A stretch of DNA of 64,000 bases, from the NCBI RefSeq assembly GCF_023008165.1, contig NZ_JAKQZA010000009.1, forward strand, positions 62,001-126,000. Reading direction: 5' to 3'. Source of the stretch: Kordiimonas laminariae. GTDB lineage: Bacteria > Pseudomonadota > Alphaproteobacteria > Sphingomonadales > Kordiimonadaceae. Under the pieces are notes generated by a model that had not been told where the DNA came from, ran no database searches, and was given only the letters and a program-made list of their open reading frames with translations. Below are positions 1 to 64,000 of this stretch, in pieces; the stretch's first letter is position 1, and the number at the start of each line of letters is the position of its first letter. The position numbers and the translations under genes were made by a program.

Positions 1-124
1 GGATTTCCTCGAGTACATTATCAGTTGCTTGAGAGCTATCTTGCGCAGAAACGGGGGAAATGCCAGGAGCACATGCCAACAGGGCTACTGATCCTAGGAG
101 ACCTAGGCGTCTAGTTGCTTTCAT
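1..124 (-). CDS. TonB-dependent receptor, N-terminal fragment
   Basis: The reverse strand opens with an ATG at 124-122 and reads without a stop to the window edge, giving 41 residues. They begin MKATRRLGLLGSVALLACA, a typical Sec signal peptide, followed by a Ser/Gln-rich linker and VLEEI. In TonB-dependent receptors of this bacterial group that string normally leads into the VVTA TonB box. A Shine-Dalgarno-like AGGA lies about 8 bases upstream of the start. If this is right, the product is an outer-membrane active transporter for siderophores, cobalamin or glycans; the substrate cannot be told from 41 residues. It is divergent from sfsA, with about 200 bases between them holding a perfect palindrome at 255-270. 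The family call rests on the signal peptide and VLEEI only; another exported protein is possible. Confidence 0.6.
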   Translation of the reverse strand, partial: MKATRRLGLLGSVALLACAPGISPVSAQDSSQATDNVLEEI

Positions 125-254
125 GAGTTAGTCCTTACTGAGCCATTCATTATAATTTATTCTTGAACAGCGGCCTTTAAATATGCGTTATTCCTCTTTG
201 ACGCACACAAGACACAGTTGTCCAAATATGTTTGTAGCAGCGAGATTACAGACC

Positions 255-270
255 TTGACTAATTAGTCAA
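255..270. promoter_or_regulatory. 16-bp perfect palindrome, candidate operator
   Basis: TTGACTAATTAGTCAA is a perfect 16-base inverted repeat in the space between two divergent genes, the TonB-receptor start at 124 and sfsA at 325. Each arm contains TTGACT, a good -35 match, but no well-spaced -10 is visible on either strand. A dimeric repressor site is the simplest reading. The regulator is unknown. Confidence 0.35.
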
Positions 271-324
271 TAATGCCGCCTTGGGTAATTTGTTAAATAA
301 ATATTACAGAAATATTAAACGACT

Positions 325-1017
325 ATGATTTACGATATCGCCTTAACCAAAGGTACTTTAATTAAACGCTACAAGCGATTTTTAGCTGATGTTGAGCTTG
401 AAACCGGTGAAGTCGTTACGGCTCACTGCGCAAATTCAGGTTCCATGTTAGGACTAAAGGATGAAGGAAATACGGTTTACCTTTCTCCGAATAACAATCC
501 AAAAGCAAAGCTTGATTGGCGGTGGGAACTGGTCGATGTGGGTTCCAGCCTGGTTAATATCAATACATCTCGTCCCAATGTGCTTGTAGAAGAAGCTATT
601 GCAGACGGCACTGTTGTTGAGCTTCAAAGTTTTGAAAGCATGCGACGAGAAGTGAAATATGGCGGCAACAGTCGAATTGATATTCTGCTCGAAGGGCCGG
701 GCCTGTGTTATGTTGAGGTAAAGAGTGTTACCCTGAAAGAAGGCAAAGGGGCCATTTTTCCTGATAGTGTAACTGCACGTGGTACCAAGCACCTAAACGA
801 ACTGATGGATATGGTGAAAGAGGGGCATCGTGCCGTTATGATGTATTTGGTTGGGCGTAGTGACTGTGAATATTTCGCACCAGCAGATGAAATTGACCCG
901 ACATATGCAAATACGCTAAGAGAAGCGGTAAAAGCTGGTGTTGAGGTTCTTTGTTATACATGCGAACTTTCACCGCAAGGAATTACAGTAAAAGGCACGC
1001 TTCCCGTAAAGCTTTAA
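325..1017 (+). CDS. sfsA: SfsA family protein (sugar fermentation stimulation protein homologue)
   Basis: The 230-residue product matches the usual length and layout of SfsA: an N-terminal OB-like part followed by a PD-(D/E)XK-nuclease-like core. Visible family hallmarks are AHCANSGSMLGL near residue 35, SRPN near 82, SRIDILLE near 115, YVEVKSVTL near 128 and FPDSVTARGTKHLNEL near 145. SfsA was named in E. coli for an effect on maltose metabolism and is a predicted DNA-binding or nuclease-like protein; its biochemical role is not settled. The gene leads a tight same-strand series with map (29-base gap), radC and a NUDIX gene, so they may be co-transcribed. The start at 325 is the first ATG; the ribosome site is weak. 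Confidence 0.93.
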   Translation: MIYDIALTKGTLIKRYKRFLADVELETGEVVTAHCANSGSMLGLKDEGNTVYLSPNNNPKAKLDWRWELVDVGSSLVNINTSRPNVLVEEAIADGTVVELQSFESMRREVKYGGNSRIDILLEGPGLCYVEVKSVTLKEGKGAIFPDSVTARGTKHLNELMDMVKEGHRAVMMYLVGRSDCEYFAPADEIDPTYANTLREAVKAGVEVLCYTCELSPQGITVKGTLPVKL

Positions 1018-1046
1018 GATGCCTCGAATAGTAAGGTTTATTTGAA

Positions 1047-1874
1047 ATGACATATGTTGATGCAGCAACGGCACCGTCATCCCGCACAGGCGCTATTAAG
1101 TTATATGGCCCTGAGGCATTTGAAGGTATGCGCGCTGCTGGTCGCTTGGCCGCTGAAACTCTTGATTTTATAACACCACATGTTCAGCCGGGCATTACAA
1201 CCGAAGAATTGAACACGCTCTGCCATGATTTTATTCTTAAGAATGGTGCTACACCAGCACCGCTTAATTATCGTGGATTTCCAAAATCAATCTGCACATC
1301 AATTAACCATGTGATTTGTCATGGTATTCCCGGGCCAAAGAAACTTAAGAACGGTGATACGCTTAATATTGATGTGACAGTTATTCTGGATGGTTGGTTT
1401 GGCGATACAAGCCGTATGTTCTTTGTTGGCGAGCCTAAATTGCTCCCCAAACGTTTGTGTCAGGTAACGTTCGAGGCCCTCTGGAAGGGTATCGAAGTTG
1501 TAAAACCCGGCGCGCATCTCGGTGATATCGGTGCCGCCATTCAGGAGCATGTGGAAGCACACCGCTACAGTGTTGTTCGTGATTTCTGTGGCCATGGTAT
1601 CGGGCAGGTATTCCATGATGAACCAAGCGTTATGCATTACGGTACTAAGGGTTCAGGCCCTGAGCTTAAACCGGGTATGTTCTTTACAATTGAACCTATG
1701 GTGAATGCGGGTAAACCAGCTTGTAAAGTATTGGGAGATGGCTGGACAGCTGTGACACGGGATAAATCATTGTCGATGCAGTTCGAACATACGCTTGCTG
1801 TAACCGAGGATGGCTATGAGGTATTTACCAAGTCTCCAAAAGGGTGGGAATTCCCACCTTACGTACTCGATTAA
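1047..1874 (+). CDS. map: Type I methionine aminopeptidase
   Basis: Removes the initiator methionine from nascent proteins in the cytoplasm. The 275-residue product has the pita-bread fold signature with all five dinuclear metal ligands placed as in the family: D109 (NIDVTVILDGW), D120 (GDTSR), H183 (GHGIG), E216 (FFTIEPM) and E247 (FEHTLAV). A short N-terminal extension precedes the core, as in many alphaproteobacterial MetAPs. It sits 29 bases after sfsA and 19 before radC on the same strand. Nothing is missing. Confidence 0.97.
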   Translation: MTYVDAATAPSSRTGAIKLYGPEAFEGMRAAGRLAAETLDFITPHVQPGITTEELNTLCHDFILKNGATPAPLNYRGFPKSICTSINHVICHGIPGPKKLKNGDTLNIDVTVILDGWFGDTSRMFFVGEPKLLPKRLCQVTFEALWKGIEVVKPGAHLGDIGAAIQEHVEAHRYSVVRDFCGHGIGQVFHDEPSVMHYGTKGSGPELKPGMFFTIEPMVNAGKPACKVLGDGWTAVTRDKSLSMQFEHTLAVTEDGYEVFTKSPKGWEFPPYVLD

Positions 1875-1893
1875 GAAGGAATAAAGGCTGCTT

Positions 1894-2583
1894 ATGGGGG
1901 AAGAAGCCAAAAAAGATCACCGGAGCGGGCATCGTGCCCGCTTGCGAGAACGGTTTTTAAAGGGTGGACCGGAAGGTTTGCCTGATTATGAACTTCTGGA
2001 ACTTATTCTTTTCCTCGCCATTCCCCGCCGGGATGTGAAACCTCTTGCAAAAGAACTAATTGCTCGCTTTGGTAGTTACGCCGCTGTTCTCTCTGCTGAT
2101 GTGGAAGCATTGCGCGCCGCACCGGGCCTTGGTGAAACTGCGGTAGCTGCCATTAAATCCGTACAGGCTTCAGCACTGTATCTTTCTCGGGAGCAGGCTA
2201 AAGAGAAACCGGTGCTTTCGAATTGGGCAGCAGTTCAGAACTACCTTCAAGGGGCAATGGCACATCTGACACGTGAGCAATTCCGAGTATTGTTTTTGGA
2301 CAGAAAAAACACGCTCATTGCTGATGAAACACTCAGTGAAGGGACGGTTGATCAAACGGCTGTGTATCCGCGTGAGGTGTTGAAATCAGCACTTCAGAAC
2401 GATGCGTCGGCATTGATCCTTGTTCACAATCATCCCTCAGGTGATCCAACGCCCAGTAAAGCTGATATGGTGATGACACAGGAAATTAAAGAAGCTTGTG
2501 GTAAGCTCTCAATACAGGTACATGACCATATCATTATTGGTAAGTTCGGGCAGACCAGTTTTAAAAAGCTCGGGCTTTTATAA
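1894..2583 (+). CDS. radC: RadC family JAB/MPN+ domain protein
   Basis: A 229-residue RadC (UPF0758) protein. Residues about 1-90 form the helix-hairpin-helix-like N-domain (GLPDYELLELIL, APGLGE). Residues about 105-229 are the JAB metalloprotease-like domain, with the zinc motif HNHPSGDPTPSKAD (HxHPSGxxxPSxxD) near residue 178. Despite the name, a direct repair role has been questioned; the family is common on chromosomes and mobile elements. Its place between map and a NUDIX gene in a close series argues that this copy is a core chromosomal gene. The start ATG is followed by a charged N-terminus usual for the family. Confidence 0.94.
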   Translation: MGEEAKKDHRSGHRARLRERFLKGGPEGLPDYELLELILFLAIPRRDVKPLAKELIARFGSYAAVLSADVEALRAAPGLGETAVAAIKSVQASALYLSREQAKEKPVLSNWAAVQNYLQGAMAHLTREQFRVLFLDRKNTLIADETLSEGTVDQTAVYPREVLKSALQNDASALILVHNHPSGDPTPSKADMVMTQEIKEACGKLSIQVHDHIIIGKFGQTSFKKLGLL

Positions 2584-2604
2584 TCAAGCTTTGGAGAGCT
2601 CAGG

Positions 2605-3054
2605 GTGTATTGGCAGCAAATCGAAGAATCCAAAATGGATTTGGAAAACCTACCTGTTTCCGCGAAAGTCGTTGTTGTTTCAAAAGATGGCAAGGTGCTC
2701 GTACTCCGTAAAAGCAGCGGCATCGTTGATCTACCGGGAGGTAAGGTAGAGAAGGGTGAAGACCTTTTTGAGGCTATGGAACGTGAACTTAAGGAAGAAG
2801 TTGGTTTTAAAGCCAAGAACTTCCAGTTCGTAACCAGCTGGGTGAAAACCAATAAATCACTGGGCGACCGCTTGGTCATTGTATTTGAAGCGCACCTAAA
2901 GAAAAAAGCCAAAAAGATGGAAGTGAAGCTTTCAGATGAGCATATCTGGGGTAAATTCCTGTGCCCTGAAGGTGTGGATGAAATTGGTGATATGCCGCTT
3001 GGGTACGGTAATGCAATTGGCTTGTGCTTCAACCGGTTTAAAGTGAACCAATAA
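2605..3054 (+). CDS. NUDIX hydrolase
   Basis: A small hydrolase of nucleoside-diphosphate-linked compounds. The complete NUDIX box (Gx5Ex7REUxEExGU) is visible at about residues 47-69: G-KVEKG-E-DLFEAME-RELKEEVGF. Substrate cannot be predicted; a housecleaning role on damaged nucleotides is typical. A GTG start at 2605 is chosen because GGAG lies 8 bases upstream; an in-frame ATG at 2635, giving 139 residues, is the alternative and would still keep the whole domain. It follows radC by 21 bases and ends immediately next to the convergent LysR gene (no intergenic base). Confidence 0.9.
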   Translation: MYWQQIEESKMDLENLPVSAKVVVVSKDGKVLVLRKSSGIVDLPGGKVEKGEDLFEAMERELKEEVGFKAKNFQFVTSWVKTNKSLGDRLVIVFEAHLKKKAKKMEVKLSDEHIWGKFLCPEGVDEIGDMPLGYGNAIGLCFNRFKVNQ

Positions 3055-3966
3055 TCACACAGCGATTGATCGCCGCATATGTATATTAATCAAATCATAA
3101 AGCCTGCTGATATGAGCGGGCTTCTCTCTTTTGTAACCATGTAGAAAATGAAGCGGCCATTCTTTTCCTGAGTATTCAGGCGCTATCGCTTTCAGTTTTC
3201 CTGTGAACAGATGCTGGGTAACCGCAATTTTAGGTGCAAAAACGAAGCTTAAGCCATGTAGGGCAAAATGAATAGCTGAGCTTAATGAGTTACACTCACT
3301 GGTGCGTTCAGGGGTGATAGCGAGCCTGCTGTCTCGCTGAAAAATTTCGATAGTTTCCTTTTGCCAAGGAGCTTTGGCCCATGATGCGGCCTCTAGTTTT
3401 TTTAAGCTGTTATCTATTGAGAGTTTTTCTATAAACTCTGGTGTTGCGAATAATTGTTCCTTGAGAGGTGGAAGACGAAGAGCTCTGTAGTCACTGTCGG
3501 GTAGAGTGCCGCTGAAAAGCGCGACGTCTATATTATCATCGATCAAATCCAGCGGAGCATCAGTGATGTTAAGCTGCGGTATAATGTTTGGATATTCTTC
3601 TGCGAACTGTTTTAAGGACGGCAGTAATACACTGGTTTCCAGAGAGTAAGGGGCTGTGATTGAAAGAGGGCCCGTCGGCTTTGTTTGTTCTTTATGAATA
3701 TCTTGGAGAGTTTCATTTACTTGTGAATTGAGTGCGGAGCAATTTACTGCAAGCTTTGCTCCGAAAGGTGTCAGGGATATCTTTCGTGTGCTTCTGATTA
3801 TAAGCTGCATCCCTAGTTCTTTTTCTAAACGGGAAATGCTGAGGCTAACAGCAGCCTTGCTGAGGTTTAACTGTTTTGCAGCGCCTGTGAACGAAAGCTG
3901 CTGTGCAACTTCAGCGAAAATCAGTAAATCAGATGTAAGTTTTATATTGTTCATAATATTAAACAT
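3055..3966 (-). CDS. LysR family transcriptional regulator
   Basis: A 303-residue LysR-type regulator. The winged HTH spans about residues 10-70 (FAEVAQQLSFTGAAKQLNLSKA, then the recognition helix and RLEKELGMQL), followed by the effector-binding domain from about 95. The protein is of the CrgA/AaeR-like subgroup often annotated as LysR substrate-binding. It is divergent from the small DUF1330 gene, so that gene is a likely target, as LysR proteins often act on their divergent neighbour. A second ATG four codons in (3954) could also be the start. The effector is unknown. Confidence 0.9.
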   Translation of the reverse strand: MFNIMNNIKLTSDLLIFAEVAQQLSFTGAAKQLNLSKAAVSLSISRLEKELGMQLIIRSTRKISLTPFGAKLAVNCSALNSQVNETLQDIHKEQTKPTGPLSITAPYSLETSVLLPSLKQFAEEYPNIIPQLNITDAPLDLIDDNIDVALFSGTLPDSDYRALRLPPLKEQLFATPEFIEKLSIDNSLKKLEAASWAKAPWQKETIEIFQRDSRLAITPERTSECNSLSSAIHFALHGLSFVFAPKIAVTQHLFTGKLKAIAPEYSGKEWPLHFLHGYKREKPAHISRLYDLINIHMRRSIAV

Positions 3967-4046
3967 AGTGTCTTATTTTTGCATATTGTTAAATATATTA
4001 GCTCTCCATAAATAAGCTTCAAGATCATTCACTAATGGAGCTTGAA

Positions 4047-4325
4047 ATGACTGCTTATGTAATTGTGGAACTAGAACCTAAAAATCCTGAAAAAATGGCG
4101 GAGTATAGCGCGCTAGCCGCGCCGCTCGTTGCTGCCTATGGTGGTGAGTTTATTGCTAAAGGGCCAGCTGAAATATTGACCGGAGAATTAGGTAAGCCTG
4201 TAAAAGTGCTGATTTCTTTCCCAAGTAAGGAAAAAGCAAAAGCTTGGTATAATTCTGACGACTATCAAGCGATTGTCCCGACAAGAGATGCTGGAATGGA
4301 CAGTAATTTTACTCTTATAGGATAA
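4047..4325 (+). CDS. DUF1330 family protein
   Basis: A 92-residue protein of the DUF1330 (dimeric alpha+beta barrel) family: TAYVIVELEPKNPEKMAEY at the N-terminus, GGEFIAKGP in the middle and FPSKEKAKAWYNSDDYQ near the C-terminus are typical. Function is not established for the family; related ferredoxin-like barrels bind small organic molecules or act as mono-oxygenase-like enzymes. I place the start at 4047, because a GGAG Shine-Dalgarno (4037-4040) lies 6 bases upstream of it and overlaps the in-frame upstream ATG at 4035. A weak promoter candidate is TTGTTA at 3986 with an A/T-rich -10 near 4008. The gene is divergent from the LysR regulator and closed by a strong hairpin. Confidence 0.85.
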   Translation: MTAYVIVELEPKNPEKMAEYSALAAPLVAAYGGEFIAKGPAEILTGELGKPVKVLISFPSKEKAKAWYNSDDYQAIVPTRDAGMDSNFTLIG

Positions 4326-4332
4326 GAACGAA

Positions 4333-4356
4333 AGAGGGCTGCATGCGCAGCCCTCT
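4333..4356. terminator. Perfect 10-bp hairpin between convergent genes
   Basis: AGAGGGCTGC / GCAGCCCTCT pair exactly around a 4-base loop, 7 bases after the DUF1330 stop and 5 bases from the stop of the convergent amidohydrolase gene. The T-tract is poor on both strands, so it is a likely but not textbook bidirectional terminator. Confidence 0.7.
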
Positions 4357-4361
4357 AATCT

Positions 4362-5651
4362 CTATTTGTTACGTGCAGCGATATCTGCGAGTTTTACATC
4401 AATATCTGCACGGCTATACCAGCGGCCCGCAGCCATTACTCCAGCCTGTTTGAAAAGGTTTTTAGAGTTTTCAAGAGGGTTGGCATCTAAAAGTAAAAGA
4501 TCAGCGCGCATACCTGCCTGAATGGTGCCGAATTGATCTTTATCTTTAAAGTATTCCCCAGCATTGCGGGTGCCAATCACGAGTATATCTTCTGGTGTAA
4601 CACCAGCTTTGATAAGGGCTTCAATCTCTCGCCAGATGGAGAAACCCGGCACGCTGTAGAGCTGTGGTGCATCACTGCCCAGCACTATATTTGCGCCTGA
4701 TTTATATAGTTCCGCCAGCATACGGTCCCGGTTATCTTTGATATAGGAATTCGCACGTTTGTTGATCGCCTTAATGCGGTTATGCCAGTTATCCCGTGTC
4801 TCAGGTGAAACATATTTATTTTCAAAGCGGCGACTAAGGCGGATAACGTCACCACCACCGATAAGGGTGTTGAATAGTGGTTGGGTTGGTACAATCCATG
4901 ATTTGAAGGTATTATTATATTGTTCAACAACACGCCTGATTTGCTCGTCTGACAGGCTCTCGTCTGAGCCACCAGCAAGCTGAATGAAACCATCCATATG
5001 GTCGATAGATGCTTGCCCTTTGTTGAGAGCATGAATAAGGCCAACGTCCGCAGGCACATGACCACCAAAGCCGATGCCAACTTCATGAGCTTTCTTTGCG
5101 ATTGCATCATATTCTTTAAGCGTCAGGCCAGGGTGGATTTTAAGTAGATCCCATCCCTCGTTATGATAACGTTCAACAAGCATAGCTCCTTGTTCAGGTG
5201 AACTTACTGTGCTGCCATTCAAGCTTGGTGCAGCAAGATAAAGTGTAGGGCCATCAAGCGCCCCTTCTTTTATCATCTGCCGCATTTCGAATTGAACAGG
5301 GTTACCCAGCATACCGCGTACGGTGGTAACGCCGCCAGCGAGATAGAGAAACAGTGTATCCTTGGCTTGCTGAGAGTTAGCTACCCCTTGTGGCAGGTGT
5401 CCGTGCATCTCGGCCAAGCCGGGGATCAGGAATTTTCCTGTACCGTCAATGATTTCTAAATTTGAAGCGTCTTTCGGGTCATAGCGCCCGTTGCCGATAT
5501 ATTCGATCCTGTCACCGCGAATATAAACATAAGCCCCTTCAATAACCTCATCGCCCTTCATAGTGATGGCTGTTACATTTGTAATGAGTGTGTCTGCAAA
5601 CGCAGAAACGCTAAGCAAAATAGACGCTAGCAGGCTAAACGCCAATCGCAT
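4362..5651 (-). CDS. Exported amidohydrolase family protein
   Basis: A 429-residue metal-dependent amidohydrolase (urease/imidazolonepropionase superfamily) with a Sec signal peptide (RLAFSLLASILLSVSAFA), so it probably acts in the periplasm. Metal-binding features are visible: HGH after FLIPGLAEM (near residue 80), HVPADVG, DHMDG, and GSDAPQ near residue 320, then NAG and the typical C-terminal GTIQAGMRADLLLLDANP. It may act as a peptidase, hydantoinase or lactonase-like enzyme; the substrate is not predictable. The start at 5651 is chosen over an ATG 15 bases upstream because GGGAGGA precedes it at ideal spacing. It is a single gene. Confidence 0.88.
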   Translation of the reverse strand: MRLAFSLLASILLSVSAFADTLITNVTAITMKGDEVIEGAYVYIRGDRIEYIGNGRYDPKDASNLEIIDGTGKFLIPGLAEMHGHLPQGVANSQQAKDTLFLYLAGGVTTVRGMLGNPVQFEMRQMIKEGALDGPTLYLAAPSLNGSTVSSPEQGAMLVERYHNEGWDLLKIHPGLTLKEYDAIAKKAHEVGIGFGGHVPADVGLIHALNKGQASIDHMDGFIQLAGGSDESLSDEQIRRVVEQYNNTFKSWIVPTQPLFNTLIGGGDVIRLSRRFENKYVSPETRDNWHNRIKAINKRANSYIKDNRDRMLAELYKSGANIVLGSDAPQLYSVPGFSIWREIEALIKAGVTPEDILVIGTRNAGEYFKDKDQFGTIQAGMRADLLLLDANPLENSKNLFKQAGVMAAGRWYSRADIDVKLADIAARNK

Positions 5652-5855
5652 GATATCCTCCCTCAATAATCATGACTGCCAGCATAACACAGCAGGTGTG
5701 GAGGTTCTGTCAATAATGCAATGAAGGGTGATCACAAGCTTGCGATGTGAAGACATTATTCAGAGTTGCTTCACCGGCTTCATCAAAGTTTCTTTTGTAT
5801 TTATCGGTATTTGCCGTAAGTTTCGTGTGATTTGTGAAATTGGTAGAGATGCATC

Positions 5856-7418
5856 ATGGTACTTACACGGCGTAGCCTTTTGAAATCAGCAAGCCTGCTC
5901 GGTGCAGCAGCTTTTGCGCGCCCGGTTTTGGCGGCTCCCTGGATAACGAGTAAAGCAAGGTTTTTGGACTATCCTTTTAAACTGGGAGTGGCGTCTGGGG
6001 ACCCTCTGCCAACAGGTTTTGTCCTTTGGACACGTCTGGCACCATCTCCACTTGATGCTGCTGCTACGGGGAGTGAGCCTATTCCTGTGGGGTATGAGAT
6101 TGCTGAAGATGAAAACTTCCGCAAAATTGCGCAGCGCGGGACGGTAGTTGCCTATCCTGAAAATGCTCATGCTGTTCATGTAGATGTAACGGGCCTTCAA
6201 GCTGGCCGACCGTACTGGTACCGATTTAAGGCAGGTGATGAAATCAGCCCTGTAGGCCGTGCTATTACGACGCCTGCTATTGGAACTGCTGTTGATCAGT
6301 TCCGTTTTGCTTTTGCCTCTTGCCAAGAGTTTGAAGCAGGTTTCTTTAAAGCTTACCGGGATATGATCGCTGAAGAAGCAGACCTTATTGTCCATCTTGG
6401 GGATTATATTTACGAGAAGAGCTATGGCGGTTTTAATACGCGCCGTGTTCCCATTACAGAGGCGCATAGCCTAACAGATTACCGACAACTTCATGCGACC
6501 TACAAGCTTGATCCAGACCTTCAGGCCGGGCATGCGCATACAAGTTGGCTTATGACATGGGATGATCATGAAGTAGCGAACGACTATGCAGCCGACCAAG
6601 GTGAAAACTATGAACCCGTACCTGAATTCCTAAAACGTCGGGCAGCAGCTTATAAAGCTTACTATGAACACATGCCATTACGGGCAGCAGCACGTCCAAT
6701 GGGGCCAGATAGCAGAATTTATCAGCGTACCGTGATTGGTGATTTGCTTGAAATAAACATGCTCGATACCCGTCAGTACAGAACAGATCAACCTTGTCAA
6801 ACACCAGATAACGGTGGCTGGAAAATCATTGATGGACAGCTGTGCGAGGAGCGATTTGATCCAAACCGCACCATTCTGGGAGAAGAGCAAGAGCGCTGGT
6901 TGTTGCGCGGGTTAGGGCGTTCACGTGCTCAGTGGAATGTTCTCGCGCAAGGGATGCTTTTCTCTCAGCATGATTATAGAGTGGGCGCTGGCTCAGAGCA
7001 CGGCAGTGAATACTGGGATGGTTATACTGCTTCTCGTGATCGTGTATTGAATACGATCGAGCAACGCAGTGTATCAAACCCTGTTATTATCGGCGGTGAT
7101 GTACATGCGACATATGTGTGTGATGTGAAAAAGGATTTTAACAATCCTGATTCCGCAACGCTAGCAAGTGAGTTTGTGACAACCTCTATCACCAGCGGTA
7201 ACTGGTACCATGACCGCAATACAGCAACGCTTGTGGATAACCCACACATCAAGCTCTATGAAGGCCGCCACCGCGGGTACACGCTCGCAACCCTTGATAA
7301 AAAAGAATGGCGTACAGATTTACGAGTGGTCGATGATGTGAAAAAACGCGATATGAAAGCGCGGACATTAAAGTCTTATGTAATCGAAGATGGTGTTGCT
7401 GGTGTTAATGAAGCGTAA
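5856..7418 (+). CDS. phoD: Alkaline phosphatase D family protein (PhoD), Tat-exported
   Basis: A 520-residue phosphodiesterase/phosphomonoesterase of the PhoD family, which releases phosphate from organic esters in the periplasm using Fe and Ca ions. The N-terminus has a twin-arginine signal (TRRSLLKSA, residues 4-12, then a hydrophobic stretch and an A-x-A site). An N-terminal Fn3-like domain follows (LGVASGDPLPTGFVLWTRL). The metallophosphatase core shows FASCQEFE, HLGDYIYE, TWDDHEVANDYA and GGDVHATYV. It stands alone, with about 200 bases upstream in which I do not recognise a clear PHO box. Length is normal for the family. Confidence 0.95.
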   Translation: MVLTRRSLLKSASLLGAAAFARPVLAAPWITSKARFLDYPFKLGVASGDPLPTGFVLWTRLAPSPLDAAATGSEPIPVGYEIAEDENFRKIAQRGTVVAYPENAHAVHVDVTGLQAGRPYWYRFKAGDEISPVGRAITTPAIGTAVDQFRFAFASCQEFEAGFFKAYRDMIAEEADLIVHLGDYIYEKSYGGFNTRRVPITEAHSLTDYRQLHATYKLDPDLQAGHAHTSWLMTWDDHEVANDYAADQGENYEPVPEFLKRRAAAYKAYYEHMPLRAAARPMGPDSRIYQRTVIGDLLEINMLDTRQYRTDQPCQTPDNGGWKIIDGQLCEERFDPNRTILGEEQERWLLRGLGRSRAQWNVLAQGMLFSQHDYRVGAGSEHGSEYWDGYTASRDRVLNTIEQRSVSNPVIIGGDVHATYVCDVKKDFNNPDSATLASEFVTTSITSGNWYHDRNTATLVDNPHIKLYEGRHRGYTLATLDKKEWRTDLRVVDDVKKRDMKARTLKSYVIEDGVAGVNEA

Positions 7419-7515
7419 GGTCACGTGATAGTGAAGTGTTGCTTGCGATTGAGGCCCGTTTCTGTTAGAGCGGCGGCATAAATATTCCGCACCACTCGTT
7501 ATAGGAACTGGACAC

Positions 7516-8817
7516 ATGATCCCTCGTTACTCACGTAAACAAATGGCAGACATTTGGGAGGCGGAAAACCGTTTCCGCATTTGGTTCGAAATTGAAGCGC
7601 ACGCTTGTGATGCAAACGCTAAGCTTGGCCGTATCCCTGAAGCAGCTGCAAAAGCTGTATGGGAACGTGGCAAGTTTGAAGTTGCTCGTATTGACGAGAT
7701 AGAGCGTGAAGTAAAACACGATGTAATCGCGTTCCTTACGAACCTAGCTGAACATGTGGGTGATGAAGCACGCTTTGTGCACCAGGGTATGACATCTTCT
7801 GATGTTCTGGATACATGTCTTTCTGTACAGCTTATGCAGGCGGCGGATATCATCATCGAAGACCTTGAGAAGCTTCTTGTGGTTCTTAAGCGCCGTGCGG
7901 AAGAGCATAAATACACAGTATGTATTGGCCGTAGCCATGGTATTCACGCTGAACCAGTAACATTCGGTCTAAAGATGGCGCAGGCATATGCTGAGTTTGA
8001 TCGCTGCTTGAAGCGGATGAAAGATGCTCGCGCTGAAGTGGCAACATGTGCGATTTCTGGCGCTGTGGGTACATTTGCGAACATTGATCCGTTTGTGGAA
8101 GAGCATGTAGCAGAGAAAATGGGACTTACTATTGAGCCTGTTTCCACACAGGTTATCCCGCGTGATCGTCATGCGATGTATTTCTCTGTGCTCGGTGTGA
8201 TTGCAAGCTGTATTGAACGACTGGCTGTTGAGGTTCGTCACCTTCAGCGTACAGAAGTTCTTGAAGCGCAGGAATACTTCTCAAAAGGTCAAAAAGGCTC
8301 TTCTGCGATGCCGCATAAGAAGAACCCGATCCTTACAGAAAACCTAACAGGTCAGGCGCGTTATATCCGCGCTATGTGCATTCCAGCAATGGAAAATGTG
8401 GCGCTATGGCATGAACGTGATATCTCGCACTCATCTGTTGAGCGTTATATTGGCCCGGATGCAACAGTAGCACTTGATTTCTCACTTGCGCGCCTCACAA
8501 ACGTGATGGACCAGCTTCTGGTATATCCAGATAACATGCTGGATAACATGAACAAAATGGGCGGCCTGCCAAATAGCCAGCGTGTACTGCTTGAACTAAC
8601 GCAAGCTGGTGTAAGCCGCGAGGATGCATACCGTCTGGTACAGGAAAATGCTATGAAGGTGTGGGATAGCCGCGGTGAACTGCAGCTTCTTGATCTTCTT
8701 AAAGCTGATGAAACTGTAACCAGCAAGGTTTCCGCAGAAGAGCTGGATGAGCTCTTCAATATGGATTATCACACCAAGCATGTAGATACGATTTTCAAAC
8801 GTGTGTTTGGCGAATAG
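7516..8817 (+). CDS. purB: Adenylosuccinate lyase
   Basis: Catalyses two steps of purine synthesis: SAICAR to AICAR plus fumarate, and adenylosuccinate to AMP plus fumarate. The 433-residue product has the superfamily signature GSSAMPHKKNP at about residue 262, plus TSSDVLDT near 95 and the catalytic His region RSHGIHAEP near 140. A good ribosome site (AGGAACTGG) precedes the ATG. It is single, closed by an intrinsic terminator. Confidence 0.97.
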   Translation: MIPRYSRKQMADIWEAENRFRIWFEIEAHACDANAKLGRIPEAAAKAVWERGKFEVARIDEIEREVKHDVIAFLTNLAEHVGDEARFVHQGMTSSDVLDTCLSVQLMQAADIIIEDLEKLLVVLKRRAEEHKYTVCIGRSHGIHAEPVTFGLKMAQAYAEFDRCLKRMKDARAEVATCAISGAVGTFANIDPFVEEHVAEKMGLTIEPVSTQVIPRDRHAMYFSVLGVIASCIERLAVEVRHLQRTEVLEAQEYFSKGQKGSSAMPHKKNPILTENLTGQARYIRAMCIPAMENVALWHERDISHSSVERYIGPDATVALDFSLARLTNVMDQLLVYPDNMLDNMNKMGGLPNSQRVLLELTQAGVSREDAYRLVQENAMKVWDSRGELQLLDLLKADETVTSKVSAEELDELFNMDYHTKHVDTIFKRVFGE

Positions 8818-8844
8818 GTCAAACGAGAGATTTTAAAACTTCTT

Positions 8845-8874
8845 AAAGCGCTGCCTCTTTGGTAGCGCTTTTTT
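8845..8874 (+). terminator. Intrinsic terminator after purB
   Basis: AAAGCGCT-G-CC and GG-T-AGCGCTTT form a stem around a 5-base loop, followed by a run of T, 28 bases after the purB stop. Confidence 0.88.
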
Positions 8875-8944
8875 AATAACTTTCGCGAATAATGATGGGT
8901 GATCTGTTCATGTATGCCGATTGTTGGGGGCATGTGGGAGTGCT

Positions 8945-9451
8945 ATGTTACCGAAAGTTGATATCAAGCCTGTTGGAATTGATGGTGGTATCGTAAAATA
9001 CCTAGATGCGCCAGAAGCACCAATTCCTGTTAAACTGTATGAACTGTGGAAAACAAAATGTGCGGAAGGGCAAACAAGTATCCCTGGTCGCCACGCTTTT
9101 GATCCACGAGAGATGACGGTTGATTTGCCGTACATCTATGTGCTTGATGTCCATGAAGGCGCTTCAGACTTCACCATGCGCTTGTTTGGTACGGGGCTTG
9201 TTGCAATCTTTGGTAAAGATTACACAGGCATTCAGCTTTCTAAAACTCCTCCTGAGGGACGTTGGCGCGGCGAAGCCTTTCGCAAAGCTGCTTTAGCGCG
9301 GGAGCCGCTTTTTTCTATCTTTAAATGTTGTGATGAAAATGAAGTTGTTTTCTTCACTGAAAACATATTTTTGCCTATGATGGCGGCCGACGGCGAAACT
9401 CTGATGCTGTTGTGTGCTTCAGAGATAATCGACGATCCAGAAAAAAGTTAG
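8945..9451 (+). CDS. PAS_5-type PAS domain protein
   Basis: A 168-residue single-domain protein resembling the alphaproteobacterial PAS_5 family: residues 30-150 carry LYELWKTKCAEG, IPGRHAFDPREM, LPYIYVLDVHE, DFTMRLFGTGLV and GKDYTGIQLS, the usual order of family motifs. Such proteins are probably small-ligand or redox sensors; no output domain is attached here. The start at 8945 is preferred because GGGAG ends 4 bases upstream; a TTG further upstream at 8921 is less likely. It lies between purB and an ECF sigma gene, which it might feed into, but that is conjecture. Confidence 0.8.
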   Translation: MLPKVDIKPVGIDGGIVKYLDAPEAPIPVKLYELWKTKCAEGQTSIPGRHAFDPREMTVDLPYIYVLDVHEGASDFTMRLFGTGLVAIFGKDYTGIQLSKTPPEGRWRGEAFRKAALAREPLFSIFKCCDENEVVFFTENIFLPMMAADGETLMLLCASEIIDDPEKS

Positions 9452-9469
9452 CTTATTTTCAAAAAAAGC

Positions 9470-9499
9470 TGTCACACATTCTTTCCTCTAACTGTCTAA
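9470..9499 (+). promoter_or_regulatory. Candidate ECF-type promoter before the sigma gene
   Basis: TGTCACA at 9470-9476 and TGTCTAA at 9493-9499 are separated by 16 bases, 28 bases upstream of the sigma-factor start. The pair resembles ECF promoters of the TGTCACA / CGTC kind described for ECF41 sigma factors. Autoregulation is common for ECF sigma genes, so this may be the site the protein reads itself. Confidence 0.45.
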
Positions 9500-9527
9500 C
9501 TATATAAATGTTGGAACAGGAGGACAT

Positions 9528-10334
9528 ATGCAGCCTGATATTTTAGATATTGTTAAGCTAGCTCAATGCGGTAATCAGGAAGCTCTTTCTGATGTGGTAG
9601 GGCATGTTCAAGACCAAGTATACCGCTTGGCAATGCGTATGCTCGTTAATCCTGATGATGCAGGTGAGGCGACACAGGAGATATTGATACTTGTTGTTAC
9701 CAAGCTTTCTACATTTGAGGGGCGTAGCCAGTTTTCCACATGGGTTTATAAGGTTGCTGTAAACTACCTTCTATCAGCTAAGAGAAGCTTGGAACGTAAC
9801 AGGGGGTTAAACTTTGATGTATTTCAGGCTGATTTAGAAGATGGTTTACTGGTAGATCCCACACCAGCAGCCGATGATCTCGTCCTTCTTAATGAATTGC
9901 GCATTGCCTGCACGAGCGCGCTTCTTCTTTGCCTACCTGCCGAGCAGCGAATGGCCTATATTCTTGGTGATGTTTTTGAACTGGAACATAACGAAGCTGC
10001 GGAAGCGCTTGATATCAGTCGAGAAAATTATCGTAAACGCTTATCGAGAGCTCGAAAGCAGGTGGTGAGTTTCACAGGGAAGGTTTGTGGGCTGGCAAAT
10101 TCAGCGGCAAAATGCAGTTGCCCTAAACGCCTGCCAAAAGCGAAGGAACTGGGGCGAGTTAATGAGGAACACCTAGCATACGCTGTAGATGATGCGCCTG
10201 CTTACAAAACTGTCCAGCAAGACGTTGAAAAGCTTGTTGATGATTTAAAAGTTCTAAAATTGCAGCGGGCTACGGCGCATTACCAATGCCCGCAAAAATT
10301 GGTGAAAAGGGTAGAGGCCGCTCTCTACGGTTAA
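9528..10334 (+). CDS. ECF sigma-70 family factor with Cys-containing C-terminal extension
   Basis: A 268-residue alternative sigma factor. Region 2 covers about residues 20-95 (VYRLAMRMLVNPDDAGEATQ, then FSTWVYKVAVNY) and region 4 about residues 125-180 (LPAEQRMAYILGDVFELEHN, then ENYRKRLSRARKQV). After region 4 there is a roughly 85-residue extension beginning CGLANSAAKCSCPKR. This resembles a Cys-rich tail seen in a subset of ECF factors and could bind zinc or sense redox state. No anti-sigma gene follows, so the tail may do the regulating. AGGAGG stands just before the ATG. The next gene encodes an exported SnoaL/DUF4440-like protein. Confidence 0.88.
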   Translation: MQPDILDIVKLAQCGNQEALSDVVGHVQDQVYRLAMRMLVNPDDAGEATQEILILVVTKLSTFEGRSQFSTWVYKVAVNYLLSAKRSLERNRGLNFDVFQADLEDGLLVDPTPAADDLVLLNELRIACTSALLLCLPAEQRMAYILGDVFELEHNEAAEALDISRENYRKRLSRARKQVVSFTGKVCGLANSAAKCSCPKRLPKAKELGRVNEEHLAYAVDDAPAYKTVQQDVEKLVDDLKVLKLQRATAHYQCPQKLVKRVEAALYG

Positions 10335-10426
10335 CATTTAACTTCAATCAAATCTTATTAAGCCGTTTCAGATGAATTCTGGAGACAGCTGATTATTGCC
10401 GAAATCAAATCAGAAGGAGCAATACG

Positions 10427-10900
10427 TTGAAAATAATAACGTTTTTCATGCTTGTGTTTTTGCAAGCTTTTTTAACCACAACTGTTAATGCAGAGGATAA
10501 TTTGAAAATGAATACTGAACAGATGGCTGTACTAAATGCCGTGAAATCTATGACTGCATCATTCCATGAAGGTAACCTGGATGGGGTGATGAACAGCTAT
10601 GAAAAAGATGCTGTGATTGTCTTTGAACCGGGCAAAGGAGTGTCCGATGCTGAGGTAATTAAAGAAGCATTTAAAGGCTGGTTTGCTGTCAATCCGCATT
10701 TTGAATATGCGGGACATGATGTAGTAATTTCCGGAGATATTGCTGTGCATTTTGCACCTTGGAAAATGAACGGAACAACGCCAGATGGTCAGAAAATTGA
10801 ACAGTCAGGCCTTTCTGTAGCGGTGCTGAGACGACAAGAAGATGGTAATTGGTTGATGGTTATTGATAACCCTTACGGCGCAGCGCTTCTTGAGCAGTAA
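10427..10900 (+). CDS. Exported SnoaL/DUF4440-like protein
   Basis: A 157-residue protein with a Sec signal peptide (KIITFFMLVFLQAFLTTTVNA) and one NTF2-like fold domain. FHEGNLDGVMNSYEKDAVIVF, then HFEYAGHDVVISGDIAVHF and VLRRQEDGNWLMVIDNP are the usual DUF4440/SnoaL landmarks. The fold binds small hydrophobic ligands and is sometimes catalytic; the role here is unknown. The start is TTG at 10427, supported by AGGAG 7 bases upstream and by the signal peptide it opens. It lies 92 bases after the ECF sigma gene and ends in a strong terminator. Confidence 0.82.
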   Translation: MKIITFFMLVFLQAFLTTTVNAEDNLKMNTEQMAVLNAVKSMTASFHEGNLDGVMNSYEKDAVIVFEPGKGVSDAEVIKEAFKGWFAVNPHFEYAGHDVVISGDIAVHFAPWKMNGTTPDGQKIEQSGLSVAVLRRQEDGNWLMVIDNPYGAALLEQ

Positions 10901-10902
10901 AG

Positions 10903-10929
10903 AAAAGGGCGGTTATGACCGCCCTTTTT
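10903..10929. terminator. Bidirectional intrinsic terminator
   Basis: An 11-bp stem (AAAAGGGCGGT / ACCGCCCTTTT) around a 4-base loop, with T-runs on both strands. It separates the DUF4440-like gene from the convergent fghA gene, which stops 3 bases away. Confidence 0.93.
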
Positions 10930-10931
10930 AA

Positions 10932-11774
10932 TCAAGTTCGTAATGCGGCAGCATGATGCCACAGGTGATCCTCAACAAAGCTTGCAATAAAGAAATAGCT
11001 ATGATCATAGCCTTCTTGCATACGCAAGTTTAGCTTTTGTCCTGTTTTCTCGCATGCTTCTTTAAAGAGTTCAGGCTTCAATTGCCCCTCAAGGAAGTTA
11101 TCGACAAGCCCTTGATCAATCAGAATTTCAGTATCACTTGCCCCGTGCTTTTCAAGGAGTGCACAGGCATCATACTCTGCCCAACCTTCGCGATTTTCGC
11201 CAATGTAACCGGTGAGGGCTTTTTCACCCCACGGGCAATTCATGGGCGATACGATTGGGGCAAAGGCAGAAATGCTTTTGTATGTATCGCGGTTTTTCAG
11301 CCAGATTGTGAGCGCACCGTGGCCGCCCATAGAATGACCCGTAATGCCTTGGCGATTCATATCCGCTGCAAACTCATTTGCAATTAAGGCAGGGAGTTCT
11401 TTGGTGATGTAGCTATACATCTGGAAGTTCTTTGCCCACGGCTCTTCGGTTGCATTCACATAAAAGCCTGCACCTTTTCCGAAATCATATCCTTCATCAT
11501 CTGGCACATCATCGCCGCGTGGGCTGGTATCCGGGCAGATAATCATAAGGCCTAGTTCGCTAGCTATACGCTGGAAGCCTGCTTTCACTGTGGCATTATC
11601 TTCTGTGCAGGTAAGGCCGGACAGGTACCAGAGAACTGGTACCTTGCCGTTTTTCGCCTGTGGTGGTGTGAACACGCTAAAGCGCATCTCGCACCCCAGT
11701 GTTACGCTTACGTGGCTATAATAGCCCTGCATGCCGCCAAAGCACTGGGTTTCACTTACTGTTTGAAATGACAT
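10932..11774 (-). CDS. fghA: S-formylglutathione hydrolase
   Basis: Hydrolyses S-formylglutathione to formate and glutathione, the second step of glutathione-dependent formaldehyde oxidation. The 280-residue alpha/beta hydrolase belongs to the esterase D family: nucleophile elbow GHSMGGHGALT near residue 147, oxyanion-side LSGLTCTEDN near 55, and the catalytic His in GYDHSYFFI near 258. Its ATG overlaps the frmA stop by one base (TAATG), so the two are translationally coupled. Confidence 0.97.
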   Translation of the reverse strand: MSFQTVSETQCFGGMQGYYSHVSVTLGCEMRFSVFTPPQAKNGKVPVLWYLSGLTCTEDNATVKAGFQRIASELGLMIICPDTSPRGDDVPDDEGYDFGKGAGFYVNATEEPWAKNFQMYSYITKELPALIANEFAADMNRQGITGHSMGGHGALTIWLKNRDTYKSISAFAPIVSPMNCPWGEKALTGYIGENREGWAEYDACALLEKHGASDTEILIDQGLVDNFLEGQLKPELFKEACEKTGQKLNLRMQEGYDHSYFFIASFVEDHLWHHAAALRT

Positions 11775-12877
11775 TAAAATTCCACCACACTGCGGATGCT
11801 CTCGCCAGCATGCATCAGGTCAAAAGCTTTGTTGATGTCATCCAGTGGCATTTTATGAGTGATGAGATCATCAATGTTGATTTTGCCGTCCATGTACCAA
11901 TCAACAATTTTCGGAACGTCTGTACGGCCTCTGGCACCGCCAAAGGCGGAACCGCGCCAAACACGGCCCGTTACTAGTTGGAATGGACGTGTGGAGATTT
12001 CCTGCCCAGCGCCTGCAACACCAATGATAATGCTTTCACCCCAGCCTTTGTGGCAGCATTCAAGCGCCTGACGCATGGTGTTTACATTACCAATACATTC
12101 GAAACTGTAGTCTGCCCCGCCGTTTGTGAGATCCATGATCGCTTCCATCACATCGCATTCCTGCGGGTTGACGAAATCTGTCATGCCGAACTGTTTGCCC
12201 ATTGCAGCGCGTTCGTTGTTGATATCGATACCGATAATTTTATCAGCGCCAACCATACGTGCGCCTTGGATAACGTTTAGACCAATACCACCTAGCCCGA
12301 ATACAACAACATTTGAGCCGGGTTCTACCTTTGCATCAAACGCTACCGCGCCAACGCCTGTTGTTACACCGCAACCGATGTAGCAAACTTTATCAAACGG
12401 CGCATCTTCGCGAATTTTAGCCAGAGCGATTTCCGGAAGTACGGTGTGGTTGGCGAATGTTGAACAGCCCATATAATGCAGAATTGGTGTACCATCGATT
12501 GAGAAACGGCTGGTGCCATCAGGCATAACACCACGGCCTTGGGTTTCACGGATGCTTTGGCAGAGGTTTGTTTTTGGGTGCAGACAGTAATCACACTCAC
12601 GGCATTCAGGCGTATAAAGCGGGATTACATGATCTCCCGGTTTCAGGCTTTTCACACCTTCACCAACCTCTACAACAACGCCAGCACCTTCATGGCCTAA
12701 GATAGCAGGGAAGGCGCCTTCAGGGTCATCACCAGAGAGGGTAAAAGCATCAGTGTGGCACACGCCAGTCGCTTTAATCTCTACAAGTACCTCACCAGCT
12801 TTTGGGCCTTCAAGGTCAACAGTTTCAACGGAAAGGGGCTTACCAGCGCCCCATGCGACAGCTGCACGGGTTTTCAT
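11774..12877 (-). CDS. frmA: S-(hydroxymethyl)glutathione dehydrogenase / class III alcohol dehydrogenase
   Basis: NAD-dependent oxidation of S-hydroxymethylglutathione, removing formaldehyde; it also acts as S-nitrosoglutathione reductase. The 367-residue protein shows catalytic-zinc residues ([14 protein letters not shown]), the structural zinc motif C-x2-C-x2-C-x7-C ([15 protein letters not shown]), and the Rossmann motif GLGGIGLNV. It is first gene of a frmA-fghA operon, divergent from a LysR regulator, with a TGTACA tandem site between them that could be the control point. Confidence 0.97.
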
Positions 12878-12930
12878 TTTCTATGCCTTTATACTTTAAA
12901 AAACAGGGAATACTGTGAATTTTGCTACAA

Positions 12931-12943
12931 TGTACAATGTACA
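12931..12943. promoter_or_regulatory. Tandem TGTACA palindromes in the frmA / LysR divergent region
   Basis: TGTACA-A-TGTACA, two self-palindromic hexamers one base apart, lies 54 bases upstream of frmA and about 66 upstream of the LysR start. It is a plausible operator for the divergent regulator. Confidence 0.4.
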
Positions 12944-13008
12944 CTGTTGCTGTATAGGTAACAATGTGTTTATACAGCACCTCTGTGTTTCTATATGGAT
13001 ACAATAAA

Positions 13009-13893
13009 ATGCAAGTTTGGGACGGTGTTGTTGAGTTTGTGAAAGTGGTGGATGGCGGTTCATTCAGTCAGGCCGCACAGCATTTAGGGGTGTCTAGGTC
13101 TCATGTTTCAAAGAAAATAAAAGAACTGGAAAACCGGCTCGGGGTTGAGTTGTTGAAACGTACAACAAGGAGCGTGCATCTAACCAATCTTGGCGCTGAG
13201 TTTTACCCGAAGTGTAAACATCTGCTTGTTGAGATGGCAGAAGCACAAGCTTTACTGATTGATGAGGCTGCAAAGCCGCAGGGTATAATCCGTCTCACAG
13301 TTGCGGGCGCTTTTGGGGAGCAGATGCTTGCACCAATCCTTTCGGAATTTGCTATTCAGTTCCCCGATATTTCTGTGGAGGTGGAGTTCACCAACCGCCT
13401 GATCAATTTGGCGGAAGAGCAGTTTGATATAGCCCTTCGGTCAGGCTTCGAGGAAGAGATTATCAGACGGAATGAAATTGCTGAACGCGTATATAATTTT
13501 GATCTGCTTACGGTCGCCAGTCCGTATTATCTCTCTAAGCATGGAAAGCCGATGGCCGCAGGGGATTTGCCAGAGCATAATTGCCTTGCAGGTACGCTGC
13601 CTCATTGGAGATTTCAAACCGAAGACGGGGTGGAAAATGTTGTTGTACGTGGCAGGTGGAAATCCAATAACGGGCGAGCGTTGGTGGAAGCTGCAAAACA
13701 AGGGCTAGGTATTATTCAGGTGCCGCATTTTTATGTGGAAAATGAAGTTGCAGATGGTTCCCTTGTTCCGCTATTGAACCATATAGCATTGAGGGAGCTT
13801 GGCTATTTTGCTGTTGTGCCAACAGAGCACCCACCACGCAGGGTTTCTATCCTGCTGGATTTTTTGAAGGAAAAACTGCTCGCTTGTTCGTGA
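13009..13893 (+). CDS. LysR family transcriptional regulator, probably of frmA-fghA
   Basis: A LysR-type regulator of 294 residues from the chosen start (MQVWDGVVEFVKVVDGG). HTH at about residues 5-60 (FVKVVDGGSFSQAAQHLGVS, RSHVSKKIKELENRLGV), then the ligand-binding domain from about 90 (QGIIRLTVAGAFGEQMLAP). It has the layout of LysR proteins of the DsdC/LTTR2 subgroup usually annotated without ligand. An ATG 45 bases upstream is in frame but adds an atypical N-terminus. Divergence from frmA-fghA suggests it answers formaldehyde or an adduct; this is inference from position. It is followed 51 bases later by the CinA-like gene. Confidence 0.88.
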   Translation: MQVWDGVVEFVKVVDGGSFSQAAQHLGVSRSHVSKKIKELENRLGVELLKRTTRSVHLTNLGAEFYPKCKHLLVEMAEAQALLIDEAAKPQGIIRLTVAGAFGEQMLAPILSEFAIQFPDISVEVEFTNRLINLAEEQFDIALRSGFEEEIIRRNEIAERVYNFDLLTVASPYYLSKHGKPMAAGDLPEHNCLAGTLPHWRFQTEDGVENVVVRGRWKSNNGRALVEAAKQGLGIIQVPHFYVENEVADGSLVPLLNHIALRELGYFAVVPTEHPPRRVSILLDFLKEKLLACS

Positions 13894-13944
13894 GTAGTGA
13901 ATTTATTGATTAGTACCGGTTTCGGTGATGTCGGAGAGTTATTT

Positions 13945-14694
13945 ATGTCTGTTAATGCTGCGCTGTTGATTATTGGTGATGAAATTCTCTCTGGCCGCAC
14001 ACAGGATGCCAATCTGGCGTATCTTGCAAAATGGCTTAATGAAACGGGTATTCAGTTAGTTGAAGTGCGGGTGGTGCCTGATGTTGAGCAGGAAATTGTT
14101 GAAGCAGTGAACGCGCTGCGTACCAAGTATGATTATCTGTTCACAACAGGCGGTATTGGCCCAACCCATGATGATATCACCGTGGATAGTATCGCGGCGG
14201 CTTTTGGTGTGCCGGTTGTGGTTCATGAAAAAGCCTATCAGATGCTTCTGGATTATTACGGTGAAGAAAACTTCACGGAAGCACGTAAACGAATGACACG
14301 TGTACCTGAAGGTGCAGAGTTGATTGATAATCCGGTGTCTATCGCGCCGGGGATCAATATCGAGAATGTATTCATTATGGCAGGTGTGCCAAAGATCATG
14401 CAGTCGATGCTTGAAGGCATTAGACCACACCTGCGCACTGGTCGGAAAGTTTGGTCACAGTCCATGACTGTTTATGCGCCCGAAAGCAAGATTGCAGAAG
14501 AACTGGGGGGTATTCAGGAAAATAACCCTGATACTGGTATTGGAAGTTACCCATTTTATTATAGCAACACGGCGGGCGCACAAATTGTTGTACGTTCAGC
14601 GGATCAGTGTGCGCTTAAAAAGGCTATGGATGAAGTACAGGCACTTTGTTTTGCAAAACGTTTTGAGACAGACGAGCCATCTGAACTGAGTTGA
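13945..14694 (+). CDS. CinA N-domain protein (MoCF_biosynth superfamily)
   Basis: A 249-residue protein of the competence/damage-inducible CinA N-terminal (COG1058) family, related to the MoaB/MogA molybdopterin-binding fold. Motifs: IIGDEILSGRTQDAN at residues 8-22, TTGGIGPTHDDIT near 70 and a VFIMAGVPKIM segment near 150. The C-terminal NMN-deamidase domain of full CinA is absent, as is common in alphaproteobacteria where it is a separate gene. Pyrophosphatase activity on ADP-ribose or FAD is known for relatives. Start at 13945 is backed by GGAG 8 bases upstream; upstream in-frame codons lack a site. Confidence 0.88.
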   Translation: MSVNAALLIIGDEILSGRTQDANLAYLAKWLNETGIQLVEVRVVPDVEQEIVEAVNALRTKYDYLFTTGGIGPTHDDITVDSIAAAFGVPVVVHEKAYQMLLDYYGEENFTEARKRMTRVPEGAELIDNPVSIAPGINIENVFIMAGVPKIMQSMLEGIRPHLRTGRKVWSQSMTVYAPESKIAEELGGIQENNPDTGIGSYPFYYSNTAGAQIVVRSADQCALKKAMDEVQALCFAKRFETDEPSELS

Positions 14695-14713
14695 CAAGCC
14701 TGTCCCTAAAAGG

Positions 14714-14755
14714 ATGTCGCCGACATGTCGTCAGGTGTTTGGCTAGTGAATGTCG
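14714..14755. promoter_or_regulatory. ATGTCG repeat cluster before the CPBP-XRE operon
   Basis: ATGTCG-C-CGACAT is a perfect 13-base palindrome at 14714-14726. Two further direct ATGTCG copies start at 14725 and 14750. The block lies about 80-120 bases upstream of the CPBP start and is a candidate operator for the XRE regulator encoded downstream. Confidence 0.4.
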
Positions 14756-14832
14756 GGCACTTTTCGTGGTGAGGCTCAAGCTGAGTTGATAGCTGTTTGA
14801 AAAAAAACACTATCAATACAGCGAGGTTCACC

Positions 14833-15888
14833 ATGGTATCCCTTTTAAGTTTTTTCCGCCGGGCTGCGGAGAGTTATCCGTTCCTATTTTTCGTATCAAT
14901 TGCGTATGCTTGGTCATGGCCTTTTTGGTGGTTTGCCTATTTTGGTGAGCTGGTCCCAGGTATGAAGTTGGCACTTGTGCTACTGGGTGTGTTTGGTCCC
15001 GCTCTTGCTGGCATAACACTTCTACACTTGCGAAATAATCAGGAAAAAACACAGCAGTCAGGGCGCGGATCTTTTTTCTGCCTTGGGGCAATCTTGGCAG
15101 CTCTGGCAATTGCCGCCTTCAGGTTTGATTTTATGGGGGTTATGGCGCTGGTGCCGTCAGCCGATCACGGTGTGCCGGACGAAACCCCGTGGTATGTTTA
15201 CATTATGTTTGCAGGGGTAGTTGCGCTTTCCGGGTTTGTTATTTCGCAAGCCCGGTCAAATTATCCAACTGTGCGCTCTTTTCTAACTGGGCTGGTGCCT
15301 GACAGGCGTACCTTACTGTTATCAGTTCCTGTTTTACTTTTCCTTCCGGCTTTGATGATTACAGCTAACCTGTTAGCTGATTTGGCAGGAATACCTTATG
15401 ATACGCCGTTATATCTAACCATGCCACTGGCGGAGTGGTTGCCTCTGCTGGCAGTGAAGTTATTTACCGTTGCCATGCTCACGGGAGGTAATGAGGAATA
15501 TGGCTGGCGGGGTGTGTTATTGCCGCTGATGCAGAAGAAATATAGCCCCTTGGTGGCTACGTTACTTATCGCGCTTTTATGGGAGCCTTGGCATATCCCG
15601 CTTACACTAGATATCGTTGGAGCAAAAGAAAACTACTGGCTTATTGTTTTTGCTCGTTATATTGCCATTCTGCCTATCGCGTTAACATTTACCATTCTCT
15701 ATAATTTCAGCCGGGGTTCAATTTTCCTTTGTGTGCTAATGCATGCCGGCTTCAACACCCATGCGCGTTTGTTTGCTGGCAGTGAACTGTTTGCACTTGG
15801 TTTGCTTATCGCAGTTGCTATTGGGATCATTGCGCTTAAGATGTGGCGAAAGGGCCGGGGCTATGTTCCGGAGGTAGCGGGTAAATGA
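14833..15888 (+). CDS. CPBP family intramembrane metalloprotease
   Basis: A 351-residue membrane protein with about eight hydrophobic segments. It carries the CPBP/Abi (CAAX protease-like) motifs: EEYGWRG (motif EExxxR, near residue 220), a second motif LWEPWHIP near 247, and HAGFN near 302, together providing the Glu and His metal ligands. Family members process prenylated or exported peptides, or confer self-immunity to bacteriocins; the substrate is unknown here. The start at 14833 has GAGG 6 bases upstream; a TTG at 14797 is less likely. Its stop overlaps the start of the XRE gene (ATGA), so the two are co-expressed. Confidence 0.88.
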   Translation: MVSLLSFFRRAAESYPFLFFVSIAYAWSWPFWWFAYFGELVPGMKLALVLLGVFGPALAGITLLHLRNNQEKTQQSGRGSFFCLGAILAALAIAAFRFDFMGVMALVPSADHGVPDETPWYVYIMFAGVVALSGFVISQARSNYPTVRSFLTGLVPDRRTLLLSVPVLLFLPALMITANLLADLAGIPYDTPLYLTMPLAEWLPLLAVKLFTVAMLTGGNEEYGWRGVLLPLMQKKYSPLVATLLIALLWEPWHIPLTLDIVGAKENYWLIVFARYIAILPIALTFTILYNFSRGSIFLCVLMHAGFNTHARLFAGSELFALGLLIAVAIGIIALKMWRKGRGYVPEVAGK

Positions 15889-16316
15889 TACACACGAGCG
15901 CTGAAATGGATATAAAGCATCGAAGGTTAGCTAAAAATTGGTCTCAGGAACAACTAGCTGCAATAAGCGGTGTGAGCAGTAGAACAATCCAGCGCATTGA
16001 AAATGGTGCTAAACCGGGTATGGAAACTTTGAAAGCCCTAGCTGCGGGGCTGGAGGTTTCTGTTACTGAACTTCAGGAAGAAGAGATAGAAATAAAAAAA
16101 AGCACCGAAACAAAAGGTTCGATGCTTTTGGGCTTTATTCCATCTTCATGGAAAGCGTTCGTTCTCAACCTTGTACTTTTTATGGTTGTTGAAACCTGGG
16201 TATTAGTGCTGACCCGTTACTTCGAAGTAGGCAAGGAAGTTCCGGGCGCTGTTGCTTTTTTATGGGGCGGCGTTTTAGCATTTCATCTGGTTACGGTTGT
16301 CCGCAAAGATCCGTAA
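15885..16316 (+). CDS. XRE-type HTH regulator with C-terminal membrane domain
   Basis: A 143-residue protein. Residues about 8-60 form an XRE/Cro HTH (RRLAKNWSQEQLAAISGVSS, RTIQRIENG). A charged linker (EEEIEIKKS) and two hydrophobic segments follow (AFVLNLVLFMVVETWVLVL and AVAFLWGGVLAFHLVTVV), like the 2TM domain found in membrane-tethered XRE proteins. It starts inside the last codons of the CPBP protease gene (ATGA overlap). The pairing suggests the protease releases or silences the membrane-held regulator, or the regulator controls the protease; neither is shown. Confidence 0.88.
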   Translation: MIHTSAEMDIKHRRLAKNWSQEQLAAISGVSSRTIQRIENGAKPGMETLKALAAGLEVSVTELQEEEIEIKKSTETKGSMLLGFIPSSWKAFVLNLVLFMVVETWVLVLTRYFEVGKEVPGAVAFLWGGVLAFHLVTVVRKDP

Positions 16317-16328
16317 GGCTGACTGCGG

Positions 16329-17186
16329 TTACCGCTTAAATACCACTGTTTTGTTGCCGTTTAACAGCACACGGTGTTCAAGGTGTAGTTTCACAGCTTC
16401 TGCCAGTGTCACTCGCTCTACATCACGGCCTGTTGTCACCAGATCAGTTACTGACATAGCATGGTTTACCCGCGCTACATTCTGTTCGATGATTGGACCT
16501 TCATCCAAATCAGGTGTTACATAGTGCGCTGTGGCACCAATCAGTTTCACACCTTTATGGAAAGCCTGCTGGTACGGCACAGCGCCTTTGAAGCTTGGCA
16601 GGAAGCTGTGGTGGATATTAATCACCTTACCGGCCAGTTTTTCACATGCTTTATTTGATAGAACCTGCATGTAACGAGCAAGAATAATGAGATCAATTTC
16701 TTCTTCTTCAATCAGTTTGATCAGTTTTTCTTCCTGTTCCAGTTTGTTGTCTTTGGTTACAGGCCAGTGCTGGAACTGAACATCATAGGAAGCAGCAAGC
16801 TTATAACTATCCCGGTGGTTAGAAACCACAGCGCGTACATCCATGTTAATCGCACCGCGTTCTTTGCGGTACAGCAAGTCCATCAAACAGTGATCAAATT
16901 TTGATACCATGATAAGCACTTTTTGCGGTTCGCTTGCATCATGGATATCCCATTCCATCTGGAACTTTTCTGCGAGCGGTTTGAAACGTTCCTTCAGTTC
17001 CGCACAGCTAAGTGAAACATTGATCGGAGAAAAAGCCACACGCATAAAGAACTGGCCGCTATCATCATCCGCATATTGATCACTTGATGTAATATTGCAG
17101 CCAGCACCAGCCAGCATGTTTGCAACGTCTGCAACAATACCGGGTTGGTCTGCGCACGACCATGTAAGGATAAATTTATCAGCCAT
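16329..17186 (-). CDS. purU: Formyltetrahydrofolate deformylase
   Basis: Hydrolyses 10-formyl-tetrahydrofolate to formate and tetrahydrofolate, balancing one-carbon pools. The 285-residue protein has an N-terminal ACT domain (ILTWSCADQPGIVADVANML) and a C-terminal formyltransferase-like domain with the catalytic region INIHHSFLPSFKGAVPY near residue 220 and GATAHYVTPDLDEGPII near 244. The start ATG at 17186 follows GAGAAGAAGA. It converges on the XRE gene with a 12-base gap. Formate release links it to the frmA-fghA pathway upstream, though they are separate units. Confidence 0.95.
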   Translation of the reverse strand: MADKFILTWSCADQPGIVADVANMLAGAGCNITSSDQYADDDSGQFFMRVAFSPINVSLSCAELKERFKPLAEKFQMEWDIHDASEPQKVLIMVSKFDHCLMDLLYRKERGAINMDVRAVVSNHRDSYKLAASYDVQFQHWPVTKDNKLEQEEKLIKLIEEEEIDLIILARYMQVLSNKACEKLAGKVINIHHSFLPSFKGAVPYQQAFHKGVKLIGATAHYVTPDLDEGPIIEQNVARVNHAMSVTDLVTTGRDVERVTLAEAVKLHLEHRVLLNGNKTVVFKR

Positions 17187-17292
17187 TCTTCTTCTCAATC
17201 AAAACTCAAAATCAGAATGCGCAAAAGAACAGGCAAAAGCGCCTGATGCAACTGTTTTTGCTGTAACTATTAGAATTTGAAGGCAAGAATTT

Positions 17293-18192
17293 CTATTCTT
17301 TGGCGTCAGGCACTTCTAAATACCAAGGTATTTTACCTTCTGGATATGGTGGTAGTGCATATAGCCAGCGCAGAGCCGAAAGGGCGGCATCGTGATAGAT
17401 AGTTGCATGGGTTTCCGTTTCACTTAAATCATCATAACGCCATGTAAGGCCATGTGGTGGGTTGTTCTTTAGCGCTGCAACGAGCTTATCAAGCCCCGCC
17501 TGCATAGCGAGCCCTTCATTTGCCATGGCAATGAACAAACGGCGATCTTGCTTCGAATGTTCTCCGAGCAGAGCAGGGGCGTTTCGCCCCAAGCGCTGAT
17601 CATCCCACCAGAGACTAGGGCTAATGGCGATATAATCATCAAACATCTCAGGTGCTTTTAGGAAGGTATCGGTTACAAAAAGCCCTGCAAGCGATTCACC
17701 CATAAGGGTTTTCTTGCCGTTTACTGGGTAATTTTTTTCCACAAAGGGCATTACTTCATCCGTTATGAAAGCGCGGAATTTAGCAGCCTGCCCGGAAGTG
17801 GGGAATTCATCGCGGTAACGTTTAACCTCAGCGGGGGGAGTAAGTTCGGCGCGGCGATCTTTGGTTTCAATGCCAACGATGATGAGCTTTTCATAGGTCC
17901 AGCTTAGGGCACCAAGATGCCCAAGACCTGCGATATGCTGAAAATCCTGCTTCAGGCCGCCATCCAGAAGATAAAGCACGCCGTAAGTCTCGTTCTCCTT
18001 GTAAGCGGGAGGTACCCAAATGTTGAGTTCGCGGGTGTCATCCATGATGTCTGATTTAAAATGGACCGTATGCCCGATGTTGATCTCTGAGCGTTTTGTT
18101 GCATCGCCTGCATTAATGTTAGGTGCGATGATAGCGGAGCCAACCAGCAGGCAAGCCAGTGTAAATATTTTTAACACGTTCTTTTCCCCCAT
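17293..18192 (-). CDS. Exported alpha/beta hydrolase, esterase (IroE/Fes-like) family
   Basis: A 299-residue serine hydrolase with a Sec signal peptide (VLKIFTLACLLVGSAIIAP). The putative-esterase fold shows WVPPAYKENETYGVLYLLDG near residue 60, nucleophile elbow MGESLAGLF (GxSxG) near 160, an acidic region SPSLWWDD near 190 and a His in ETHATIYHDA near 265. The relatives hydrolyse siderophore esters or simple acyl esters. The start at 18192 is chosen because AAGGA precedes it and it opens the signal peptide; upstream in-frame sequence has no ribosome site. Single gene. Confidence 0.85.
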   Translation of the reverse strand: MGEKNVLKIFTLACLLVGSAIIAPNINAGDATKRSEINIGHTVHFKSDIMDDTRELNIWVPPAYKENETYGVLYLLDGGLKQDFQHIAGLGHLGALSWTYEKLIIVGIETKDRRAELTPPAEVKRYRDEFPTSGQAAKFRAFITDEVMPFVEKNYPVNGKKTLMGESLAGLFVTDTFLKAPEMFDDYIAISPSLWWDDQRLGRNAPALLGEHSKQDRRLFIAMANEGLAMQAGLDKLVAALKNNPPHGLTWRYDDLSETETHATIYHDAALSALRWLYALPPYPEGKIPWYLEVPDAKE

Positions 18193-18370
18193 ATTTCCTT
18201 GCCTGTAAGCTAAGAGGTAATGTTCGGAAGGACAACAGAAAACTAGGAGAAATGCAGGGCTGTTTGTTCTCAGCAGTAAGAAAATACCCTTCACTGAAAA
18301 TAAGTTATTGTTTTCTGAAGAATGTTTGTTTTATAACGCCCCTATGAGCGCAACGCGCCACCAATCCTGT

Positions 18371-18457
18371 GCCCGCATGATGGAATTGGTAGACATACAA
18401 GACTTAAAATCTTGAGACCGTATGGTCGTGCCGGTTCGAGTCCGGCTGCGGGTACCA
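18371..18457 (+). tRNA. tRNA-Leu (anticodon UAA)
   Basis: An 87-base class II tRNA. Acceptor stem GCCCGCA / TGCGGGT, D-arm GGAATTGGTAGAC, anticodon stem CAAGA / TCTTG with loop CTTAAAA giving anticodon UAA, a variable arm, T-arm with GGTTCGAGTCC, and encoded ACCA end. Reads UUA codons (and UUG by wobble). A phage-like gene starts 66 bases downstream. Confidence 0.96.
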
Positions 18458-18523
18458 AATCTTCCTTTAAAACGTATTTCATGATATGCTACCCGCTTTA
18501 AAATTGCACTGTGGGGGTGTGAA

Positions 18524-18997
18524 ATGAATTCAGAGCAATTCTTGACGAGTACCATCCGTCCCGTGCTTGAAGACATGGGCATGTATTCTAAATCGGCAGA
18601 GAAAGTTCTGTTGATGACAGCTTGCCATGAAAGTGGCGGGTTTAGGTACCGCGCACAGGTTGGCGGACCTGCACGATCTTACTTTCAGATCGAACCAAAT
18701 ACTCTGGATGATCTTTATGAAAATTACCTGAGCTACCGACCTGAACGCCGGGAGCTTGTAGATAGTTATTTGCCTGACGATATGGACAGAAAAGAAGCGC
18801 TTGAAGAAAGTGATGATTATGCTTGTGCGGTGGCTCGGATGATCTATGCCCGCGTGCCGGAGGCGCTACCCGTTGAAGATGATACAGAAGCTATGGCGGA
18901 TTACTGTAAGCAGTATTGGAATACGGAATTGGGTAAAGCAACGCCGGAGAAATATCTGGTAGATTATTACAGGTATAAACCACCGGGTTACGATTGA
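18524..18997 (+). CDS. Phage-like protein, possible lysozyme/transglycosylase-like
   Basis: A 157-residue protein resembling small proteins found in podophage-type genomes, in which an early Glu lies in a lysozyme-like context: LLMTACHESGGFRYRAQVGG near residues 29-48, then ARSYFQIEPNT near 50. ACHESGG, with a Glu followed by SGG, and YFQIEP recall goose-type lysozyme or SLT transglycosylase active sites. The remainder is charged and helical. No signal peptide is visible, so a free cytoplasmic or holin-dependent protein is likely. It directly follows a tRNA gene, a favourite integration site, and may be a phage remnant. The assignment is by motif resemblance only. Confidence 0.55.
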   Translation: MNSEQFLTSTIRPVLEDMGMYSKSAEKVLLMTACHESGGFRYRAQVGGPARSYFQIEPNTLDDLYENYLSYRPERRELVDSYLPDDMDRKEALEESDDYACAVARMIYARVPEALPVEDDTEAMADYCKQYWNTELGKATPEKYLVDYYRYKPPGYD

Positions 18998-19017
18998 GGA
19001 AATAGAGGAAGTAAAAG

Positions 19018-19043
19018 AAAGCGGGCCGGGGCCCGCTTTTTTG
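19018..19043. terminator. Intrinsic terminator after the phage-like gene
   Basis: AAAGCGGGC / GCCCGCTTT form a 9-bp stem around CGGG, followed by six T. It ends the phage-like gene and, read on the other strand, the convergent TonB receptor gene, which stops 15 bases away. Confidence 0.9.
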
Positions 19044-19057
19044 TTGTTTTGAAATGT

Positions 19058-21199
19058 TTAGAATTCTGCGTGGAAAGAAACCTTGAAGTTGCGGCCCGGT
19101 AGTGGTGCTACATCCTTAAGGAAGCTTGTGTGCTGACGTGCGTCAGAATTTGTAAGGTTCGTACCGCGTAGTTCGAAGGAAAGACCTTTGTTTTCGAACG
19201 GACGTACTGTCAAATATGTATTCCAAAGTACATAATCGTCTGTAGGAATTTCAAAGTCAGCAGTACGGTTTTGTTCTGCGGCATATTCAAGTTCCGTGCG
19301 GAAATCGAATGTTTCTGAACGTGCATCAAAACCGAGCAAACCGCGGAATGGCGGGATGCGAGGCAGGTTGCGAGATGCTACGCTATCATCAAGTTTCGCG
19401 CGAACGAAATCAGCTTGCCCATCAAGGTGGAAATCAACATCGCCGAATGTGTCAGTTGATGCTGTACCAAGATGGAATTCAGCTTTTGTTTCGAAGCCAT
19501 AAAGCTTTGCGTCTTCAGCTCTGAATTCAAAGACAGTAAGGCCATCTTCTTCTTCGCCAGTTGCTGCTTCATAAATGAAATCATCATAGTTTGTGATGAA
19601 GCCATTAATAACCATGCTGAATGGACCAGTGGCATAAGTGAAAGTTGCTTCAATACCAAAAGCAGTCTCCAGACCAAGGTCTGGATCGCCTAGTTCAAAC
19701 GCATCTGTCGCAAGGTGTGGGCCATTAGAGAAGAGTTCTTCTGTCGATGGTGCACGCTCTGTACGGTATACAGAAACACCAAGGAATGCATCATCTGATA
19801 GATCATATCCAACACCTGCAGACGCGCTGAAACCATTGAAGTTGCGCTCAACATTTGTACCATCAACTTCATAAGTCGTGCGTTCGTAGCGGGCACCCAA
19901 GTCAACGTGCCATGCACCAGTGCGGTAATCTTTCACTGTATAGAAACCATACTGGTTGCTTGTTGTCGGTGGAACAAAAGCTTCCTCACCAACAGCAGAG
20001 AATTCGCGGTGGCGAATTTGAACGCCTGTTGTACCGCGCCAGTCTCCGGACCAGTTTTCTACAAGATCAAGGCGACCTTCCCAACCTTCGTTGGCGAATA
20101 GAGTGCCGATTTCATCACCTTCAAGCTCTTGGTGCTCGTAATCAGCATAACCGAAGCGAAGCTTCGCTTTTTTGAAGATGCCAAGGTTTGTATCAAGTTC
20201 ACCAATCAGATCGAAGCGTGTTTGATCAAGGTCGATTGATACGAGTTCTTCTTCTTCCTCGCCTTCTTCCTCATCATGTTCTTCGCCTTCTTCTTCTTCA
20301 TGTCCGTGGCCACCTGGTACACCGTATGTGCTATCAAGCTTACGTACGTTGAAGCCTAAGAAACCGTTTTCGAACAGGAAGGAAAGCCCAACCGAACCGC
20401 CTTTGGTTTCAGTAGCAGAGTTTTCTACTGTGCCGAATGCTTCTTCCTCTTCCTCGTGGCCTTCTTCTTCCTCTTCTTCTTCCATAGCACGAAGAAGTGC
20501 TGATTCAGCAAAGCCCGGAATGTCATAATCATCTGTGTCACGGTAAAGACCGTCTGCGTGCAGAACAACTTTTGTGCCGCCGAAATCACCGAGTGTCAGA
20601 TTAAAAGCACCAGTGAACTCATCGCCATTATCAACTGTAGAGTGACCATAGCGGAATGCACCTTCAAACCCATCTTCTGGTGCAGCAACTGGAATACGGC
20701 CGTCAAATACGTTGATGACACCACCAGCAGCTGAACTACCGAATTGAAGCATCGCAGTACCGCGAAGGATTTCGATGCGCTCAGCAAGGGCTGGTTCAAC
20801 TGCAACTGCATGATCTGGGCTGGTTGAAGATGCATCAATAGAGCCGAGGCCTGAATCTAGAACGCGGATACGGTCACCGCCAAGGCCGCGAATGATCGGA
20901 CGGCTGGCGCCTGGGCCGAAGAACGTTGAAGAAATACCTGGCTGACGGCGTAATGTTTCACCAATGGAACCATCAAGCTGACGGAGGATTTCATCCTTCT
21001 TCAAAATTGTTGTGCCAAGAATTGTTTCGCCAAGTTTGCGGCCTTCATAGGCGCTTGAAACAACAATTTCCTCTAGCTGTTCTTCAAGAGGTGGTGCAGC
21101 GCGCTTTGTTGCAAGAGCGGCGCCTGAAACCAGTGTAGTTGACGCCAGAAGTGCAGCGATGCGCCCGCTGTTCCGGAGTGTTTTATTAACTTTAGACAT
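19058..21199 (-). CDS. TonB-dependent receptor with His/Glu-rich inserts, probable zinc uptake
   Basis: A 713-residue outer-membrane receptor: signal peptide (IAALLASTTLVSGAALA), TonB box EEIVVSS, plug domain (RQPGISSTFFGPGASRPIIR, ILRGTAMLQFGSSAAGGVINV) and a 22-strand-type barrel ending in FKVSFHAEF. Two extracellular-loop-like stretches are extremely acidic and His-containing: one around residue 245 (EEEEEEEGHEEEEE) and one around residue 300 (GGHGHEEEEGEEHDEEEG). These resemble the metal-binding loops of ZnuD-type zinc receptors. It is last gene of a leftward operon with two small exported His-containing proteins, and Zur-like boxes lie upstream. The start at 21199 has AGGAAAT at good spacing. 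Confidence 0.88.
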   Translation of the reverse strand: MSKVNKTLRNSGRIAALLASTTLVSGAALATKRAAPPLEEQLEEIVVSSAYEGRKLGETILGTTILKKDEILRQLDGSIGETLRRQPGISSTFFGPGASRPIIRGLGGDRIRVLDSGLGSIDASSTSPDHAVAVEPALAERIEILRGTAMLQFGSSAAGGVINVFDGRIPVAAPEDGFEGAFRYGHSTVDNGDEFTGAFNLTLGDFGGTKVVLHADGLYRDTDDYDIPGFAESALLRAMEEEEEEEGHEEEEEAFGTVENSATETKGGSVGLSFLFENGFLGFNVRKLDSTYGVPGGHGHEEEEGEEHDEEEGEEEEELVSIDLDQTRFDLIGELDTNLGIFKKAKLRFGYADYEHQELEGDEIGTLFANEGWEGRLDLVENWSGDWRGTTGVQIRHREFSAVGEEAFVPPTTSNQYGFYTVKDYRTGAWHVDLGARYERTTYEVDGTNVERNFNGFSASAGVGYDLSDDAFLGVSVYRTERAPSTEELFSNGPHLATDAFELGDPDLGLETAFGIEATFTYATGPFSMVINGFITNYDDFIYEAATGEEEDGLTVFEFRAEDAKLYGFETKAEFHLGTASTDTFGDVDFHLDGQADFVRAKLDDSVASRNLPRIPPFRGLLGFDARSETFDFRTELEYAAEQNRTADFEIPTDDYVLWNTYLTVRPFENKGLSFELRGTNLTNSDARQHTSFLKDVAPLPGRNFKVSFHAEF

Positions 21200-21240
21200 T
21201 TTAATTTCCTGTAATCCCTGTGGGTTGTTGTTCATTTGTA

Positions 21241-21540
21241 TTAAGAGAACAACAGGGCGGGAGGAGCCCTGATTGCAGCGCTCTGCAAAGGCTCAGCAAT
21301 AATCAGGCTGATTAAGGAAATAGGTTCTTTAGGCAGTGCACCACCATCTGGCAGAGCAAGCTGTGGTTCACTACTTATTAGGCCAAGGTCGTCATTGTAT
21401 GAAGCCGCTATCAAACACTCACCGTGTTGTGGATTGATTTCATGATCAATCGCATGAACGGCGGTAATTGATTGCGACAGTACAAAGCCAAATAGCGCAA
21501 TAAGCCTTATATAATATGATGTTTTCTTAAGCGTAGGCAC
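21241..21540 (-). CDS. Small exported protein, possible metal-binding (DUF2946-like)
   Basis: A 99-residue protein with an N-terminal signal (YYIRLIALFGFVLSQSITA) and a short mature part. HEINPQHGECLIAA supplies two His and a Cys, and the end reads RAPPALLFS. The layout matches its upstream neighbour (110 residues), so the two are probably paralogues. Small His/Cys proteins ending in RAPP or RGPP motifs occur beside metal TonB receptors; some are annotated DUF2946. GTG at 21540 is the only reasonable start. It lies 41 bases before the TonB receptor. Function unproven. Confidence 0.65.
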   Translation of the reverse strand: MPTLKKTSYYIRLIALFGFVLSQSITAVHAIDHEINPQHGECLIAASYNDDLGLISSEPQLALPDGGALPKEPISLISLIIAEPLQSAAIRAPPALLFS

Positions 21541-21618
21541 GCTTCAATCTCACTGTATTTAACCCAAATATGGCACAGGTTGGCTACATTTCGGGTGTGG
21601 TTTCACAAAGGGGTTTCT

Positions 21619-21951
21619 TTATGAAAGTGAGAGTGGAGGTGCGCGAGCTTGAAGGTTTTCAGCTTGCGTAAATGCAACGCTGTCAACTTCAGTGGCAATG
21701 CTGAAAGTGTAGTGTACTTGCTCTTCTATAGAGAAGGAGGCCGGGGCACAGTCTAAATCATCAGCCTGCTTAACTGCCGCTGCGATAATACAAGGGTGCC
21801 CATCATGGCTGTGTTCGGTTTCACCGTAAGCAGCAATGTGTGCCGTTGTGAAAATCTGAGCAAGCAGGAAGAAAACAGCGAACAACGAAGCAAGCCGGGT
21901 CTGTTTCAGCCCAGCCATAAAAGGTGCTTTTGTTTTTGCTCTAATGCCCAC
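21619..21951 (-). CDS. Small exported His-rich protein, paralogue of its neighbour
   Basis: A 110-residue protein with a signal-peptide-like N-terminus (LASLFAVFFLLAQIFTTAHI) and a His-rich stretch, ETEHSHDGHPCIIAA, then a linker and the C-terminal ARAPPLSLS. The HxHxxHxC arrangement parallels HEINPQHGECLIAA in the next gene. First gene of the probable zinc operon. The start is either GTG 21951 (given) or ATG 21918; neither has a strong ribosome site. Likely periplasmic metal carrier or sensor; this is inference. Confidence 0.62.
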   Translation of the reverse strand: MGIRAKTKAPFMAGLKQTRLASLFAVFFLLAQIFTTAHIAAYGETEHSHDGHPCIIAAAVKQADDLDCAPASFSIEEQVHYTFSIATEVDSVAFTQAENLQARAPPLSLS

Positions 21952-21997
21952 TTCAGTCTCTGTACACTATTGTTCAGATCGAATTCATCTTCGCCTA

Positions 21998-22012
21998 CAG
22001 TATAATATAGCC
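21998..22012 (-). promoter_or_regulatory. Zur-box-like element overlapping a promoter candidate
   Basis: CAGTATAATATAGCC shares the TATAATATA core with the alphaproteobacterial Zur consensus TGTTATAATATAACA, though the flanks fit poorly. On the minus strand it overlaps a candidate promoter with -10 TATACT and -35 TTGCTC, 16 bases apart, facing the small metal proteins. Repression by zinc-loaded Zur would fit this geometry. Confidence 0.4.
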
Positions 22013-22040
22013 TTGATCAAGAGCAAAGGGATGAACTGAT

Positions 22041-22055
22041 CGTTATATTGTACAA
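22041..22055. promoter_or_regulatory. Second Zur-box-like element
   Basis: CGTTATATTGTACAA matches 11 of 15 positions of the inverted Zur consensus TGTTATATTATAACA. It lies 90 bases upstream of the metal operon and 157 upstream of the M1 peptidase, so either side could be controlled. Confidence 0.4.
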
Positions 22056-22211
22056 TTGTTTTATGATGATAAACGAAAGGTTTAGGGCGAAGAATAATGC
22101 TACAAGAATACTTGAGTATATCGTTTTTCCCTATATGTTCATCTGGGATAAATGCGGTGGGCATAGCTTTTTTGGGCGCCGCAGATAATCAAAACTTGGG
22201 AGAAAAGCCGA

Positions 22212-24689
22212 ATGTTACGCAACATTCTTATGGTGGGTGCTACTCTCGCTCTCGTAGGCAGCTCTGCTGTTTATGCTGATGCAGTGAAGCAAACCAAGGG
22301 GAAGTATGAGGATAAATTCCGCCAGTTGGAAGAAATTCTACCAACCCCTAACGTGTACCGTAATGCCGCTGGTGAACCTGGCCATGCATATTGGCAGCAA
22401 AAGGTTGACTATGACATCAAAGCGAACCTTGATGAAGCAAAGCGCCGTATTACTGCGACAGAAGACATTACCTATACAAACAATTCGCCAGACACACTGA
22501 AGTATCTGTGGCTGCAGCTTGATCAAAATATTTTCAAGCCAGACAGTATTGCCAATATGGCAAACAACTTTGGTGGTATTGGCCGCCGCGGTCCTGCTGC
22601 GGCAGCTGGTGATGCTAGCCGTCCAGCTCGCCTTAGCCTTGGTGAACTTCGCCGTCAGCAGTATCTGACTGACAATGAAGTTGGTTATGATATCCAGGCC
22701 GTAACAGCAAACGGTAAGGCACTTAAGCACACAATCGTTGGCACGCTAATGCGTGTTGATCTGCCAACACCGCTGAAGCCGGGCAAAAGCACAGAGTTTA
22801 CTGTGCAGTGGGCTTTCAATATTGTTGAAGAAGATGCCGTATCAGCACGTTCTGGTTACGAGCACTTCCCTGATGATGAACGCGAAGGCGGTAATGATAT
22901 CTTCCTTCTAGCTCAGTGGTTCCCACGTCTTGTTGCTTATACAGATTATGAAGCCTGGACTAATAAAGAGTTCCTTGGTCGCGGTGAATTCACACTTGAG
23001 TTCGGTGACTATGAAGTGGAAATGACAGTTCCGGCTGATCATATCGTTTCCTCTACAGGTGTTCTTCAAAACCCTAAGCAGGTTCTGACTGCAGAACAAC
23101 GGGCACGTCTTGAAGAAGCAAAAACAGCAAAACGTCCAGTATTTGTTGTGACAGCTGAAGAAGCGCTGGAGAACGAAAAAGAAGGCACAACAGACACAAA
23201 AACTTGGAAGTTTGAAGCTGAAAACGTACGTGATTTCGCGTGGGCTTCTTCTCGTAAGTTTATGTGGGATGCGAAAGGTTATCAGCAGGGCGGTAACGAT
23301 ATGCCGTTCGTTATGGCAATGTCTTTCTATCCGAAAGAAGGCGGTGACCTGTGGAAGAAATACTCAACAGAGTCAATCATCCATACGATGGAAGTTTATA
23401 GCCGGTTCTCCTTCGATTACCCAGATCCTGTAGCTCAGTCTGTAAACGGCCCTGTTGGTGGTATGGAATACCCAATGATCACCTTCAATGGTCCTCGTAC
23501 AACTCTACAAGACGACGGTTCGCGCACATATTCTCTTGCTGAGAAGCGTTTCCTTATCGGTGTGGTAATCCACGAAGTTGGCCATAACTATTTCCCAATG
23601 ATCGTGAACTCTGACGAGCGTCAGTGGACATGGATGGACGAAGGCTTGAACAGCTTCCTTGATGGTGTTGCTGGCCGTGAATGGGATCCCACTATTCCTT
23701 GGGGCGTTGAGCCACGCGATATCACTGGTTACATGAAGTCCAACACACAAGTGCCAATCATGACACAGTCTGATAGTGTGCTTCGTCTTGGCCCGAATGC
23801 TTATACAAAGCCAGCTGCTGCGCTTAACATTCTGCGTGAAACTATTCTTGGTCGTGAACTGTTTGATTATGCGTTCAAAGAATATTCAATGCGCTGGAAG
23901 CATAAGCGTCCGACACCATCTGATTTCTTCCGTACCATGGAAGAAGCTTCTGGTGTTGACCTTGACTGGTTCTGGCGTGGTTGGTTCTTCTCTACAGACC
24001 ATGTAGATATCTCACTAGACCGTATCTACAAGATGCGTATGGATACTAAAGATCCAGATATCGATTACGCGCGTCGCCGTGAAGAAGAGCATGCGAAACC
24101 TACGTCACTTACGAATATCCGTAACAAAGAGATTGGTAAAACGTGGGTTGAACTAAATCCTGATGTGAAAGACTTTCACGATGAAAATGATCGCTGGACA
24201 GTAACAAACAAGCAGCGCAACAAATACAACAGCTTCCTTAAAGGTCTGAAGCCTTGGGAACGTAAAGTGTTTGATCGTGCTGTATCAGAAGACAAGAATT
24301 ATTACGTTCTTGAGTTCTCGAACAAGGGTGGCCTTGTAATGCCGATTATTCTCGGTCTTACATATGCTGACGGTACAACAGAGAAGCAGTATATCCCTGC
24401 TGAAATCTGGCGCCGTACCCCTGATGCGGTTAAGAAGCTGATTGTAACAGACAAAAATAAAGAGCTAGTACAAGTGGTTGTTGACCCTGATTGGGAAACT
24501 GCTGATACAGATGTGGAAAATAACCATTACCCACGCCGTATCGTTCCTTCACGTGTTGAAACATATAAGCGTAGCCGTAGCTCCAGCCTTGCAGGTCGTG
24601 ATCTGATGCAGGAAGCTACAACAAAGCTTAAGAAGGACGAAAAGAAAGACGAAAAAACTTCTGAGAAAAAAGAAGGTGACGCAAGCTAA
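22212..24689 (+). CDS. Exported M1 family metallopeptidase
   Basis: An 825-residue zinc aminopeptidase with a Sec signal peptide (ILMVGATLALVGSSAVYA). The zinc motif HEVGHNY starts near residue 454, with the third ligand Glu 19 residues on in WMDEGLN. The exopeptidase motif GGMEYP (variant of GAMEN) lies near residue 416. The N-terminal beta domain contains LQLDQNIF. The C-terminus is Lys/Glu-rich (KKDEKKDEKTSEKKEGD), possibly unfolded. Ribosome site GGGAGAAA precedes the ATG. The stop overlaps the next start (TAATG), so the DUF6702 gene is coupled and probably works with it in the periplasm. Confidence 0.93.
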   Translation: MLRNILMVGATLALVGSSAVYADAVKQTKGKYEDKFRQLEEILPTPNVYRNAAGEPGHAYWQQKVDYDIKANLDEAKRRITATEDITYTNNSPDTLKYLWLQLDQNIFKPDSIANMANNFGGIGRRGPAAAAGDASRPARLSLGELRRQQYLTDNEVGYDIQAVTANGKALKHTIVGTLMRVDLPTPLKPGKSTEFTVQWAFNIVEEDAVSARSGYEHFPDDEREGGNDIFLLAQWFPRLVAYTDYEAWTNKEFLGRGEFTLEFGDYEVEMTVPADHIVSSTGVLQNPKQVLTAEQRARLEEAKTAKRPVFVVTAEEALENEKEGTTDTKTWKFEAENVRDFAWASSRKFMWDAKGYQQGGNDMPFVMAMSFYPKEGGDLWKKYSTESIIHTMEVYSRFSFDYPDPVAQSVNGPVGGMEYPMITFNGPRTTLQDDGSRTYSLAEKRFLIGVVIHEVGHNYFPMIVNSDERQWTWMDEGLNSFLDGVAGREWDPTIPWGVEPRDITGYMKSNTQVPIMTQSDSVLRLGPNAYTKPAAALNILRETILGRELFDYAFKEYSMRWKHKRPTPSDFFRTMEEASGVDLDWFWRGWFFSTDHVDISLDRIYKMRMDTKDPDIDYARRREEEHAKPTSLTNIRNKEIGKTWVELNPDVKDFHDENDRWTVTNKQRNKYNSFLKGLKPWERKVFDRAVSEDKNYYVLEFSNKGGLVMPIILGLTYADGTTEKQYIPAEIWRRTPDAVKKLIVTDKNKELVQVVVDPDWETADTDVENNHYPRRIVPSRVETYKRSRSSSLAGRDLMQEATTKLKKDEKKDEKTSEKKEGDAS

Positions 24690-25195
24690 TGCGCGTTTTT
24701 CTAGCATCAGTTTTGATGATTATTGTGGGGGTGCTAAGCGCCCCCACTTTTGCTCACCAGCAGAAGACAGCGATCTCTCGGGTTTTCTTTAACCCGCGCA
24801 CTCAGAATATTGAAATAGAACACCGTTTCTATATTCACGATGCGGAGCATGCTGTGAAACAGCTGTTTGACAGGAATGCAGATATCCTTAGCAGGGAAGA
24901 GACACGCTCCACCTTTGCTGATTATGTGGCGAAGACGTTTACTATAGCAGGCGCAGACGGCACAGTAATACCGCTTGAAGATGTTGGTTATGAAATGGAT
25001 GGCCGATATTTTTGGGTATATCAGGAAGCAAAGCCGCAACCAGAATTGGCTGGGCTTCTGGTGAAAAGCGATACCCTTAGAGAAGTTTGGCCTTCACAGA
25101 TTAACACTGTGAATATCGAGGGTAACGGGGATATACAGACCGTTACGTTTGAAGGTGATGCCGAAGTTCTTGGTGTCGACTTTGATGGTAACTAA
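24689..25195 (+). CDS. DUF6702 family exported protein
   Basis: A 168-residue protein with signal peptide (VFLASVLMIIVGVLSAPTFA) followed by HQQKTAISRVFFNPRTQNIE and HRFYIHDAEHAV, the DUF6702 pattern. The family is regularly encoded beside M1-type peptidases, exactly as here by a one-base overlap, and has no assigned function. The mature protein is predicted beta-rich and small enough to be an inhibitor, chaperone or substrate-docking partner of the peptidase. Ends just before a strong bidirectional terminator. Confidence 0.82.
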   Translation: MRVFLASVLMIIVGVLSAPTFAHQQKTAISRVFFNPRTQNIEIEHRFYIHDAEHAVKQLFDRNADILSREETRSTFADYVAKTFTIAGADGTVIPLEDVGYEMDGRYFWVYQEAKPQPELAGLLVKSDTLREVWPSQINTVNIEGNGDIQTVTFEGDAEVLGVDFDGN

Positions 25196-25201
25196 AAGTT
25201 A

Positions 25202-25230
25202 AAAAGGCCCGGCAATGACCGGGCCCTTTT
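25202..25230. terminator. Bidirectional terminator after DUF6702
   Basis: AAAAGGCCCGG pairs with CCGGGCCCTTTT (one bulged base) around a 6-base loop, with A- and T-runs at the two sides. It separates convergent genes whose stops lie 2 to 7 bases away. Confidence 0.9.
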
Positions 25231-25231
25231 A

Positions 25232-25897
25232 TTATAGGCTCTTGAAGCTTTCCAGTTCTGATAACTGTTCTTCCAATTTTTTGAAGCGGCTCCCCGCAAG
25301 GCCATCAGCAATTTTTTTCATTACTGAATTTTCTGCAAGAAACTTACCGTATTTCCGTGAAGCGTATATCGCCGTAATAGATGCAGTGATCGCCAAACCA
25401 ATATTTACCCACAGCCAATCAGAAGGTAGATGGGGCATAATATCAGCGCCGAATATGCCTTTAGCTACAACCAGTAAAATGGATACACCAATTATCGGAG
25501 ATAAGCAGAATACACCGGTAATAAAACGTAGCTGAAACCGTTTTAGTTTTACTACTCTTTCCTGAAGTTCGGTTACGGGCGCGCTGAAATCAAATTTCGA
25601 AATATGGGTTAACTGGTAAGCGCCTGCTATGATCATTACGATCCCGCCTATGTGAAGCAGAATAGCTGGAAACTTATAGCTACCGATAAAATCATCAGAA
25701 CCAATAAAACTGCCCATCAAAAACACTACAATCACGCCGAAGATGATATCAAACCATGGTTCAATCTGCAGGCCAAAGGCGCTTTTCTCCAGTTTTTCTT
25801 TCTTCAGGCTGCTAATAAGCTCTGCATTCAAACGCATGGATTTTTCTAACTGGGTGTTTTGTGCATCCCATGCCTTTTTCATCTCATCCAGATCCAT
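25232..25897 (-). CDS. Membrane protein paired with an ECF sigma factor, possible anti-sigma partner
   Basis: A 221-residue protein: N-terminal soluble segment MDLDEMKKAWDAQNTQLEKS, then four hydrophobic segments (IIFGVIVVFLMGSFIG, AILLHIGGIVMIIAGAYQL, FITGVFCLSPIIGVSILLVV, WVNIGLAITASITAIYAS), and a charged C-terminal helix (SRFKKLEEQLSELESF). The MDLDEMKKAWDAQN start is seen in small membrane proteins following ECF sigma genes in several phyla, so a role in holding the sigma factor is plausible but unproven. The start at 25897 has AAGGAT 6 bases upstream and stands 10 bases after the sigma stop. Confidence 0.72.
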   Translation of the reverse strand: MDLDEMKKAWDAQNTQLEKSMRLNAELISSLKKEKLEKSAFGLQIEPWFDIIFGVIVVFLMGSFIGSDDFIGSYKFPAILLHIGGIVMIIAGAYQLTHISKFDFSAPVTELQERVVKLKRFQLRFITGVFCLSPIIGVSILLVVAKGIFGADIMPHLPSDWLWVNIGLAITASITAIYASRKYGKFLAENSVMKKIADGLAGSRFKKLEEQLSELESFKSL

Positions 25898-25907
25898 TTT
25901 TCTATCC

Positions 25908-26411
25908 TTATGCTGTTTGTTTTTCTTGTGCGTGCTGTTTCGCAAATTTTGTTTTCAACCGGTGGAGTTTGCTTGCAACGTTGCTGCCGCTGATGCCCAG
26001 TATCTCTGCTATTTCTGCTTGATTGTTGCCTTCGAGATAAAGAATAACCAGCGCTCGATTAAGAGGTGTTTCTTGTTGTAATATTTGCTTCAGCAGATGA
26101 TTTTGTTCGCTATTTTCAAAATTATCTGGTGCAGCGATTGATGAATGATCATCAATCGTTTCAGTTGCTTCTTTATGCTTTCGGTTTTTACGGTAATGCG
26201 AAACCGCTACATTGATGGCAATTCGGGTCATCCAGGTGCTGAGTTTATATTCTGGATCGTAACGGTTGGCAGATTTCCATACCGCGATGATCATCTCCTG
26301 CACCAGATCTTCTCTATCGTTTCTGTCGTGACAATATTGATGAGCAACCTTGAAAAGCAGGCCCTTGTTGGCTTCAATAACCTTGATGATATCTTGTTCG
26401 CTTAGCTGCAC
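25908..26411 (-). CDS. ECF sigma-70 family RNA polymerase sigma factor
   Basis: A 167-residue sigma factor: region 2 at about 20-90 (HDRNDREDLVQEMIIAVWKS, LSTWMTRIAINVAVSHYRK) and region 4 at about 110-160 (LNRALVILYLEGNNQAEIAE, ILGISGSNVASKLHRLKTKF). No extra C-terminal domain, unlike the other ECF gene in this window. GTG is the only start in frame with the whole of region 2. It is followed closely by the membrane-protein gene. Confidence 0.9.
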   Translation of the reverse strand: MQLSEQDIIKVIEANKGLLFKVAHQYCHDRNDREDLVQEMIIAVWKSANRYDPEYKLSTWMTRIAINVAVSHYRKNRKHKEATETIDDHSSIAAPDNFENSEQNHLLKQILQQETPLNRALVILYLEGNNQAEIAEILGISGSNVASKLHRLKTKFAKQHAQEKQTA

Positions 26412-26524
26412 TGGTCATCTCATTGTTTTTGATATTTGACCTATTATTCGCGCAGTATGAAAAAAAATCACACGTGAGCCAAAAAATATCTCAAAAAAAT
26501 ACAATGCAGGCGGCTAATAGTAAT

Positions 26525-27601
26525 TTAAAGGGCTGCGACCATGGCGGTAACAGCCTTTTTGAAAGCATCAATTTCCAGCGCTAGAGCTTTCTCTCCAACG
26601 GTAATCTCAAGTGAACATTTGTTCGGGCCTTCGTATTCCCAAAAGCGATTACCCAGCCAAACACCTGTTTCAGTTGCGGCTTTATCTCTTGCAGCCTCTG
26701 CCTTTTCAGCGCTGCAAGGAAGGTTGATGTGGAACATGTTGGTGTGCGGTTCGTTTGGGCTGATCTTCAGGTTCGGAATATCTTGAAGGGCAGTAACCAT
26801 TGCTTTGGCTTGTTGAATGAACTCGGGCATTTGCTGAAGCCGTGTATCAAGAAGGCGAAGAGCATCACAAATCATTGGCCAAGGTTCTATCATCAAACCA
26901 CCAAGGCGGTGCTGCCAAATCTCTGCCTCTTTGATGAAACCCTTGCCACCAATCAGAACAGCCCCACCGATTGCGCCAATGTCTTTATAAAGCGATACAT
27001 AGATAGAACTAAAACCTTCTGCAATTTCAGCATAACTGCGATTCTGGTAATAATCGCGGCATGCCCAGATGCGAGCGCCGTCCATATGCAAGGGCAGGTT
27101 ACATTCTTTCGCTTTTTTCTTAACAGCATTAAGTTCTTCCCAAGTTGGAAGCAAGCTGCCGTTATGGCGCTGTGGTAGCTCAATGAATATACCTGCAGCA
27201 TCAGGGTTAAGTTGCTCATGAGAAACTGTTGATGCCCAGCTGCCGTATATTTCAGCTTGTAGGTTATGCGCTACCTCATACCCATCCGCTTCATGCAGTA
27301 ATAGATGTGAAGTTGGGTGCAGTTGGATAGTGTTATGGCCAGCGTGCTCGGCATAAATACGCCCAGCTACCGCTTGAGCCATAGTGCCGGTAGGGAACCA
27401 TAAGGCAGCTGCTTTGCCGAATAGTTCTGCTACCTTTTTCTGTAATAAGTTTGCTGCATCACCGGAGGTGAAAAGCTCTTTATCAAAGCCGTTCTGTTCC
27501 ATAAAAAACTGTATGGCAGCAAGTCTGGCCGGACCACTTTCCTGAGTATGTAGAGGAAAGCTGAGGTCGTGGTTACATTGTTCTTTGAGCGAAGCGGGCA
27601 T
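26525..27601 (-). CDS. Threonine aldolase-like PLP enzyme (beta-eliminating lyase family)
   Basis: A 358-residue fold-type I PLP enzyme of the low-specificity L-threonine aldolase / beta-eliminating lyase family. LPLHMDGARIWACRDYY holds the Asp that meets the pyridine nitrogen; the internal-aldimine Lys is in SLYKDIGAIGGAVLIG near residue 205. The C-terminal domain ends AFKKAVTAM. Normally cleaves threonine to glycine and acetaldehyde or similar beta-hydroxy amino acids. It shares a strand with the S24 gene upstream (49-base gap); a functional link is not obvious. The start lacks a clear ribosome site. Confidence 0.88.
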   Translation of the reverse strand: MPASLKEQCNHDLSFPLHTQESGPARLAAIQFFMEQNGFDKELFTSGDAANLLQKKVAELFGKAAALWFPTGTMAQAVAGRIYAEHAGHNTIQLHPTSHLLLHEADGYEVAHNLQAEIYGSWASTVSHEQLNPDAAGIFIELPQRHNGSLLPTWEELNAVKKKAKECNLPLHMDGARIWACRDYYQNRSYAEIAEGFSSIYVSLYKDIGAIGGAVLIGGKGFIKEAEIWQHRLGGLMIEPWPMICDALRLLDTRLQQMPEFIQQAKAMVTALQDIPNLKISPNEPHTNMFHINLPCSAEKAEAARDKAATETGVWLGNRFWEYEGPNKCSLEITVGEKALALEIDAFKKAVTAMVAAL

Positions 27602-27650
27602 AAGATTAACTGCTTAGATATGAATGTTTTTGAGAGTGACTTCTTAAGGT

Positions 27651-28151
27651 TTAAGCGTCAATGCTGCCAATCACAAGCATAACCCGGCGCACATCTGCTC
27701 TTGGAATGCGGATTTCCTTGTGGGGGTTATATTGCTGCAAAACTAGCTCGTCACTGTCCCAGCGTTTAAATTGTTTAATGAAACCGGCGTGACTTGAGGT
27801 TTCTACCAACACATGGCGGCCAGCTCTTGGTTGTTTATGAGGGTGGATGTAGGCGATGTCCTGATTTGCGTATTTAGGCTGCATGGAATTACCTGTAACA
27901 AATACAGCAAACGCGCCGTGTACACCCTGGAGATCAGCAGGTCTGAATGTCCAGTCGATTGGTTGTTCTTCAATGATCATATTTCCGTCGTCACCACCTT
28001 GTGCTCTGCCGCGGATAGGCAGGTCCTTCATTTTACCAAATAGGGGATGCCCATTATCGATTTGATAACTGCGTTTAAGGCTTTTTTCAGGATCAATATG
28101 AATAACAGGATAGGATGTTTTAGGGGGCTGTTTCAGATACTGTTTCATCAT
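27651..28151 (-). CDS. S24/LexA-like peptidase-domain protein without HTH
   Basis: A 166-residue protein made almost wholly of an S24 signal-peptidase-like domain. The catalytic Ser is in FVTGNSMQPKYANQDIAYIH and the likely Lys in HAGFIKQFKRW; a potential self-cleavage region is GRAQGGDDGN near residue 48. The first 40 residues (MKQYLKQPPKTSYPVIHI) do not form an HTH, so unlike LexA or CI it has no DNA-binding head of its own. It might regulate by another partner, or be the truncated remnant of a repressor. The start, one of two adjacent ATGs at 28151/28148, has AAGGAGAA at ideal spacing. Confidence 0.8.
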   Translation of the reverse strand: MMKQYLKQPPKTSYPVIHIDPEKSLKRSYQIDNGHPLFGKMKDLPIRGRAQGGDDGNMIIEEQPIDWTFRPADLQGVHGAFAVFVTGNSMQPKYANQDIAYIHPHKQPRAGRHVLVETSSHAGFIKQFKRWDSDELVLQQYNPHKEIRIPRADVRRVMLVIGSIDA

Positions 28152-28311
28152 ATGTTCTCCTTTTGTTCTATTATCGCACAATAGTTGAAAAAGAAAACCG
28201 CAAAATTCGAAAAAGCCTTAAAAAAATATAGATAGATGAAACAGAATTCTTGTTAACCTTTGATTGGTAAGGTTTTATGGGGGCGTGAGATATTTATCTT
28301 CGGTGGGGTTT

Positions 28312-29946
28312 ATGGGCGAGCTGGTTGAAACACATTATGATCGTATGGCAGGGCTTTATGAAGCTTTGGCCCCTATGGTTATAGAGCTTGATGCAGATGA
28401 CAATGTTACGTTGGTTGTTGGAAAAGCAGGAATGCTTTTAAATGCCAGTGAGAATACATTGTTATCATCTCGCTTCGAAGAGCATCTTCATGAGAAAGAC
28501 TTACCTATCTGGCGTTTGCTTCGCCATAAAATAACGCAAGTGAAACATATTGGCCCTTTACCACTGCGCCTAAGAAATCCTGATTATAAAACGCAGGCGT
28601 TTGAGGTTATTGTGGCGCGCTGTAACAGTGTTGCGGGCCGTTTGCATCTTTCTCTTACCCCGTATCAAGGGAAAATCAGTTTTGGTGAAAATAAACGGCC
28701 AGCCAGTAATGCTGCGCGTAACTTCAGCAAAGACGATTTTTCCAAACTCGCAAAAAAACTGGCTGCCTATGGTGAAGCTTCGAGTGTTTCTGCAACAGAA
28801 GCATTGTTGCAGCTTGCCGGTGTTGAAGATGTACAGGATAGCCCTGAAAGCAATTTAATGGCGCTTTACTCTCTCTTGCATAGTGCTGCTTCAGAAGAGG
28901 TAGCTGCTGTTAAGCGGGAAGAAATCCCGGAAAAAGTAGATGACGAAAGAGCGCCGGAGACCAAAGATGTTAATGCTGAAGTTGGAATGAAGGCTGCAGT
29001 ACGTGGTGCATACCAGAAAACTGGTTCTGAAGTGAATTATGTTACCGTTGGTGGCGAAGATGGAATTTCTGAGCAAGACGCCGTAAAAGCAGCTGTATAT
29101 GCTATGAAAAAGGCTGCCACCTCAGGCGGCGTTAGAACGATGGAGGCCTTAACCGGAGGGTATGAAAAGCGTTTGGAAACGGTGCGTGGGCAACTGAAAG
29201 CTTTTAAAAAGATTGTCCTTCAGGAGCGTTTTGAAATTGCCCTTCAGCCAATCGTTAATATTGCAGACGGTAGCCTGCATCACTTTGAGGCGCTGACAAG
29301 ATTCGACAATGAATACTACAGTGGCACACCATATGACTTTATGCGCTTTGCCGAGGGAGTAGGTGTGATCCAAGAGTTTGATCTGGCGATGGTGATGAAG
29401 TGTGTTTCACTCCTTAAGCGCATGAAACGAATGGGGTATAATATTGGCGTGGCTGTAAACCTTTCAGGTCGATCTATACAGTCACCTTCCTTTTTAAGGC
29501 ATTTCTTTCGAATTCTGGAGGATTGTAGCGATATCAGGGACCTTCTGATGTTTGAACTAACTGAATCCAGCCAAATAGATGATCTCGAAACAACCAATAG
29601 CACATTATCGCGTATAAGAGATTTCGGTCATAAAGTTGCGCTTGATGATTTTGGTGCGGGCGCTGCAGGTATTCAGTACCTAAGGGTGCTGAAGGTCGAT
29701 GTTGTGAAAATAGACGGTATTTACATTCGTAAAGGTATAGAAAACCAAGAAAACCGCTCTTTCCTTCGGTCAATGGCTGAGCTTTGTAACGGGCTTGGCA
29801 TTGAAACGGTTGGGGAGTGTGTTGAAAATGAAGAACAGCGCGATTTTTTGAGTGAGATCGGTATTACCTATGCTCAGGGTTGGCTTTACGGCAAGCCTCT
29901 GCCAGTGGATGAAGCGCTGAAAGCTATTCCTTCCCGATATACCTAA
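28312..29946 (+). CDS. EAL domain protein, putative c-di-GMP phosphodiesterase
   Basis: A 544-residue soluble protein with an N-terminal region of unknown type (about residues 1-290, no membrane segments) and a C-terminal EAL domain (about 300-540). Catalytic positions look complete: EAL in HFEALTRFD, N in VNLSGRS, E in FELTES, DD in LDDFGAG, K in VVKIDGIYI, E in GECVENEEQ, Q in AQGWLYGKP. The usual EALLR is EALTR and DDFGTG is DDFGAG, both seen in active enzymes. Cleaving c-di-GMP promotes motility, which fits the flgK-flgL genes 240 bases downstream on the same strand. Start at 28312 follows GGTGGGG. Confidence 0.87.
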   Translation: MGELVETHYDRMAGLYEALAPMVIELDADDNVTLVVGKAGMLLNASENTLLSSRFEEHLHEKDLPIWRLLRHKITQVKHIGPLPLRLRNPDYKTQAFEVIVARCNSVAGRLHLSLTPYQGKISFGENKRPASNAARNFSKDDFSKLAKKLAAYGEASSVSATEALLQLAGVEDVQDSPESNLMALYSLLHSAASEEVAAVKREEIPEKVDDERAPETKDVNAEVGMKAAVRGAYQKTGSEVNYVTVGGEDGISEQDAVKAAVYAMKKAATSGGVRTMEALTGGYEKRLETVRGQLKAFKKIVLQERFEIALQPIVNIADGSLHHFEALTRFDNEYYSGTPYDFMRFAEGVGVIQEFDLAMVMKCVSLLKRMKRMGYNIGVAVNLSGRSIQSPSFLRHFFRILEDCSDIRDLLMFELTESSQIDDLETTNSTLSRIRDFGHKVALDDFGAGAAGIQYLRVLKVDVVKIDGIYIRKGIENQENRSFLRSMAELCNGLGIETVGECVENEEQRDFLSEIGITYAQGWLYGKPLPVDEALKAIPSRYT

Positions 29947-29955
29947 TATAATCTT

Positions 29956-29971
29956 TGGCATACATATTGCT
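29956..29971 (+). promoter_or_regulatory. Sigma-54-type promoter upstream of flgK
   Basis: TGGCA-N6-TTGCT: the -24 GG at 29957 and -12 GC at 29969 are separated by the obligate 10 bases and match the consensus TGGCAC-N5-TTGC except for one base in the -24 box. Flagellar late genes in Caulobacter and relatives use sigma-54 with FlbD. The leader to flgK would be about 200 bases. Confidence 0.65.
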
Positions 29972-30184
29972 TTTATTCTTGTGAAACGTGGTGATGAATT
30001 AATGATTGCCACACGGTAGCAAAGATAAAAGTGTACCTAAGTGTATGAATTATATTAATAAAATTGCTGATTTCATTGTTGGGATAAAAGGTGTGTCTTT
30101 GGCGTGTCTTCAGATCTCGATGAGGCAATTTATGTTTATTTGGGTACAATCTGCCGCCTTTGCTGTGCGTGAAGGAGAGATTTC

Positions 30185-32296
30185 ATGAGCTTAAACGGTA
30201 TCATCTCTACCTCGTTAACTGGTTTGTTCGCGAACCAGGCAGCATTGAAGGCGACATCTAATAACATTACCAACGTAAATACTCCCGGTTTTAACCGTGG
30301 GCAGGTGCAGCTTGAATCACGTGTAAACAGTGGTCAAAGCTCGGGCGTGGATGTGAATGTTACGCGAGTGGTGGATGAATTCCTGGAAACTGCCCTAAGA
30401 ACGGCTACGTCAAATACATCAGAATTTTCTGTTCAAAGTTTATACCATGATCGCTTGCAAGGTATTCTTGGGGATCCTGCGTCTGACTCTTCGCTTTCAG
30501 CGCGTATTGAAGATGTTTTTTCTTCTGTCGCTGATTTGGCCCTGAACCCAGCTGATGTGCTGCGTCGTCAACAGACAATTTCTGAACTCCAGAGTTTTCT
30601 TGATCAGTCGACGGCAATTGCTGAAGAAATACAGAACTTAAGAAGCGACGCCAGCCAACAGCTGGCTGAAGATGTAGATAACATCAATGAATTGCTGCGG
30701 GAAATCCACGCAATTAATCCACTTATTGCGTCTCAGCAGGTTCTGGGTAACGATAGCTCAGGGCTTGAAGGGCAGCTTTCACAGGCGCTTAAAAGCCTTT
30801 CAGAGATGATAGATATCAGGGTGGATAGGCAGCCGAATGGTTCCGTTGTTGTTTCGTCCAGTGATGGTTATCCTTTGGTGGATTCAGGGCTGAACCAGCT
30901 TTCGTACAATCCTCCTGGCGTTGTAAGTTCTGGAACGACTTTCCCTACCATTAATGTTCAACGTGTAGATCCGGACACTCTGGATCCTATCGCTTCGGTC
31001 GTTGATTATACCCCACATATCAAAAGTGGTGCTATTAAAGGTGTACTTGACCTTCGTGATAATCAGTTACCCGACCTAGCAGAAACGCTTGGTGAGCTTT
31101 CGGGGCGCGTTGCTGACGAATTTAATGCAATTCAGAATAGGTTTTCTGCAGTTCCTGCGCCCAATTCCTTGACTGGTAAGGCGACGATTGTGGATGGTGC
31201 ACATCCAACTGGCTTTACCGGGGTTGTTACCTTTGCAGTTGTTGATACGAACAATCAGCTTGTGGCTTCCACTACGGTTGATTTTGATAGCGCCCCACCA
31301 GCAAATTTTAATGCCCTAATTTCACAAGTAAATACAGGGCTGGGCGGGGCAGCTACACTGGCCTTAAATGATGGGGTTTTAAGTTTTGATGGGGCAGGCA
31401 CCAACGGTGTTGTGGTGGCAGATGATGAAGCGACACCATCTGACCGAGGTGGGCGTGGATTTAGTCACTTCTTTGGGCTGAATGACCTTATTATTGCTGA
31501 TCAGCCTGGGGTGTATGAAACTGGCCTTACTGGAGCTGAAAATCATAACCTTGTGGCTGGGGGAACAATTGATTTCCGCGTAACTGACGGTAATTCCCGT
31601 GAGCTGACAACTATCTCGGTACCAGTTACAGGTACTTCTTATAATGATATGATCGCGGCCCTTAGTGATCCTACCTCTGGGCTGGGTAATTTCTATACAT
31701 TCTCGCTTGATAGTAATGGTGCATTAGTTACAACGCCTGTGAACCCAAACCAGAATATCGAGTTTGAAATTACAAGTGATACAACTCAGATAGGTAACTC
31801 CGGCCTCAGTTTTTCACATGCTTTTGGTATTGATGAGGATAGCCGCGCAGATGCCGCCATTGGCCTTCAGGTAAAAGATGAAATTCAAAGTAATCCAATG
31901 CTTCTATCGCTTGGTGTATTTGATGTTTCGGGCTCAGTTGGTGATGTTGTTCTTACAAGTGGTGATCAGCGCGGAGCCCTTGCGTTTCAAAATATTGAAA
32001 ACAAGTTGGTTTCTTTCGAAGAGGCTGGAGAGCTTACGGAGGCTTCTGTAACTCTCTCTCAGTATGTGGCGCGCTTCCTTGGTAATGCAGGGCTACAGGC
32101 AGCAAGAGCAACTAATTTTGAAGAAGATAATCTGGCTCTGCAAAATGAGATCAGTACCCGGAATTCAAATATTTCTGGTGTTAATATTGATGAAGAGCTG
32201 TCGAACTTGATTGTGTATCAGAATGCATATCAGGCGGCCGCAAGAATTCTTTCCAGTGTTCAGGAGCTGTATGACTCGCTCCTGCAGGTGGTATAA
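30185..32296 (+). CDS. flgK: Flagellar hook-associated protein 1 (hook-filament junction)
   Basis: FlgK joins the hook to the flagellin filament. The 703-residue protein has the rod/hook-family N-terminus (LTGLFANQAALKATSNNITN, then TPGFNRGQV) and the matching C-terminus (LSNLIVYQNAYQAAARILSS, then VQELYDSLL), which pair as a helical bundle. The central part is a low-complexity variable region. GAAGGAGAG precedes the ATG. The flgL gene follows after 11 bases; both are exported by the flagellar type III route. Confidence 0.95.
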   Translation: MSLNGIISTSLTGLFANQAALKATSNNITNVNTPGFNRGQVQLESRVNSGQSSGVDVNVTRVVDEFLETALRTATSNTSEFSVQSLYHDRLQGILGDPASDSSLSARIEDVFSSVADLALNPADVLRRQQTISELQSFLDQSTAIAEEIQNLRSDASQQLAEDVDNINELLREIHAINPLIASQQVLGNDSSGLEGQLSQALKSLSEMIDIRVDRQPNGSVVVSSSDGYPLVDSGLNQLSYNPPGVVSSGTTFPTINVQRVDPDTLDPIASVVDYTPHIKSGAIKGVLDLRDNQLPDLAETLGELSGRVADEFNAIQNRFSAVPAPNSLTGKATIVDGAHPTGFTGVVTFAVVDTNNQLVASTTVDFDSAPPANFNALISQVNTGLGGAATLALNDGVLSFDGAGTNGVVVADDEATPSDRGGRGFSHFFGLNDLIIADQPGVYETGLTGAENHNLVAGGTIDFRVTDGNSRELTTISVPVTGTSYNDMIAALSDPTSGLGNFYTFSLDSNGALVTTPVNPNQNIEFEITSDTTQIGNSGLSFSHAFGIDEDSRADAAIGLQVKDEIQSNPMLLSLGVFDVSGSVGDVVLTSGDQRGALAFQNIENKLVSFEEAGELTEASVTLSQYVARFLGNAGLQAARATNFEEDNLALQNEISTRNSNISGVNIDEELSNLIVYQNAYQAAARILSSVQELYDSLLQVV

Positions 32297-32307
32297 GGAG
32301 TTAAACA

Positions 32308-33240
32308 ATGGTTGGACGCGTATCCAGTTTTGGTCAACAGCAGCTACTTATTCAAGGACTGCAACAGAACCAGCGAGATGTTTTTACTGCTCAGCGACAA
32401 ATTACCACTGGTAAGGAAACTAATGAATACAGAGGGTTGGCCGGCGAAACTGGCACAGTTCTCGGTGCGCGCTCAACTCTTTCACGTGTTGAAACTTACC
32501 AGCAGACTATTGATACGGTTGGTGGGAAGCTGGATGCCAACGATGTGCAGCTTGGTGCTGCAATTGAAAGTGTTGAGAGCCTGCTTGATCAAATCAGGTT
32601 AACGATTGCCAACAATCAGGCCGCTGGCTTTACTGAGCAGTTAGAGACAACATTCTCATTTGTAGCAAATGGGTTAAATACCAACATTGATGGTACCTTC
32701 TTGTTCTCTGGTGCAGAAACAGGCACGCAGCCTGTTAATGTCACTGAAATTCAGGATTTTGTCGCATTAATTGATGGTGGCGGTACCACTGCTGATGCTT
32801 TTGACAATGCTCCAGTTGCATTCCAGGCACGTATTGCTGATGGGGTGGATCTAGAATTTGGTGTTTTAGCGAGCGAAATTGGCACCGAGATTTTTGAAGA
32901 GATTGAAGCGCTTTACCGCGCTGATCAGGCGACACCTTTTGATGGTGAGTTAACGGACGCACAGCGTACGTTCCTTTCTGGACAGATTGCATCTATTGAA
33001 GCCGCGATTGATGGCGTGCGTCAACATCAGGTGGATAATGGGTTAGGGCAGGAGCGCATCAAAGTGCTTGATGAGCAGCACAGGGATACAGCTATCTTCC
33101 TTGAAACGTTTATTGCCGATATCGAAGATGTTGATATTGCTGAAGCTGTAACGCGCCTTAATAATGATCAGGTGGCGCTTCAGGCTTCTTATCAGTCAAT
33201 TGGATCACTTTCTCAGTTATCGCTCTTGAACTTCCTCTAA
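32308..33240 (+). CDS. flgL: Flagellar hook-associated protein 3
   Basis: FlgL is the second junction protein. The 310-residue product is flagellin-like: N-terminal coiled-coil (LLIQGLQQNQRDVFTAQRQI, then TGKETNEYRG) and C-terminal helix (AVTRLNNDQVALQASYQSIG, then SLSQLSLLNFL), with a short D2-D3 region containing GTFLFSGAETG. It is 11 bases after flgK, in the usual flgK-flgL order. GGAG precedes the ATG. Confidence 0.95.
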   Translation: MVGRVSSFGQQQLLIQGLQQNQRDVFTAQRQITTGKETNEYRGLAGETGTVLGARSTLSRVETYQQTIDTVGGKLDANDVQLGAAIESVESLLDQIRLTIANNQAAGFTEQLETTFSFVANGLNTNIDGTFLFSGAETGTQPVNVTEIQDFVALIDGGGTTADAFDNAPVAFQARIADGVDLEFGVLASEIGTEIFEEIEALYRADQATPFDGELTDAQRTFLSGQIASIEAAIDGVRQHQVDNGLGQERIKVLDEQHRDTAIFLETFIADIEDVDIAEAVTRLNNDQVALQASYQSIGSLSQLSLLNFL

Positions 33241-33302
33241 TTGGTTGAAATTCCATACAGCGTGGCTACATTGGCGGTGGTTGCTGAATGGAGTGTGAGC
33301 AG

Positions 33303-33803
33303 ATGACAATTACCCCGGAAGATTTTCGGCAGGGTATGCGCCGCCTTGGCGGAGCTGTAAATATCGTAACAACCGCACATAATGATGTGTTTGCTGGGCT
33401 TACCGCAACGGCTGTAACCTCGCTTTCCGCTGAACCTCCACGTTTGTTGGCTTGTATTAACCAAGCGGGCGCGACTTATGAGGCTATATCCAAGGGGCGC
33501 TGTCTCAGCGTTAATGTGCTTGGGGCAAAGCATAAAGAGCTTGCGATGAAATTTGCCGGGCTTGATGGCAGTCCGGAAACGGACCGTTTTTCGGAAGGGG
33601 AATGGTCTGTTGGGTGTGGAGGGGCGCCTCTGCTCAAAGATGCGCTTGTGAGCTTTGACTGCATTGTAGATAACATCATGGATGTTGGCAGCCACGGCAT
33701 TGTTATAGGGCTTATTCAGAATGTGGTTTTGAACGATACCTCTGTTAAAGACCCTTTGTGTTATTTAGACGGTGAATGGACCACGATGGTGCCCGTGGAA
33801 TAA
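33303..33803 (+). CDS. Flavin reductase family protein (FMN-binding split barrel)
   Basis: A 166-residue flavin-binding protein. FRQGMRRLGGAVNIVTTAHN at the N-terminus, GLTATAVTSLSAEPPRLLAC near residue 35, and GRCLSVNVLGAKHKEL near 65 are typical of the HpaC-like NAD(P)H:flavin oxidoreductases that supply reduced flavin to a monooxygenase. No partner oxygenase is nearby. The start at 33303 is chosen because GGAG lies 9 bases upstream and overlaps the in-frame ATG at 33288. Its place 62 bases after flgL is noteworthy; a flagellar role is unproven. Confidence 0.88.
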   Translation: MTITPEDFRQGMRRLGGAVNIVTTAHNDVFAGLTATAVTSLSAEPPRLLACINQAGATYEAISKGRCLSVNVLGAKHKELAMKFAGLDGSPETDRFSEGEWSVGCGGAPLLKDALVSFDCIVDNIMDVGSHGIVIGLIQNVVLNDTSVKDPLCYLDGEWTTMVPVE

Positions 33804-33876
33804 CATTTTTCCTCGATTTCCTCTTTCATATCTCTCTTTTGTAGCCTTTCAGTTAAGGCGGCTAAATCAATATGTT

Positions 33877-34021
33877 GACTCTCGGAATCTCCGCGAATCG
33901 ATATCTTGTGTTTAACCTGCGACTCGTGAACTTTCTTAGAGTCGAATCGAATAAAGTGTTGATTCTTTGTTAAGATTCCGTATTCTTAGGCTCAAGATTG
34001 GTCAGGCAAATGTACCGAGTC
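33877..34021. promoter_or_regulatory. Nine GANTC (CcrM) sites in 145 bases
   Basis: GANTC occurs at 33877, 33885, 33895, 33921, 33939, 33944, 33961, 33974 and 34017, in the leader of the DUF2336 gene. By chance one site per 256 bases is expected, so nine in 145 is about sixteen-fold enriched. In Caulobacter and many alphaproteobacteria GANTC is methylated by CcrM, and methylated sites are read by GcrA. The block is therefore a likely cell-cycle- or methylation-controlled promoter. Confidence 0.6.
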
Positions 34022-34062
34022 GCATAAAAAATAAGGCCGGACAGCCCTAAGGGAGATGACGG

Positions 34063-35181
34063 GTGGTCAGTAAAGAACTGCAAGATCTATTGATGCTTGC
34101 TCGGGAGAAATCTTCCGATGCACGTAATAGGCTTGTGGAGAATATTACAGACCTCTTCCTTACCGATCATGGGCGCTTAAGTGAACACGAGCGCGCTCTT
34201 ATGTCGGATATCCTTGGTAAACTTGTTACGCAGGTTGAGAAGGATATCCGCAAAGAGCTGGTAAATGCGCTTACCGTTACCGGTATTGAATTACCAGATA
34301 TTGTTACCATCCTTGCCAGTGATGAAATCGAGATTGCAAGACCTCTTCTTGAAAAGAGTGTGTTGTTGAAAGATCCTGATCTCATTGAAATTATTCGCAT
34401 GCGTACAGATGAACACCGTATGGCAATAGCTATGCGGGAAGATGTATCTGAAACCGTAAGTAATGCGCTTGTAGAATACGGGAGCGAGGATGTTGTTGAA
34501 ATGCTTCTGAATAATCATGACAGCACATTGTCAAAACGCGCTATGGAGTATTTGGTTGCCGAAAGCCGCCGAGTTGACCGTTTTCAAGAGCCACTTCTTG
34601 GGCGTACTGACCTTCCAGATGATCTGGCATATCGCATGTACTGGTGGGTATCTGCTGCTCTGAGGAAACAAATACTAAATGATTATGCGGTAGACCCAGT
34701 GATTTTCGAGCAAGCGGTGAAACGAGCCGCGAATAGCGCCATTATTGATCAAGGTGATGATCAAGGCGCTTATGTGCGTGCGCAGCGTCTGGTTCGCAAA
34801 ATGATGGAAAACGGTGAGCTTACAGTTCAGTTTCTTATCAATGCGCTTAGGCAGCAACGCGTAGCAATTTTTGTCGCTGGAATGGCTGAGCTTAGCGGCA
34901 TTAATTTCCGCACATCATGGCGTATTTTCTCTGATAAAGGTGGTGAAAGTTTTGCGATCCTTGCCAAAGCTGTTGGCGTGGACCGTAACCAATTCACATC
35001 AATATACTTACTTGTTGTACAGGCCCGGGAAGGGGGGGCTGTGAAATCCCCTGGGGTTCTAAAAGATATATTGGCACTCTTTGATAAAATTACTGAAGCA
35101 AATGCCAAAGGTGCTTTGCAGGTTTGGCAGCGTGATAGTGCCTATCAGGAAGCTATCGAAGAATTAGAAAAAGTGGGGTAG
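34063..35181 (+). CDS. DUF2336 family protein
   Basis: A 372-residue, mostly helical soluble protein in the alphaproteobacteria-restricted DUF2336 family. Repeated helical, HEAT-like units: LSEHERALMSDILGKLVTQV, ELPDIVTILASDEIEIARPL, then LNNHDSTLSKRAMEYLVAES and a C-terminal half with AIFVAGMAELSGINFRTSWR. No membrane segment or enzyme motif. The role is unknown; relatives are often near sensor kinases. The GTG start has GGGAG about 10 bases upstream. The histidine kinase follows 36 bases later on the same strand, suggesting one unit driven by the GANTC-rich leader. Confidence 0.85.
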   Translation: MVSKELQDLLMLAREKSSDARNRLVENITDLFLTDHGRLSEHERALMSDILGKLVTQVEKDIRKELVNALTVTGIELPDIVTILASDEIEIARPLLEKSVLLKDPDLIEIIRMRTDEHRMAIAMREDVSETVSNALVEYGSEDVVEMLLNNHDSTLSKRAMEYLVAESRRVDRFQEPLLGRTDLPDDLAYRMYWWVSAALRKQILNDYAVDPVIFEQAVKRAANSAIIDQGDDQGAYVRAQRLVRKMMENGELTVQFLINALRQQRVAIFVAGMAELSGINFRTSWRIFSDKGGESFAILAKAVGVDRNQFTSIYLLVVQAREGGAVKSPGVLKDILALFDKITEANAKGALQVWQRDSAYQEAIEELEKVG

Positions 35182-35217
35182 CGAGGCAAGTATGGGGCTT
35201 GTTGAGCAAGGGATAAA

Positions 35218-36921
35218 ATGGCAGAAAAACCTTTTCATGATCAAAAGATCGTAGACCTAGCAAACCACAGGGCTGACCCTGCGGACGGAGCTTTTGGCGC
35301 GTCCATTACACGTGGGCAAGAACATACCTTGGCGGCGAACGAGCAGGTGATGGACCTGTTGAGTCATATTTTGGTTGATGAAAGTTTGCCATTTTATGTA
35401 ACCGCGCTCGACGGTACGGTTCTACAGGTTAATGATTTTTATAAAAAACTCGATGAGGCCTTACGTGATGTAAGTTTGGCACCGGGGCAGGTTGAACATG
35501 TTGGCAAATACGCTGTTCCTTCACTGAAACCTGTTGTTGAAGATGTGCTGGCGAGTGATACAACAGTAAGATCTGAGGAAGTTGTTCATATTAATGGCCG
35601 TGAGCGTGTGTTCCTTGGCCGGCATTCTCCTATCCGCAATGAACGTAAAGAAATTATTGCAGTTGCAGGCACATACGAAGATGTAACTGTTCAAGTGCGA
35701 GGCATAGAAGAGGCGAATAAAACGCAGGCGCGTTTTCAGGATTTTGCCCGTGCGAGTTCTGACTGGTTTTTTGAATGTGATGATAATATGCGCATTCGCT
35801 CACTCTCTGATCGTTTCACAGCGATTGTAGGGCAACCAGCGAGCTTGTTTGTTGGTTCAAAGTTTGAACAATTCGGTCGGCTGGGCGAAAACCTTGATGG
35901 CCGTATCGACGGGCCTAAGGCTATTCAGTCACGCAAGCCGTTTCGCGAGCAGCTGTTTATTATCAATGAACCAAATGGATCGGAACTGAAGTTCCATCTT
36001 TCAGCAGTCCCTGTATTTGACCGGACAACCGGTGATTTCAGTGGTTACCGCGGTGTTGGTATGGATGTTACCAGCCGCTATGAACAGGTTGAAGAAGCGC
36101 GTGGCATTCGCGAAAACCTGGAAAGCTTGCTTGCTGAATTAACACGTAAAAATATGGCACTTGATATCGCGAGCGAGCAGGCGACAAGTGCGCTACGCGC
36201 GAAGAATGAATTTCTTGCTGCTATGAGCCATGAGCTCAGAACACCGCTTAATGCGATTATCGGTTTTGCTGAAGCGTTTGAACAGCAAACCTTTGGAAAG
36301 CTTGATGAAGCTTATATTGGTTATGCTAAAGATATCAGGAAATCTGGGCAGCATCTTTTGGGGCTTATTAACGATATTCTTGATGTTGCTGTTATTGAAA
36401 GCGGTGGCTTATCGCTGAAGATCGATGATCTTTCGCTTGATGTACTTATTGAAAAAGCTGTTCATATGAATATGGAAGCTGCACGCCAGAAGGGGCTGAA
36501 TATTGATGCCCTTGAGGTTGTTACAGAGGCTGTTGTACGGGCAGATGATCGCCGTTTGACCCAGATTTTGGTGAACCTGCTTTCCAATGCTGTGAAGTTT
36601 ACAAAAGAAGGCGGCTCAATTGGTATTAGCTTGTCTGAGGATAGTGTGAAGAAGCAGGTTGATATTACGGTGTGGGATACTGGTATTGGTATTTCTGCAA
36701 GTAACCTTGCGCATGTATTTGAAAAATTCCATCAGGTGAAAGACCATATTTATTCACGTTCTCAGGAAGGTACCGGCCTTGGTCTTCATATCTCTCGAGA
36801 GCTGGCACGTAAAATGGGTGGTGACCTGACAGTTGTTAGTGTGGAGGGCGAGGGGAGCCGTTTCACAGTAACTGTACCACTTGCCGATGGTGTATCTGCT
36901 GACGATCTGGACTTTATCTAA
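35218..36921 (+). CDS. PAS-domain sensor histidine kinase
   Basis: A 567-residue soluble kinase. Two PAS-like segments cover about residues 40-160 and 170-290; a coiled coil (TRKNMALDIASEQATSALRA) leads into HisKA with the phospho-acceptor H338 in AAMSHELRTPLNA. The ATPase shows N-box NLLSNAVKFTKEGG, G1 DTGIGIS, F-box FEKFHQV and G2 GTGLGLHI. No membrane segment or receiver domain. Likely reports cytoplasmic signals; its response regulator is not in this window. Domain style is like PleC/DivJ-related cell-cycle kinases, which would fit the GANTC-rich control region, but this is inference. Confidence 0.92.
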   Translation: MAEKPFHDQKIVDLANHRADPADGAFGASITRGQEHTLAANEQVMDLLSHILVDESLPFYVTALDGTVLQVNDFYKKLDEALRDVSLAPGQVEHVGKYAVPSLKPVVEDVLASDTTVRSEEVVHINGRERVFLGRHSPIRNERKEIIAVAGTYEDVTVQVRGIEEANKTQARFQDFARASSDWFFECDDNMRIRSLSDRFTAIVGQPASLFVGSKFEQFGRLGENLDGRIDGPKAIQSRKPFREQLFIINEPNGSELKFHLSAVPVFDRTTGDFSGYRGVGMDVTSRYEQVEEARGIRENLESLLAELTRKNMALDIASEQATSALRAKNEFLAAMSHELRTPLNAIIGFAEAFEQQTFGKLDEAYIGYAKDIRKSGQHLLGLINDILDVAVIESGGLSLKIDDLSLDVLIEKAVHMNMEAARQKGLNIDALEVVTEAVVRADDRRLTQILVNLLSNAVKFTKEGGSIGISLSEDSVKKQVDITVWDTGIGISASNLAHVFEKFHQVKDHIYSRSQEGTGLGLHISRELARKMGGDLTVVSVEGEGSRFTVTVPLADGVSADDLDFI

Positions 36922-36966
36922 GAATTAAAAAAGCCCAAAAGGGCATTCCCTATAAAGGGACGGGAG

Positions 36967-37004
36967 CAGGCCTCTGTGAGATATCACGGAGGCCTGTTAT
37001 TTTT
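36967..37004. terminator. Terminator between the kinase and the CPBP gene
   Basis: CAGGCCTCTGTGA / TCACGGAGGCCTG pair over 13 bp with one G-T wobble around a 4-base loop, followed by T-rich sequence. The convergent CPBP gene stops just inside the T-tract. Confidence 0.85.
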
Positions 37005-37785
37005 ATGTTGCTTTAAGATCAGCCTTCTTAAGGCAGTAGATGCCCGGCAGACCACATGCGATAAATATAATTATTACTGCTACTGCATAGCCGCCAATAT
37101 CACCTGCGCTTTGTTCATAACCGGGCAGGAAGAAGCTATTGATGCTGCCGCTGGCATTTATGAGGGTGTGAGCAATGATAGGTATCCAGATATTGCGGGT
37201 GTAGGCTGCAATTCCCGCAAAACATATACCGAAGATGGTAGCATAGATAACCTGAGCTCCGGTATCTACGAGAGGTGCTTCTGTTAGATTGAGAAAGTGC
37301 AGGATCCCGAAAATCCCTGCTTGTACCAGCGCTGCTTTAAAAAGCCCTGAACGGGTATCCGCCCAGGCGTTAAAGAGCAGGAAGAAACAGAAGCCACGGA
37401 GTAGTGTTTCTTCGAAAAGGCCCGTTGAGAAATTCCCTAATATCCACCCTGCAATACTTGTGGTGCTGAATTCCAGAGTGCTAAAATCAAAGGAGGCCAA
37501 GTTTAGTGAACAAACAAGCGCCGTTGGGATGATAGCTAGAAGCCAGTACCGGAACTGGCGACCAGTGGGTTTGGTGAACCATGCATCTCGAAGCCAATTT
37601 AGCTTGAATAGTGTGATAATGATGGTGATGGCTATAAAATACCGAAGGATAGCCTTGGTGATATCCTGATCAATTCCCATGTTGCCGAACAGTTTCGGAA
37701 TAAAAAGTAGAGAGAGGATGGATGCGGTGATGCCAGCTATTGAGCTGATCACCGGACGTGATCTTAATGTATGTTTAAGGTTCAT
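37003..37785 (-). CDS. CPBP family intramembrane metalloprotease
   Basis: A 260-residue membrane protein with seven to eight hydrophobic segments and the CPBP motifs: FEETLLRGF (EExxxR) near residue 123, FGILHFLNL near 158, and IPIIAHTLINA near 203, giving the Glu/His/Asn active-site set. The substrate is unknown. It is convergent with the kinase and upstream of no obvious partner; nadK lies 95 bases away, head-on at its 3' end. One of three CPBP proteins in the window. Confidence 0.87.
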   Translation of the reverse strand: MNLKHTLRSRPVISSIAGITASILSLLFIPKLFGNMGIDQDITKAILRYFIAITIIITLFKLNWLRDAWFTKPTGRQFRYWLLAIIPTALVCSLNLASFDFSTLEFSTTSIAGWILGNFSTGLFEETLLRGFCFFLLFNAWADTRSGLFKAALVQAGIFGILHFLNLTEAPLVDTGAQVIYATIFGICFAGIAAYTRNIWIPIIAHTLINASGSINSFFLPGYEQSAGDIGGYAVAVIIIFIACGLPGIYCLKKADLKAT

Positions 37786-37880
37786 TTTCGCTAGTCGTAT
37801 ATGTGTTTTTGTTATATCGGCTTAATGTCGTACCTACACATATAAGATAAATATTATTGTTTTGCGATAATTATTTTATG

Positions 37881-38639
37881 TTAATTAGCAAATTGCTCTG
37901 TAAAGATACGTTCCGCGAGAGTGTGTTCAGCATCAAAAAGAAGGTTCAGTTTTGTTTGTCTGTCCTCTTCAATAACCACATGGCGTACATCGCGCACTTC
38001 ATGCATATCTGCCACAGCAGATACAGGGCGTTTCTGTGGTTGATTGATTGTAAGCTCAACAGAAACGTGGTGTGGAAGCAAGGCCCCACGCCAGCGGCGC
38101 GGCCGGAATGCGGAAATTGGAGTAAGTGCCAAAAGGTCAGAGCCCAGCGGAATAATGGGGCCATGGGCGGAGAGGTTGTAAGCCGTGCTGCCCGCGGGGG
38201 TGGCGACAAGAACCCCATCGCCAACTAGCTCGGGAAGACGTACCTTACCGTCAATGGCAACACGGATATTAGCGGCTTGCCGTGTTTCCCTGAGAAGAGA
38301 GATTTCATTAATTGCAAGATGTTCAATGATTTCACCATCACATGTGGTGGCACGCATTTTAAGGGGGTGCAGGGTGAATTGATCTGCCTTTGAGATACGG
38401 TCGATAAGGTCTTCTTCAGAATATTCATTCATCAGAAAGCCGACTGTTCCTTTATTCATGCCAAAAATTGGTATATCGCGGCCCATAAATGCATGAAGCG
38501 TTTGCAGCATAAAACCATCACCGCCAAGGGCAATAATAACATCAGCCTCACGTGTGCTCACAGCCCTAAACCTGCTACGCAGTGCCTTTGCTGCATTTGT
38601 TGCTTCACCAAATTCGCTCGCAATAATCGCGATCTTCAT
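37881..38639 (-). CDS. nadK: NAD kinase
   Basis: Phosphorylates NAD to NADP. The 252-residue protein has the GGDG motif ([15 protein letters not shown] near residue 38), [12 protein letters not shown] near 62, and [19 protein letters not shown] near 149, the conserved catalytic and NAD-binding elements. It is on the short side, as usual in alphaproteobacteria. Single gene. Confidence 0.95.
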
Positions 38640-38808
38640 ACATCCAACCCCTTACGAATTGGTCATTACTATAGGTCAAAATCTCTTATGTGCGAGAAGT
38701 ATTTCCATGTGGAGCAGTAAACAGCGAAGAAAGCTGTTGTACTTAGCCTTCAGGCACGTATCCTCATACCTCTATGGGAATTTAATCTAAATCAAATTTT
38801 GTGTGACC

Positions 38809-38874
38809 ATGGCTAAAAAATTTCTATTGATATAGGTTTTTCTCAGTAGCCTGAAGCTACTTGCTCAAGAGACT
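38809..38874 (+). other. Signal-peptide remnant cut by an in-frame TAG before the dipeptidase
   Basis: In the same frame as the dipeptidase, an ATG at 38809 gives MAKKFLLI, then a TAG at 38833-38835, then VFLSSLKLLAQET running straight into the ATG at 38875. Without the stop this is a good Sec signal peptide with an A-Q-E cleavage region. One base change (for example TAG from TGG or CAG) would explain it. Confidence 0.6.
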
Positions 38875-39489
38875 ATGCCCGATGGTTTTGTGGACATCAG
38901 TGAAGCTATTCCAACTATTCAGGTTGAAGCGCGTTATGCAGGTTTTGATAATTTTGTAGGGCAACCGATAGACGGTTATGATGCGCATAAAGTTATTGTA
39001 TCTCAAGAGGTTGCTCTAGCATTAAAAGCCGTGCAGGCTGAGTTGGTACAGCAAGGCATGTCGCTTAAAATATACGATGGATACCGGCCACAGCGTGCTG
39101 TGGACCATTTTGTAAGGTGGGCGCAGGATGAAAACGATACGCTTAACAAGCATAAATTTTACCCAGCTGTGCCTAAGTCAAAATTGTTTGAACTTGGTTA
39201 TATAGCTGCACGTTCTGGGCATAGCAGGGGCGGGTCAGTGGATGTAACCATTGTGCAGGTAACTCATGATGTGTGGGTTGATCTGGATATGGGGAGTTCC
39301 TGGGATTTATTTGACCCGAAATCACACCCATCTTCTGATGAGGTGTCTGAAACAGCTCGGCAAAACAGACAAAAACTAGCAAACCTAATGATAAAGTATG
39401 GGTTTAAGCCCTATGCGGAAGAATGGTGGCACTTTACACTGAAAGCTGAGCCTTATCCCGAAACCTATTTTAATTTCTCTATTAAATAG
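38875..39489 (+). CDS. D-alanyl-D-alanine dipeptidase (VanX family)
   Basis: A 204-residue zinc dipeptidase of the VanX/DdpX family, which hydrolyses D-Ala-D-Ala. Motifs: YDGYRPQRAVDHF near residue 65, the zinc/His motif SGHSRGGSVDVT near 114, and EEWWHF near 182 with the catalytic Glu and third ligand. The family handles D-Ala-D-Ala recycling or, in resistance operons, vancomycin response; no van genes are nearby. The present start is ATG 38875, with only a weak ribosome site (AAGAG). Upstream sequence encodes an interrupted signal peptide, so the enzyme may once have been periplasmic and now be cytoplasmic or poorly expressed. Confidence 0.87.
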   Translation: MPDGFVDISEAIPTIQVEARYAGFDNFVGQPIDGYDAHKVIVSQEVALALKAVQAELVQQGMSLKIYDGYRPQRAVDHFVRWAQDENDTLNKHKFYPAVPKSKLFELGYIAARSGHSRGGSVDVTIVQVTHDVWVDLDMGSSWDLFDPKSHPSSDEVSETARQNRQKLANLMIKYGFKPYAEEWWHFTLKAEPYPETYFNFSIK

Positions 39490-39495
39490 AGAGCT

Positions 39496-40524
39496 CTAAC
39501 CGCCGGTCTGGCTCATGTGGCGGCCAACTTTACCAACCATTTTGCCATCTGACATAGCAAAATCATGGGCACGTGGTTTGTTGCCGGTTGCCTTATTCAG
39601 GCATTCAGCTAGGGTATCATCAGCGTTTCCGCCTCTAAGCGCTGCACGCAGGTCAACATGATCATCCTGTCCAAGGCACATGTATATGCGCCCGGTGCAG
39701 GTCACTCGCATGCGGTTGCAGCCATCGCAGAAATTGTTGGTAAGTGGTGTAATCAACCCAAGCTTGGTGTTTGTATCATCTACCTTAAAATATCGCGCAG
39801 GACCACCGGTATGATAGCTGGAAGGTGCAAGAGTGAATGTTTTCTCTAGGTCATCCTTCACTTTGGAGAGCGGGAGATATGTATCCTCCCGTGCATCGGC
39901 AACATCACCGAGGGGCATGGTTTCAATCAGCGTGAGATCAACATCCTTTTCAGTGGCCCATTTGAGAAGAGCTGGAAGCTCATCTTCGTTTTTACCGCGC
40001 ATGGCAACAGTGTTGATCTTCACACGAAGGCCAGCTTTTATTGCTGTATCAATACCTCGCAGCACTTGATCAAGTTGATCGCGCCGAGCAGTTTTTTTGA
40101 AGGTTTCTCTATCAAGCGTATCAAGTGAAATATTCACCCTGCGTACGCCTGCGTCATAGAGAGCATCAGCCAATAAAGGTAGTTGGGTGCCATTAGTGGT
40201 GAGAGTTATCTCGTCCAGCTCGCCAGCTTTAACCTTGTCGCCAAGCGCTTTAATCAGCCACATAATGTTTTTACGTACGAGGGGCTCACCGCCTGTAAGC
40301 CGGATGCGCTTCACACCACGTTCGATAAAAGCTTCAGAGACTTTGAGCATTTCTTCCAGTGTCAGCACGTCCTGTTTTGGCAAGAAGACCATATCCTCTG
40401 CCATACAGTATGTGCACCTCAGGTCGCATCTATCTGTTACCGATAGGCGCAAATAGGTGATAACCCGGCCAAATTGATCGGTGAGCCTGTTTGTACTGTT
40501 TGAATTACTTTGAAGTCCTGACAT
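39496..40524 (-). CDS. moaA: GTP 3',8-cyclase
   Basis: Radical SAM enzyme for the first step of molybdenum-cofactor synthesis. The 342-residue protein has the N-terminal cluster motif CDLRCTYC (C-x3-C-x2-C) near residue 33, the glycine-rich LTGGEPLVR near 77, the C-terminal cluster FCDGCNRMRVTC with a later Cys (YMCLG), and ends in the required GG (SQTGG). It converges on the dipeptidase gene with a 6-base gap. No other moa gene is in the window apart from the CinA-like MoCF fold. Confidence 0.96.
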   Translation of the reverse strand: MSGLQSNSNSTNRLTDQFGRVITYLRLSVTDRCDLRCTYCMAEDMVFLPKQDVLTLEEMLKVSEAFIERGVKRIRLTGGEPLVRKNIMWLIKALGDKVKAGELDEITLTTNGTQLPLLADALYDAGVRRVNISLDTLDRETFKKTARRDQLDQVLRGIDTAIKAGLRVKINTVAMRGKNEDELPALLKWATEKDVDLTLIETMPLGDVADAREDTYLPLSKVKDDLEKTFTLAPSSYHTGGPARYFKVDDTNTKLGLITPLTNNFCDGCNRMRVTCTGRIYMCLGQDDHVDLRAALRGGNADDTLAECLNKATGNKPRAHDFAMSDGKMVGKVGRHMSQTGG

Positions 40525-40583
40525 GGCGCTAAAGTGGCGATGAGCACCCGTTTCGTCAAGTCATAGCTGCGTGATTAAAAGAA

Positions 40584-40913
40584 TTACCCTTCATCATCCA
40601 ACAGGGAGCCGAGAGTTTCATCAATAGCCTGAAAGGCTTTGGCGTTGGCCGCGAAAGATTGTTCTTCGGCTCGGAGGTCTGCAAATTGCTGGATAAGAGA
40701 ACCAACAGAAGCGCCGGAAAGGTTGGTGTTATTAACTGTTTGTGCAGTAGTTGGTGCCTCCGTGCTTGTATTCTCACTAGGTGAGCTTTCGACAGCATCC
40801 GAAAAAGAGGAAGAGGCTGCACTGGTGCTGTTCAGGATATCGCGCGCGATTTCTGTTGCGCGGCGTTCCGCCTGCAGTAGCCCATTCTGTGCTGTATTCA
40901 GTGCTTTGATCAT
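40584..40913 (-). CDS. Miniature flagellar rod/hook-family-like protein
   Basis: A 109-residue protein with the two end helices of flagellar rod proteins and almost nothing between. Residues 1-28 (ALNTAQNGLLQAERRATEIA, then RDILN) parallel the rod-family ALxxAxxGLxAxxxRxxxIAxNIAN. The C-terminus (FAANAKAFQAIDETLGSLLD) parallels the FlgC/FlgE YxANAKxIxTxDEMLGxLLD. The middle is Ser/Thr/Ala-rich, low-complexity. It lacks the ANxxT-PGY motif and most of a rod protein, so it could be a cap, adaptor or decoy of flagellar export. About 60 bases separate it from moaA on the same strand. Confidence 0.7.
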   Translation of the reverse strand: MIKALNTAQNGLLQAERRATEIARDILNSTSAASSSFSDAVESSPSENTSTEAPTTAQTVNNTNLSGASVGSLIQQFADLRAEEQSFAANAKAFQAIDETLGSLLDDEG

Positions 40914-41041
40914 GAAGTTGTTATCTCACTTTTCCGAGTTTCCATTATATGGTCGCATCTGAAAATCACGTAAAGATTTATGTACAATTTTATGTAATGC
41001 GCTATTTGACGTAAAAATACGCATGAAAGATGGAGCGAACG

Positions 41042-41677
41042 ATGCAGCTTGATGTGGTGATAGATGTTGTCTGCCCTTGGTGTTATCTGGGAAAACGTCA
41101 GCTTGATAAAGCAATGGAAATGCGTCCTGGGGTAATAACTGATCTCAGGTATCGTCCTTATCAACTAGGCCCGGATACGCCGCCTGAAGGTGTTGACCGT
41201 GCGGAATATTATGCGAAGAAATTTGGTGATAGTCCCCAGCTGAAAGCGGGTCGTGAGCATCTACTGAAGGTTGGAGAAACACTGGGTATTACCTTCGATT
41301 TTGAAAGCAAATGTACCATTGGTAATACGCTTGATGCTCATAGACTTATCCGCTGGGCATACTCGTCAGGGGTGCAGGCTGAAGTGGCAGACCGCATCAT
41401 GCAGCTTTATTTCGAAGAATGTCAGTTTATTGGTGATCGTGAATTATTGGTATCGATCGCGGTTGAAAAAGGGATGGACGGTACGCTCGTTGCTGATCTT
41501 TTGGCATCAGATAAAGATATCGCCGAAGTAAAAGGTGAAGTTCAGGCTGCACAGCAAATGGGTGTTACCGGTGTGCCTATGTTTATCTTTGATAACAAAG
41601 CAGGTGTTTCTGGCGCACAAGAAGCAAATGTGCTTGCGGGTGTTATTGATAAATTGCAGGCAGAAAAACGGGCCTAA
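41042..41677 (+). CDS. DsbA-family oxidoreductase (FrnE-like)
   Basis: A 211-residue thioredoxin-fold protein. The CPWC redox motif (DVVCPWCYLGKRQL) sits near residue 10 and the cis-Pro loop in VTGVPMFIFDNK near 177. An insert of helices between the halves is as in FrnE/2-hydroxychromene isomerase-like members. No signal peptide, so it acts in the cytoplasm; disulphide or glutathione-linked isomerase roles are possible. The start at 41042 has GGAG 6 bases upstream, which overlaps an earlier in-frame ATG at 41030. Confidence 0.92.
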   Translation: MQLDVVIDVVCPWCYLGKRQLDKAMEMRPGVITDLRYRPYQLGPDTPPEGVDRAEYYAKKFGDSPQLKAGREHLLKVGETLGITFDFESKCTIGNTLDAHRLIRWAYSSGVQAEVADRIMQLYFEECQFIGDRELLVSIAVEKGMDGTLVADLLASDKDIAEVKGEVQAAQQMGVTGVPMFIFDNKAGVSGAQEANVLAGVIDKLQAEKRA

Positions 41678-41686
41678 TTAAATGAA

Positions 41687-41713
41687 GAGACGGCTCCGGG
41701 GCAGAGCCGTCTC
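41687..41713. terminator. Hairpin after the DsbA-like gene
   Basis: GAGACGGCTC / GAGCCGTCTC pair over 10 bp around a 7-base loop, 9 bases after the stop. The T-tract is poor on both strands. Confidence 0.65.
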
Positions 41714-41803
41714 AAAAGCCCGCAACTAAGCAGAGACATCACTGGGCGTTTGACCATAGGGAACGTCAAACAGGGAACGTGATGAGTTGCGGTGCTCCCT
41801 TAT

Positions 41804-42352
41804 TTAGAATTTGAAGATCAGGCCCGTTTTAGCGGCCCAGCCACTGGTGTCGTTACCATATGTTGTGTAATCACCGCTCAGGCGCAGGCTTACGTTTTCG
41901 TTGATGGCACGTTCATAACCACCACCAAAGCGCCAGCCGCCGTCGTTAAAGGCATTGTTTTCGCCTGCTGGGTTGAAGCGAGTTCTGGCATAGCCTGCTT
42001 TACCGTAAATTAGGTTTGCACCATCATCGCCGAAAGCTGTACCAAGTGTTAGAGATGTGCTCCATTCATACTTGGTTGTGATACCCGCCGCATTGTTATT
42101 ATAGCCAGTGTCACCAAATGTACCTTCAAGGCCAACTACAAGGCCGTTATCCATCTGGCTTCTGAAACCAAGGATACCACCATAATAGAGGCTACGGTCG
42201 CGCTTAACGTCGCCACTGCGTTTCGTTAAATCAAGTCCGGCTTCAATACCGCCATATAGACCGTCAAATTTTTTGTCGTCGTCAGCTTGTGCTGCGCCCG
42301 CTAAACCAAAAGAAACTACTGCTGCTGTCAAAATTGTTTTTGTAAATTTCAT
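41804..42352 (-). CDS. Outer-membrane beta-barrel protein
   Basis: A 182-residue protein with signal peptide (FTKTILTAAVVSFGLAGAAQA) and an eight-strand OmpA/porin-like barrel. Strand-like segments FDGLYGGIEAGLDL, YYGGILGFRSQMDNGLVVGL, STSLTLGTAFGDDGANLIYG and KAGYARTRF are followed by a terminal strand AKTGLIFKF ending in Phe, the signal for Bam insertion. The pattern is of small Omp25/31-type proteins common in alphaproteobacteria. The start at 42352 has GAGGAGG at ideal spacing; upstream codons lack a site. A 16-base palindrome lies about 140 bases upstream. Confidence 0.88.
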   Translation of the reverse strand: MKFTKTILTAAVVSFGLAGAAQADDDKKFDGLYGGIEAGLDLTKRSGDVKRDRSLYYGGILGFRSQMDNGLVVGLEGTFGDTGYNNNAAGITTKYEWSTSLTLGTAFGDDGANLIYGKAGYARTRFNPAGENNAFNDGGWRFGGGYERAINENVSLRLSGDYTTYGNDTSGWAAKTGLIFKF

Positions 42353-42491
42353 TATGTCCTCCTCAGGTACATCTTTGTTGGCCACATAATCGTTCGGCCT
42401 CGATGAATTTGAATATCAGGGTAGACTAGGGCAGAGATTGGGACGGAAATTGACGATATAAAGAAAGATTAGGGCAAATTGGGGCATTTTG

Positions 42492-42507
42492 CTGAACATC
42501 TGTTCAG
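42492..42507. promoter_or_regulatory. Perfect palindrome between mfd and the outer-membrane gene
   Basis: CTGAACA-TC-TGTTCAG is a 7-bp perfect inverted repeat, about 140 bases upstream of the outer-membrane gene and about 5 bases from the mfd terminator. The TGAACA arms recall, but do not match, alphaproteobacterial LexA (GAAC-N7-GAAC direct repeat). The regulator is unknown. Confidence 0.35.
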
Positions 42508-42511
42508 AAAT

Positions 42512-42536
42512 AGAAAAAGCGCCACATGAGCGCCTT
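42512..42536 (-). terminator. Intrinsic terminator of mfd
   Basis: On the minus strand AAGGCGC / GCGCTTT form a 7-bp stem (one wobble) around a 7-base loop, followed by a run of T. It is 14 bases downstream of the mfd stop. Confidence 0.8.
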
Positions 42537-42549
42537 ATTCCGTGAAATA

Positions 42550-45500
42550 TTATGCCACGGCTATCTGTGATAGCTTCTTGGTAAGTGCTGATACAGTTTT
42601 TAGCCGCAGCCCAATCTTATCCATTTTGCTGTAATATACCAGTTTATGGTCAGGCCTTACTTTCGCGGTGTTACCGGTGCCAGAGATAAATTGAATAAGC
42701 CCCGCAGGGTTGGCGAACTTGTCTTCCCTGAAGCTGATCACTACACCTTTTGGCCCAGCTTCAAGTTTTTCAATGCCAGCACGTTTTGAATGGCCTTTGA
42801 TAATCATAATATGCGCAAGTTGTTTTACTTCATTTGGCAACGGGCCGAAGCGGTCAATCAGTTCAGCACAGTAAGCGTCTATATCCTCGCGGCTATCAAG
42901 GTCAGCCAAGCGGCGGTAAAGGGCCATCCGCTGCGTAAGGTCGGGCACATAGCTTTCCGGGATCATCACGGTAGCGCCGAGATTAATGGTTGGTGACCAT
43001 TCTGTATCTTCAAATTCCTCGCCGCCACCAGCACGTGCTTCTGCAACAGCTTCTTCAAGCATTTTCTGGTAAAGTTCTACACCCACTTCTTTTACGTGGC
43101 CTGATTGCTGGTCCCCGAGCAAATTACCAGCACCGCGAATATCCATGTCATGGCTCGCGATGGTGAAACCAGCGCCAAGCGTATCAAGTGTAGAAAGTAC
43201 CTGAAGGCGCTTATCCGCACTATCAGTAAGCTTTCTGCCAGCTTTTGTGGTTAGGTACGCGTAAGCACGGGTTTTAGAGCGACCCACACGACCACGCAGT
43301 TGGTAAAGTTGTGCAAGACCAAACATGTCAGCACGGTGCACCACCATTGTATTGGCGGTAGGGATATCAATCCCGGATTCAATAATCGTAGTACTGAGAA
43401 GTACATCGTAACGCCCCTCATAGAAGGCAGTCATCACGTCCTCCATTGTGGAAGGTGTCATTTGCCCATGGGCAACGATGAACTTAATCTCCGGCACGTA
43501 ATCCCTAAGGAACTGTGCAATCTCTTCAAGGTCGCTGATACGCGGGCAGACATAGAAACTTTGTCCGCCTCGATAATGTTCCCTCAGAAGTGCTTCACGG
43601 ATTACGACCTGATCAAACGGTGTTACGAACGTACGAACAGCAAGGCGATCAACAGGTGGTGTGGCAATGATCGATAGATCGCGAATGCCAGACATCGCCA
43701 TTTGTAGCGTGCGTGGAATAGGAGTTGCGGTAAGCGTAAGCACATGTACGTTGGTTTTCAGCTCTTTGAGCTTTTCTTTGTGGCCCACCCCGAAATGCTG
43801 TTCTTCATCAACAATCAGAAGGCCGAGGTCTCGGAATTCAACGCCCTTTGCGAGAAGAGCATGGGTACCGATTACGATATCAATCGTGCCGTTCCGCATT
43901 TCATCTTTGGTCGCCTTTACATTTTTTGAACTAACAAGGCGCGAAAGCTGTCCGATGCGGATAGGAAGGCCTTTAAAGCGTTCTGTGAAATTCAGGAAAT
44001 GCTGGCGTGCGAGTAGGGTAGTTGGTGCAACCACAGCAACCTGGTGCCCGGCCATCACTGCAAGGAAGGCAGCCCTGAGAGCAATTTCCGTTTTGCCAAA
44101 GCCTACATCTCCACACACAAGGCGGTCCATTGGCCGGCCGGAGGCTAGATCAGCGGCGACATCACCAATGGCACGAAGCTGATCATCAGTTTCTGTATAT
44201 GGGAAGCGGGAACAGAATTCTTCGTAAATTCCCTCTGGTGTTGGAATACGCTGGCCTTCACGCATTTCCCGCTGCGCAGCAAGCTTAATGAGCTGCTCGG
44301 CTGCCAAACGGATGCGTTCCTTCATTTTGGCTTTGCGGGCCTGCCACGCTACACCGCCAAGCTTATCCAGTTGGCCACCAGATTCTTCGCTGCCGAAGCG
44401 GGAGAGAATTTCAATGTTTTCTACAGGTACATAAAGTTTGTCGCCACCATGATAGCTTAGAAGAAGGCAATCATGCGCTGCGCCAGAAACCTGAACTGTC
44501 TCTAGCCCCTCGAACTTACCAATACCGTGGCTTGTGTGAACTACAAGATCACCGGGGTTAAGGGCCGAAGCTTCTTTGAGGAAATTATCGGCGCGCTTGT
44601 TTTTTCGAGATTTACGAACAAGGCGGTCACCCAGTACATCCTGCTCGGAAATAATGGCAATATCACCGGTTTCAAAGCCCGTTTCGAGCGGTAGTACGGT
44701 AACAGCGATCCCCACTTTATTTGCAGTGCGAATATCTTCCCATGTGTCTGCGATGCCAACGGGGGATAGATCGTGGTCTTCAAGCACTGTTTTCATGCGG
44801 TCCGCGGAACCAGCTGAATAGCAGGCGAACACAACACGCTTGTCAGCTTTCCTAAGCTCTACAACGTGATCACGTACGGCATCATAAACGTTGATTTCTT
44901 TGTTGTTGCGCTCTGGGCCAAAGTTGCGGCCAGCCTTGGCGCTATAATCTACAACATCAATATTCTCTGGCTCAGTGAAAGGGGACAGACGACGAACGTT
45001 CTGTTCTTCCAGCGTGCTTTTCCATTCATCCTCGCTCAGGTAAAGGCTGATAACAGGAACAGGTTTATAGGGCGGTGTGGATGTATCCTTATTGCTTTGC
45101 TGGATTTCCCATGCTTCTTTCCGTGCGCCAAAATAATCTTCAAGAGCCGTAAAGCGTTCACCAGCGGCTTCATCCGCCTGGTGATCAAGGGATAGAACTG
45201 GATTATCAATATAATCAAACAAGGTTTCCATACCGTCATGAAAGAACGGTAACCAGTGTTCTGCGCCTTGGTGCTTGCGGCCTTCACTGATCGCTTCATA
45301 AAGCAGGTCTTCACCTTTGGCGGGGCCAAACGTGTTTACATAATTCCGGCGGAAGCGCGTGATGCCTTCTTCAGATAGGGAAAATTCGCTGGCAGGTTTC
45401 AGGTGCAAGATTTTTGATTTGCCTGTGGTGCGTTGATCAAGCGGGTCAAATCGGCGGATTGTATCCAGTTCATCCCCGAAGAAATCCAGCCTGATTGGTT

Positions 45501-46044
45501 CTTTGTATGCCGGCGGATAAATATCAATCAAACCGCCGCGCACAGCAAATTCACCCGGTTCCATCACCTGGCTTGAACGATTATAGCCGTTTGATGCCAG
45601 AAAATCTGTGAGCGCGGCCATATCAACCGTATCGCCCGGTTCTGCATGGAAGGTAGCTTCCTTCACCGCCTTCATCGGTGCAACACGCTGAAGGATGGCA
45701 TTCACGGTAGTTAGAACAAGCCTTGGCGCTTTTAGCCGTTTCACTGAAAGGCGCGAAAGTGCCGCCATACGCTTGGAAACAATATCAGGCTGCGGGCTTA
45801 CCCGGTCATAAGGCAAACAATCCCATGCTGGAAAATCTATAACATCAAGAGAAGGGGTAAAGAACTTTACAGCGCCCTTGAGGTTCGCAAGCCTGCTGTC
45901 ATCCCGCGCAATATGCAGGAGAGGGCGTTTGCTATCTGCAAAAGCACGCTCACAGACGGTGGCAAGCAGCATGGCGTCATAGCCGCTTGGCACGCTAGAA
46001 GCTGTTAAAGGTAAATCTTCGCTGACAAATTTATCGAAAAGCAT
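42550..46044 (-). CDS. mfd: Transcription-repair coupling factor
   Basis: Mfd displaces RNA polymerase stalled at DNA lesions and recruits UvrA. The 1164-residue protein has UvrB-like N-terminal domains, the CarD-like RNA-polymerase-interacting domain (LNPGDLVVHTSHGIGKFEGL near residue 490), helicase core Walker A GDVGFGKTEIALRAA near 650, VDEEQHFG near 747, TATPIPRTLQMA near 777, QLRGRVGRSKTRAYAY near 925, and a C-terminal TRCF domain. Full length. It is one of the trio mfd, sdhE, recG that sits together in many alphaproteobacteria. Confidence 0.98.
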   Translation of the reverse strand: MLFDKFVSEDLPLTASSVPSGYDAMLLATVCERAFADSKRPLLHIARDDSRLANLKGAVKFFTPSLDVIDFPAWDCLPYDRVSPQPDIVSKRMAALSRLSVKRLKAPRLVLTTVNAILQRVAPMKAVKEATFHAEPGDTVDMAALTDFLASNGYNRSSQVMEPGEFAVRGGLIDIYPPAYKEPIRLDFFGDELDTIRRFDPLDQRTTGKSKILHLKPASEFSLSEEGITRFRRNYVNTFGPAKGEDLLYEAISEGRKHQGAEHWLPFFHDGMETLFDYIDNPVLSLDHQADEAAGERFTALEDYFGARKEAWEIQQSNKDTSTPPYKPVPVISLYLSEDEWKSTLEEQNVRRLSPFTEPENIDVVDYSAKAGRNFGPERNNKEINVYDAVRDHVVELRKADKRVVFACYSAGSADRMKTVLEDHDLSPVGIADTWEDIRTANKVGIAVTVLPLETGFETGDIAIISEQDVLGDRLVRKSRKNKRADNFLKEASALNPGDLVVHTSHGIGKFEGLETVQVSGAAHDCLLLSYHGGDKLYVPVENIEILSRFGSEESGGQLDKLGGVAWQARKAKMKERIRLAAEQLIKLAAQREMREGQRIPTPEGIYEEFCSRFPYTETDDQLRAIGDVAADLASGRPMDRLVCGDVGFGKTEIALRAAFLAVMAGHQVAVVAPTTLLARQHFLNFTERFKGLPIRIGQLSRLVSSKNVKATKDEMRNGTIDIVIGTHALLAKGVEFRDLGLLIVDEEQHFGVGHKEKLKELKTNVHVLTLTATPIPRTLQMAMSGIRDLSIIATPPVDRLAVRTFVTPFDQVVIREALLREHYRGGQSFYVCPRISDLEEIAQFLRDYVPEIKFIVAHGQMTPSTMEDVMTAFYEGRYDVLLSTTIIESGIDIPTANTMVVHRADMFGLAQLYQLRGRVGRSKTRAYAYLTTKAGRKLTDSADKRLQVLSTLDTLGAGFTIASHDMDIRGAGNLLGDQQSGHVKEVGVELYQKMLEEAVAEARAGGGEEFEDTEWSPTINLGATVMIPESYVPDLTQRMALYRRLADLDSREDIDAYCAELIDRFGPLPNEVKQLAHIMIIKGHSKRAGIEKLEAGPKGVVISFREDKFANPAGLIQFISGTGNTAKVRPDHKLVYYSKMDKIGLRLKTVSALTKKLSQIAVA

Positions 46045-46078
46045 GGTTTGTTATTATTCTTAAAGAAAAGGGAAGTGC

Positions 46079-46381
46079 TTATTTGGCTTTCAAGGTCATA
46101 AAATCAAGCTTCTGAATGCGAGCTATCATTTCATCATCGAATTTTTCAGGCACATTTTCACCATTTGTAACCCAACCAAGGATTTCCTGATCATTTTCCT
46201 CAAACAAACTTTCGAACCAAATGATATCCTCAAGCGTGAAATCCTTAATGTTGGCTTCCACGAAATTCCCAAAAATCAGATCAAGCTCTTTGATGCCGCG
46301 GTGCCACGCCCGGAATAAAAGGCGGCGCTTGCGGTCTTCAAGGTTGATTTCCTTGTGTGGGTTATATGTCAGATCAGTCAT
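46079..46381 (-). CDS. sdhE: FAD assembly factor SdhE (succinate dehydrogenase assembly factor 2)
   Basis: Helps attach FAD covalently to the SdhA flavoprotein. The 100-residue protein shows the family pattern RKRRLLFRAWHRGIKELDLI, including RGxxE, then FEENDQEILGWVTNGE. The start at 46381 (MTDLTYNP) is preferred over a longer in-frame reading of 115 residues that has an atypical N-terminus. It lies 34 bases upstream of mfd and is divergent from recG, in the usual alphaproteobacterial arrangement. Confidence 0.93.
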   Translation of the reverse strand: MTDLTYNPHKEINLEDRKRRLLFRAWHRGIKELDLIFGNFVEANIKDFTLEDIIWFESLFEENDQEILGWVTNGENVPEKFDDEMIARIQKLDFMTLKAK

Positions 46382-46478
46382 TTTTACTTGGCCCTTAAAG
46401 CTACCCATTGGCGGGGCGCACACCATAAGCTATGGTCACACATCATTAAAGGGGATTCTTCGAAGTTGATGAGGGTTT

Positions 46479-48563
46479 ATGCGTCCTGCACTGTTAAATG
46501 AGTATTTTGCGGATATAGAACGTTTGCCGGGAATTGGGCCGCGCAGCAAGCTGGCGTTTGAACGGTTAGCAGGCGGGCGCACTGTTGACCTCCTGTTTCA
46601 TATGCCTTCTGGCCTTGTTGACAGGCAGTATCGGCCCAAAGTGGCAGAAGCTGCACCGGGTTCCCTTGTTACACTTGAGGTAACGGTTCATGAACACAGG
46701 CCCGGGCCAAACCGCAGGGTGCCATACCGCGTAGTGTGTAGTGATGATACGGCAGAGCTAACGCTCGTGTTCTTTAATCCGCGCGCCGATTGGCTGAAGA
46801 AACAATTGCCTGAAGGTGAGAAACGGATCATCAGCGGCAAGCTGGAGCATTATAACGGCAAAGCACAAATCACCCATCCAGATTATATGGTAGACCCGAA
46901 CAGCCCAGATGATATGCCGCTTCTAGAAACTATTTATCCGCTTACGGCAGGCGTTTCAGGGAAAGTGCTAAGGAAAGCGATCGGGGGTGCGGTGGCAAGC
47001 GTGCCTGAACTTCCTGAATGGCATGATGAAAGCCTTATGAAGCGTGAAGACTGGCCTGATTTTATGACGGCGCTTGAGCGTATGCACAAGCCCGAACACG
47101 CAGATGATTTGGAACCATCCAGTGATTTTAAGCGCCGTTTGGCGGCAGATGAACTGCTCGCTACCCAGCTTGCGCTTGCCATTGTGCGGGAACGTACCCG
47201 CAAGAAACGAGGCCGTGTGCTGAAGGGCGATGGTAGCATCCGTAAGAAACTGTTTGATGTTCTGCCGTATGAACTAACGGGGGACCAGCAAAAAGCCCTG
47301 TCTGAGATTATCCATGATCTGGAAAGTGAACGTGCCATGCTTCGGCTCGTGCAGGGGGATGTTGGTAGCGGCAAAACCATTGTGGCGCTACTTGCGATGG
47401 CTGCTGCCACTGAAGCGGGTGTGCAGTCTGCCATTTTGGCACCAACAGAAATCCTCGCGAACCAGCACTTGGAAACCATCAGTGAGTTCGCCGATAAAGT
47501 TGGGCTTAAAATCGCATTGCTTACGGGGCGGGTGAAAGGCAAACCGAGAAAAGCACTTCTCGAAGCGCTTGCGAATGGGGAGATTGATATCCTTATCGGC
47601 ACCCATGCTATCATTCAGGATGATGTGGCGTTTAAGGATTTGGGGCTCGCAATCATTGACGAGCAGCACAGGTTTGGTGTGCAGCAGCGTCTTGCCTTAG
47701 CGGCCAAAGCAGAGCGCGGGGTTGATGTGCTGGGTATGACGGCAACCCCAATTCCCCGCACACTTACGCTTACCGCTTATGGCGATATGGATACTTCGCT
47801 TATACGAGAAAAACCGCCGGGCCGTTTGCCTGTAGACACTCGAGTTGTTTCCCTTGACCGTATCGGTGACGTGGTCGCAGGTATTCAGCGTGCGGTGGCA
47901 AGTGGTGCGCGCGCATACTGGGTGTGCCCGCTTGTGGAAGAAAGCGAACAGCTTGATCTGGCTGCCGCGGAAGATCGCTTTGAAAGCCTTAAACAGATGT
48001 TTGGGGAGCGTGTTGGCCTTGTGCACGGTAAAATGAAGGGTGCAGAAAAAGATGAGGTTATGGGCCGCTTCCAGCGTGGTGAACTAACTGTACTGGTTTC
48101 CACCACCGTAATTGAAGTGGGCGTGAATGTGCCTGAAGCCACTATTATGGTAATTGAGCACGCGGAACGTTTTGGCCTTGCCCAGCTTCACCAGCTTCGT
48201 GGTCGCGTGGGGCGTGGTAGCGGTAAATCAAGCTGTATCCTGCTGCGGACGAACCAGATTGGTGAAGTGGCAAGCAGCCGCTTGCGGATCATGCGCGAAA
48301 CCGAAGATGGTTTCCTGATCGCGGAAGAGGATTTGAAATTGCGTGGTGGCGGAGAAATCCTTGGTACCAAACAGAGCGGCCTGCCAGAATTTAAAATGGT
48401 GGATTTCACTGAGCATGCAGATTTGATTGAACTGGCCCGGGATGACGCGCGCTTGATCATCAACAAAGACCCTGAGCTTAAAGGTAAACGCAGTGATGCA
48501 CTCAGACATCTTCTGTATCTCTTTGAGCGTGATGAAGGTGTACGCTTGATGGGGTCGGGGTGA
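46479..48563 (+). CDS. recG: ATP-dependent DNA helicase RecG
   Basis: RecG reverses stalled forks and unwinds branched DNA. The 694-residue protein has the wedge/OB domain (YRPKVAEAAPGSLVTLEVTV, GPNRRVPYRVVCSD), Walker A GDVGSGKT near residue 293, IIDEQHRFG near 393, TATPIPRTLTLTAYGD near 419 and QLRGRVGRGSGKSSC near 571, and a C-terminal brace. A full-length member. It is divergent from sdhE. The CPBP gene follows after 3 bases, so the two are probably co-transcribed. Confidence 0.97.
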   Translation: MRPALLNEYFADIERLPGIGPRSKLAFERLAGGRTVDLLFHMPSGLVDRQYRPKVAEAAPGSLVTLEVTVHEHRPGPNRRVPYRVVCSDDTAELTLVFFNPRADWLKKQLPEGEKRIISGKLEHYNGKAQITHPDYMVDPNSPDDMPLLETIYPLTAGVSGKVLRKAIGGAVASVPELPEWHDESLMKREDWPDFMTALERMHKPEHADDLEPSSDFKRRLAADELLATQLALAIVRERTRKKRGRVLKGDGSIRKKLFDVLPYELTGDQQKALSEIIHDLESERAMLRLVQGDVGSGKTIVALLAMAAATEAGVQSAILAPTEILANQHLETISEFADKVGLKIALLTGRVKGKPRKALLEALANGEIDILIGTHAIIQDDVAFKDLGLAIIDEQHRFGVQQRLALAAKAERGVDVLGMTATPIPRTLTLTAYGDMDTSLIREKPPGRLPVDTRVVSLDRIGDVVAGIQRAVASGARAYWVCPLVEESEQLDLAAAEDRFESLKQMFGERVGLVHGKMKGAEKDEVMGRFQRGELTVLVSTTVIEVGVNVPEATIMVIEHAERFGLAQLHQLRGRVGRGSGKSSCILLRTNQIGEVASSRLRIMRETEDGFLIAEEDLKLRGGGEILGTKQSGLPEFKMVDFTEHADLIELARDDARLIINKDPELKGKRSDALRHLLYLFERDEGVRLMGSG

Positions 48564-48566
48564 TAC

Positions 48567-49280
48567 ATGATTGGCATTATTATTGGTTTATTGCTTTCAT
48601 GGGGGCTATTGAAATGGCTCACTAACGGTGGGGTAAAGCAGCTTTTTGAAGGTGGGTGGTTACGCAGCACCAGGCTGCTGTTTACAGGGGTTGCTTTCGG
48701 TTTATTAGTTTCTACGATAGCGGCTGCAATACGGTTATGGTTGGTTGGAAGTGTTCTCTCTTTAAACCCTGATGTATCGAGCTGGTTATTGCTGGAAGGT
48801 TTATCGTTTGTTGTAAAGTCCGTCGCTTATGAAGAGCTATTATTTCGCGGAGCAATTTTCTTAATTGTTATGCAAAGGTTTGGCGCTTGGCCTGCATTAT
48901 TTACTTCTTCTGTATTATTCGGGATATATCACTGGTTTACAATGGGGATTGTAGGGCAGATCATTCCGATGATAGCCATATTTTTAATGACAGGATTTAT
49001 GGGGGCAGTTTGGGCATATGCGTTTGTTAAGTGCAAAAACATTCTGTTACCCATTGGGCTTCATATTGGCGCAAATTTAGTAAGCGTGGTTATTTTATCG
49101 TCTAGTGCACTTGGAGCCCAGCTCTTCATAGAAAACCAAGGGATGCCGCTCTTTGAATATGCTTGGGTGGTGACGCTGTTGATTAGTTTATTTCTTGTAC
49201 AGCTATTGACCTTATTCTTCGTCAAAATAAGTCATTCAAGGAATTTGTTTAGTGTAAATGGCGATGAAGTGACGAGGTAA
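48567..49280 (+). CDS. CPBP family intramembrane metalloprotease
   Basis: A 237-residue membrane protein with about seven hydrophobic segments and the motifs YEELLFRGAIF (EExxxR) near residue 92, FGIYHWFTM near 125, and LPIGLHIGANL near 166. Third CPBP protein in the window. It lies 3 bases after recG and 4 before the carboxyltransferase gene, so transcription is likely shared, though the functions appear unrelated. Base composition is more A+T-rich than recG. The substrate is unknown. Confidence 0.87.
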   Translation: MIGIIIGLLLSWGLLKWLTNGGVKQLFEGGWLRSTRLLFTGVAFGLLVSTIAAAIRLWLVGSVLSLNPDVSSWLLLEGLSFVVKSVAYEELLFRGAIFLIVMQRFGAWPALFTSSVLFGIYHWFTMGIVGQIIPMIAIFLMTGFMGAVWAYAFVKCKNILLPIGLHIGANLVSVVILSSSALGAQLFIENQGMPLFEYAWVVTLLISLFLVQLLTLFFVKISHSRNLFSVNGDEVTR

Positions 49281-49284
49281 TTCT

Positions 49285-50805
49285 ATGGCGTGGGACAAAG
49301 AGCTGGCTGAAAAGCGAAAGCGCGAAGAATTAGCGGAAAAAATGGGCGGGGAAGAAAAAGTTGCTCGCCAGCATGCGCGCGGCAAGCTTGATGTGCGTGA
49401 ACGCCTGCGCTTGATGGCAGATCCTGGTAGTTTTCGTGAAATTGGTAAGCTTGCAGGGAAGGGGCATTATGGTGCTGATGGTGATTTGGAAGATTTTACC
49501 CCTGCTAATTTCCTGTTTGGTAAAGCAAAAGTAGAAGGCAGGCACACGGTGTTGGCAGCCGATGACTTCACTGTGCGCGGGGGTGCGGCTGATGCTGCAA
49601 TCTGGCGTAAGGCTATGCTGGCCGAGCAAATGGCGCACGAATGGAAGCTCCCGCTTATCAGATTGATTGACGGCACCGGTGGTGGTGGCTCTGTGAAAAT
49701 GCTCGAAGATATGGGCCTTACGTATGTGCCGTATTTACCGGGTTGGGAACATGTGGTGAAAAACCTGGATACAGTGCCTGTGGTATCCTTGGCGCTGGGT
49801 TCTGTTGCAGGCCTTGGTGCTGCACGCGTTGTAGCTAGCCACTATAGTGTAATGGTGCGCGGCATGAGCCATATGTTTACCGCTGGTCCCGCGGTTGTAG
49901 CCGCCATTGGTGAAAATCACGATAAAGAAGCGCTTGGTGGTGCTGATATTCACGCTCGTAACGGCGCGGTGGATGATGTGGTTGAAAGCGAGAAAGATGC
50001 GTTCGTGGCAGCTCGCAAGTTCCTTTCTTATTTACCGCAAACAGCAGGCAGGCCTGCGCTGCGCGGTGATACATCAGATGGGGTAGAACGCCGTGATGAA
50101 GCACTCCTTGATGCGGTACCGGAAGACAGGCGCGCCGCATACAGTATGCGTAAAATCCTCGAAAGTGTATTTGACCGGGAAAGTGTGTTTGAAATTGGCA
50201 AAATGTGGGGGCAATCAGCCATCACAGCGCTTGCACGGCTGGATGGCTGGCCTGTTGCAGTCCTCGCTTCCAACCCATCTTTTATGGGCGGCAGTTGGTC
50301 AGCGGATGCTGCGCGCAAGATTGAACGTTTTGTAAAACTTGCCAACACTTTCGGCCTGCCTGTTGTGCATCTGGTGGATAACCCCGGCTTTATGATCGGC
50401 CTAGAGGCTGAGAAAGCGGCAACTATCCGCCACGGCGTTGATGCACTGAACGGTATTTATAACTCGAAAGTGCCTTGGGCGACGGTGATTATCAGAAAAG
50501 CATACGGCGTTGCAGGCGCAGCTATGAACAACCATACTGATTTTCAATATAGGTTCGCGTGGCCATCAGGTGATTGGGGTAGCTTGCCGCTCGAAGGTGG
50601 TATCGAAGTGGCTTATAAATCGGAGCTTGAGAAAGCAGAAGATCCAGCAGCGCATTTGGCAGCGATCAAAGAACGTCTTGATAAGGTACGCAGCCCGTTC
50701 AGAACTGCAGAAGCCTTTATGGTCGAGGATGTAATCGACCCGCGCGAGACAAGACCACTGTTATGTGAATTCGCCAATCTCGCACAGGAACGTATGTTTG
50801 AGTGA
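49285..50805 (+). CDS. Acyl-CoA carboxyltransferase beta subunit family protein
   Basis: A 506-residue crotonase-fold carboxyltransferase related to propionyl-, methylmalonyl- and other acyl-CoA carboxylase beta subunits. Characteristic features: ARGKLDVRERL near residue 31, the acyl-CoA-binding loop GTGGGGSVKML near 133, GSVAGLGAARVVASHYSVMV near 172, and the C-terminal VDNPGFMIG and AYGVAGAAMNN. These enzymes work with a biotin-carboxylase alpha subunit, of which no copy is adjacent. It may pair with an alpha subunit elsewhere or be a decarboxylase-like relative. Confidence 0.9.
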   Translation: MAWDKELAEKRKREELAEKMGGEEKVARQHARGKLDVRERLRLMADPGSFREIGKLAGKGHYGADGDLEDFTPANFLFGKAKVEGRHTVLAADDFTVRGGAADAAIWRKAMLAEQMAHEWKLPLIRLIDGTGGGGSVKMLEDMGLTYVPYLPGWEHVVKNLDTVPVVSLALGSVAGLGAARVVASHYSVMVRGMSHMFTAGPAVVAAIGENHDKEALGGADIHARNGAVDDVVESEKDAFVAARKFLSYLPQTAGRPALRGDTSDGVERRDEALLDAVPEDRRAAYSMRKILESVFDRESVFEIGKMWGQSAITALARLDGWPVAVLASNPSFMGGSWSADAARKIERFVKLANTFGLPVVHLVDNPGFMIGLEAEKAATIRHGVDALNGIYNSKVPWATVIIRKAYGVAGAAMNNHTDFQYRFAWPSGDWGSLPLEGGIEVAYKSELEKAEDPAAHLAAIKERLDKVRSPFRTAEAFMVEDVIDPRETRPLLCEFANLAQERMFE

Positions 50806-50865
50806 TTTACGTAAAAGTGAGGCTAGTACAAAGAAGGTCATGTAAAAGCTTATTTTTAATTCCAA

Positions 50866-51477
50866 TTATATTGATGCATTGTTAGATGGATTATTTTCAA
50901 GCCATTGAGCGACTATTTTAATAATGTGTTCTATGATTTGCTGTTTTGTTTTAGATTTTGATAAATGAGTGTAACAAATGGTTGGCAATCCATTGCAGCA
51001 ATCTGAAATTTCGTGCGACCAAGCAAATAGAGTTTCTAATTCATAATTGTTAATTTTAAGTTGTTCTACAGACTGCACTTTTTCAAGTATAGGATAATAA
51101 AGTTCATATTGGATGTAATCTATTCCAACCTCAGGATCTATTTCTCTAGAGATGATCATTTCTAAAATTTTGCGAAGGAGAAAATCCGCAGCGGTTATTT
51201 TAGTGTATTTAGGTGCACCATGTTTACTTAAAAAATTACTGAATTTGGGCTTAATATCTGAATGGTCTTGGCCCATTAGGTCATATATTTCGGCTAATTC
51301 TTCCTCAAAGGAGCCGCTGTTTAAATAGTCGTTGGCGAATTGAACCATTTGATCTGACGTAACTTGATCAAGTTCAATTAAAGCTGAGAGCTCTTCATAT
51401 GAAAAAACTCTGAGGTCATAGACCCCTCCATAACCTTTGAGATAAAATTCGGTTGGTTTATCCAATTTTCTTCTCAT
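50866..51477 (-). CDS. Unrecognised helical protein, AT-rich gene
   Basis: I do not recognise this 203-residue protein. It starts RRKLDKPTEFYLKGYGG, continues YDLRVFSYEELSALIELDQV and SGSFEEELAEIYDLM, and ends with helices such as QQIIEHIIKIVAQWLENN. No signal peptide, membrane segment or catalytic motif is visible; acidic and helix-rich composition is reminiscent of immunity-type proteins, but that is only an impression. Its start, possibly ATG 51477, overlaps the ceramide-synthase 3' end by 20 bases and has no ribosome site. Base composition is clearly more A+T-rich than its neighbours, suggesting recent acquisition. Confidence 0.6.
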   Translation of the reverse strand: MRRKLDKPTEFYLKGYGGVYDLRVFSYEELSALIELDQVTSDQMVQFANDYLNSGSFEEELAEIYDLMGQDHSDIKPKFSNFLSKHGAPKYTKITAADFLLRKILEMIISREIDPEVGIDYIQYELYYPILEKVQSVEQLKINNYELETLFAWSHEISDCCNGLPTICYTHLSKSKTKQQIIEHIIKIVAQWLENNPSNNASI

Positions 51478-52594
51478 AAACCCGGTAGGTTTTGTAAACC
51501 TTACAGCCGATTTCAAGAAGAATGCTGTTCATGCCGTCGTTATCTTCCAGAATCCAGCCAAGTTCGCCAAAGTAAGCACCACGTTTTTCTACGTGCTGAC
51601 GGCTGACATCAATCATCCACATGGACATTGCAGCCCCAAGTGGGCCTTTCTGGAACTTTTTGCGAACACCCATAAGCGGCACACGGCAGCGATCTTCCTT
51701 GCCGTTAAACATGCGGTATAGCAGTTTGAAAATACCTGTTGGCAGCAGGTTACCGTTCAAATCACGCAGTTTGTGGTTTACGTCTGGGATCGTAAGCATG
51801 AAAGCAACAGGTTCACCATCATATTCGCAAATATAGGTGCGGTATGCTTTTACCACGGGTTTTAGGTTTGCGGCTGCATGTTTTGCTTCAGCATCGGTAA
51901 ATTTTACGTATCCCCAGTTCTCAGACCATGCTTCATTGAAAATGTCCATGATAATGGCGAGTTCATTTTCAAAATCTTTCATGTCGATCGGGCGCATGGT
52001 AACGCGCTTGTTTTTTTCTGCCATCTTCACGATGCGCATAGCGCGGTCTGGCATCGGATTACGAAGGTCGATAGAGTAGGCAAACATATCTTTAGCTTTT
52101 TCAAAGCTGTGATCTGTAAGCCAGCCATTATATTGAGGGCGACCGTGCGGCATCATAATGCAGGGCGGTGTATCAAAGCCTTCAACCAGTGTACCCACTT
52201 CTTCGTTAGCGGAGAATGACCACGGGCCTTGCATGCGTTCCATGCCTTTATCTTTGAGCCAAGCTTCAGCTGATTGAAGTACGGCGTTTGCAGCTTCTTC
52301 ATCTGCCGCTTCAAAGAAACCAAAATGACCCAGGTTTGGGCCCCACTGCTTTTGAGCAAGTTCATCTATTTGAGCTGAGATACGGGCTACTGGTTTGCCA
52401 TCACGTTCCGCAAGGAACAGGGCAACTTGAGCATGCTCATAATATGGGTTTTTATCTGCACGCAATACATCCATACGTTCAATGGTAAGCGGCTGAATCC
52501 AGTTTGGATCATCTTTATAAATTTCACGGGTCAGGTTGATGAATTTCTTCAGGTCAGCTTTTTCACTAATCTGTCTAACGGTAACACCTGCCAC
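51458..52594 (-). CDS. GNAT-fold acyltransferase, probable bacterial ceramide synthase
   Basis: A 378-residue protein of the large GNAT-superfamily acyltransferases found beside bacterial serine palmitoyltransferase genes; the bacterial ceramide synthase of Caulobacter (bCerS) belongs to such a family. It would join an acyl group to sphinganine-type bases. Visible segments: VTVRQISEKADLKKFINLTR, YKDDPNWIQPLTIERMDVLR, GPWSFSANEEVGTLVEGFD, FNEAWSENWGYVKFTDAEAK and LGWILEDNDGMNSI. No signal peptide or membrane helices. The GTG start at 52594 is chosen because AAAGGAT lies 6 bases upstream; a longer GTG start at 52648 is possible. It closes the lptF-lptG-flippase operon. Confidence 0.78.
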   Translation of the reverse strand: MAGVTVRQISEKADLKKFINLTREIYKDDPNWIQPLTIERMDVLRADKNPYYEHAQVALFLAERDGKPVARISAQIDELAQKQWGPNLGHFGFFEAADEEAANAVLQSAEAWLKDKGMERMQGPWSFSANEEVGTLVEGFDTPPCIMMPHGRPQYNGWLTDHSFEKAKDMFAYSIDLRNPMPDRAMRIVKMAEKNKRVTMRPIDMKDFENELAIIMDIFNEAWSENWGYVKFTDAEAKHAAANLKPVVKAYRTYICEYDGEPVAFMLTIPDVNHKLRDLNGNLLPTGIFKLLYRMFNGKEDRCRVPLMGVRKKFQKGPLGAAMSMWMIDVSRQHVEKRGAYFGELGWILEDNDGMNSILLEIGCKVYKTYRVYEKKIG

Positions 52595-52659
52595 GATCTG
52601 ATCCTTTAATTGAATAAACCTATGATGAAAGGGATAATGCGAGTTCACTAAAAAGCAAG

Positions 52660-54183
52660 TTAGCTTTTTGGTTTGGGGCGAATTTTTACAGCAAATTTGC
52701 CGAGAGCTTCTGCATCAGCATCGTTCAGGCCGTACCGGATAACCAGTAATACCGCTGTGATAAGAACAGCTGCGGAAGCTGTAATACCAATGGGAGGTGC
52801 CCAGCTGAAACTTGAGGGCACAAGGGCCATAATGCCACCAGCTAGCAGAGCTGATGTGAGAATAGGGCGAATAGCAGCACTTGTATATGGGAACAAGCCA
52901 AACAGTATTCTGGACTGGATTAACGATAGAATTGCTGTGATGTTAAGGCCGGAAGCTGCGGCGATTGCTGCACCCGTTACTTTATATTCTGGGATCAGCC
53001 AGAGACCAATTCCAAGCATGCCGAGAAGCCCGGCGATTGAGTTGACTGTTGGCAAAAGCTTATGACCAAGCATTTCAATAATCGCAGATGAGGGGCCTGT
53101 TGCCGCTTCAAATATACGGCCAGCTACAAGGATTGCGATTGCGGCTGTCGCTGCTGCAAATTCTGGCTGCATGGTTGCTAGAATATCATTACGAGCCAGA
53201 ATAAGGGCAGCACCAAACGGGAGGGCGATCGAAACTGAAAGTCTGGTGGCATAGGCAAACATATCTTCAAGGGCTTGCCTGTCCCCGGTGCCTTCTTTTT
53301 CGGCGGCGAGTGGTGCTATTACATATTCGAAGGTAAGCCTGATCGCCTGTACAGCGCTGGCGACCTTTCGGGCTACTTGATAATACCCGCCTGCCGCAGC
53401 ACCTGCCGCACCGGGTAATAAGAAATTGAGGTACATAACCGGGAATTCGGCAAACAGTCTTTTGATTAGGTTGGCCGGCATCAGGCTAAAACCGTAGGAC
53501 CGCATTTCTTTGGCTAAGGGGCCGAACATGGGTGCTCTAAGAACAGCCCCCATGTCATAGTTTTTCGCAACGAGGCGTAAAGCCAGAACCGCCGCCAGAA
53601 AAACACTTACCAAATGCGCGAGAAACAGACCGTAAGTTAGAAGACCTGTCATGGCGAAAATAACAGCGGAAACCAGGCGAAGACCCTGTTCATAGAAAAT
53701 ACGAACCTTAATTTCAGGGCCAAAAGTACGGCGTGCACGAATGGCTGCTGTACCAATTTCTACCGTAGTCCAGAAAGGCAGAACCCAAACATAGATACGG
53801 ATAACCGTTGTTAGTCTTTCGGCATCTGCTTCACCAGCATTGATGAAGTTTGTGAGAGATGGAGCCGCAATTGTTCCTGCAATTGCAAACAGGGAAGAAA
53901 CCAGTAAGCCTAGCTTCAGGGCATGCCCCGCTACTATGTTCGCTTCATCTTTGTCTGCTTTAGGTACAAATCGCTGGAGTGTTGTTGTCATTGCAGCTTC
54001 TGAAATAGCTGTCATTACTTTCACGTAACTCCAGAGTACTGCAAATAGGCCAAATGTTACCGGGCCATAAAGCCAGGTAAAGGCAATAACAGAAGCCCCT
54101 TCAATAAGGGCACCCATCCGGCCTAGAAAGGCGAAACCAGCGCCTCCCGCTACGCGCTTTTTATGTTCAGGATCAGTTGACAC
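52660..54183 (-). CDS. Polytopic flippase-family protein (MATE/Wzx-like)
   Basis: A 507-residue membrane protein with about 14 hydrophobic segments, of the polysaccharide-biosynthesis/oligosaccharide-flippase (MOP) superfamily. N-terminus HKKRVAGGAGFAFLGRMGAL, with GPVTFGLFAVLWSYVKVMTA, AAMTTTLQRFVPKADKDEAN and AAGGYYQVARKVASAVQAIR in the usual order. Such proteins move lipid-linked sugars across the inner membrane. In this operon, between LptG and the probable ceramide synthase (gaps 6 and 65 bases), a lipid or glycolipid flippase for sphingolipid is plausible but unproven. Confidence 0.82.
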   Translation of the reverse strand: MSTDPEHKKRVAGGAGFAFLGRMGALIEGASVIAFTWLYGPVTFGLFAVLWSYVKVMTAISEAAMTTTLQRFVPKADKDEANIVAGHALKLGLLVSSLFAIAGTIAAPSLTNFINAGEADAERLTTVIRIYVWVLPFWTTVEIGTAAIRARRTFGPEIKVRIFYEQGLRLVSAVIFAMTGLLTYGLFLAHLVSVFLAAVLALRLVAKNYDMGAVLRAPMFGPLAKEMRSYGFSLMPANLIKRLFAEFPVMYLNFLLPGAAGAAAGGYYQVARKVASAVQAIRLTFEYVIAPLAAEKEGTGDRQALEDMFAYATRLSVSIALPFGAALILARNDILATMQPEFAAATAAIAILVAGRIFEAATGPSSAIIEMLGHKLLPTVNSIAGLLGMLGIGLWLIPEYKVTGAAIAAASGLNITAILSLIQSRILFGLFPYTSAAIRPILTSALLAGGIMALVPSSFSWAPPIGITASAAVLITAVLLVIRYGLNDADAEALGKFAVKIRPKPKS

Positions 54184-54189
54184 AGGGTA

Positions 54190-55344
54190 TTATTCCGCGG
54201 GGGTCGAGGGGCTTCTACGGCGTTTTGTTCCTTCTTCCGTATGGAATAGGACAGCGTACCCCACCAATAAAAATAGGAAAAATGGTGCCCAAGCCGCAAG
54301 GAACGGTGGAGCTACACCAAATTCACCCATCGCAAGCATAAAGTTGTCAGCCACGAAGAAGCTAAAACCAAGGGCCATACCAACGGTAAGGCGTATTGCA
54401 AGGCTACCAGCACGAGTTACACCAAAGGCAGCTACAGCCGCTAAAAGTGGCATTAAGAGGGTAGAGGCAGGGGCCGCAAACTTTTGCATAAAGCTCGCCA
54501 TCATACGGTCAATCGGAATGCCTTCTTTGTTTAGTTTTGCCATGGAAGACCAAAGTTCAATAAAAGATACATGATCAGGATTTGCTGTAAGCGCCATGAA
54601 ACGTTCAGGCCGAGTTTTGATAGGCCAATCTTTTACTGTATCTACAGTAAGTTCATGGCTGATGGCATCAAAGCGGCGTACTTCATGGAGTGACCATTTC
54701 CCTTTTTGGTAAAGAGCAAAATCTGCCTGTATCATTGCAGTGATCTTTTTATTCTGGTCGCGCTCGAAAACGGAAACCTTATCCATTACCGCACCATCTT
54801 TTACGGCGTTTACCGCTTCAACAAGGATAATGTTCTCATCTTCTTTAACCCAGACACGGCCCGTGAGGTTGCTGTTTGGGGGCAAATCAACAGCAAAGTC
54901 GTTGTCTTTCCAGTATTCAAGTCGCGCAGAACCGTCTACGACCACCGTTTCATTGAAGGTGAAATGGCCAATTGCTATTATGAAAGAAGCTAGGCCCATA
55001 GGTAATAGAATACGGTGTGCTGAAAGCCCACTTGCTTTCATGATAACCACTTCACTGTGCTGATTAAGGGTTGCCAGCGTAAGCAGTGTGCTGATTAGGG
55101 CTGCGAATGGCGCAAACTGACTAAGAAGTTGAGGTGTTCGCATACTAAGATAGCTTACAATAGAAACCCATGTGGCACCGTCAGCTGCCATTATATCATC
55201 TGACACTGCCAAAAGATCAAGGAACTGTAGAACAGCTGTAAGGCCAACAAGCACGCCAAAGAAGCGGCTTAGATGCATTTTAATCATGTAACGGGCGAGA
55301 GTGCGAGACGGCACCATAGTACGCCTGATTGTGCGCCATACCAT
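54190..55344 (-). CDS. lptG: LptG-type LPS/lipid export ABC transporter permease
   Basis: A 384-residue permease of the LptFG family: N-terminal membrane segments (MHLSRFFGVLVGLTAVLQFL), a periplasmic beta-jellyroll part between about residues 130 and 270, and C-terminal membrane segments (FAAPASTLLMPLLAAVAAFG, TVGMALGFSFFVADNFMLAM). With LptF and the cytoplasmic ATPase LptB it extracts lipids from the inner membrane. Overlaps lptF by one base (TAATG). In many genomes lptFG are next to lptD or pepA; here they are beside sphingolipid genes. Confidence 0.9.
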   Translation of the reverse strand: MVWRTIRRTMVPSRTLARYMIKMHLSRFFGVLVGLTAVLQFLDLLAVSDDIMAADGATWVSIVSYLSMRTPQLLSQFAPFAALISTLLTLATLNQHSEVVIMKASGLSAHRILLPMGLASFIIAIGHFTFNETVVVDGSARLEYWKDNDFAVDLPPNSNLTGRVWVKEDENIILVEAVNAVKDGAVMDKVSVFERDQNKKITAMIQADFALYQKGKWSLHEVRRFDAISHELTVDTVKDWPIKTRPERFMALTANPDHVSFIELWSSMAKLNKEGIPIDRMMASFMQKFAAPASTLLMPLLAAVAAFGVTRAGSLAIRLTVGMALGFSFFVADNFMLAMGEFGVAPPFLAAWAPFFLFLLVGYAVLFHTEEGTKRRRSPSTPAE

Positions 55345-56534
55345 TATTCGCTAACTCCCATGATCTTTTTACCGAGCCGTTTGATAGGCCTGCTGATAAA
55401 TGCCCAGAATGCATCAATATAAGCTAAAGGCTCACCGCCTGCCTTGAAGGCTGAGATGCGGAAGAAGAAGAAACTGAGAAACGTAAATAAACCGAACAAC
55501 AGCCATATAGTAGCGTAGGGTGATGCTCCGCCTTTCACAGCAGTTTCCATACCTTCCATAAACTCGTTGTAAACAATGAGAAGGGATAGTCCAATCACGA
55601 TACCGGTACCACGGCCTGTTCGTTTATTGGTAATCCCCATAGGTACGGCAAGAAATGGGATTATAAAAAATGTAATGCTATGCATAAGACGCCAATGAAA
55701 ATTACCATTGAAAGCGCGGCGTTCATCAAGCGACCATTCCTGATTATCTCGTTCCATAAACAATTCAGGTATGGTCATCTCAAGTTCTTCACCGCCGCGT
55801 TCACGGAAGGCTTCTCGGGAAGGGAGTTTGATCTTTAAATCTTGCCGTTCGAAGCTCAACACCCTTGGTTTGTTCTGGCTTTCGTTCAGATCCACTAAGC
55901 GACCATTATACAGACGTAAAAGAATTGTATTGTTATCTTCTGTCGCGAAAAAGCCGCCACTTTCAGCCGTTACAGCTATGCTCCCTCTGTCGTCTTTGCG
56001 TTCCATAAAGATACCGCGAAGCTCAGCACCTTGTTGGTGGCTTTCTTCAACGAGTAGGGTAATATCATCCCCAACTTCAATGAATTCACCCACACGGATA
56101 CTGGCACCAAGGGCACCACTTCGGAGATCAAAAATCAGTTCTCGATATGTGTAGCGGCTGTGTGGTTGTACCCAGCCGACAAGAATAGTGTTAATGACGG
56201 CTAGCAAAAGGGCAAGCATCATCAAAGGACGCATTAAACGCGGTAAACCAGTGCCGGAAGAGATGATCGCGTCATATTCACTTGAAAGTGAAATCTTGCG
56301 GAATGCAATCGTAACACCGAGAAGAAGACCAACAGGTAGCGCAAGCCCCATATAGTGCGGAGTAAGGTTTGCGAGCATTTGGAATACAATATTGGCTGGG
56401 CCGCCCTGATTCACCACAAAGTCAAACAGGCTCAGCATTTTCTCAAGTATTAGTAAGAGCGCAGCTATGCCCAACGTGGAGATGAGAGGCATGGCAACTT
56501 GCTTTAATACATATCGGTCAATTCTATTAATCAT
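55344..56534 (-). CDS. lptF: LptF-type LPS/lipid export ABC transporter permease
   Basis: A 396-residue permease, partner of LptG: N-terminal IDRYVLKQVAMPLISTLGIA and the family signature FDFVVNQGGPANIVFQML, a periplasmic jellyroll (about 120-260), and C-terminal segments LMHSITFFIIPFLAVPMGIT and GIVIGLSLLIVYNEFM. Leads a probable operon lptF-lptG-flippase-ceramide synthase, read leftward, facing away from the DUF2141 gene. About 175 bases of intergenic space separate them and hold the promoters; no clear box was identified. Confidence 0.9.
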   Translation of the reverse strand: MINRIDRYVLKQVAMPLISTLGIAALLLILEKMLSLFDFVVNQGGPANIVFQMLANLTPHYMGLALPVGLLLGVTIAFRKISLSSEYDAIISSGTGLPRLMRPLMMLALLLAVINTILVGWVQPHSRYTYRELIFDLRSGALGASIRVGEFIEVGDDITLLVEESHQQGAELRGIFMERKDDRGSIAVTAESGGFFATEDNNTILLRLYNGRLVDLNESQNKPRVLSFERQDLKIKLPSREAFRERGGEELEMTIPELFMERDNQEWSLDERRAFNGNFHWRLMHSITFFIIPFLAVPMGITNKRTGRGTGIVIGLSLLIVYNEFMEGMETAVKGGASPYATIWLLFGLFTFLSFFFFRISAFKAGGEPLAYIDAFWAFISRPIKRLGKKIMGVSE

Positions 56535-56709
56535 ATATGTGGCGCTACACTGGTTCTAGCTTAGTTTCAAGTGACAATTCATATACTTCCACACTATGAA
56601 CATGGCAAAAGCTTGTTGTCTTACACTTTATTTCGGCGCATATGAGACATAATTCTGCCACCTTCCAGCGGGAAATGATAGGCATTAACAGAAGCGCGGA
56701 GTAACTGTA

Positions 56710-57231
56710 ATGAAATTTGTACGTTCAGTTTTGATTTCTTCCCTAGTATTAGGCGGGCATTTCCTATCTGGAGGTGTTTATGCGCAAGACTTAGCTTTTT
56801 CTTGTGTTGCGGGAGATAGTGGTGCTGCGCTTCTGGTAAATGTAGAAAATATTCGCACGCAGGAAGGTAATCTGCGAGCGCAAATATATAGTTCTAATCC
56901 AGATGATTTCCTCGCTAAAGGGAAGAAGCTGGTGCGCCTGGATGTCCCCGTAATTGATGCTGGTGAACAGGCTATGTGTGTTCAATTACCTAGTGCCGGA
57001 AAATACGCACTTGTGGTGATGCATGATAAAAATGCTAACGGCAAAGCCGACTTTCTTTCCGAAGGTTTTGGGTTTTCAAATAATCCGAAACTGGGACTAG
57101 GTGCACCGGATGCTGAAGAAGTAATCATGGATATGCCTGCTGGTGTTACGGAAACTACTGTCAAATTGAAGTATATCTTAGGCGGTGACGACGAAAAGAA
57201 AGAGAAGCGCCGTAAGGCTAGGCGTCGTTAA
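56710..57231 (+). CDS. DUF2141 family exported protein
   Basis: A 173-residue protein with signal peptide (FVRSVLISSLVLGGHFLSGG, ending VYAQ) and one DUF2141 domain: ALLVNVENIRTQEGNLRAQI, CVQLPSAGKYALVVMHDKNA, NGKADFLSEGFGFSNNPKLG. The NxxGKxD turn looks calcium-binding. A basic tail follows (DDEKKEKRRKARRR). DUF2141 genes sit near ceramide-phosphoglycerate genes in Caulobacter (cpgA is, from memory, of this type), so a periplasmic role in that pathway is a reasonable guess. First gene of the rightward kinase/Tam41 series. Confidence 0.82.
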   Translation: MKFVRSVLISSLVLGGHFLSGGVYAQDLAFSCVAGDSGAALLVNVENIRTQEGNLRAQIYSSNPDDFLAKGKKLVRLDVPVIDAGEQAMCVQLPSAGKYALVVMHDKNANGKADFLSEGFGFSNNPKLGLGAPDAEEVIMDMPAGVTETTVKLKYILGGDDEKKEKRRKARRR

Positions 57232-57347
57232 TATTGAAAAATTTAAACTGATTGCTTATATATGGCGCGTTGAAATAAAATTGTAACGCTGAGGTGAATG
57301 CCACCTTGGCTTTTTTGTGTGCTTAATTCCTGTTGGAGCGGGATAGA

Positions 57348-58346
57348 ATGCAGTTAGATAAAACCAATATTCAAAGTGGTGCCACTGTTCCGCTTGTAGC
57401 GATTATTTCCAACCCTCTCAGCACAACAAATGCCAACGGAATGGGCGAAATTCGCAAGGTTATCAATGAAAGTGCTAATGTTGTTCATTTTGAATTGAAT
57501 GGCATTGATACTATCGATGAGGCGTTGTCGCTATTCGCTAAAGCTAACCCAGCAATGATCATTGTCAACGGCGGCGATGGTACAATTGGTGCTGTGCTTT
57601 CTGCTATTCTTTATAAGAAGCATTTTTCGGTCGTTCCACCTATCGCATTTTTGCCAGGTGGGAAAACTAATATGACAGCGGCAGATTTGGGTTTTAAAGG
57701 AAAGCCTTCGAAGGTGCTTCGCAAGCTGCTGAAGATTGCTAGCGAAGGCAAGATTGCTGATGCGATAACAAGCCGACACCTGATTGAGCTAGATATGGGG
57801 GATGGCGAGTTACCAAAAGTTGGCACCTTCTTTGGTACTGCGGGAGTTGTTAAAGGGATTTTTTGGACACGGGAAAACGCATATTCCATGGGAGTTCCAA
57901 ATTCCCTTGCACATGTTATGGCATTTATTAAACTTCTTGGATCTGCATTCGGAATTGGTAAACAGAAAGATCTTCTTGTTTCTGATCCGATGGAGATAAT
58001 CGTACCAGGAAGTGCACGTATGGCAGGGCAGTATGCTGCTGTACTGGCGACAACGCTTGATAATCTAATTCTTGGGTTGAAGCCTTATGGCTCCGTTGGG
58101 GATGGCGGACTGAGGTTTTCGGCAATTGAACCGGGAGCAGGAAACTTGTTCCGGGCTTTTAGAGCGCTGATTACCGGTGGTTTTAAGAATAAGAGTATTG
58201 CGGGGACACACACACGTAATAGTAATGAAATTCGTTTTGAAGGAACGGATCCGGTTACACTAGACGGCGAAATTTATCAGCCAACCACTGGTGTTCCTGT
58301 AACATTACGTGGTGATAAAGCCCTTACTTTTATTTCTATTAAATAG
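57348..58346 (+). CDS. cpgB: Diacylglycerol/sphingosine-kinase family lipid kinase, probable ceramide kinase
   Basis: A 332-residue lipid kinase of the DAGK/LCB5 family. The nucleotide-binding motif is in IIVNGGDGTIGAVLSAIL near residue 73, with FLPGGKTNMTAADLG near 105 and a C-terminal beta-sandwich (DPVTLDGEIYQ). The neighbourhood (serine palmitoyltransferase, reductase, ACP, ceramide synthase) points to ceramide as substrate, as for CpgB of Caulobacter. The start at 57348 has GGAG 9 bases upstream. It lies 116 bases after the DUF2141 gene and 10 before the Tam41-like gene. Confidence 0.82.
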   Translation: MQLDKTNIQSGATVPLVAIISNPLSTTNANGMGEIRKVINESANVVHFELNGIDTIDEALSLFAKANPAMIIVNGGDGTIGAVLSAILYKKHFSVVPPIAFLPGGKTNMTAADLGFKGKPSKVLRKLLKIASEGKIADAITSRHLIELDMGDGELPKVGTFFGTAGVVKGIFWTRENAYSMGVPNSLAHVMAFIKLLGSAFGIGKQKDLLVSDPMEIIVPGSARMAGQYAAVLATTLDNLILGLKPYGSVGDGGLRFSAIEPGAGNLFRAFRALITGGFKNKSIAGTHTRNSNEIRFEGTDPVTLDGEIYQPTTGVPVTLRGDKALTFISIK

Positions 58347-58356
58347 CAGGGTATTC

Positions 58357-59289
58357 ATGAACTCGAATGATAATGAGTTAATTGGCTTTATCAGGGCCGA
58401 ATGGGATCGATCTGTGCCTGCAGAGGTAGAGGTGGCTGCCAAGGAGATTTCGGCTCGCTACGGGAACTGCGTGACTGGGGTTATTTTTTATGGTTCTTGT
58501 CTGCGTACGGGTGAAATAGAGGATAAAATCCTCGATTTCTATGTGATCGTAGATAGTTATAAGAACGCATATGAAAAGCGTTGGTTGGCGGCAGCCAATA
58601 AACTTATCCCTCCGAATGTATTTTATCACGAAACCGATGTTGATGGCATGATGGTGCGTGTGAAATATGCGGTGTTATCTATGGATGATCTGAAGTACAG
58701 GGTGTCAGCCGGATGTTTGAACGTTTCTGTTTGGGCACGTTTTTGCCAGCCGTGCCTTCTTTTAAATGCTCGTGATGATCTCGCATTTGCCGAAATCAAT
58801 GAATATATCGCTACTGCGGTTAAAACCATGCTGGGTAACTTGCTTGACCTGAAACCGAGGACAGTTCAATCCCGTGAATTGTGGGTGGAAGCTTTTGAAG
58901 CTACCTATGCGGCGGAATTGCGCTCAGAGCGTGGCGGTAAGGGCCTGGAGATCTATCTTTTGGATCAAGAGCGGTACGACCGTCTTACGCCAATAGCTCT
59001 TGAGGCATTAGGTGTAAGTACTGAGGTTGCTCCTTTACAAAAACAACCTGAACGTCAGTTTAAACCTGCTTTTAAATGGATGATGCGCCGATGGAACGGT
59101 AAATGGGTAAGCTTTTTGCGGCTTGTGAAGGCTTCTATGACCTTTGACGGTGGTATTGATTATCTGGCTTGGAAAATCCGTCGTCACTCAGGGGTGGAGA
59201 TTGAGATTAAAGACTGGATGAGGAAATGGCCCATTATTGCCGGGGCCTCTCTCTTCTGGAGCCTCAGGAAAAAGGGCGCATTTAAATAG
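58357..59289 (+). CDS. Tam41-like nucleotidyltransferase
   Basis: A 310-residue soluble protein resembling the Tam41/Mmp37 family, which in mitochondria makes CDP-diacylglycerol. The family pattern YGSGVF...DF.hhVD is seen as FYGSCLRTGEIEDKILDF then YVIVDS near residue 46, followed by RVKYAVLSMDDLKYRV and a helical C-terminal part. A CTP-dependent activation of phosphorylated ceramide is a natural hypothesis beside the lipid kinase; the Caulobacter cpgC position is equivalent. Similarity is by motif, not by alignment. Start 58357 (MNSNDNELIGF) is 10 bases after the kinase stop. Confidence 0.7.
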   Translation: MNSNDNELIGFIRAEWDRSVPAEVEVAAKEISARYGNCVTGVIFYGSCLRTGEIEDKILDFYVIVDSYKNAYEKRWLAAANKLIPPNVFYHETDVDGMMVRVKYAVLSMDDLKYRVSAGCLNVSVWARFCQPCLLLNARDDLAFAEINEYIATAVKTMLGNLLDLKPRTVQSRELWVEAFEATYAAELRSERGGKGLEIYLLDQERYDRLTPIALEALGVSTEVAPLQKQPERQFKPAFKWMMRRWNGKWVSFLRLVKASMTFDGGIDYLAWKIRRHSGVEIEIKDWMRKWPIIAGASLFWSLRKKGAFK

Positions 59290-59293
59290 TTAT

Positions 59294-59327
59294 AAAAAAG
59301 GCGGTACCACTCTGGACCGCCTTTTTT
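59294..59327. terminator. Bidirectional terminator between the sphingolipid operons
   Basis: AAAAAAGGCGGT / ACCGCCTTTTTT pair over 12 bp around a 10-base loop with T-runs on both strands, 5 bases after the Tam41-like stop and 19 from the stop of spt. Confidence 0.93.
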
Positions 59328-59345
59328 ATCTCATGGAATTACGGT

Positions 59346-60548
59346 CTATGCAGTTAGTTCAAGACCAACTTTCTCGGCGGTTGTTTTGAACCGTTTGATA
59401 ATTTCATCAATCTGCTCACTTGTGTGTTGTGCGCACACGCTTACACGCATCAGGAACATACCTGCTGGTGTTGCAGGCGGTGCAGCCATGTTCACATAAA
59501 CACCTTCAAGAAGTAGTTGCTCCCAGAATTTGGTGCCCATCATTGGGTCTGGAAGGTGTACAGCGATAATTGGGCTTTCAGCTTTTTCTGTACACATTTT
59601 GAAACCAGCAGTTTTCAGGCCGGTATGTAGCTGGCGTGCGTTTTCCCACAGGTGCGCGCGGCGGTTTCCACTGCGTTTGATAGCTTCAATAGAAGCTGTT
59701 GCAGAAGCAACCACACTAGGTGGCAGACTTGCTGTGAAAATATATGGACGGCTAACGAAACGCAGCACATCAAATTTAGGGTGGTTCGAAACGGCAAAGC
59801 CGCCAACAGTACCAACCGATTTAGAGAAAGTGCCAACGTAGAAATCAACCAGATGTTCTACACCAAGTTCCTCTGCAACACCTCGGCCGTTTTCACCAGA
59901 AAAGCCCATGGAATGTGCTTCATCAACCAGTGTCATACAGCCGTATTTCTTAGCAACTTCAAGCAGTTCCTTAACGGGTGCGGCATCACCAAGCATGGAA
60001 TAAATGCCTTCTATCACTATAAGTTTGCCAGCGTCTTCAGGGAGCCGCTTCAAGCGGCGTTCCATGTTTTCAACATCGTTATGCTTGAAGCGTACAATAG
60101 TTGCATCGCTCATCTTACAGCCATCATAGATGGATGCATGGCTATCAGCATCGATGATAATGAAATCATCTTTACCGCCAAGAGCTGAGATCATGCCTAG
60201 GTTCGCCTGATATCCAGTTGAAAACACCATGCAGTGGTCCATGCCGTAGAAGTCAGCAATGGTTTGCTCAAGGGCTTTGTGACTACCATATGTACCGTTT
60301 AGAACGCGTGAGCCTGTTGTTCCTGTACCGAAATCATCAATTGCCTGCTTTGCAGCGGCAAGAGAGCTTTCGTTAAAGGTCATGCCCATATAGTTATTGG
60401 TGCCAGCAAGAATAGTGTGCCTGCCAGCAATAATCGCCTCAGTTTCTGAGATGATTTTATCCATTACTACTTTGAAAGGGTCAGCCTTTTCAAAAGGCAG
60501 GCTTTCACGGAGCGCAACCGTTGCGTCAAACTTATCAAGCAAATCCAT
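59346..60548 (-). CDS. spt: Serine palmitoyltransferase
   Basis: Condenses serine with an acyl thioester to 3-ketosphinganine, the entry step of sphingolipid synthesis. The 400-residue protein belongs to the alpha-oxoamine synthase family: PLP-lysine K243 in YVGTFSKSVGTVGG, TLVDEAHSMG near residue 205, and GTTGSRVLNGTYGSHKALEQ near 75. Related KBL and BioF enzymes look similar, but the adjacent dedicated ACP, ceramide-type reductase and acyl-AMP ligase identify SPT. It ends 19 bases before the shared terminator and follows acp with a 3-base gap. Confidence 0.92.
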   Translation of the reverse strand: MDLLDKFDATVALRESLPFEKADPFKVVMDKIISETEAIIAGRHTILAGTNNYMGMTFNESSLAAAKQAIDDFGTGTTGSRVLNGTYGSHKALEQTIADFYGMDHCMVFSTGYQANLGMISALGGKDDFIIIDADSHASIYDGCKMSDATIVRFKHNDVENMERRLKRLPEDAGKLIVIEGIYSMLGDAAPVKELLEVAKKYGCMTLVDEAHSMGFSGENGRGVAEELGVEHLVDFYVGTFSKSVGTVGGFAVSNHPKFDVLRFVSRPYIFTASLPPSVVASATASIEAIKRSGNRRAHLWENARQLHTGLKTAGFKMCTEKAESPIIAVHLPDPMMGTKFWEQLLLEGVYVNMAAPPATPAGMFLMRVSVCAQHTSEQIDEIIKRFKTTAEKVGLELTA

Positions 60549-60551
60549 AGA

Positions 60552-60800
60552 TTAATTGCCTTCGCTTACAATCTTTTCAACTGCGTCTGCTACGTGTTCA
60601 ATTGTTTCAAGATCAGGTAACAGGTTGAGTGGAAGAATAATATCGAATTCATCTTCAATATCAGCAACCAGATCCATCACGGTAAGGCTGTCTAGCTCAA
60701 GATCACCAGCGAATGTTACTTCAGGTGCAAGCTTTACGCCCTTCTTATTAAGAGGTGTAATAAGGGCATAGATAGTTTCAAGAGTTTCGGCTTTTGCCAT
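60552..60800 (-). CDS. Acyl carrier protein (sphingolipid-type)
   Basis: An 82-residue ACP. The phosphopantetheine Ser is in DLELDSLTVMDLVADIEDEF near residue 37. It probably carries the fatty acyl group delivered by the adjacent acyl-AMP ligase to serine palmitoyltransferase, as for the ACP of the Caulobacter sphingolipid locus. It is 3 bases upstream of spt on the same strand. A GGCGG ribosome site precedes the ATG. Confidence 0.93.
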   Translation of the reverse strand: MAKAETLETIYALITPLNKKGVKLAPEVTFAGDLELDSLTVMDLVADIEDEFDIILPLNLLPDLETIEHVADAVEKIVSEGN

Positions 60801-60861
60801 GTTAACCGCCTATTTTAGTGGAATTTTTAAATTACCCCTGTTTATAGAGGGGAGTTGCCAA

Positions 60862-61818
60862 TCATAAAAGCCCGTTTTTTCGATACCAGTCGATTGTATC
60901 CTCTAATCCGGCTTTAAGGCTAAATTTTGGCGACCAATTTGCAAGTTTAGGACGTCTACCTTCTCTTACCACCCAGTCAGGATGGCAAAGATATCGGGCT
61001 GTAGAGAGTGTAAGCATTGCTGGCTTCTTAACAAGGCTAGCAAAAATGCCATTCACGGCTCCAATCGACCCTAAAACCCAAAATGGAAGCGGGATGATTT
61101 TTGTTTTCTTGTTGGAATTGCTTGGCACAGCTTCCGCAATTTCTGAAATCTGATACCCGCCTGTTTTACCATCGTCAATTTCAACAATAGAGGCACTATG
61201 GCTTTTATCGCACATCGCGGTAATTGCTTCAGCAAGATCACGTGCATGGATCATTGAAACGCGATTCTTACTGCTACCTGGGGCAGGGAGTACACCGAGT
61301 TTAGTTGCTTTAAGAAGTTTCAGGATTTCCTTGTCACCAGGACCGTAAATAGCTGGTGGACGTACTATCGTCCAGCTGAACGGCCACTTGCGTGCTGTCA
61401 GCAGCATTTCTGTTCCCGCTTTGCTGGCGCCATAATGGGAAAGCCTTGGTTCCCGAGCCGCAAGGCTTGAGACGTGAATAACATGATCAATACCTGTTTT
61501 TGCTGCGGCTTCAAAAACAAGCTTGCTGCCTTTTACATTCACATCGAAAAAGATATCTCGATTAAGCGCTTTGGTAAGACCTGCAACATGAATGAGTGTA
61601 TCCGCGCCTTCACAAAGTTTCTCTAGGCTTTCAGTATCCGACATAGACCCTTCAACCCAAATAATACCTTCCCGCTCCGGCTGTGAGCGGCGGGTTAGGG
61701 CACGGATATTATGTCCAGCGTTTAAAAGGCAATCAATAACATGGCCGCCTAAAAAACCAGTGCCGCCGGTTAGAGCAATTGTCTTACCAGCGGCAGTATT
61801 TGTGATCTGATCTGTCAT
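60862..61818 (-). CDS. cerR: NAD(P)-dependent epimerase/dehydratase family, probable ceramide reductase (CerR)
   Basis: A 318-residue short-chain-dehydrogenase-type protein: Rossmann GGTGFLGGHV near residue 18 and catalytic YGASKAGTEMLL (YxxxK) near 132. In Caulobacter the equivalent gene, next to spt and acp, reduces the 3-keto group of the sphingoid/ceramide precursor. Without that context it would be annotated as a nucleoside-sugar epimerase. Located between acp and the acyl-AMP ligase, with a 5-base gap to the latter, in one leftward operon. Confidence 0.85.
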   Translation of the reverse strand: MTDQITNTAAGKTIALTGGTGFLGGHVIDCLLNAGHNIRALTRRSQPEREGIIWVEGSMSDTESLEKLCEGADTLIHVAGLTKALNRDIFFDVNVKGSKLVFEAAAKTGIDHVIHVSSLAAREPRLSHYGASKAGTEMLLTARKWPFSWTIVRPPAIYGPGDKEILKLLKATKLGVLPAPGSSKNRVSMIHARDLAEAITAMCDKSHSASIVEIDDGKTGGYQISEIAEAVPSNSNKKTKIIPLPFWVLGSIGAVNGIFASLVKKPAMLTLSTARYLCHPDWVVREGRRPKLANWSPKFSLKAGLEDTIDWYRKNGLL

Positions 61819-61823
61819 ATTGG

Positions 61824-63575
61824 TTAGCTAGCTAGTGCTTGCAAGTTTCCTGAAAGATAAGCGTTTCGGGCTTTGGTTCGGCTCAATTTACCAGACGAGG
61901 TGCGCGGTAGAGCTCGTGGTGATACCAGTTCAATCAAGCTAGTAACGCCGGTTGACGCCTGAATTTGCTTACGAATATCTTCGATTAGCTTCGTGCGCTC
62001 AGCTACATCGGAAATACGGCATTGCACTAAAACCATCGGTACTTCTTCGGCATTTTCACCAGGGACGGAAATTGCTGCAACATCACCAGTTTTAATACCG
62101 TTAATTTGCTCAGCAGCCCACTCGATATCCTGTGGCCAGTGGTTTTTACCATTCACAATGATCATATCTTTGGCGCGGCCAACTATATAGATGTCACCGT
62201 CTTTCATATAACCCATATCGCCTGTGTCGAGCCAGCCTTCAGGGCTAAGTACGGCACGGGTCGTTTCAGGGTCATTGAAATACTCACGCATTACAGAAAT
62301 ACCGCGAAGGAACACACGTCCTACATGGTTTTCTGGAAGAACGTTGTCGTCTTCGTTGCGGATTTCAATATCATATTCCGGTAGAGGTGTACCGCAGTTA
62401 ACAACCTTACGCATGCGTGGGTTATCTTCGCTGCCGTTTACAAGTAGGTGGCGATCTCCGGTTAGTGAAGCTTCTTCAACGAGATCAACTTCGATACCAA
62501 CGCCAACTTTACCAAAACTCACGCCGAGCGTACATTCTGCCAGGCCGTAACTTGGCAGGAAGGCTTTTTCAGAAAAACCGATTTCGCCAAATGTGTCATG
62601 GAAACGTTTTAATACGTCAGGGCGGATCATCTCTGCACCGATGCCGGCAACACGAACGCTTGAAAGATCAAGGCCTTCCATTGCGCTTGAACGCATTGCA
62701 GCGCGGCGTGCACAAATGTCAAAACCGAAAGTAGGGCTGTATGTAAGCGTGCCCTTATTTTGGCTGATAACACGAAGCCAGCTAAGCGGGCGGCGTGCAA
62801 ATTCTTCTGTTGGGATAAAGTCCACCGATACCTGACAAGTAATTGTTGTCAGTAGTGTACCTACAAGTCCCATGTCATGATAAAACGGAAGCCATGATAC
62901 ACAGCGATCTTCATCGATTAACTTAACACCGTGAAAACCCATGCCGTGAGTGTTCGCCAGCAAAGATTGGTGTGTAACCGATACGCCGTGCGGGAAACGT
63001 GTGCTGCCCGATGAATATTGAAGGTAGGCTAAATCTTCTTTAACCGGGAGGCGAAGTTCACCATCGCCTTCAACTGCGAGATAATCATCCATAGCGCCAG
63101 AGAAGATCATGTCCATGCCTTCTGTCGCCTCAGCGATCATTTCACCCATGAATTCCGGCGCCATAATACCGTTTGCTTCACAGCTTTCCATTTGCATGCG
63201 TAGCTGCGACACATAGCCCACTTTACCACCGAACGAAGTTGGTAGAGGTAGAGGGACAGGAAGAACGCTGGCGTACTGGCAACCCATAAAGAAGGCGACA
63301 AAGTTTGCACTCGTTTCGGCAATAAGTGCGATACGGTCACCTTTTTCAAAACCAAGTTTGGTCAATTTACGACCTATGGTTTCGGCACGGTTACGTAGTT
63401 CAGTCCAAGTTACAGATTGGATCAAATCCCCTCTGGCATTGAAGAAATTTGCGCCTCTTTTACCTTGGGCAGCATACTCCATTGCTTCAACAAGAGTATC
63501 AAAATCCGAATAGCGCCTTGGTAGGCTTGGATCAAGAGTAGGTGTCACTACAGTCATTGCGTCGGCTTCAACCAT
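61824..63575 (-). CDS. Fatty acyl-AMP/acyl-ACP ligase (sphingolipid-type)
   Basis: A 583-residue adenylate-forming ligase of the FAAL kind. It shows LAYLQYSSGSTRFPHGVSVT near residue 197 (P-loop variant), FLPSYGLAECTLGVSFGK near 340, and LDTGDMGYMKDGDIYIVGRA near 442, but lacks the Lys-Gly-rich CoA-ligase ending. It would activate a fatty acid and load the neighbouring ACP. First gene of the leftward operon acyl ligase, cerR, acp, spt. The corresponding Caulobacter gene is an acyl-CoA/acyl-ACP synthetase next to cerR. A second ATG seven codons in (63557) could be the start. Confidence 0.9.
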   Translation of the reverse strand: MVEADAMTVVTPTLDPSLPRRYSDFDTLVEAMEYAAQGKRGANFFNARGDLIQSVTWTELRNRAETIGRKLTKLGFEKGDRIALIAETSANFVAFFMGCQYASVLPVPLPLPTSFGGKVGYVSQLRMQMESCEANGIMAPEFMGEMIAEATEGMDMIFSGAMDDYLAVEGDGELRLPVKEDLAYLQYSSGSTRFPHGVSVTHQSLLANTHGMGFHGVKLIDEDRCVSWLPFYHDMGLVGTLLTTITCQVSVDFIPTEEFARRPLSWLRVISQNKGTLTYSPTFGFDICARRAAMRSSAMEGLDLSSVRVAGIGAEMIRPDVLKRFHDTFGEIGFSEKAFLPSYGLAECTLGVSFGKVGVGIEVDLVEEASLTGDRHLLVNGSEDNPRMRKVVNCGTPLPEYDIEIRNEDDNVLPENHVGRVFLRGISVMREYFNDPETTRAVLSPEGWLDTGDMGYMKDGDIYIVGRAKDMIIVNGKNHWPQDIEWAAEQINGIKTGDVAAISVPGENAEEVPMVLVQCRISDVAERTKLIEDIRKQIQASTGVTSLIELVSPRALPRTSSGKLSRTKARNAYLSGNLQALAS

Positions 63576-63625
63576 ATTATTATCCCGCCAAGTACTTTAG
63601 CCGGAGCTTACTAAAACAACAACCC

Positions 63626-63651
63626 ATAGCCCGCAATGGGCAACGGGCTAT
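63626..63651 (-). promoter_or_regulatory. Leader hairpin upstream of the sphingolipid operon
   Basis: ATAGCCCG / CGGGCTAT pair perfectly over 8 bp around a 10-base loop, about 50 bases upstream of the acyl ligase start. On the minus strand a T-rich stretch (GGGTTGTTGTTTT) follows, so it could act as an attenuator-like terminator. Otherwise the roughly 270-base gap 63576-63845 shows no other feature I can support. Confidence 0.35.
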
Positions 63652-63845
63652 ATCAATTACTTATCCTCTAAGCGAAGAGTAAGGCTAAATTTTGCTTGCT
63701 TCAACCCTATTTAACTTGTTCATTCACAAGCTATGTTACGCTTATTAATTAAGGTGGAATTACATTTTGTGGCCCAAGTACGCAAGCAAATTCTGCCTTA
63801 ACAAGCGTCAATTCGAATGCATTATTTAAAAAATAAGGCTAAAAA

Positions 63846-64000
63846 ATGACGGATTTTTTGTCCAACTTTAGTTCACTAGAGCTAGAAAAAATGCGGGAAA
63901 TAACACCGGGGGCTGCAAAACGGCTGCATTTAGACAATTGCGGGGCTGCTTTGATGCCTGAACCTGTGATTAATGCGATCCAGTCGCATCTTGACCAAGA
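63846..64000 (+). CDS. Class-V aminotransferase-like protein, N-terminal fragment
   Basis: An ATG at 63846 opens a frame that runs to the window edge (51 residues): TDFLSNFSSLELEKMREITP and then RLHLDNCGAALMPEPVINAI. The LDNCGAALMPEPV phrase is the typical beginning of class-V PLP enzymes such as selenocysteine lyase or cysteine desulphurase-like proteins. It is divergent from the sphingolipid operon. AAGG is 9 bases upstream of the ATG. The rest of the gene is outside the window. Confidence 0.75.
   Translation, partial: MTDFLSNFSSLELEKMREITPGAAKRLHLDNCGAALMPEPVINAIQSHLDQ

Follow-up and report, generated by a model that had tools for sequence, protein, structure and literature searches.

Nine GANTC sites ahead of a DUF2336-kinase gene pair in Kordiimonas laminariae: a possible promoter array of the GcrA/CcrM type

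Introduction

The closest described systems are the GcrA/CcrM promoters of Caulobacter (ctrA P1, ftsZ and mipZ), in which, as a rule, few GANTC sites lie at or between the –35 and –10-like elements. Passages of the papers cited here describe how such sites work. GcrA was found to speed or stimulate open-complex formation at methylated promoters (PMC7403470). On fully methylated ctrAP1 of Caulobacter it covers –35 to +7, and on one hemimethylated form just ∼12 nt at the –35 region (PMC3667746). The ftsZ gene of Caulobacter is apparently most active when fully methylated (PMC3708114). Among cell-cycle start sites with a GANTC within 50 bp, 11 of 96 have more than one; start sites whose GANTC lies between –35 and –10 make up one timing class (PMC4287350). 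Conserved extended GANTC sites were scored across alphaproteobacterial orders in a survey of likely GcrA targets, which suggested ccrM as a likely core target; no DUF2336 gene was found named in the section consulted (PMC7987155).

Promoters with several GANTC sites are already known. The sequence-only reading of the DNA studied here had put methylation-sensing control at one or two sites per promoter, which understates the published range: four sites were described in P169 of Caulobacter, which is hypomethylated when MucR is present (PMC5172544), and near ctrA in Sphingomonadales and Caulobacterales the number can rise to five or six in 300 bp (PMC8116508). Several GANTC also lie in the promoter region of the repABC(Ch2)/ori2 module of Agrobacterium tumefaciens (three per region), where the work cited tested how GANTC and GcrA affect the operon (PMC11514494).

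Here we describe an intergenic leader of Kordiimonas laminariae that resembles the Caulobacter promoters in the presence of CcrM-like and GcrA genes in the genome, in the retention of sites in the leaders of relatives, and perhaps in having GANTC placed at, or in between, putative –35 and –10-like elements. Unlike those promoters it carries nine sites per 145 bp, and its genes were not found named as targets. Compared with P169 it has about twice the sites, at conserved positions; the genome encodes MucR-family genes too, and shielding is described for P169 only (PMC5172544). In contrast to the replicon maintenance genes of repABC(Ch2)/ori2 (PMC11514494), signalling genes lie behind it. Notable here are the number of sites and their conservation throughout a family at one place per genome.

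Results

The window, i.e. the whole stretch of 64,000 nucleotides that was analysed, had been claimed to hold nine GANTC sites in 33877–34021, and a recount bore out every coordinate (33877, 33885, 33895, 33921, 33939, 33944, 33961, 33974 and 34017). In total, 32 GANTC were found in the window, nine in these 145 bp and 23 across the remaining 63.9 kb. As 100 dinucleotide shuffles of the window gave a mean of 197 (sd 15), GANTC is strongly avoided. The chance expectation of about 0.6 sites proposed beforehand was too high: it was calculated to be 0.21 per 145 bp at the rate of non-coding DNA (1.48/kb), with a Poisson P(≥9) of 2 × 10–12, and 0.13 at genome density. The non-coding rate came from 400 GANTC in 270 kb of the part of the genome read, with any frame of at least 120 aa crudely regarded as coding. 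The strictest control was to shuffle the 259-bp intergenic region by itself; 20,000 dinucleotide shuffles gave a mean of 1.8 GANTC, and one of them got to nine.

The genome scan covered 2,648,862 of 3,647,539 bases (the window and 140 further stretches) and contained 2357 GANTC, or 0.89/kb. The density was 1.8-fold higher in non-coding (1.48/kb) than in coding DNA (0.82/kb), and in 1.25 Mb of the genome the remaining 15 XYNY'X'-type motifs occurred at 1.9–7.4/kb. Avoidance of GANTC together with enrichment in non-coding DNA has been described for CcrM-bearing Alphaproteobacteria in the cited part of PMC3973325. The leader array was the densest GANTC cluster, its nine sites per 145 bp being unmatched elsewhere in the bases read, and the claim that the cluster is exceptional was thus upheld by a 145-bp density count over 2.65 of 3.65 Mb. 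Against this, three motifs of the same type also attained nine or more per 145 bp in the first 1.25 Mb (GCNGC 12, ATNAT 10 and TANTA 9), but they are 3–7 times commoner than GANTC (2.8–6.3/kb vs 0.89/kb).

The runner-up was the likely oriC (L091:6612), with seven GANTC per 145 bp and 13 in 370 bp. The surrounding region, L091:6414–6926 (G000:C23:206414–206926), holds 15 chained GANTC and DnaA-box-like sequences, the GC skew changes sign there, and a hemE-like gene adjoins. The hemE neighbourhood marks Caulobacter-type chromosomal origins, and the region is a likely candidate for a chromosomal origin of this type. Several GANTC are also contained in the Caulobacter origin, according to the same part of PMC3973325. 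The third rank, with five GANTC per 145 bp each, was shared by L161:3757 and L163:9416; the latter lies within a 494-aa open frame, in which six GANTC were observed at L163:9362–9515 (five at most per 145 bp). The five sites at L161:3757–3837 (G000:C20:323757–323837) are located where the ccrM-like gene meets an rnhB-like gene, directly 5' of what is probably the true start of the former. Smaller groups were seen at L123:4420–4594 (five GANTC where primase-like and sigma70-like genes meet) and at L123:13166–13267 (four GANTC 5' of a greA-like gene), these genes being named by eye. GANTC triplets at identical offsets were found at two contig starts (L081:213–343 and L115:213–343), which may reflect a repeat at which the assembly broke.

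Genes for both CcrM and GcrA had been looked for, and the objection that the genome might lack CcrM fell away. The CcrM-like gene (PF01555, 236 bits) follows the rnhB-like gene; its frame of 416 aa comprises the catalytic part plus an extension at the C-terminus, and the enzyme is called CcrM by likeness. The GcrA gene is a single frame that matched PF07750 in two places, at 78.1 and 73.5 bits. The genome also has two MucR-family genes. GANTC may be methylated in Kordiimonas laminariae.

The array is located in an intergenic leader (33804–34062, + strand, G+C 0.417) that is flanked by a flavin reductase-like gene and the DUF2336 gene and holds all nine sites. A DUF2336-kinase pair had been claimed behind it, and both genes are present, but in the reverse of the order given: the DUF2336 gene comes first (34063–35181, + strand; 372 aa, GTG start), and the gene of a PAS-HisKA-HATPase histidine kinase second (35218–36921, + strand; 567 aa), 36 bp behind. 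The two genes probably form one operon. The DUF2336 protein is a paralogue related to SpbR, a developmental regulator of Caulobacter mentioned in PMC12700997. It scored 173.6 bits on the SpbR model NF052659, below the cut-off of 400, and SpbR identity was dropped in view of a far higher score (452.6 bits, above the cut-off) of a second protein in the same genome (L178:4685–5803), whose gene has two GANTC in the 400 bp upstream. Nor was the kinase assigned to DivJ or PdhS, as its partial NCBIfam scores (152.2 of 1000 and 150.4 of 2000) were far under the cut-offs. The structural model of the DUF2336 protein was mostly helical, with a mean pLDDT of 58.7, a quality insufficient for fold searching. 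Seven DUF2336 matches were observed in the genome; leaders were read for five of these genes, and the array was present only at the copy in the window. Within the literature covered, full-text searches found no paper on DUF2336 and none on Kordiimonas together with CcrM; among the titles listed for Kordiimonas and methylation, none dealt with such an array.

To examine conservation, 83 loci including the window were surveyed, with DUF2336 orthologues from 36 named loci and further genomes, and GANTC sites were counted in the 400 bp 5' of each DUF2336 start. Many species are duplicated across records; the 83 loci gave 55 different proteins in the tree, from which the truncated L032 and L197 were excluded. 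With an array defined as at least four GANTC within 145 bp, it was found in all 26 rows of family f1 (identified as Kordiimonadaceae from the named members), in two of the four rows of family f2 and in none of the 25 others. This label needs three changes on the DUF2336 tree, compared with a mean of 18.8 for shuffled labels. Three of the 29 f1 genomes (G082, G090 and G099) had no orthologue at E ≤ 1e-60, and their leaders were not counted. Absence of the cluster from orthologous leaders had been named in advance as evidence against a functional array; it is absent from most other families, but present throughout the organism's own.

The sister clade (six rows, four of them from f6 genomes and two from named loci) has the gene pair in the absence of the array (0/6), its leaders holding 0–2 GANTC per 145 bp; the Iodidimonas muriae protein (L034, identical to L213) belongs here. 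Thus, the pair can presumably function without the array. The kinase gene lies behind the DUF2336 gene in 33 of the 36 named loci, and the stretches of the other three (L029, L031 and L032) end too early. This distribution in the compared sequences indicates that the pair is older than the array.

The f1 leaders are otherwise hardly alignable, and their common parts are two modules. Module A (model R1; 33859–33918, + strand) is conserved in 21 aligned leaders, out of 23, after L019 and L026 were dropped as differently built. Module B (model R2; 33949–33991, + strand), which appears promoter-like, is conserved in 19, after L015 and L017, which have lost the sites s5 and s6, were dropped too. 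The consensus of most relatives reads CGAATCGC-WATAT-N-T(T/A)GACTC-N3-GAATC-N5-GATTCGATAT-N-T-N-GTG for module A and TAARGTGTTGATTC-N8-GAATC-N2-TATYCT for module B, with cores of fixed spacing in most f1 leaders (TTGACTC-N3-GAATC-N5-GATTCGATAT and TTGATTC-N8-GAATC-N2-TAT, respectively). Module A matched 25 of the 29 f1 genomes and occupied a single place in each (the paired rows in G011, G038 and G064 are both strands of one place), and module B gave a single match in the organism's own genome. Outside f1, one weak module A match was obtained in 118 other genomes of the order, under stricter filters that may miss weak matches.

In the window, module A is without the first common site s1, and five of the six common sites are kept. 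Site s2 (GACTC, 33877–33881) overlaps the –35-like TTGACT (33875–33880), s3 (GAATC) follows at 33885–33889, and s4 (GAATC, 33895–33899; GATTC in 19 of the 21 rows) abuts the conserved GATAT (33900–33904), which might serve as a –10-like element. In module B, s5 (GATTC, 33961–33965) overlaps the –35-like TTGATT (33959–33964), and s6 (GATTC, 33974–33978) lies just 5' of the –10-like TATTCT (33981–33986). The promoter-like bases in the window are thus TTGACT-19-GATATC for module A and TTGATT, a 16-bp spacer and TATTCT for module B; in both modules a –35-like TTGANT overlaps a GANTC and the last GANTC abuts a –10-like stretch. Three extra sites (33921, 33939 and 33944, within 33921–33948) lie outside the common ones, as does the ninth, GAGTC (34017–34021). 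These four have the same offsets solely in the near-identical G004 (L203) and no clear counterpart in the others.

The conserved bases suggest that modules A and B are two, perhaps three, sigma70-like promoter units. As a consensus scan of 33750–34120 called neither module a promoter, with zero sigma70 promoters in all, it is conservation on which this assignment is based. A known RNA leader element was rejected, as Rfam gave zero matches up to E 1 in 33500–34500. No LexA-like and no DnaA-like motif was found at ≤1 mismatch in 33804–34062, LexA-like motifs numbering 58 in the window against 41 expected (1/100 shuffles as high). One CtrA-like match with one mismatch was found in the leader (33959–33973), and the window had 39 against 43 expected, i.e. 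no excess. A terminator-like stem with a T run was observed inside the leader at 34032–34049 on the – strand; it faces away from the DUF2336 gene, and by shuffling 0.2 such stems would be expected.

Sites s2, s3 and s4 are intact in all 21 aligned leaders, 19 of which were collected by a pattern requiring these sites; the N base differs in two rows at s3 and likewise in two at s4. Site s5 is intact in 19 of 19 aligned rows and s6 in 18 of 19. Over six sites and 21 leaders, 12 of 126 N-base cells and 11 of 504 cells of the fixed bases G, A, T and C deviated from the majority (Fisher P = 5e-4), a comparison biased by the pattern, which fixed G, A, T and C at s2–s4 in 19 of the 21 rows. For s1, s5 and s6 alone, which are free of this bias, the values were 7 of 63 and 11 of 252 (P = 0.06, not significant; related rows are not independent). 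These results suggest, short of proof, that the sites are kept methylatable. Nevertheless, roughly nine rows in ten share one N base, and the flanks GATAT, GTG and TAAGGTG come close to the sites in conservation, implying a constraint beyond methylation.

Several leaders reach high site numbers by other layouts. Per 145 bp, eight GANTC were counted in G034 (L211, whose protein is that of the named L019), six in G029 (L212), eight in G028 (L217, whose protein is that of L026) and seven in G001 (L219). G028 and G001 belong to f2, the remaining two rows of which have one and three. L212 matched both modules weakly and L211 module B only, and L217 and L219 matched neither at E ≤ 1; in L217, the module A spacings of 15 and 8 bp are still recognisable by eye.

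A promoter code common to ccrM and the leader was also considered. The spacings of 13 and 15 bp upstream of ccrM recur in modules B and A, respectively, and TTGANTC-N8-GANTC was found in four cases in 2.65 Mb (the leader, upstream of ccrM, ahead of a uvrC-like gene and within a coding frame). Because two other spacings reach five cases, this was reduced to a hint. In G141 of family f5, eight GANTC were observed 5' of a ccrM-like gene (L206:1480–1637), where module A matched weakly on the other strand, in the direction of a divergent sulfotransferase-like gene (both genes named by eye). Its E value of 0.005 per genome corresponds to ∼0.8 chance matches over 147 genomes, so that module A in another family is likewise a hint only.

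Discussion

We tentatively prefer the reading that the leader is a GcrA/CcrM-type promoter array with an extreme number of sites, ahead of the DUF2336-kinase operon, and hold it with slightly less than even confidence on the compared sequences. The GANTC palindromes would overlap the –35-like TTGACTC or TTGATTC and abut the –10-like GATTCGATAT or GAATC-N2-TAT, and CcrM would methylate the adenines of the array sites. GcrA on sigma70 RNA polymerase might then be held by many methylated sites together, presumably in a cooperative manner, and help open the weak promoters of the leader, so that the operon would be strongly expressed only while the region is methylated. Several methylated sites around two weak promoters would give more GcrA-polymerase occupancy and a sharper methylation dependence. 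Methylation of the sites, the promoters, binding of GcrA, cooperativity and timing are all predicted steps.

The sequence-only reading had proposed a methylation-density switch or timer. A density effect is plausible, because orthologous leaders have similar site numbers at different positions: 4–9 GANTC per 145 bp were found in several layouts. The stronger version, that the promoter was selected for the number of methylatable sites, not for their positions, so that several must be methylated before the operon fires, is doubtful. A timer based on long hemimethylation is disfavoured by the chromosomal position. In all five single-contig relatives the leader lies 1.3–1.55 Mb from hemE, about 76–86% of a half chromosome toward the terminus, as estimated from rounded genome sizes with hemE taken as the origin and the terminus assumed opposite. 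In Caulobacter, CcrM is active as S phase ends, according to the cited part of PMC8116508. If it does so here, the hemimethylated phase of a leader on the terminus side would be short, and activation by full methylation, as for ftsZ, would be favoured over that of ctrAP1. This suggests that the array is active mainly from the fully methylated state, not from a long hemimethylated one.

Alternatively, the modules could be the operators of a specific transcription factor, with a dimer on GAATC-N5-GATTC and TTGATTC-N8-GAATC, GANTC and methylation being incidental. A specific DNA-binding protein would explain why the flanks GATAT, GTG and TAAGGTG and the N base are conserved, and the modules do occur at one place per genome. 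Against incidental GANTC, changes fall more on the N base, by which a site stays methylatable; as the P value free of bias is 0.06 (5e-4 otherwise), the operator explanation was weighed slightly higher and the promoter reading slightly lower. Moreover, L217, L219 and L211 reach many GANTC by different layouts, four GANTC of the window lie outside the common sites, and the leader has no LexA- or DnaA-like match at ≤1 mismatch and a lone CtrA-like match at chance level window-wide. We regard such operators as unlikely, but as the main rival to the promoter reading.

A competition of the MucR type is rather improbable. Here, a DNA-binding protein would shield the array from CcrM, and local hypomethylation would accompany expression control. 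The two MucR-family genes of the genome fit this, as does P169 of Caulobacter with its four GANTC, hypomethylated with MucR in the cited part of PMC5172544; shielding, however, needs no fixed GANTC spacing around –35/–10-like bases.

There is a slim chance that the array is an origin-like or sequestration element acting via hemimethylated DNA after fork passage, or that it titrates GcrA or CcrM. The GATC clusters of E. coli oriC and dnaA act through hemimethylated DNA after the fork has passed, and the next densest GANTC cluster of the part of the genome read, 13 in 370 bp, is the likely oriC. That region shares a dense array with the leader, but differs in its DnaA-box-like sequences, hemE-like neighbour and GC-skew switch and in its lower density (seven per 145 bp). 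At 33.9 kb the skew switch is absent, zero DnaA-box matches (≤1 mismatch) were found in the leader, and hemE is not adjacent but, in 5/5 single-contig relatives, far away, by which a replication origin at the leader was rejected; the f6 clade, furthermore, lacks the array yet keeps the gene pair.

A chance or neutral cluster, in spite of the one intergenic shuffle in 20,000 that reached nine sites, has negligible probability and was ruled out by conservation of the array in the orthologous leaders over the whole family.

The number of methylated sites that a bacterial promoter reads, and their possible summing, are hard to test with one or two sites. The leader described here, a possible GcrA/CcrM-type array, offers a natural series, with 4–9 sites per 145 bp, common modules, rearranged versions, and f6 relatives with 0–2. 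Judged from these comparisons, the DUF2336-kinase operon is a new candidate target of GcrA/CcrM control, and the SpbR-related DUF2336 protein and the kinase are candidates for a methylation-controlled programme of the Kordiimonadaceae.
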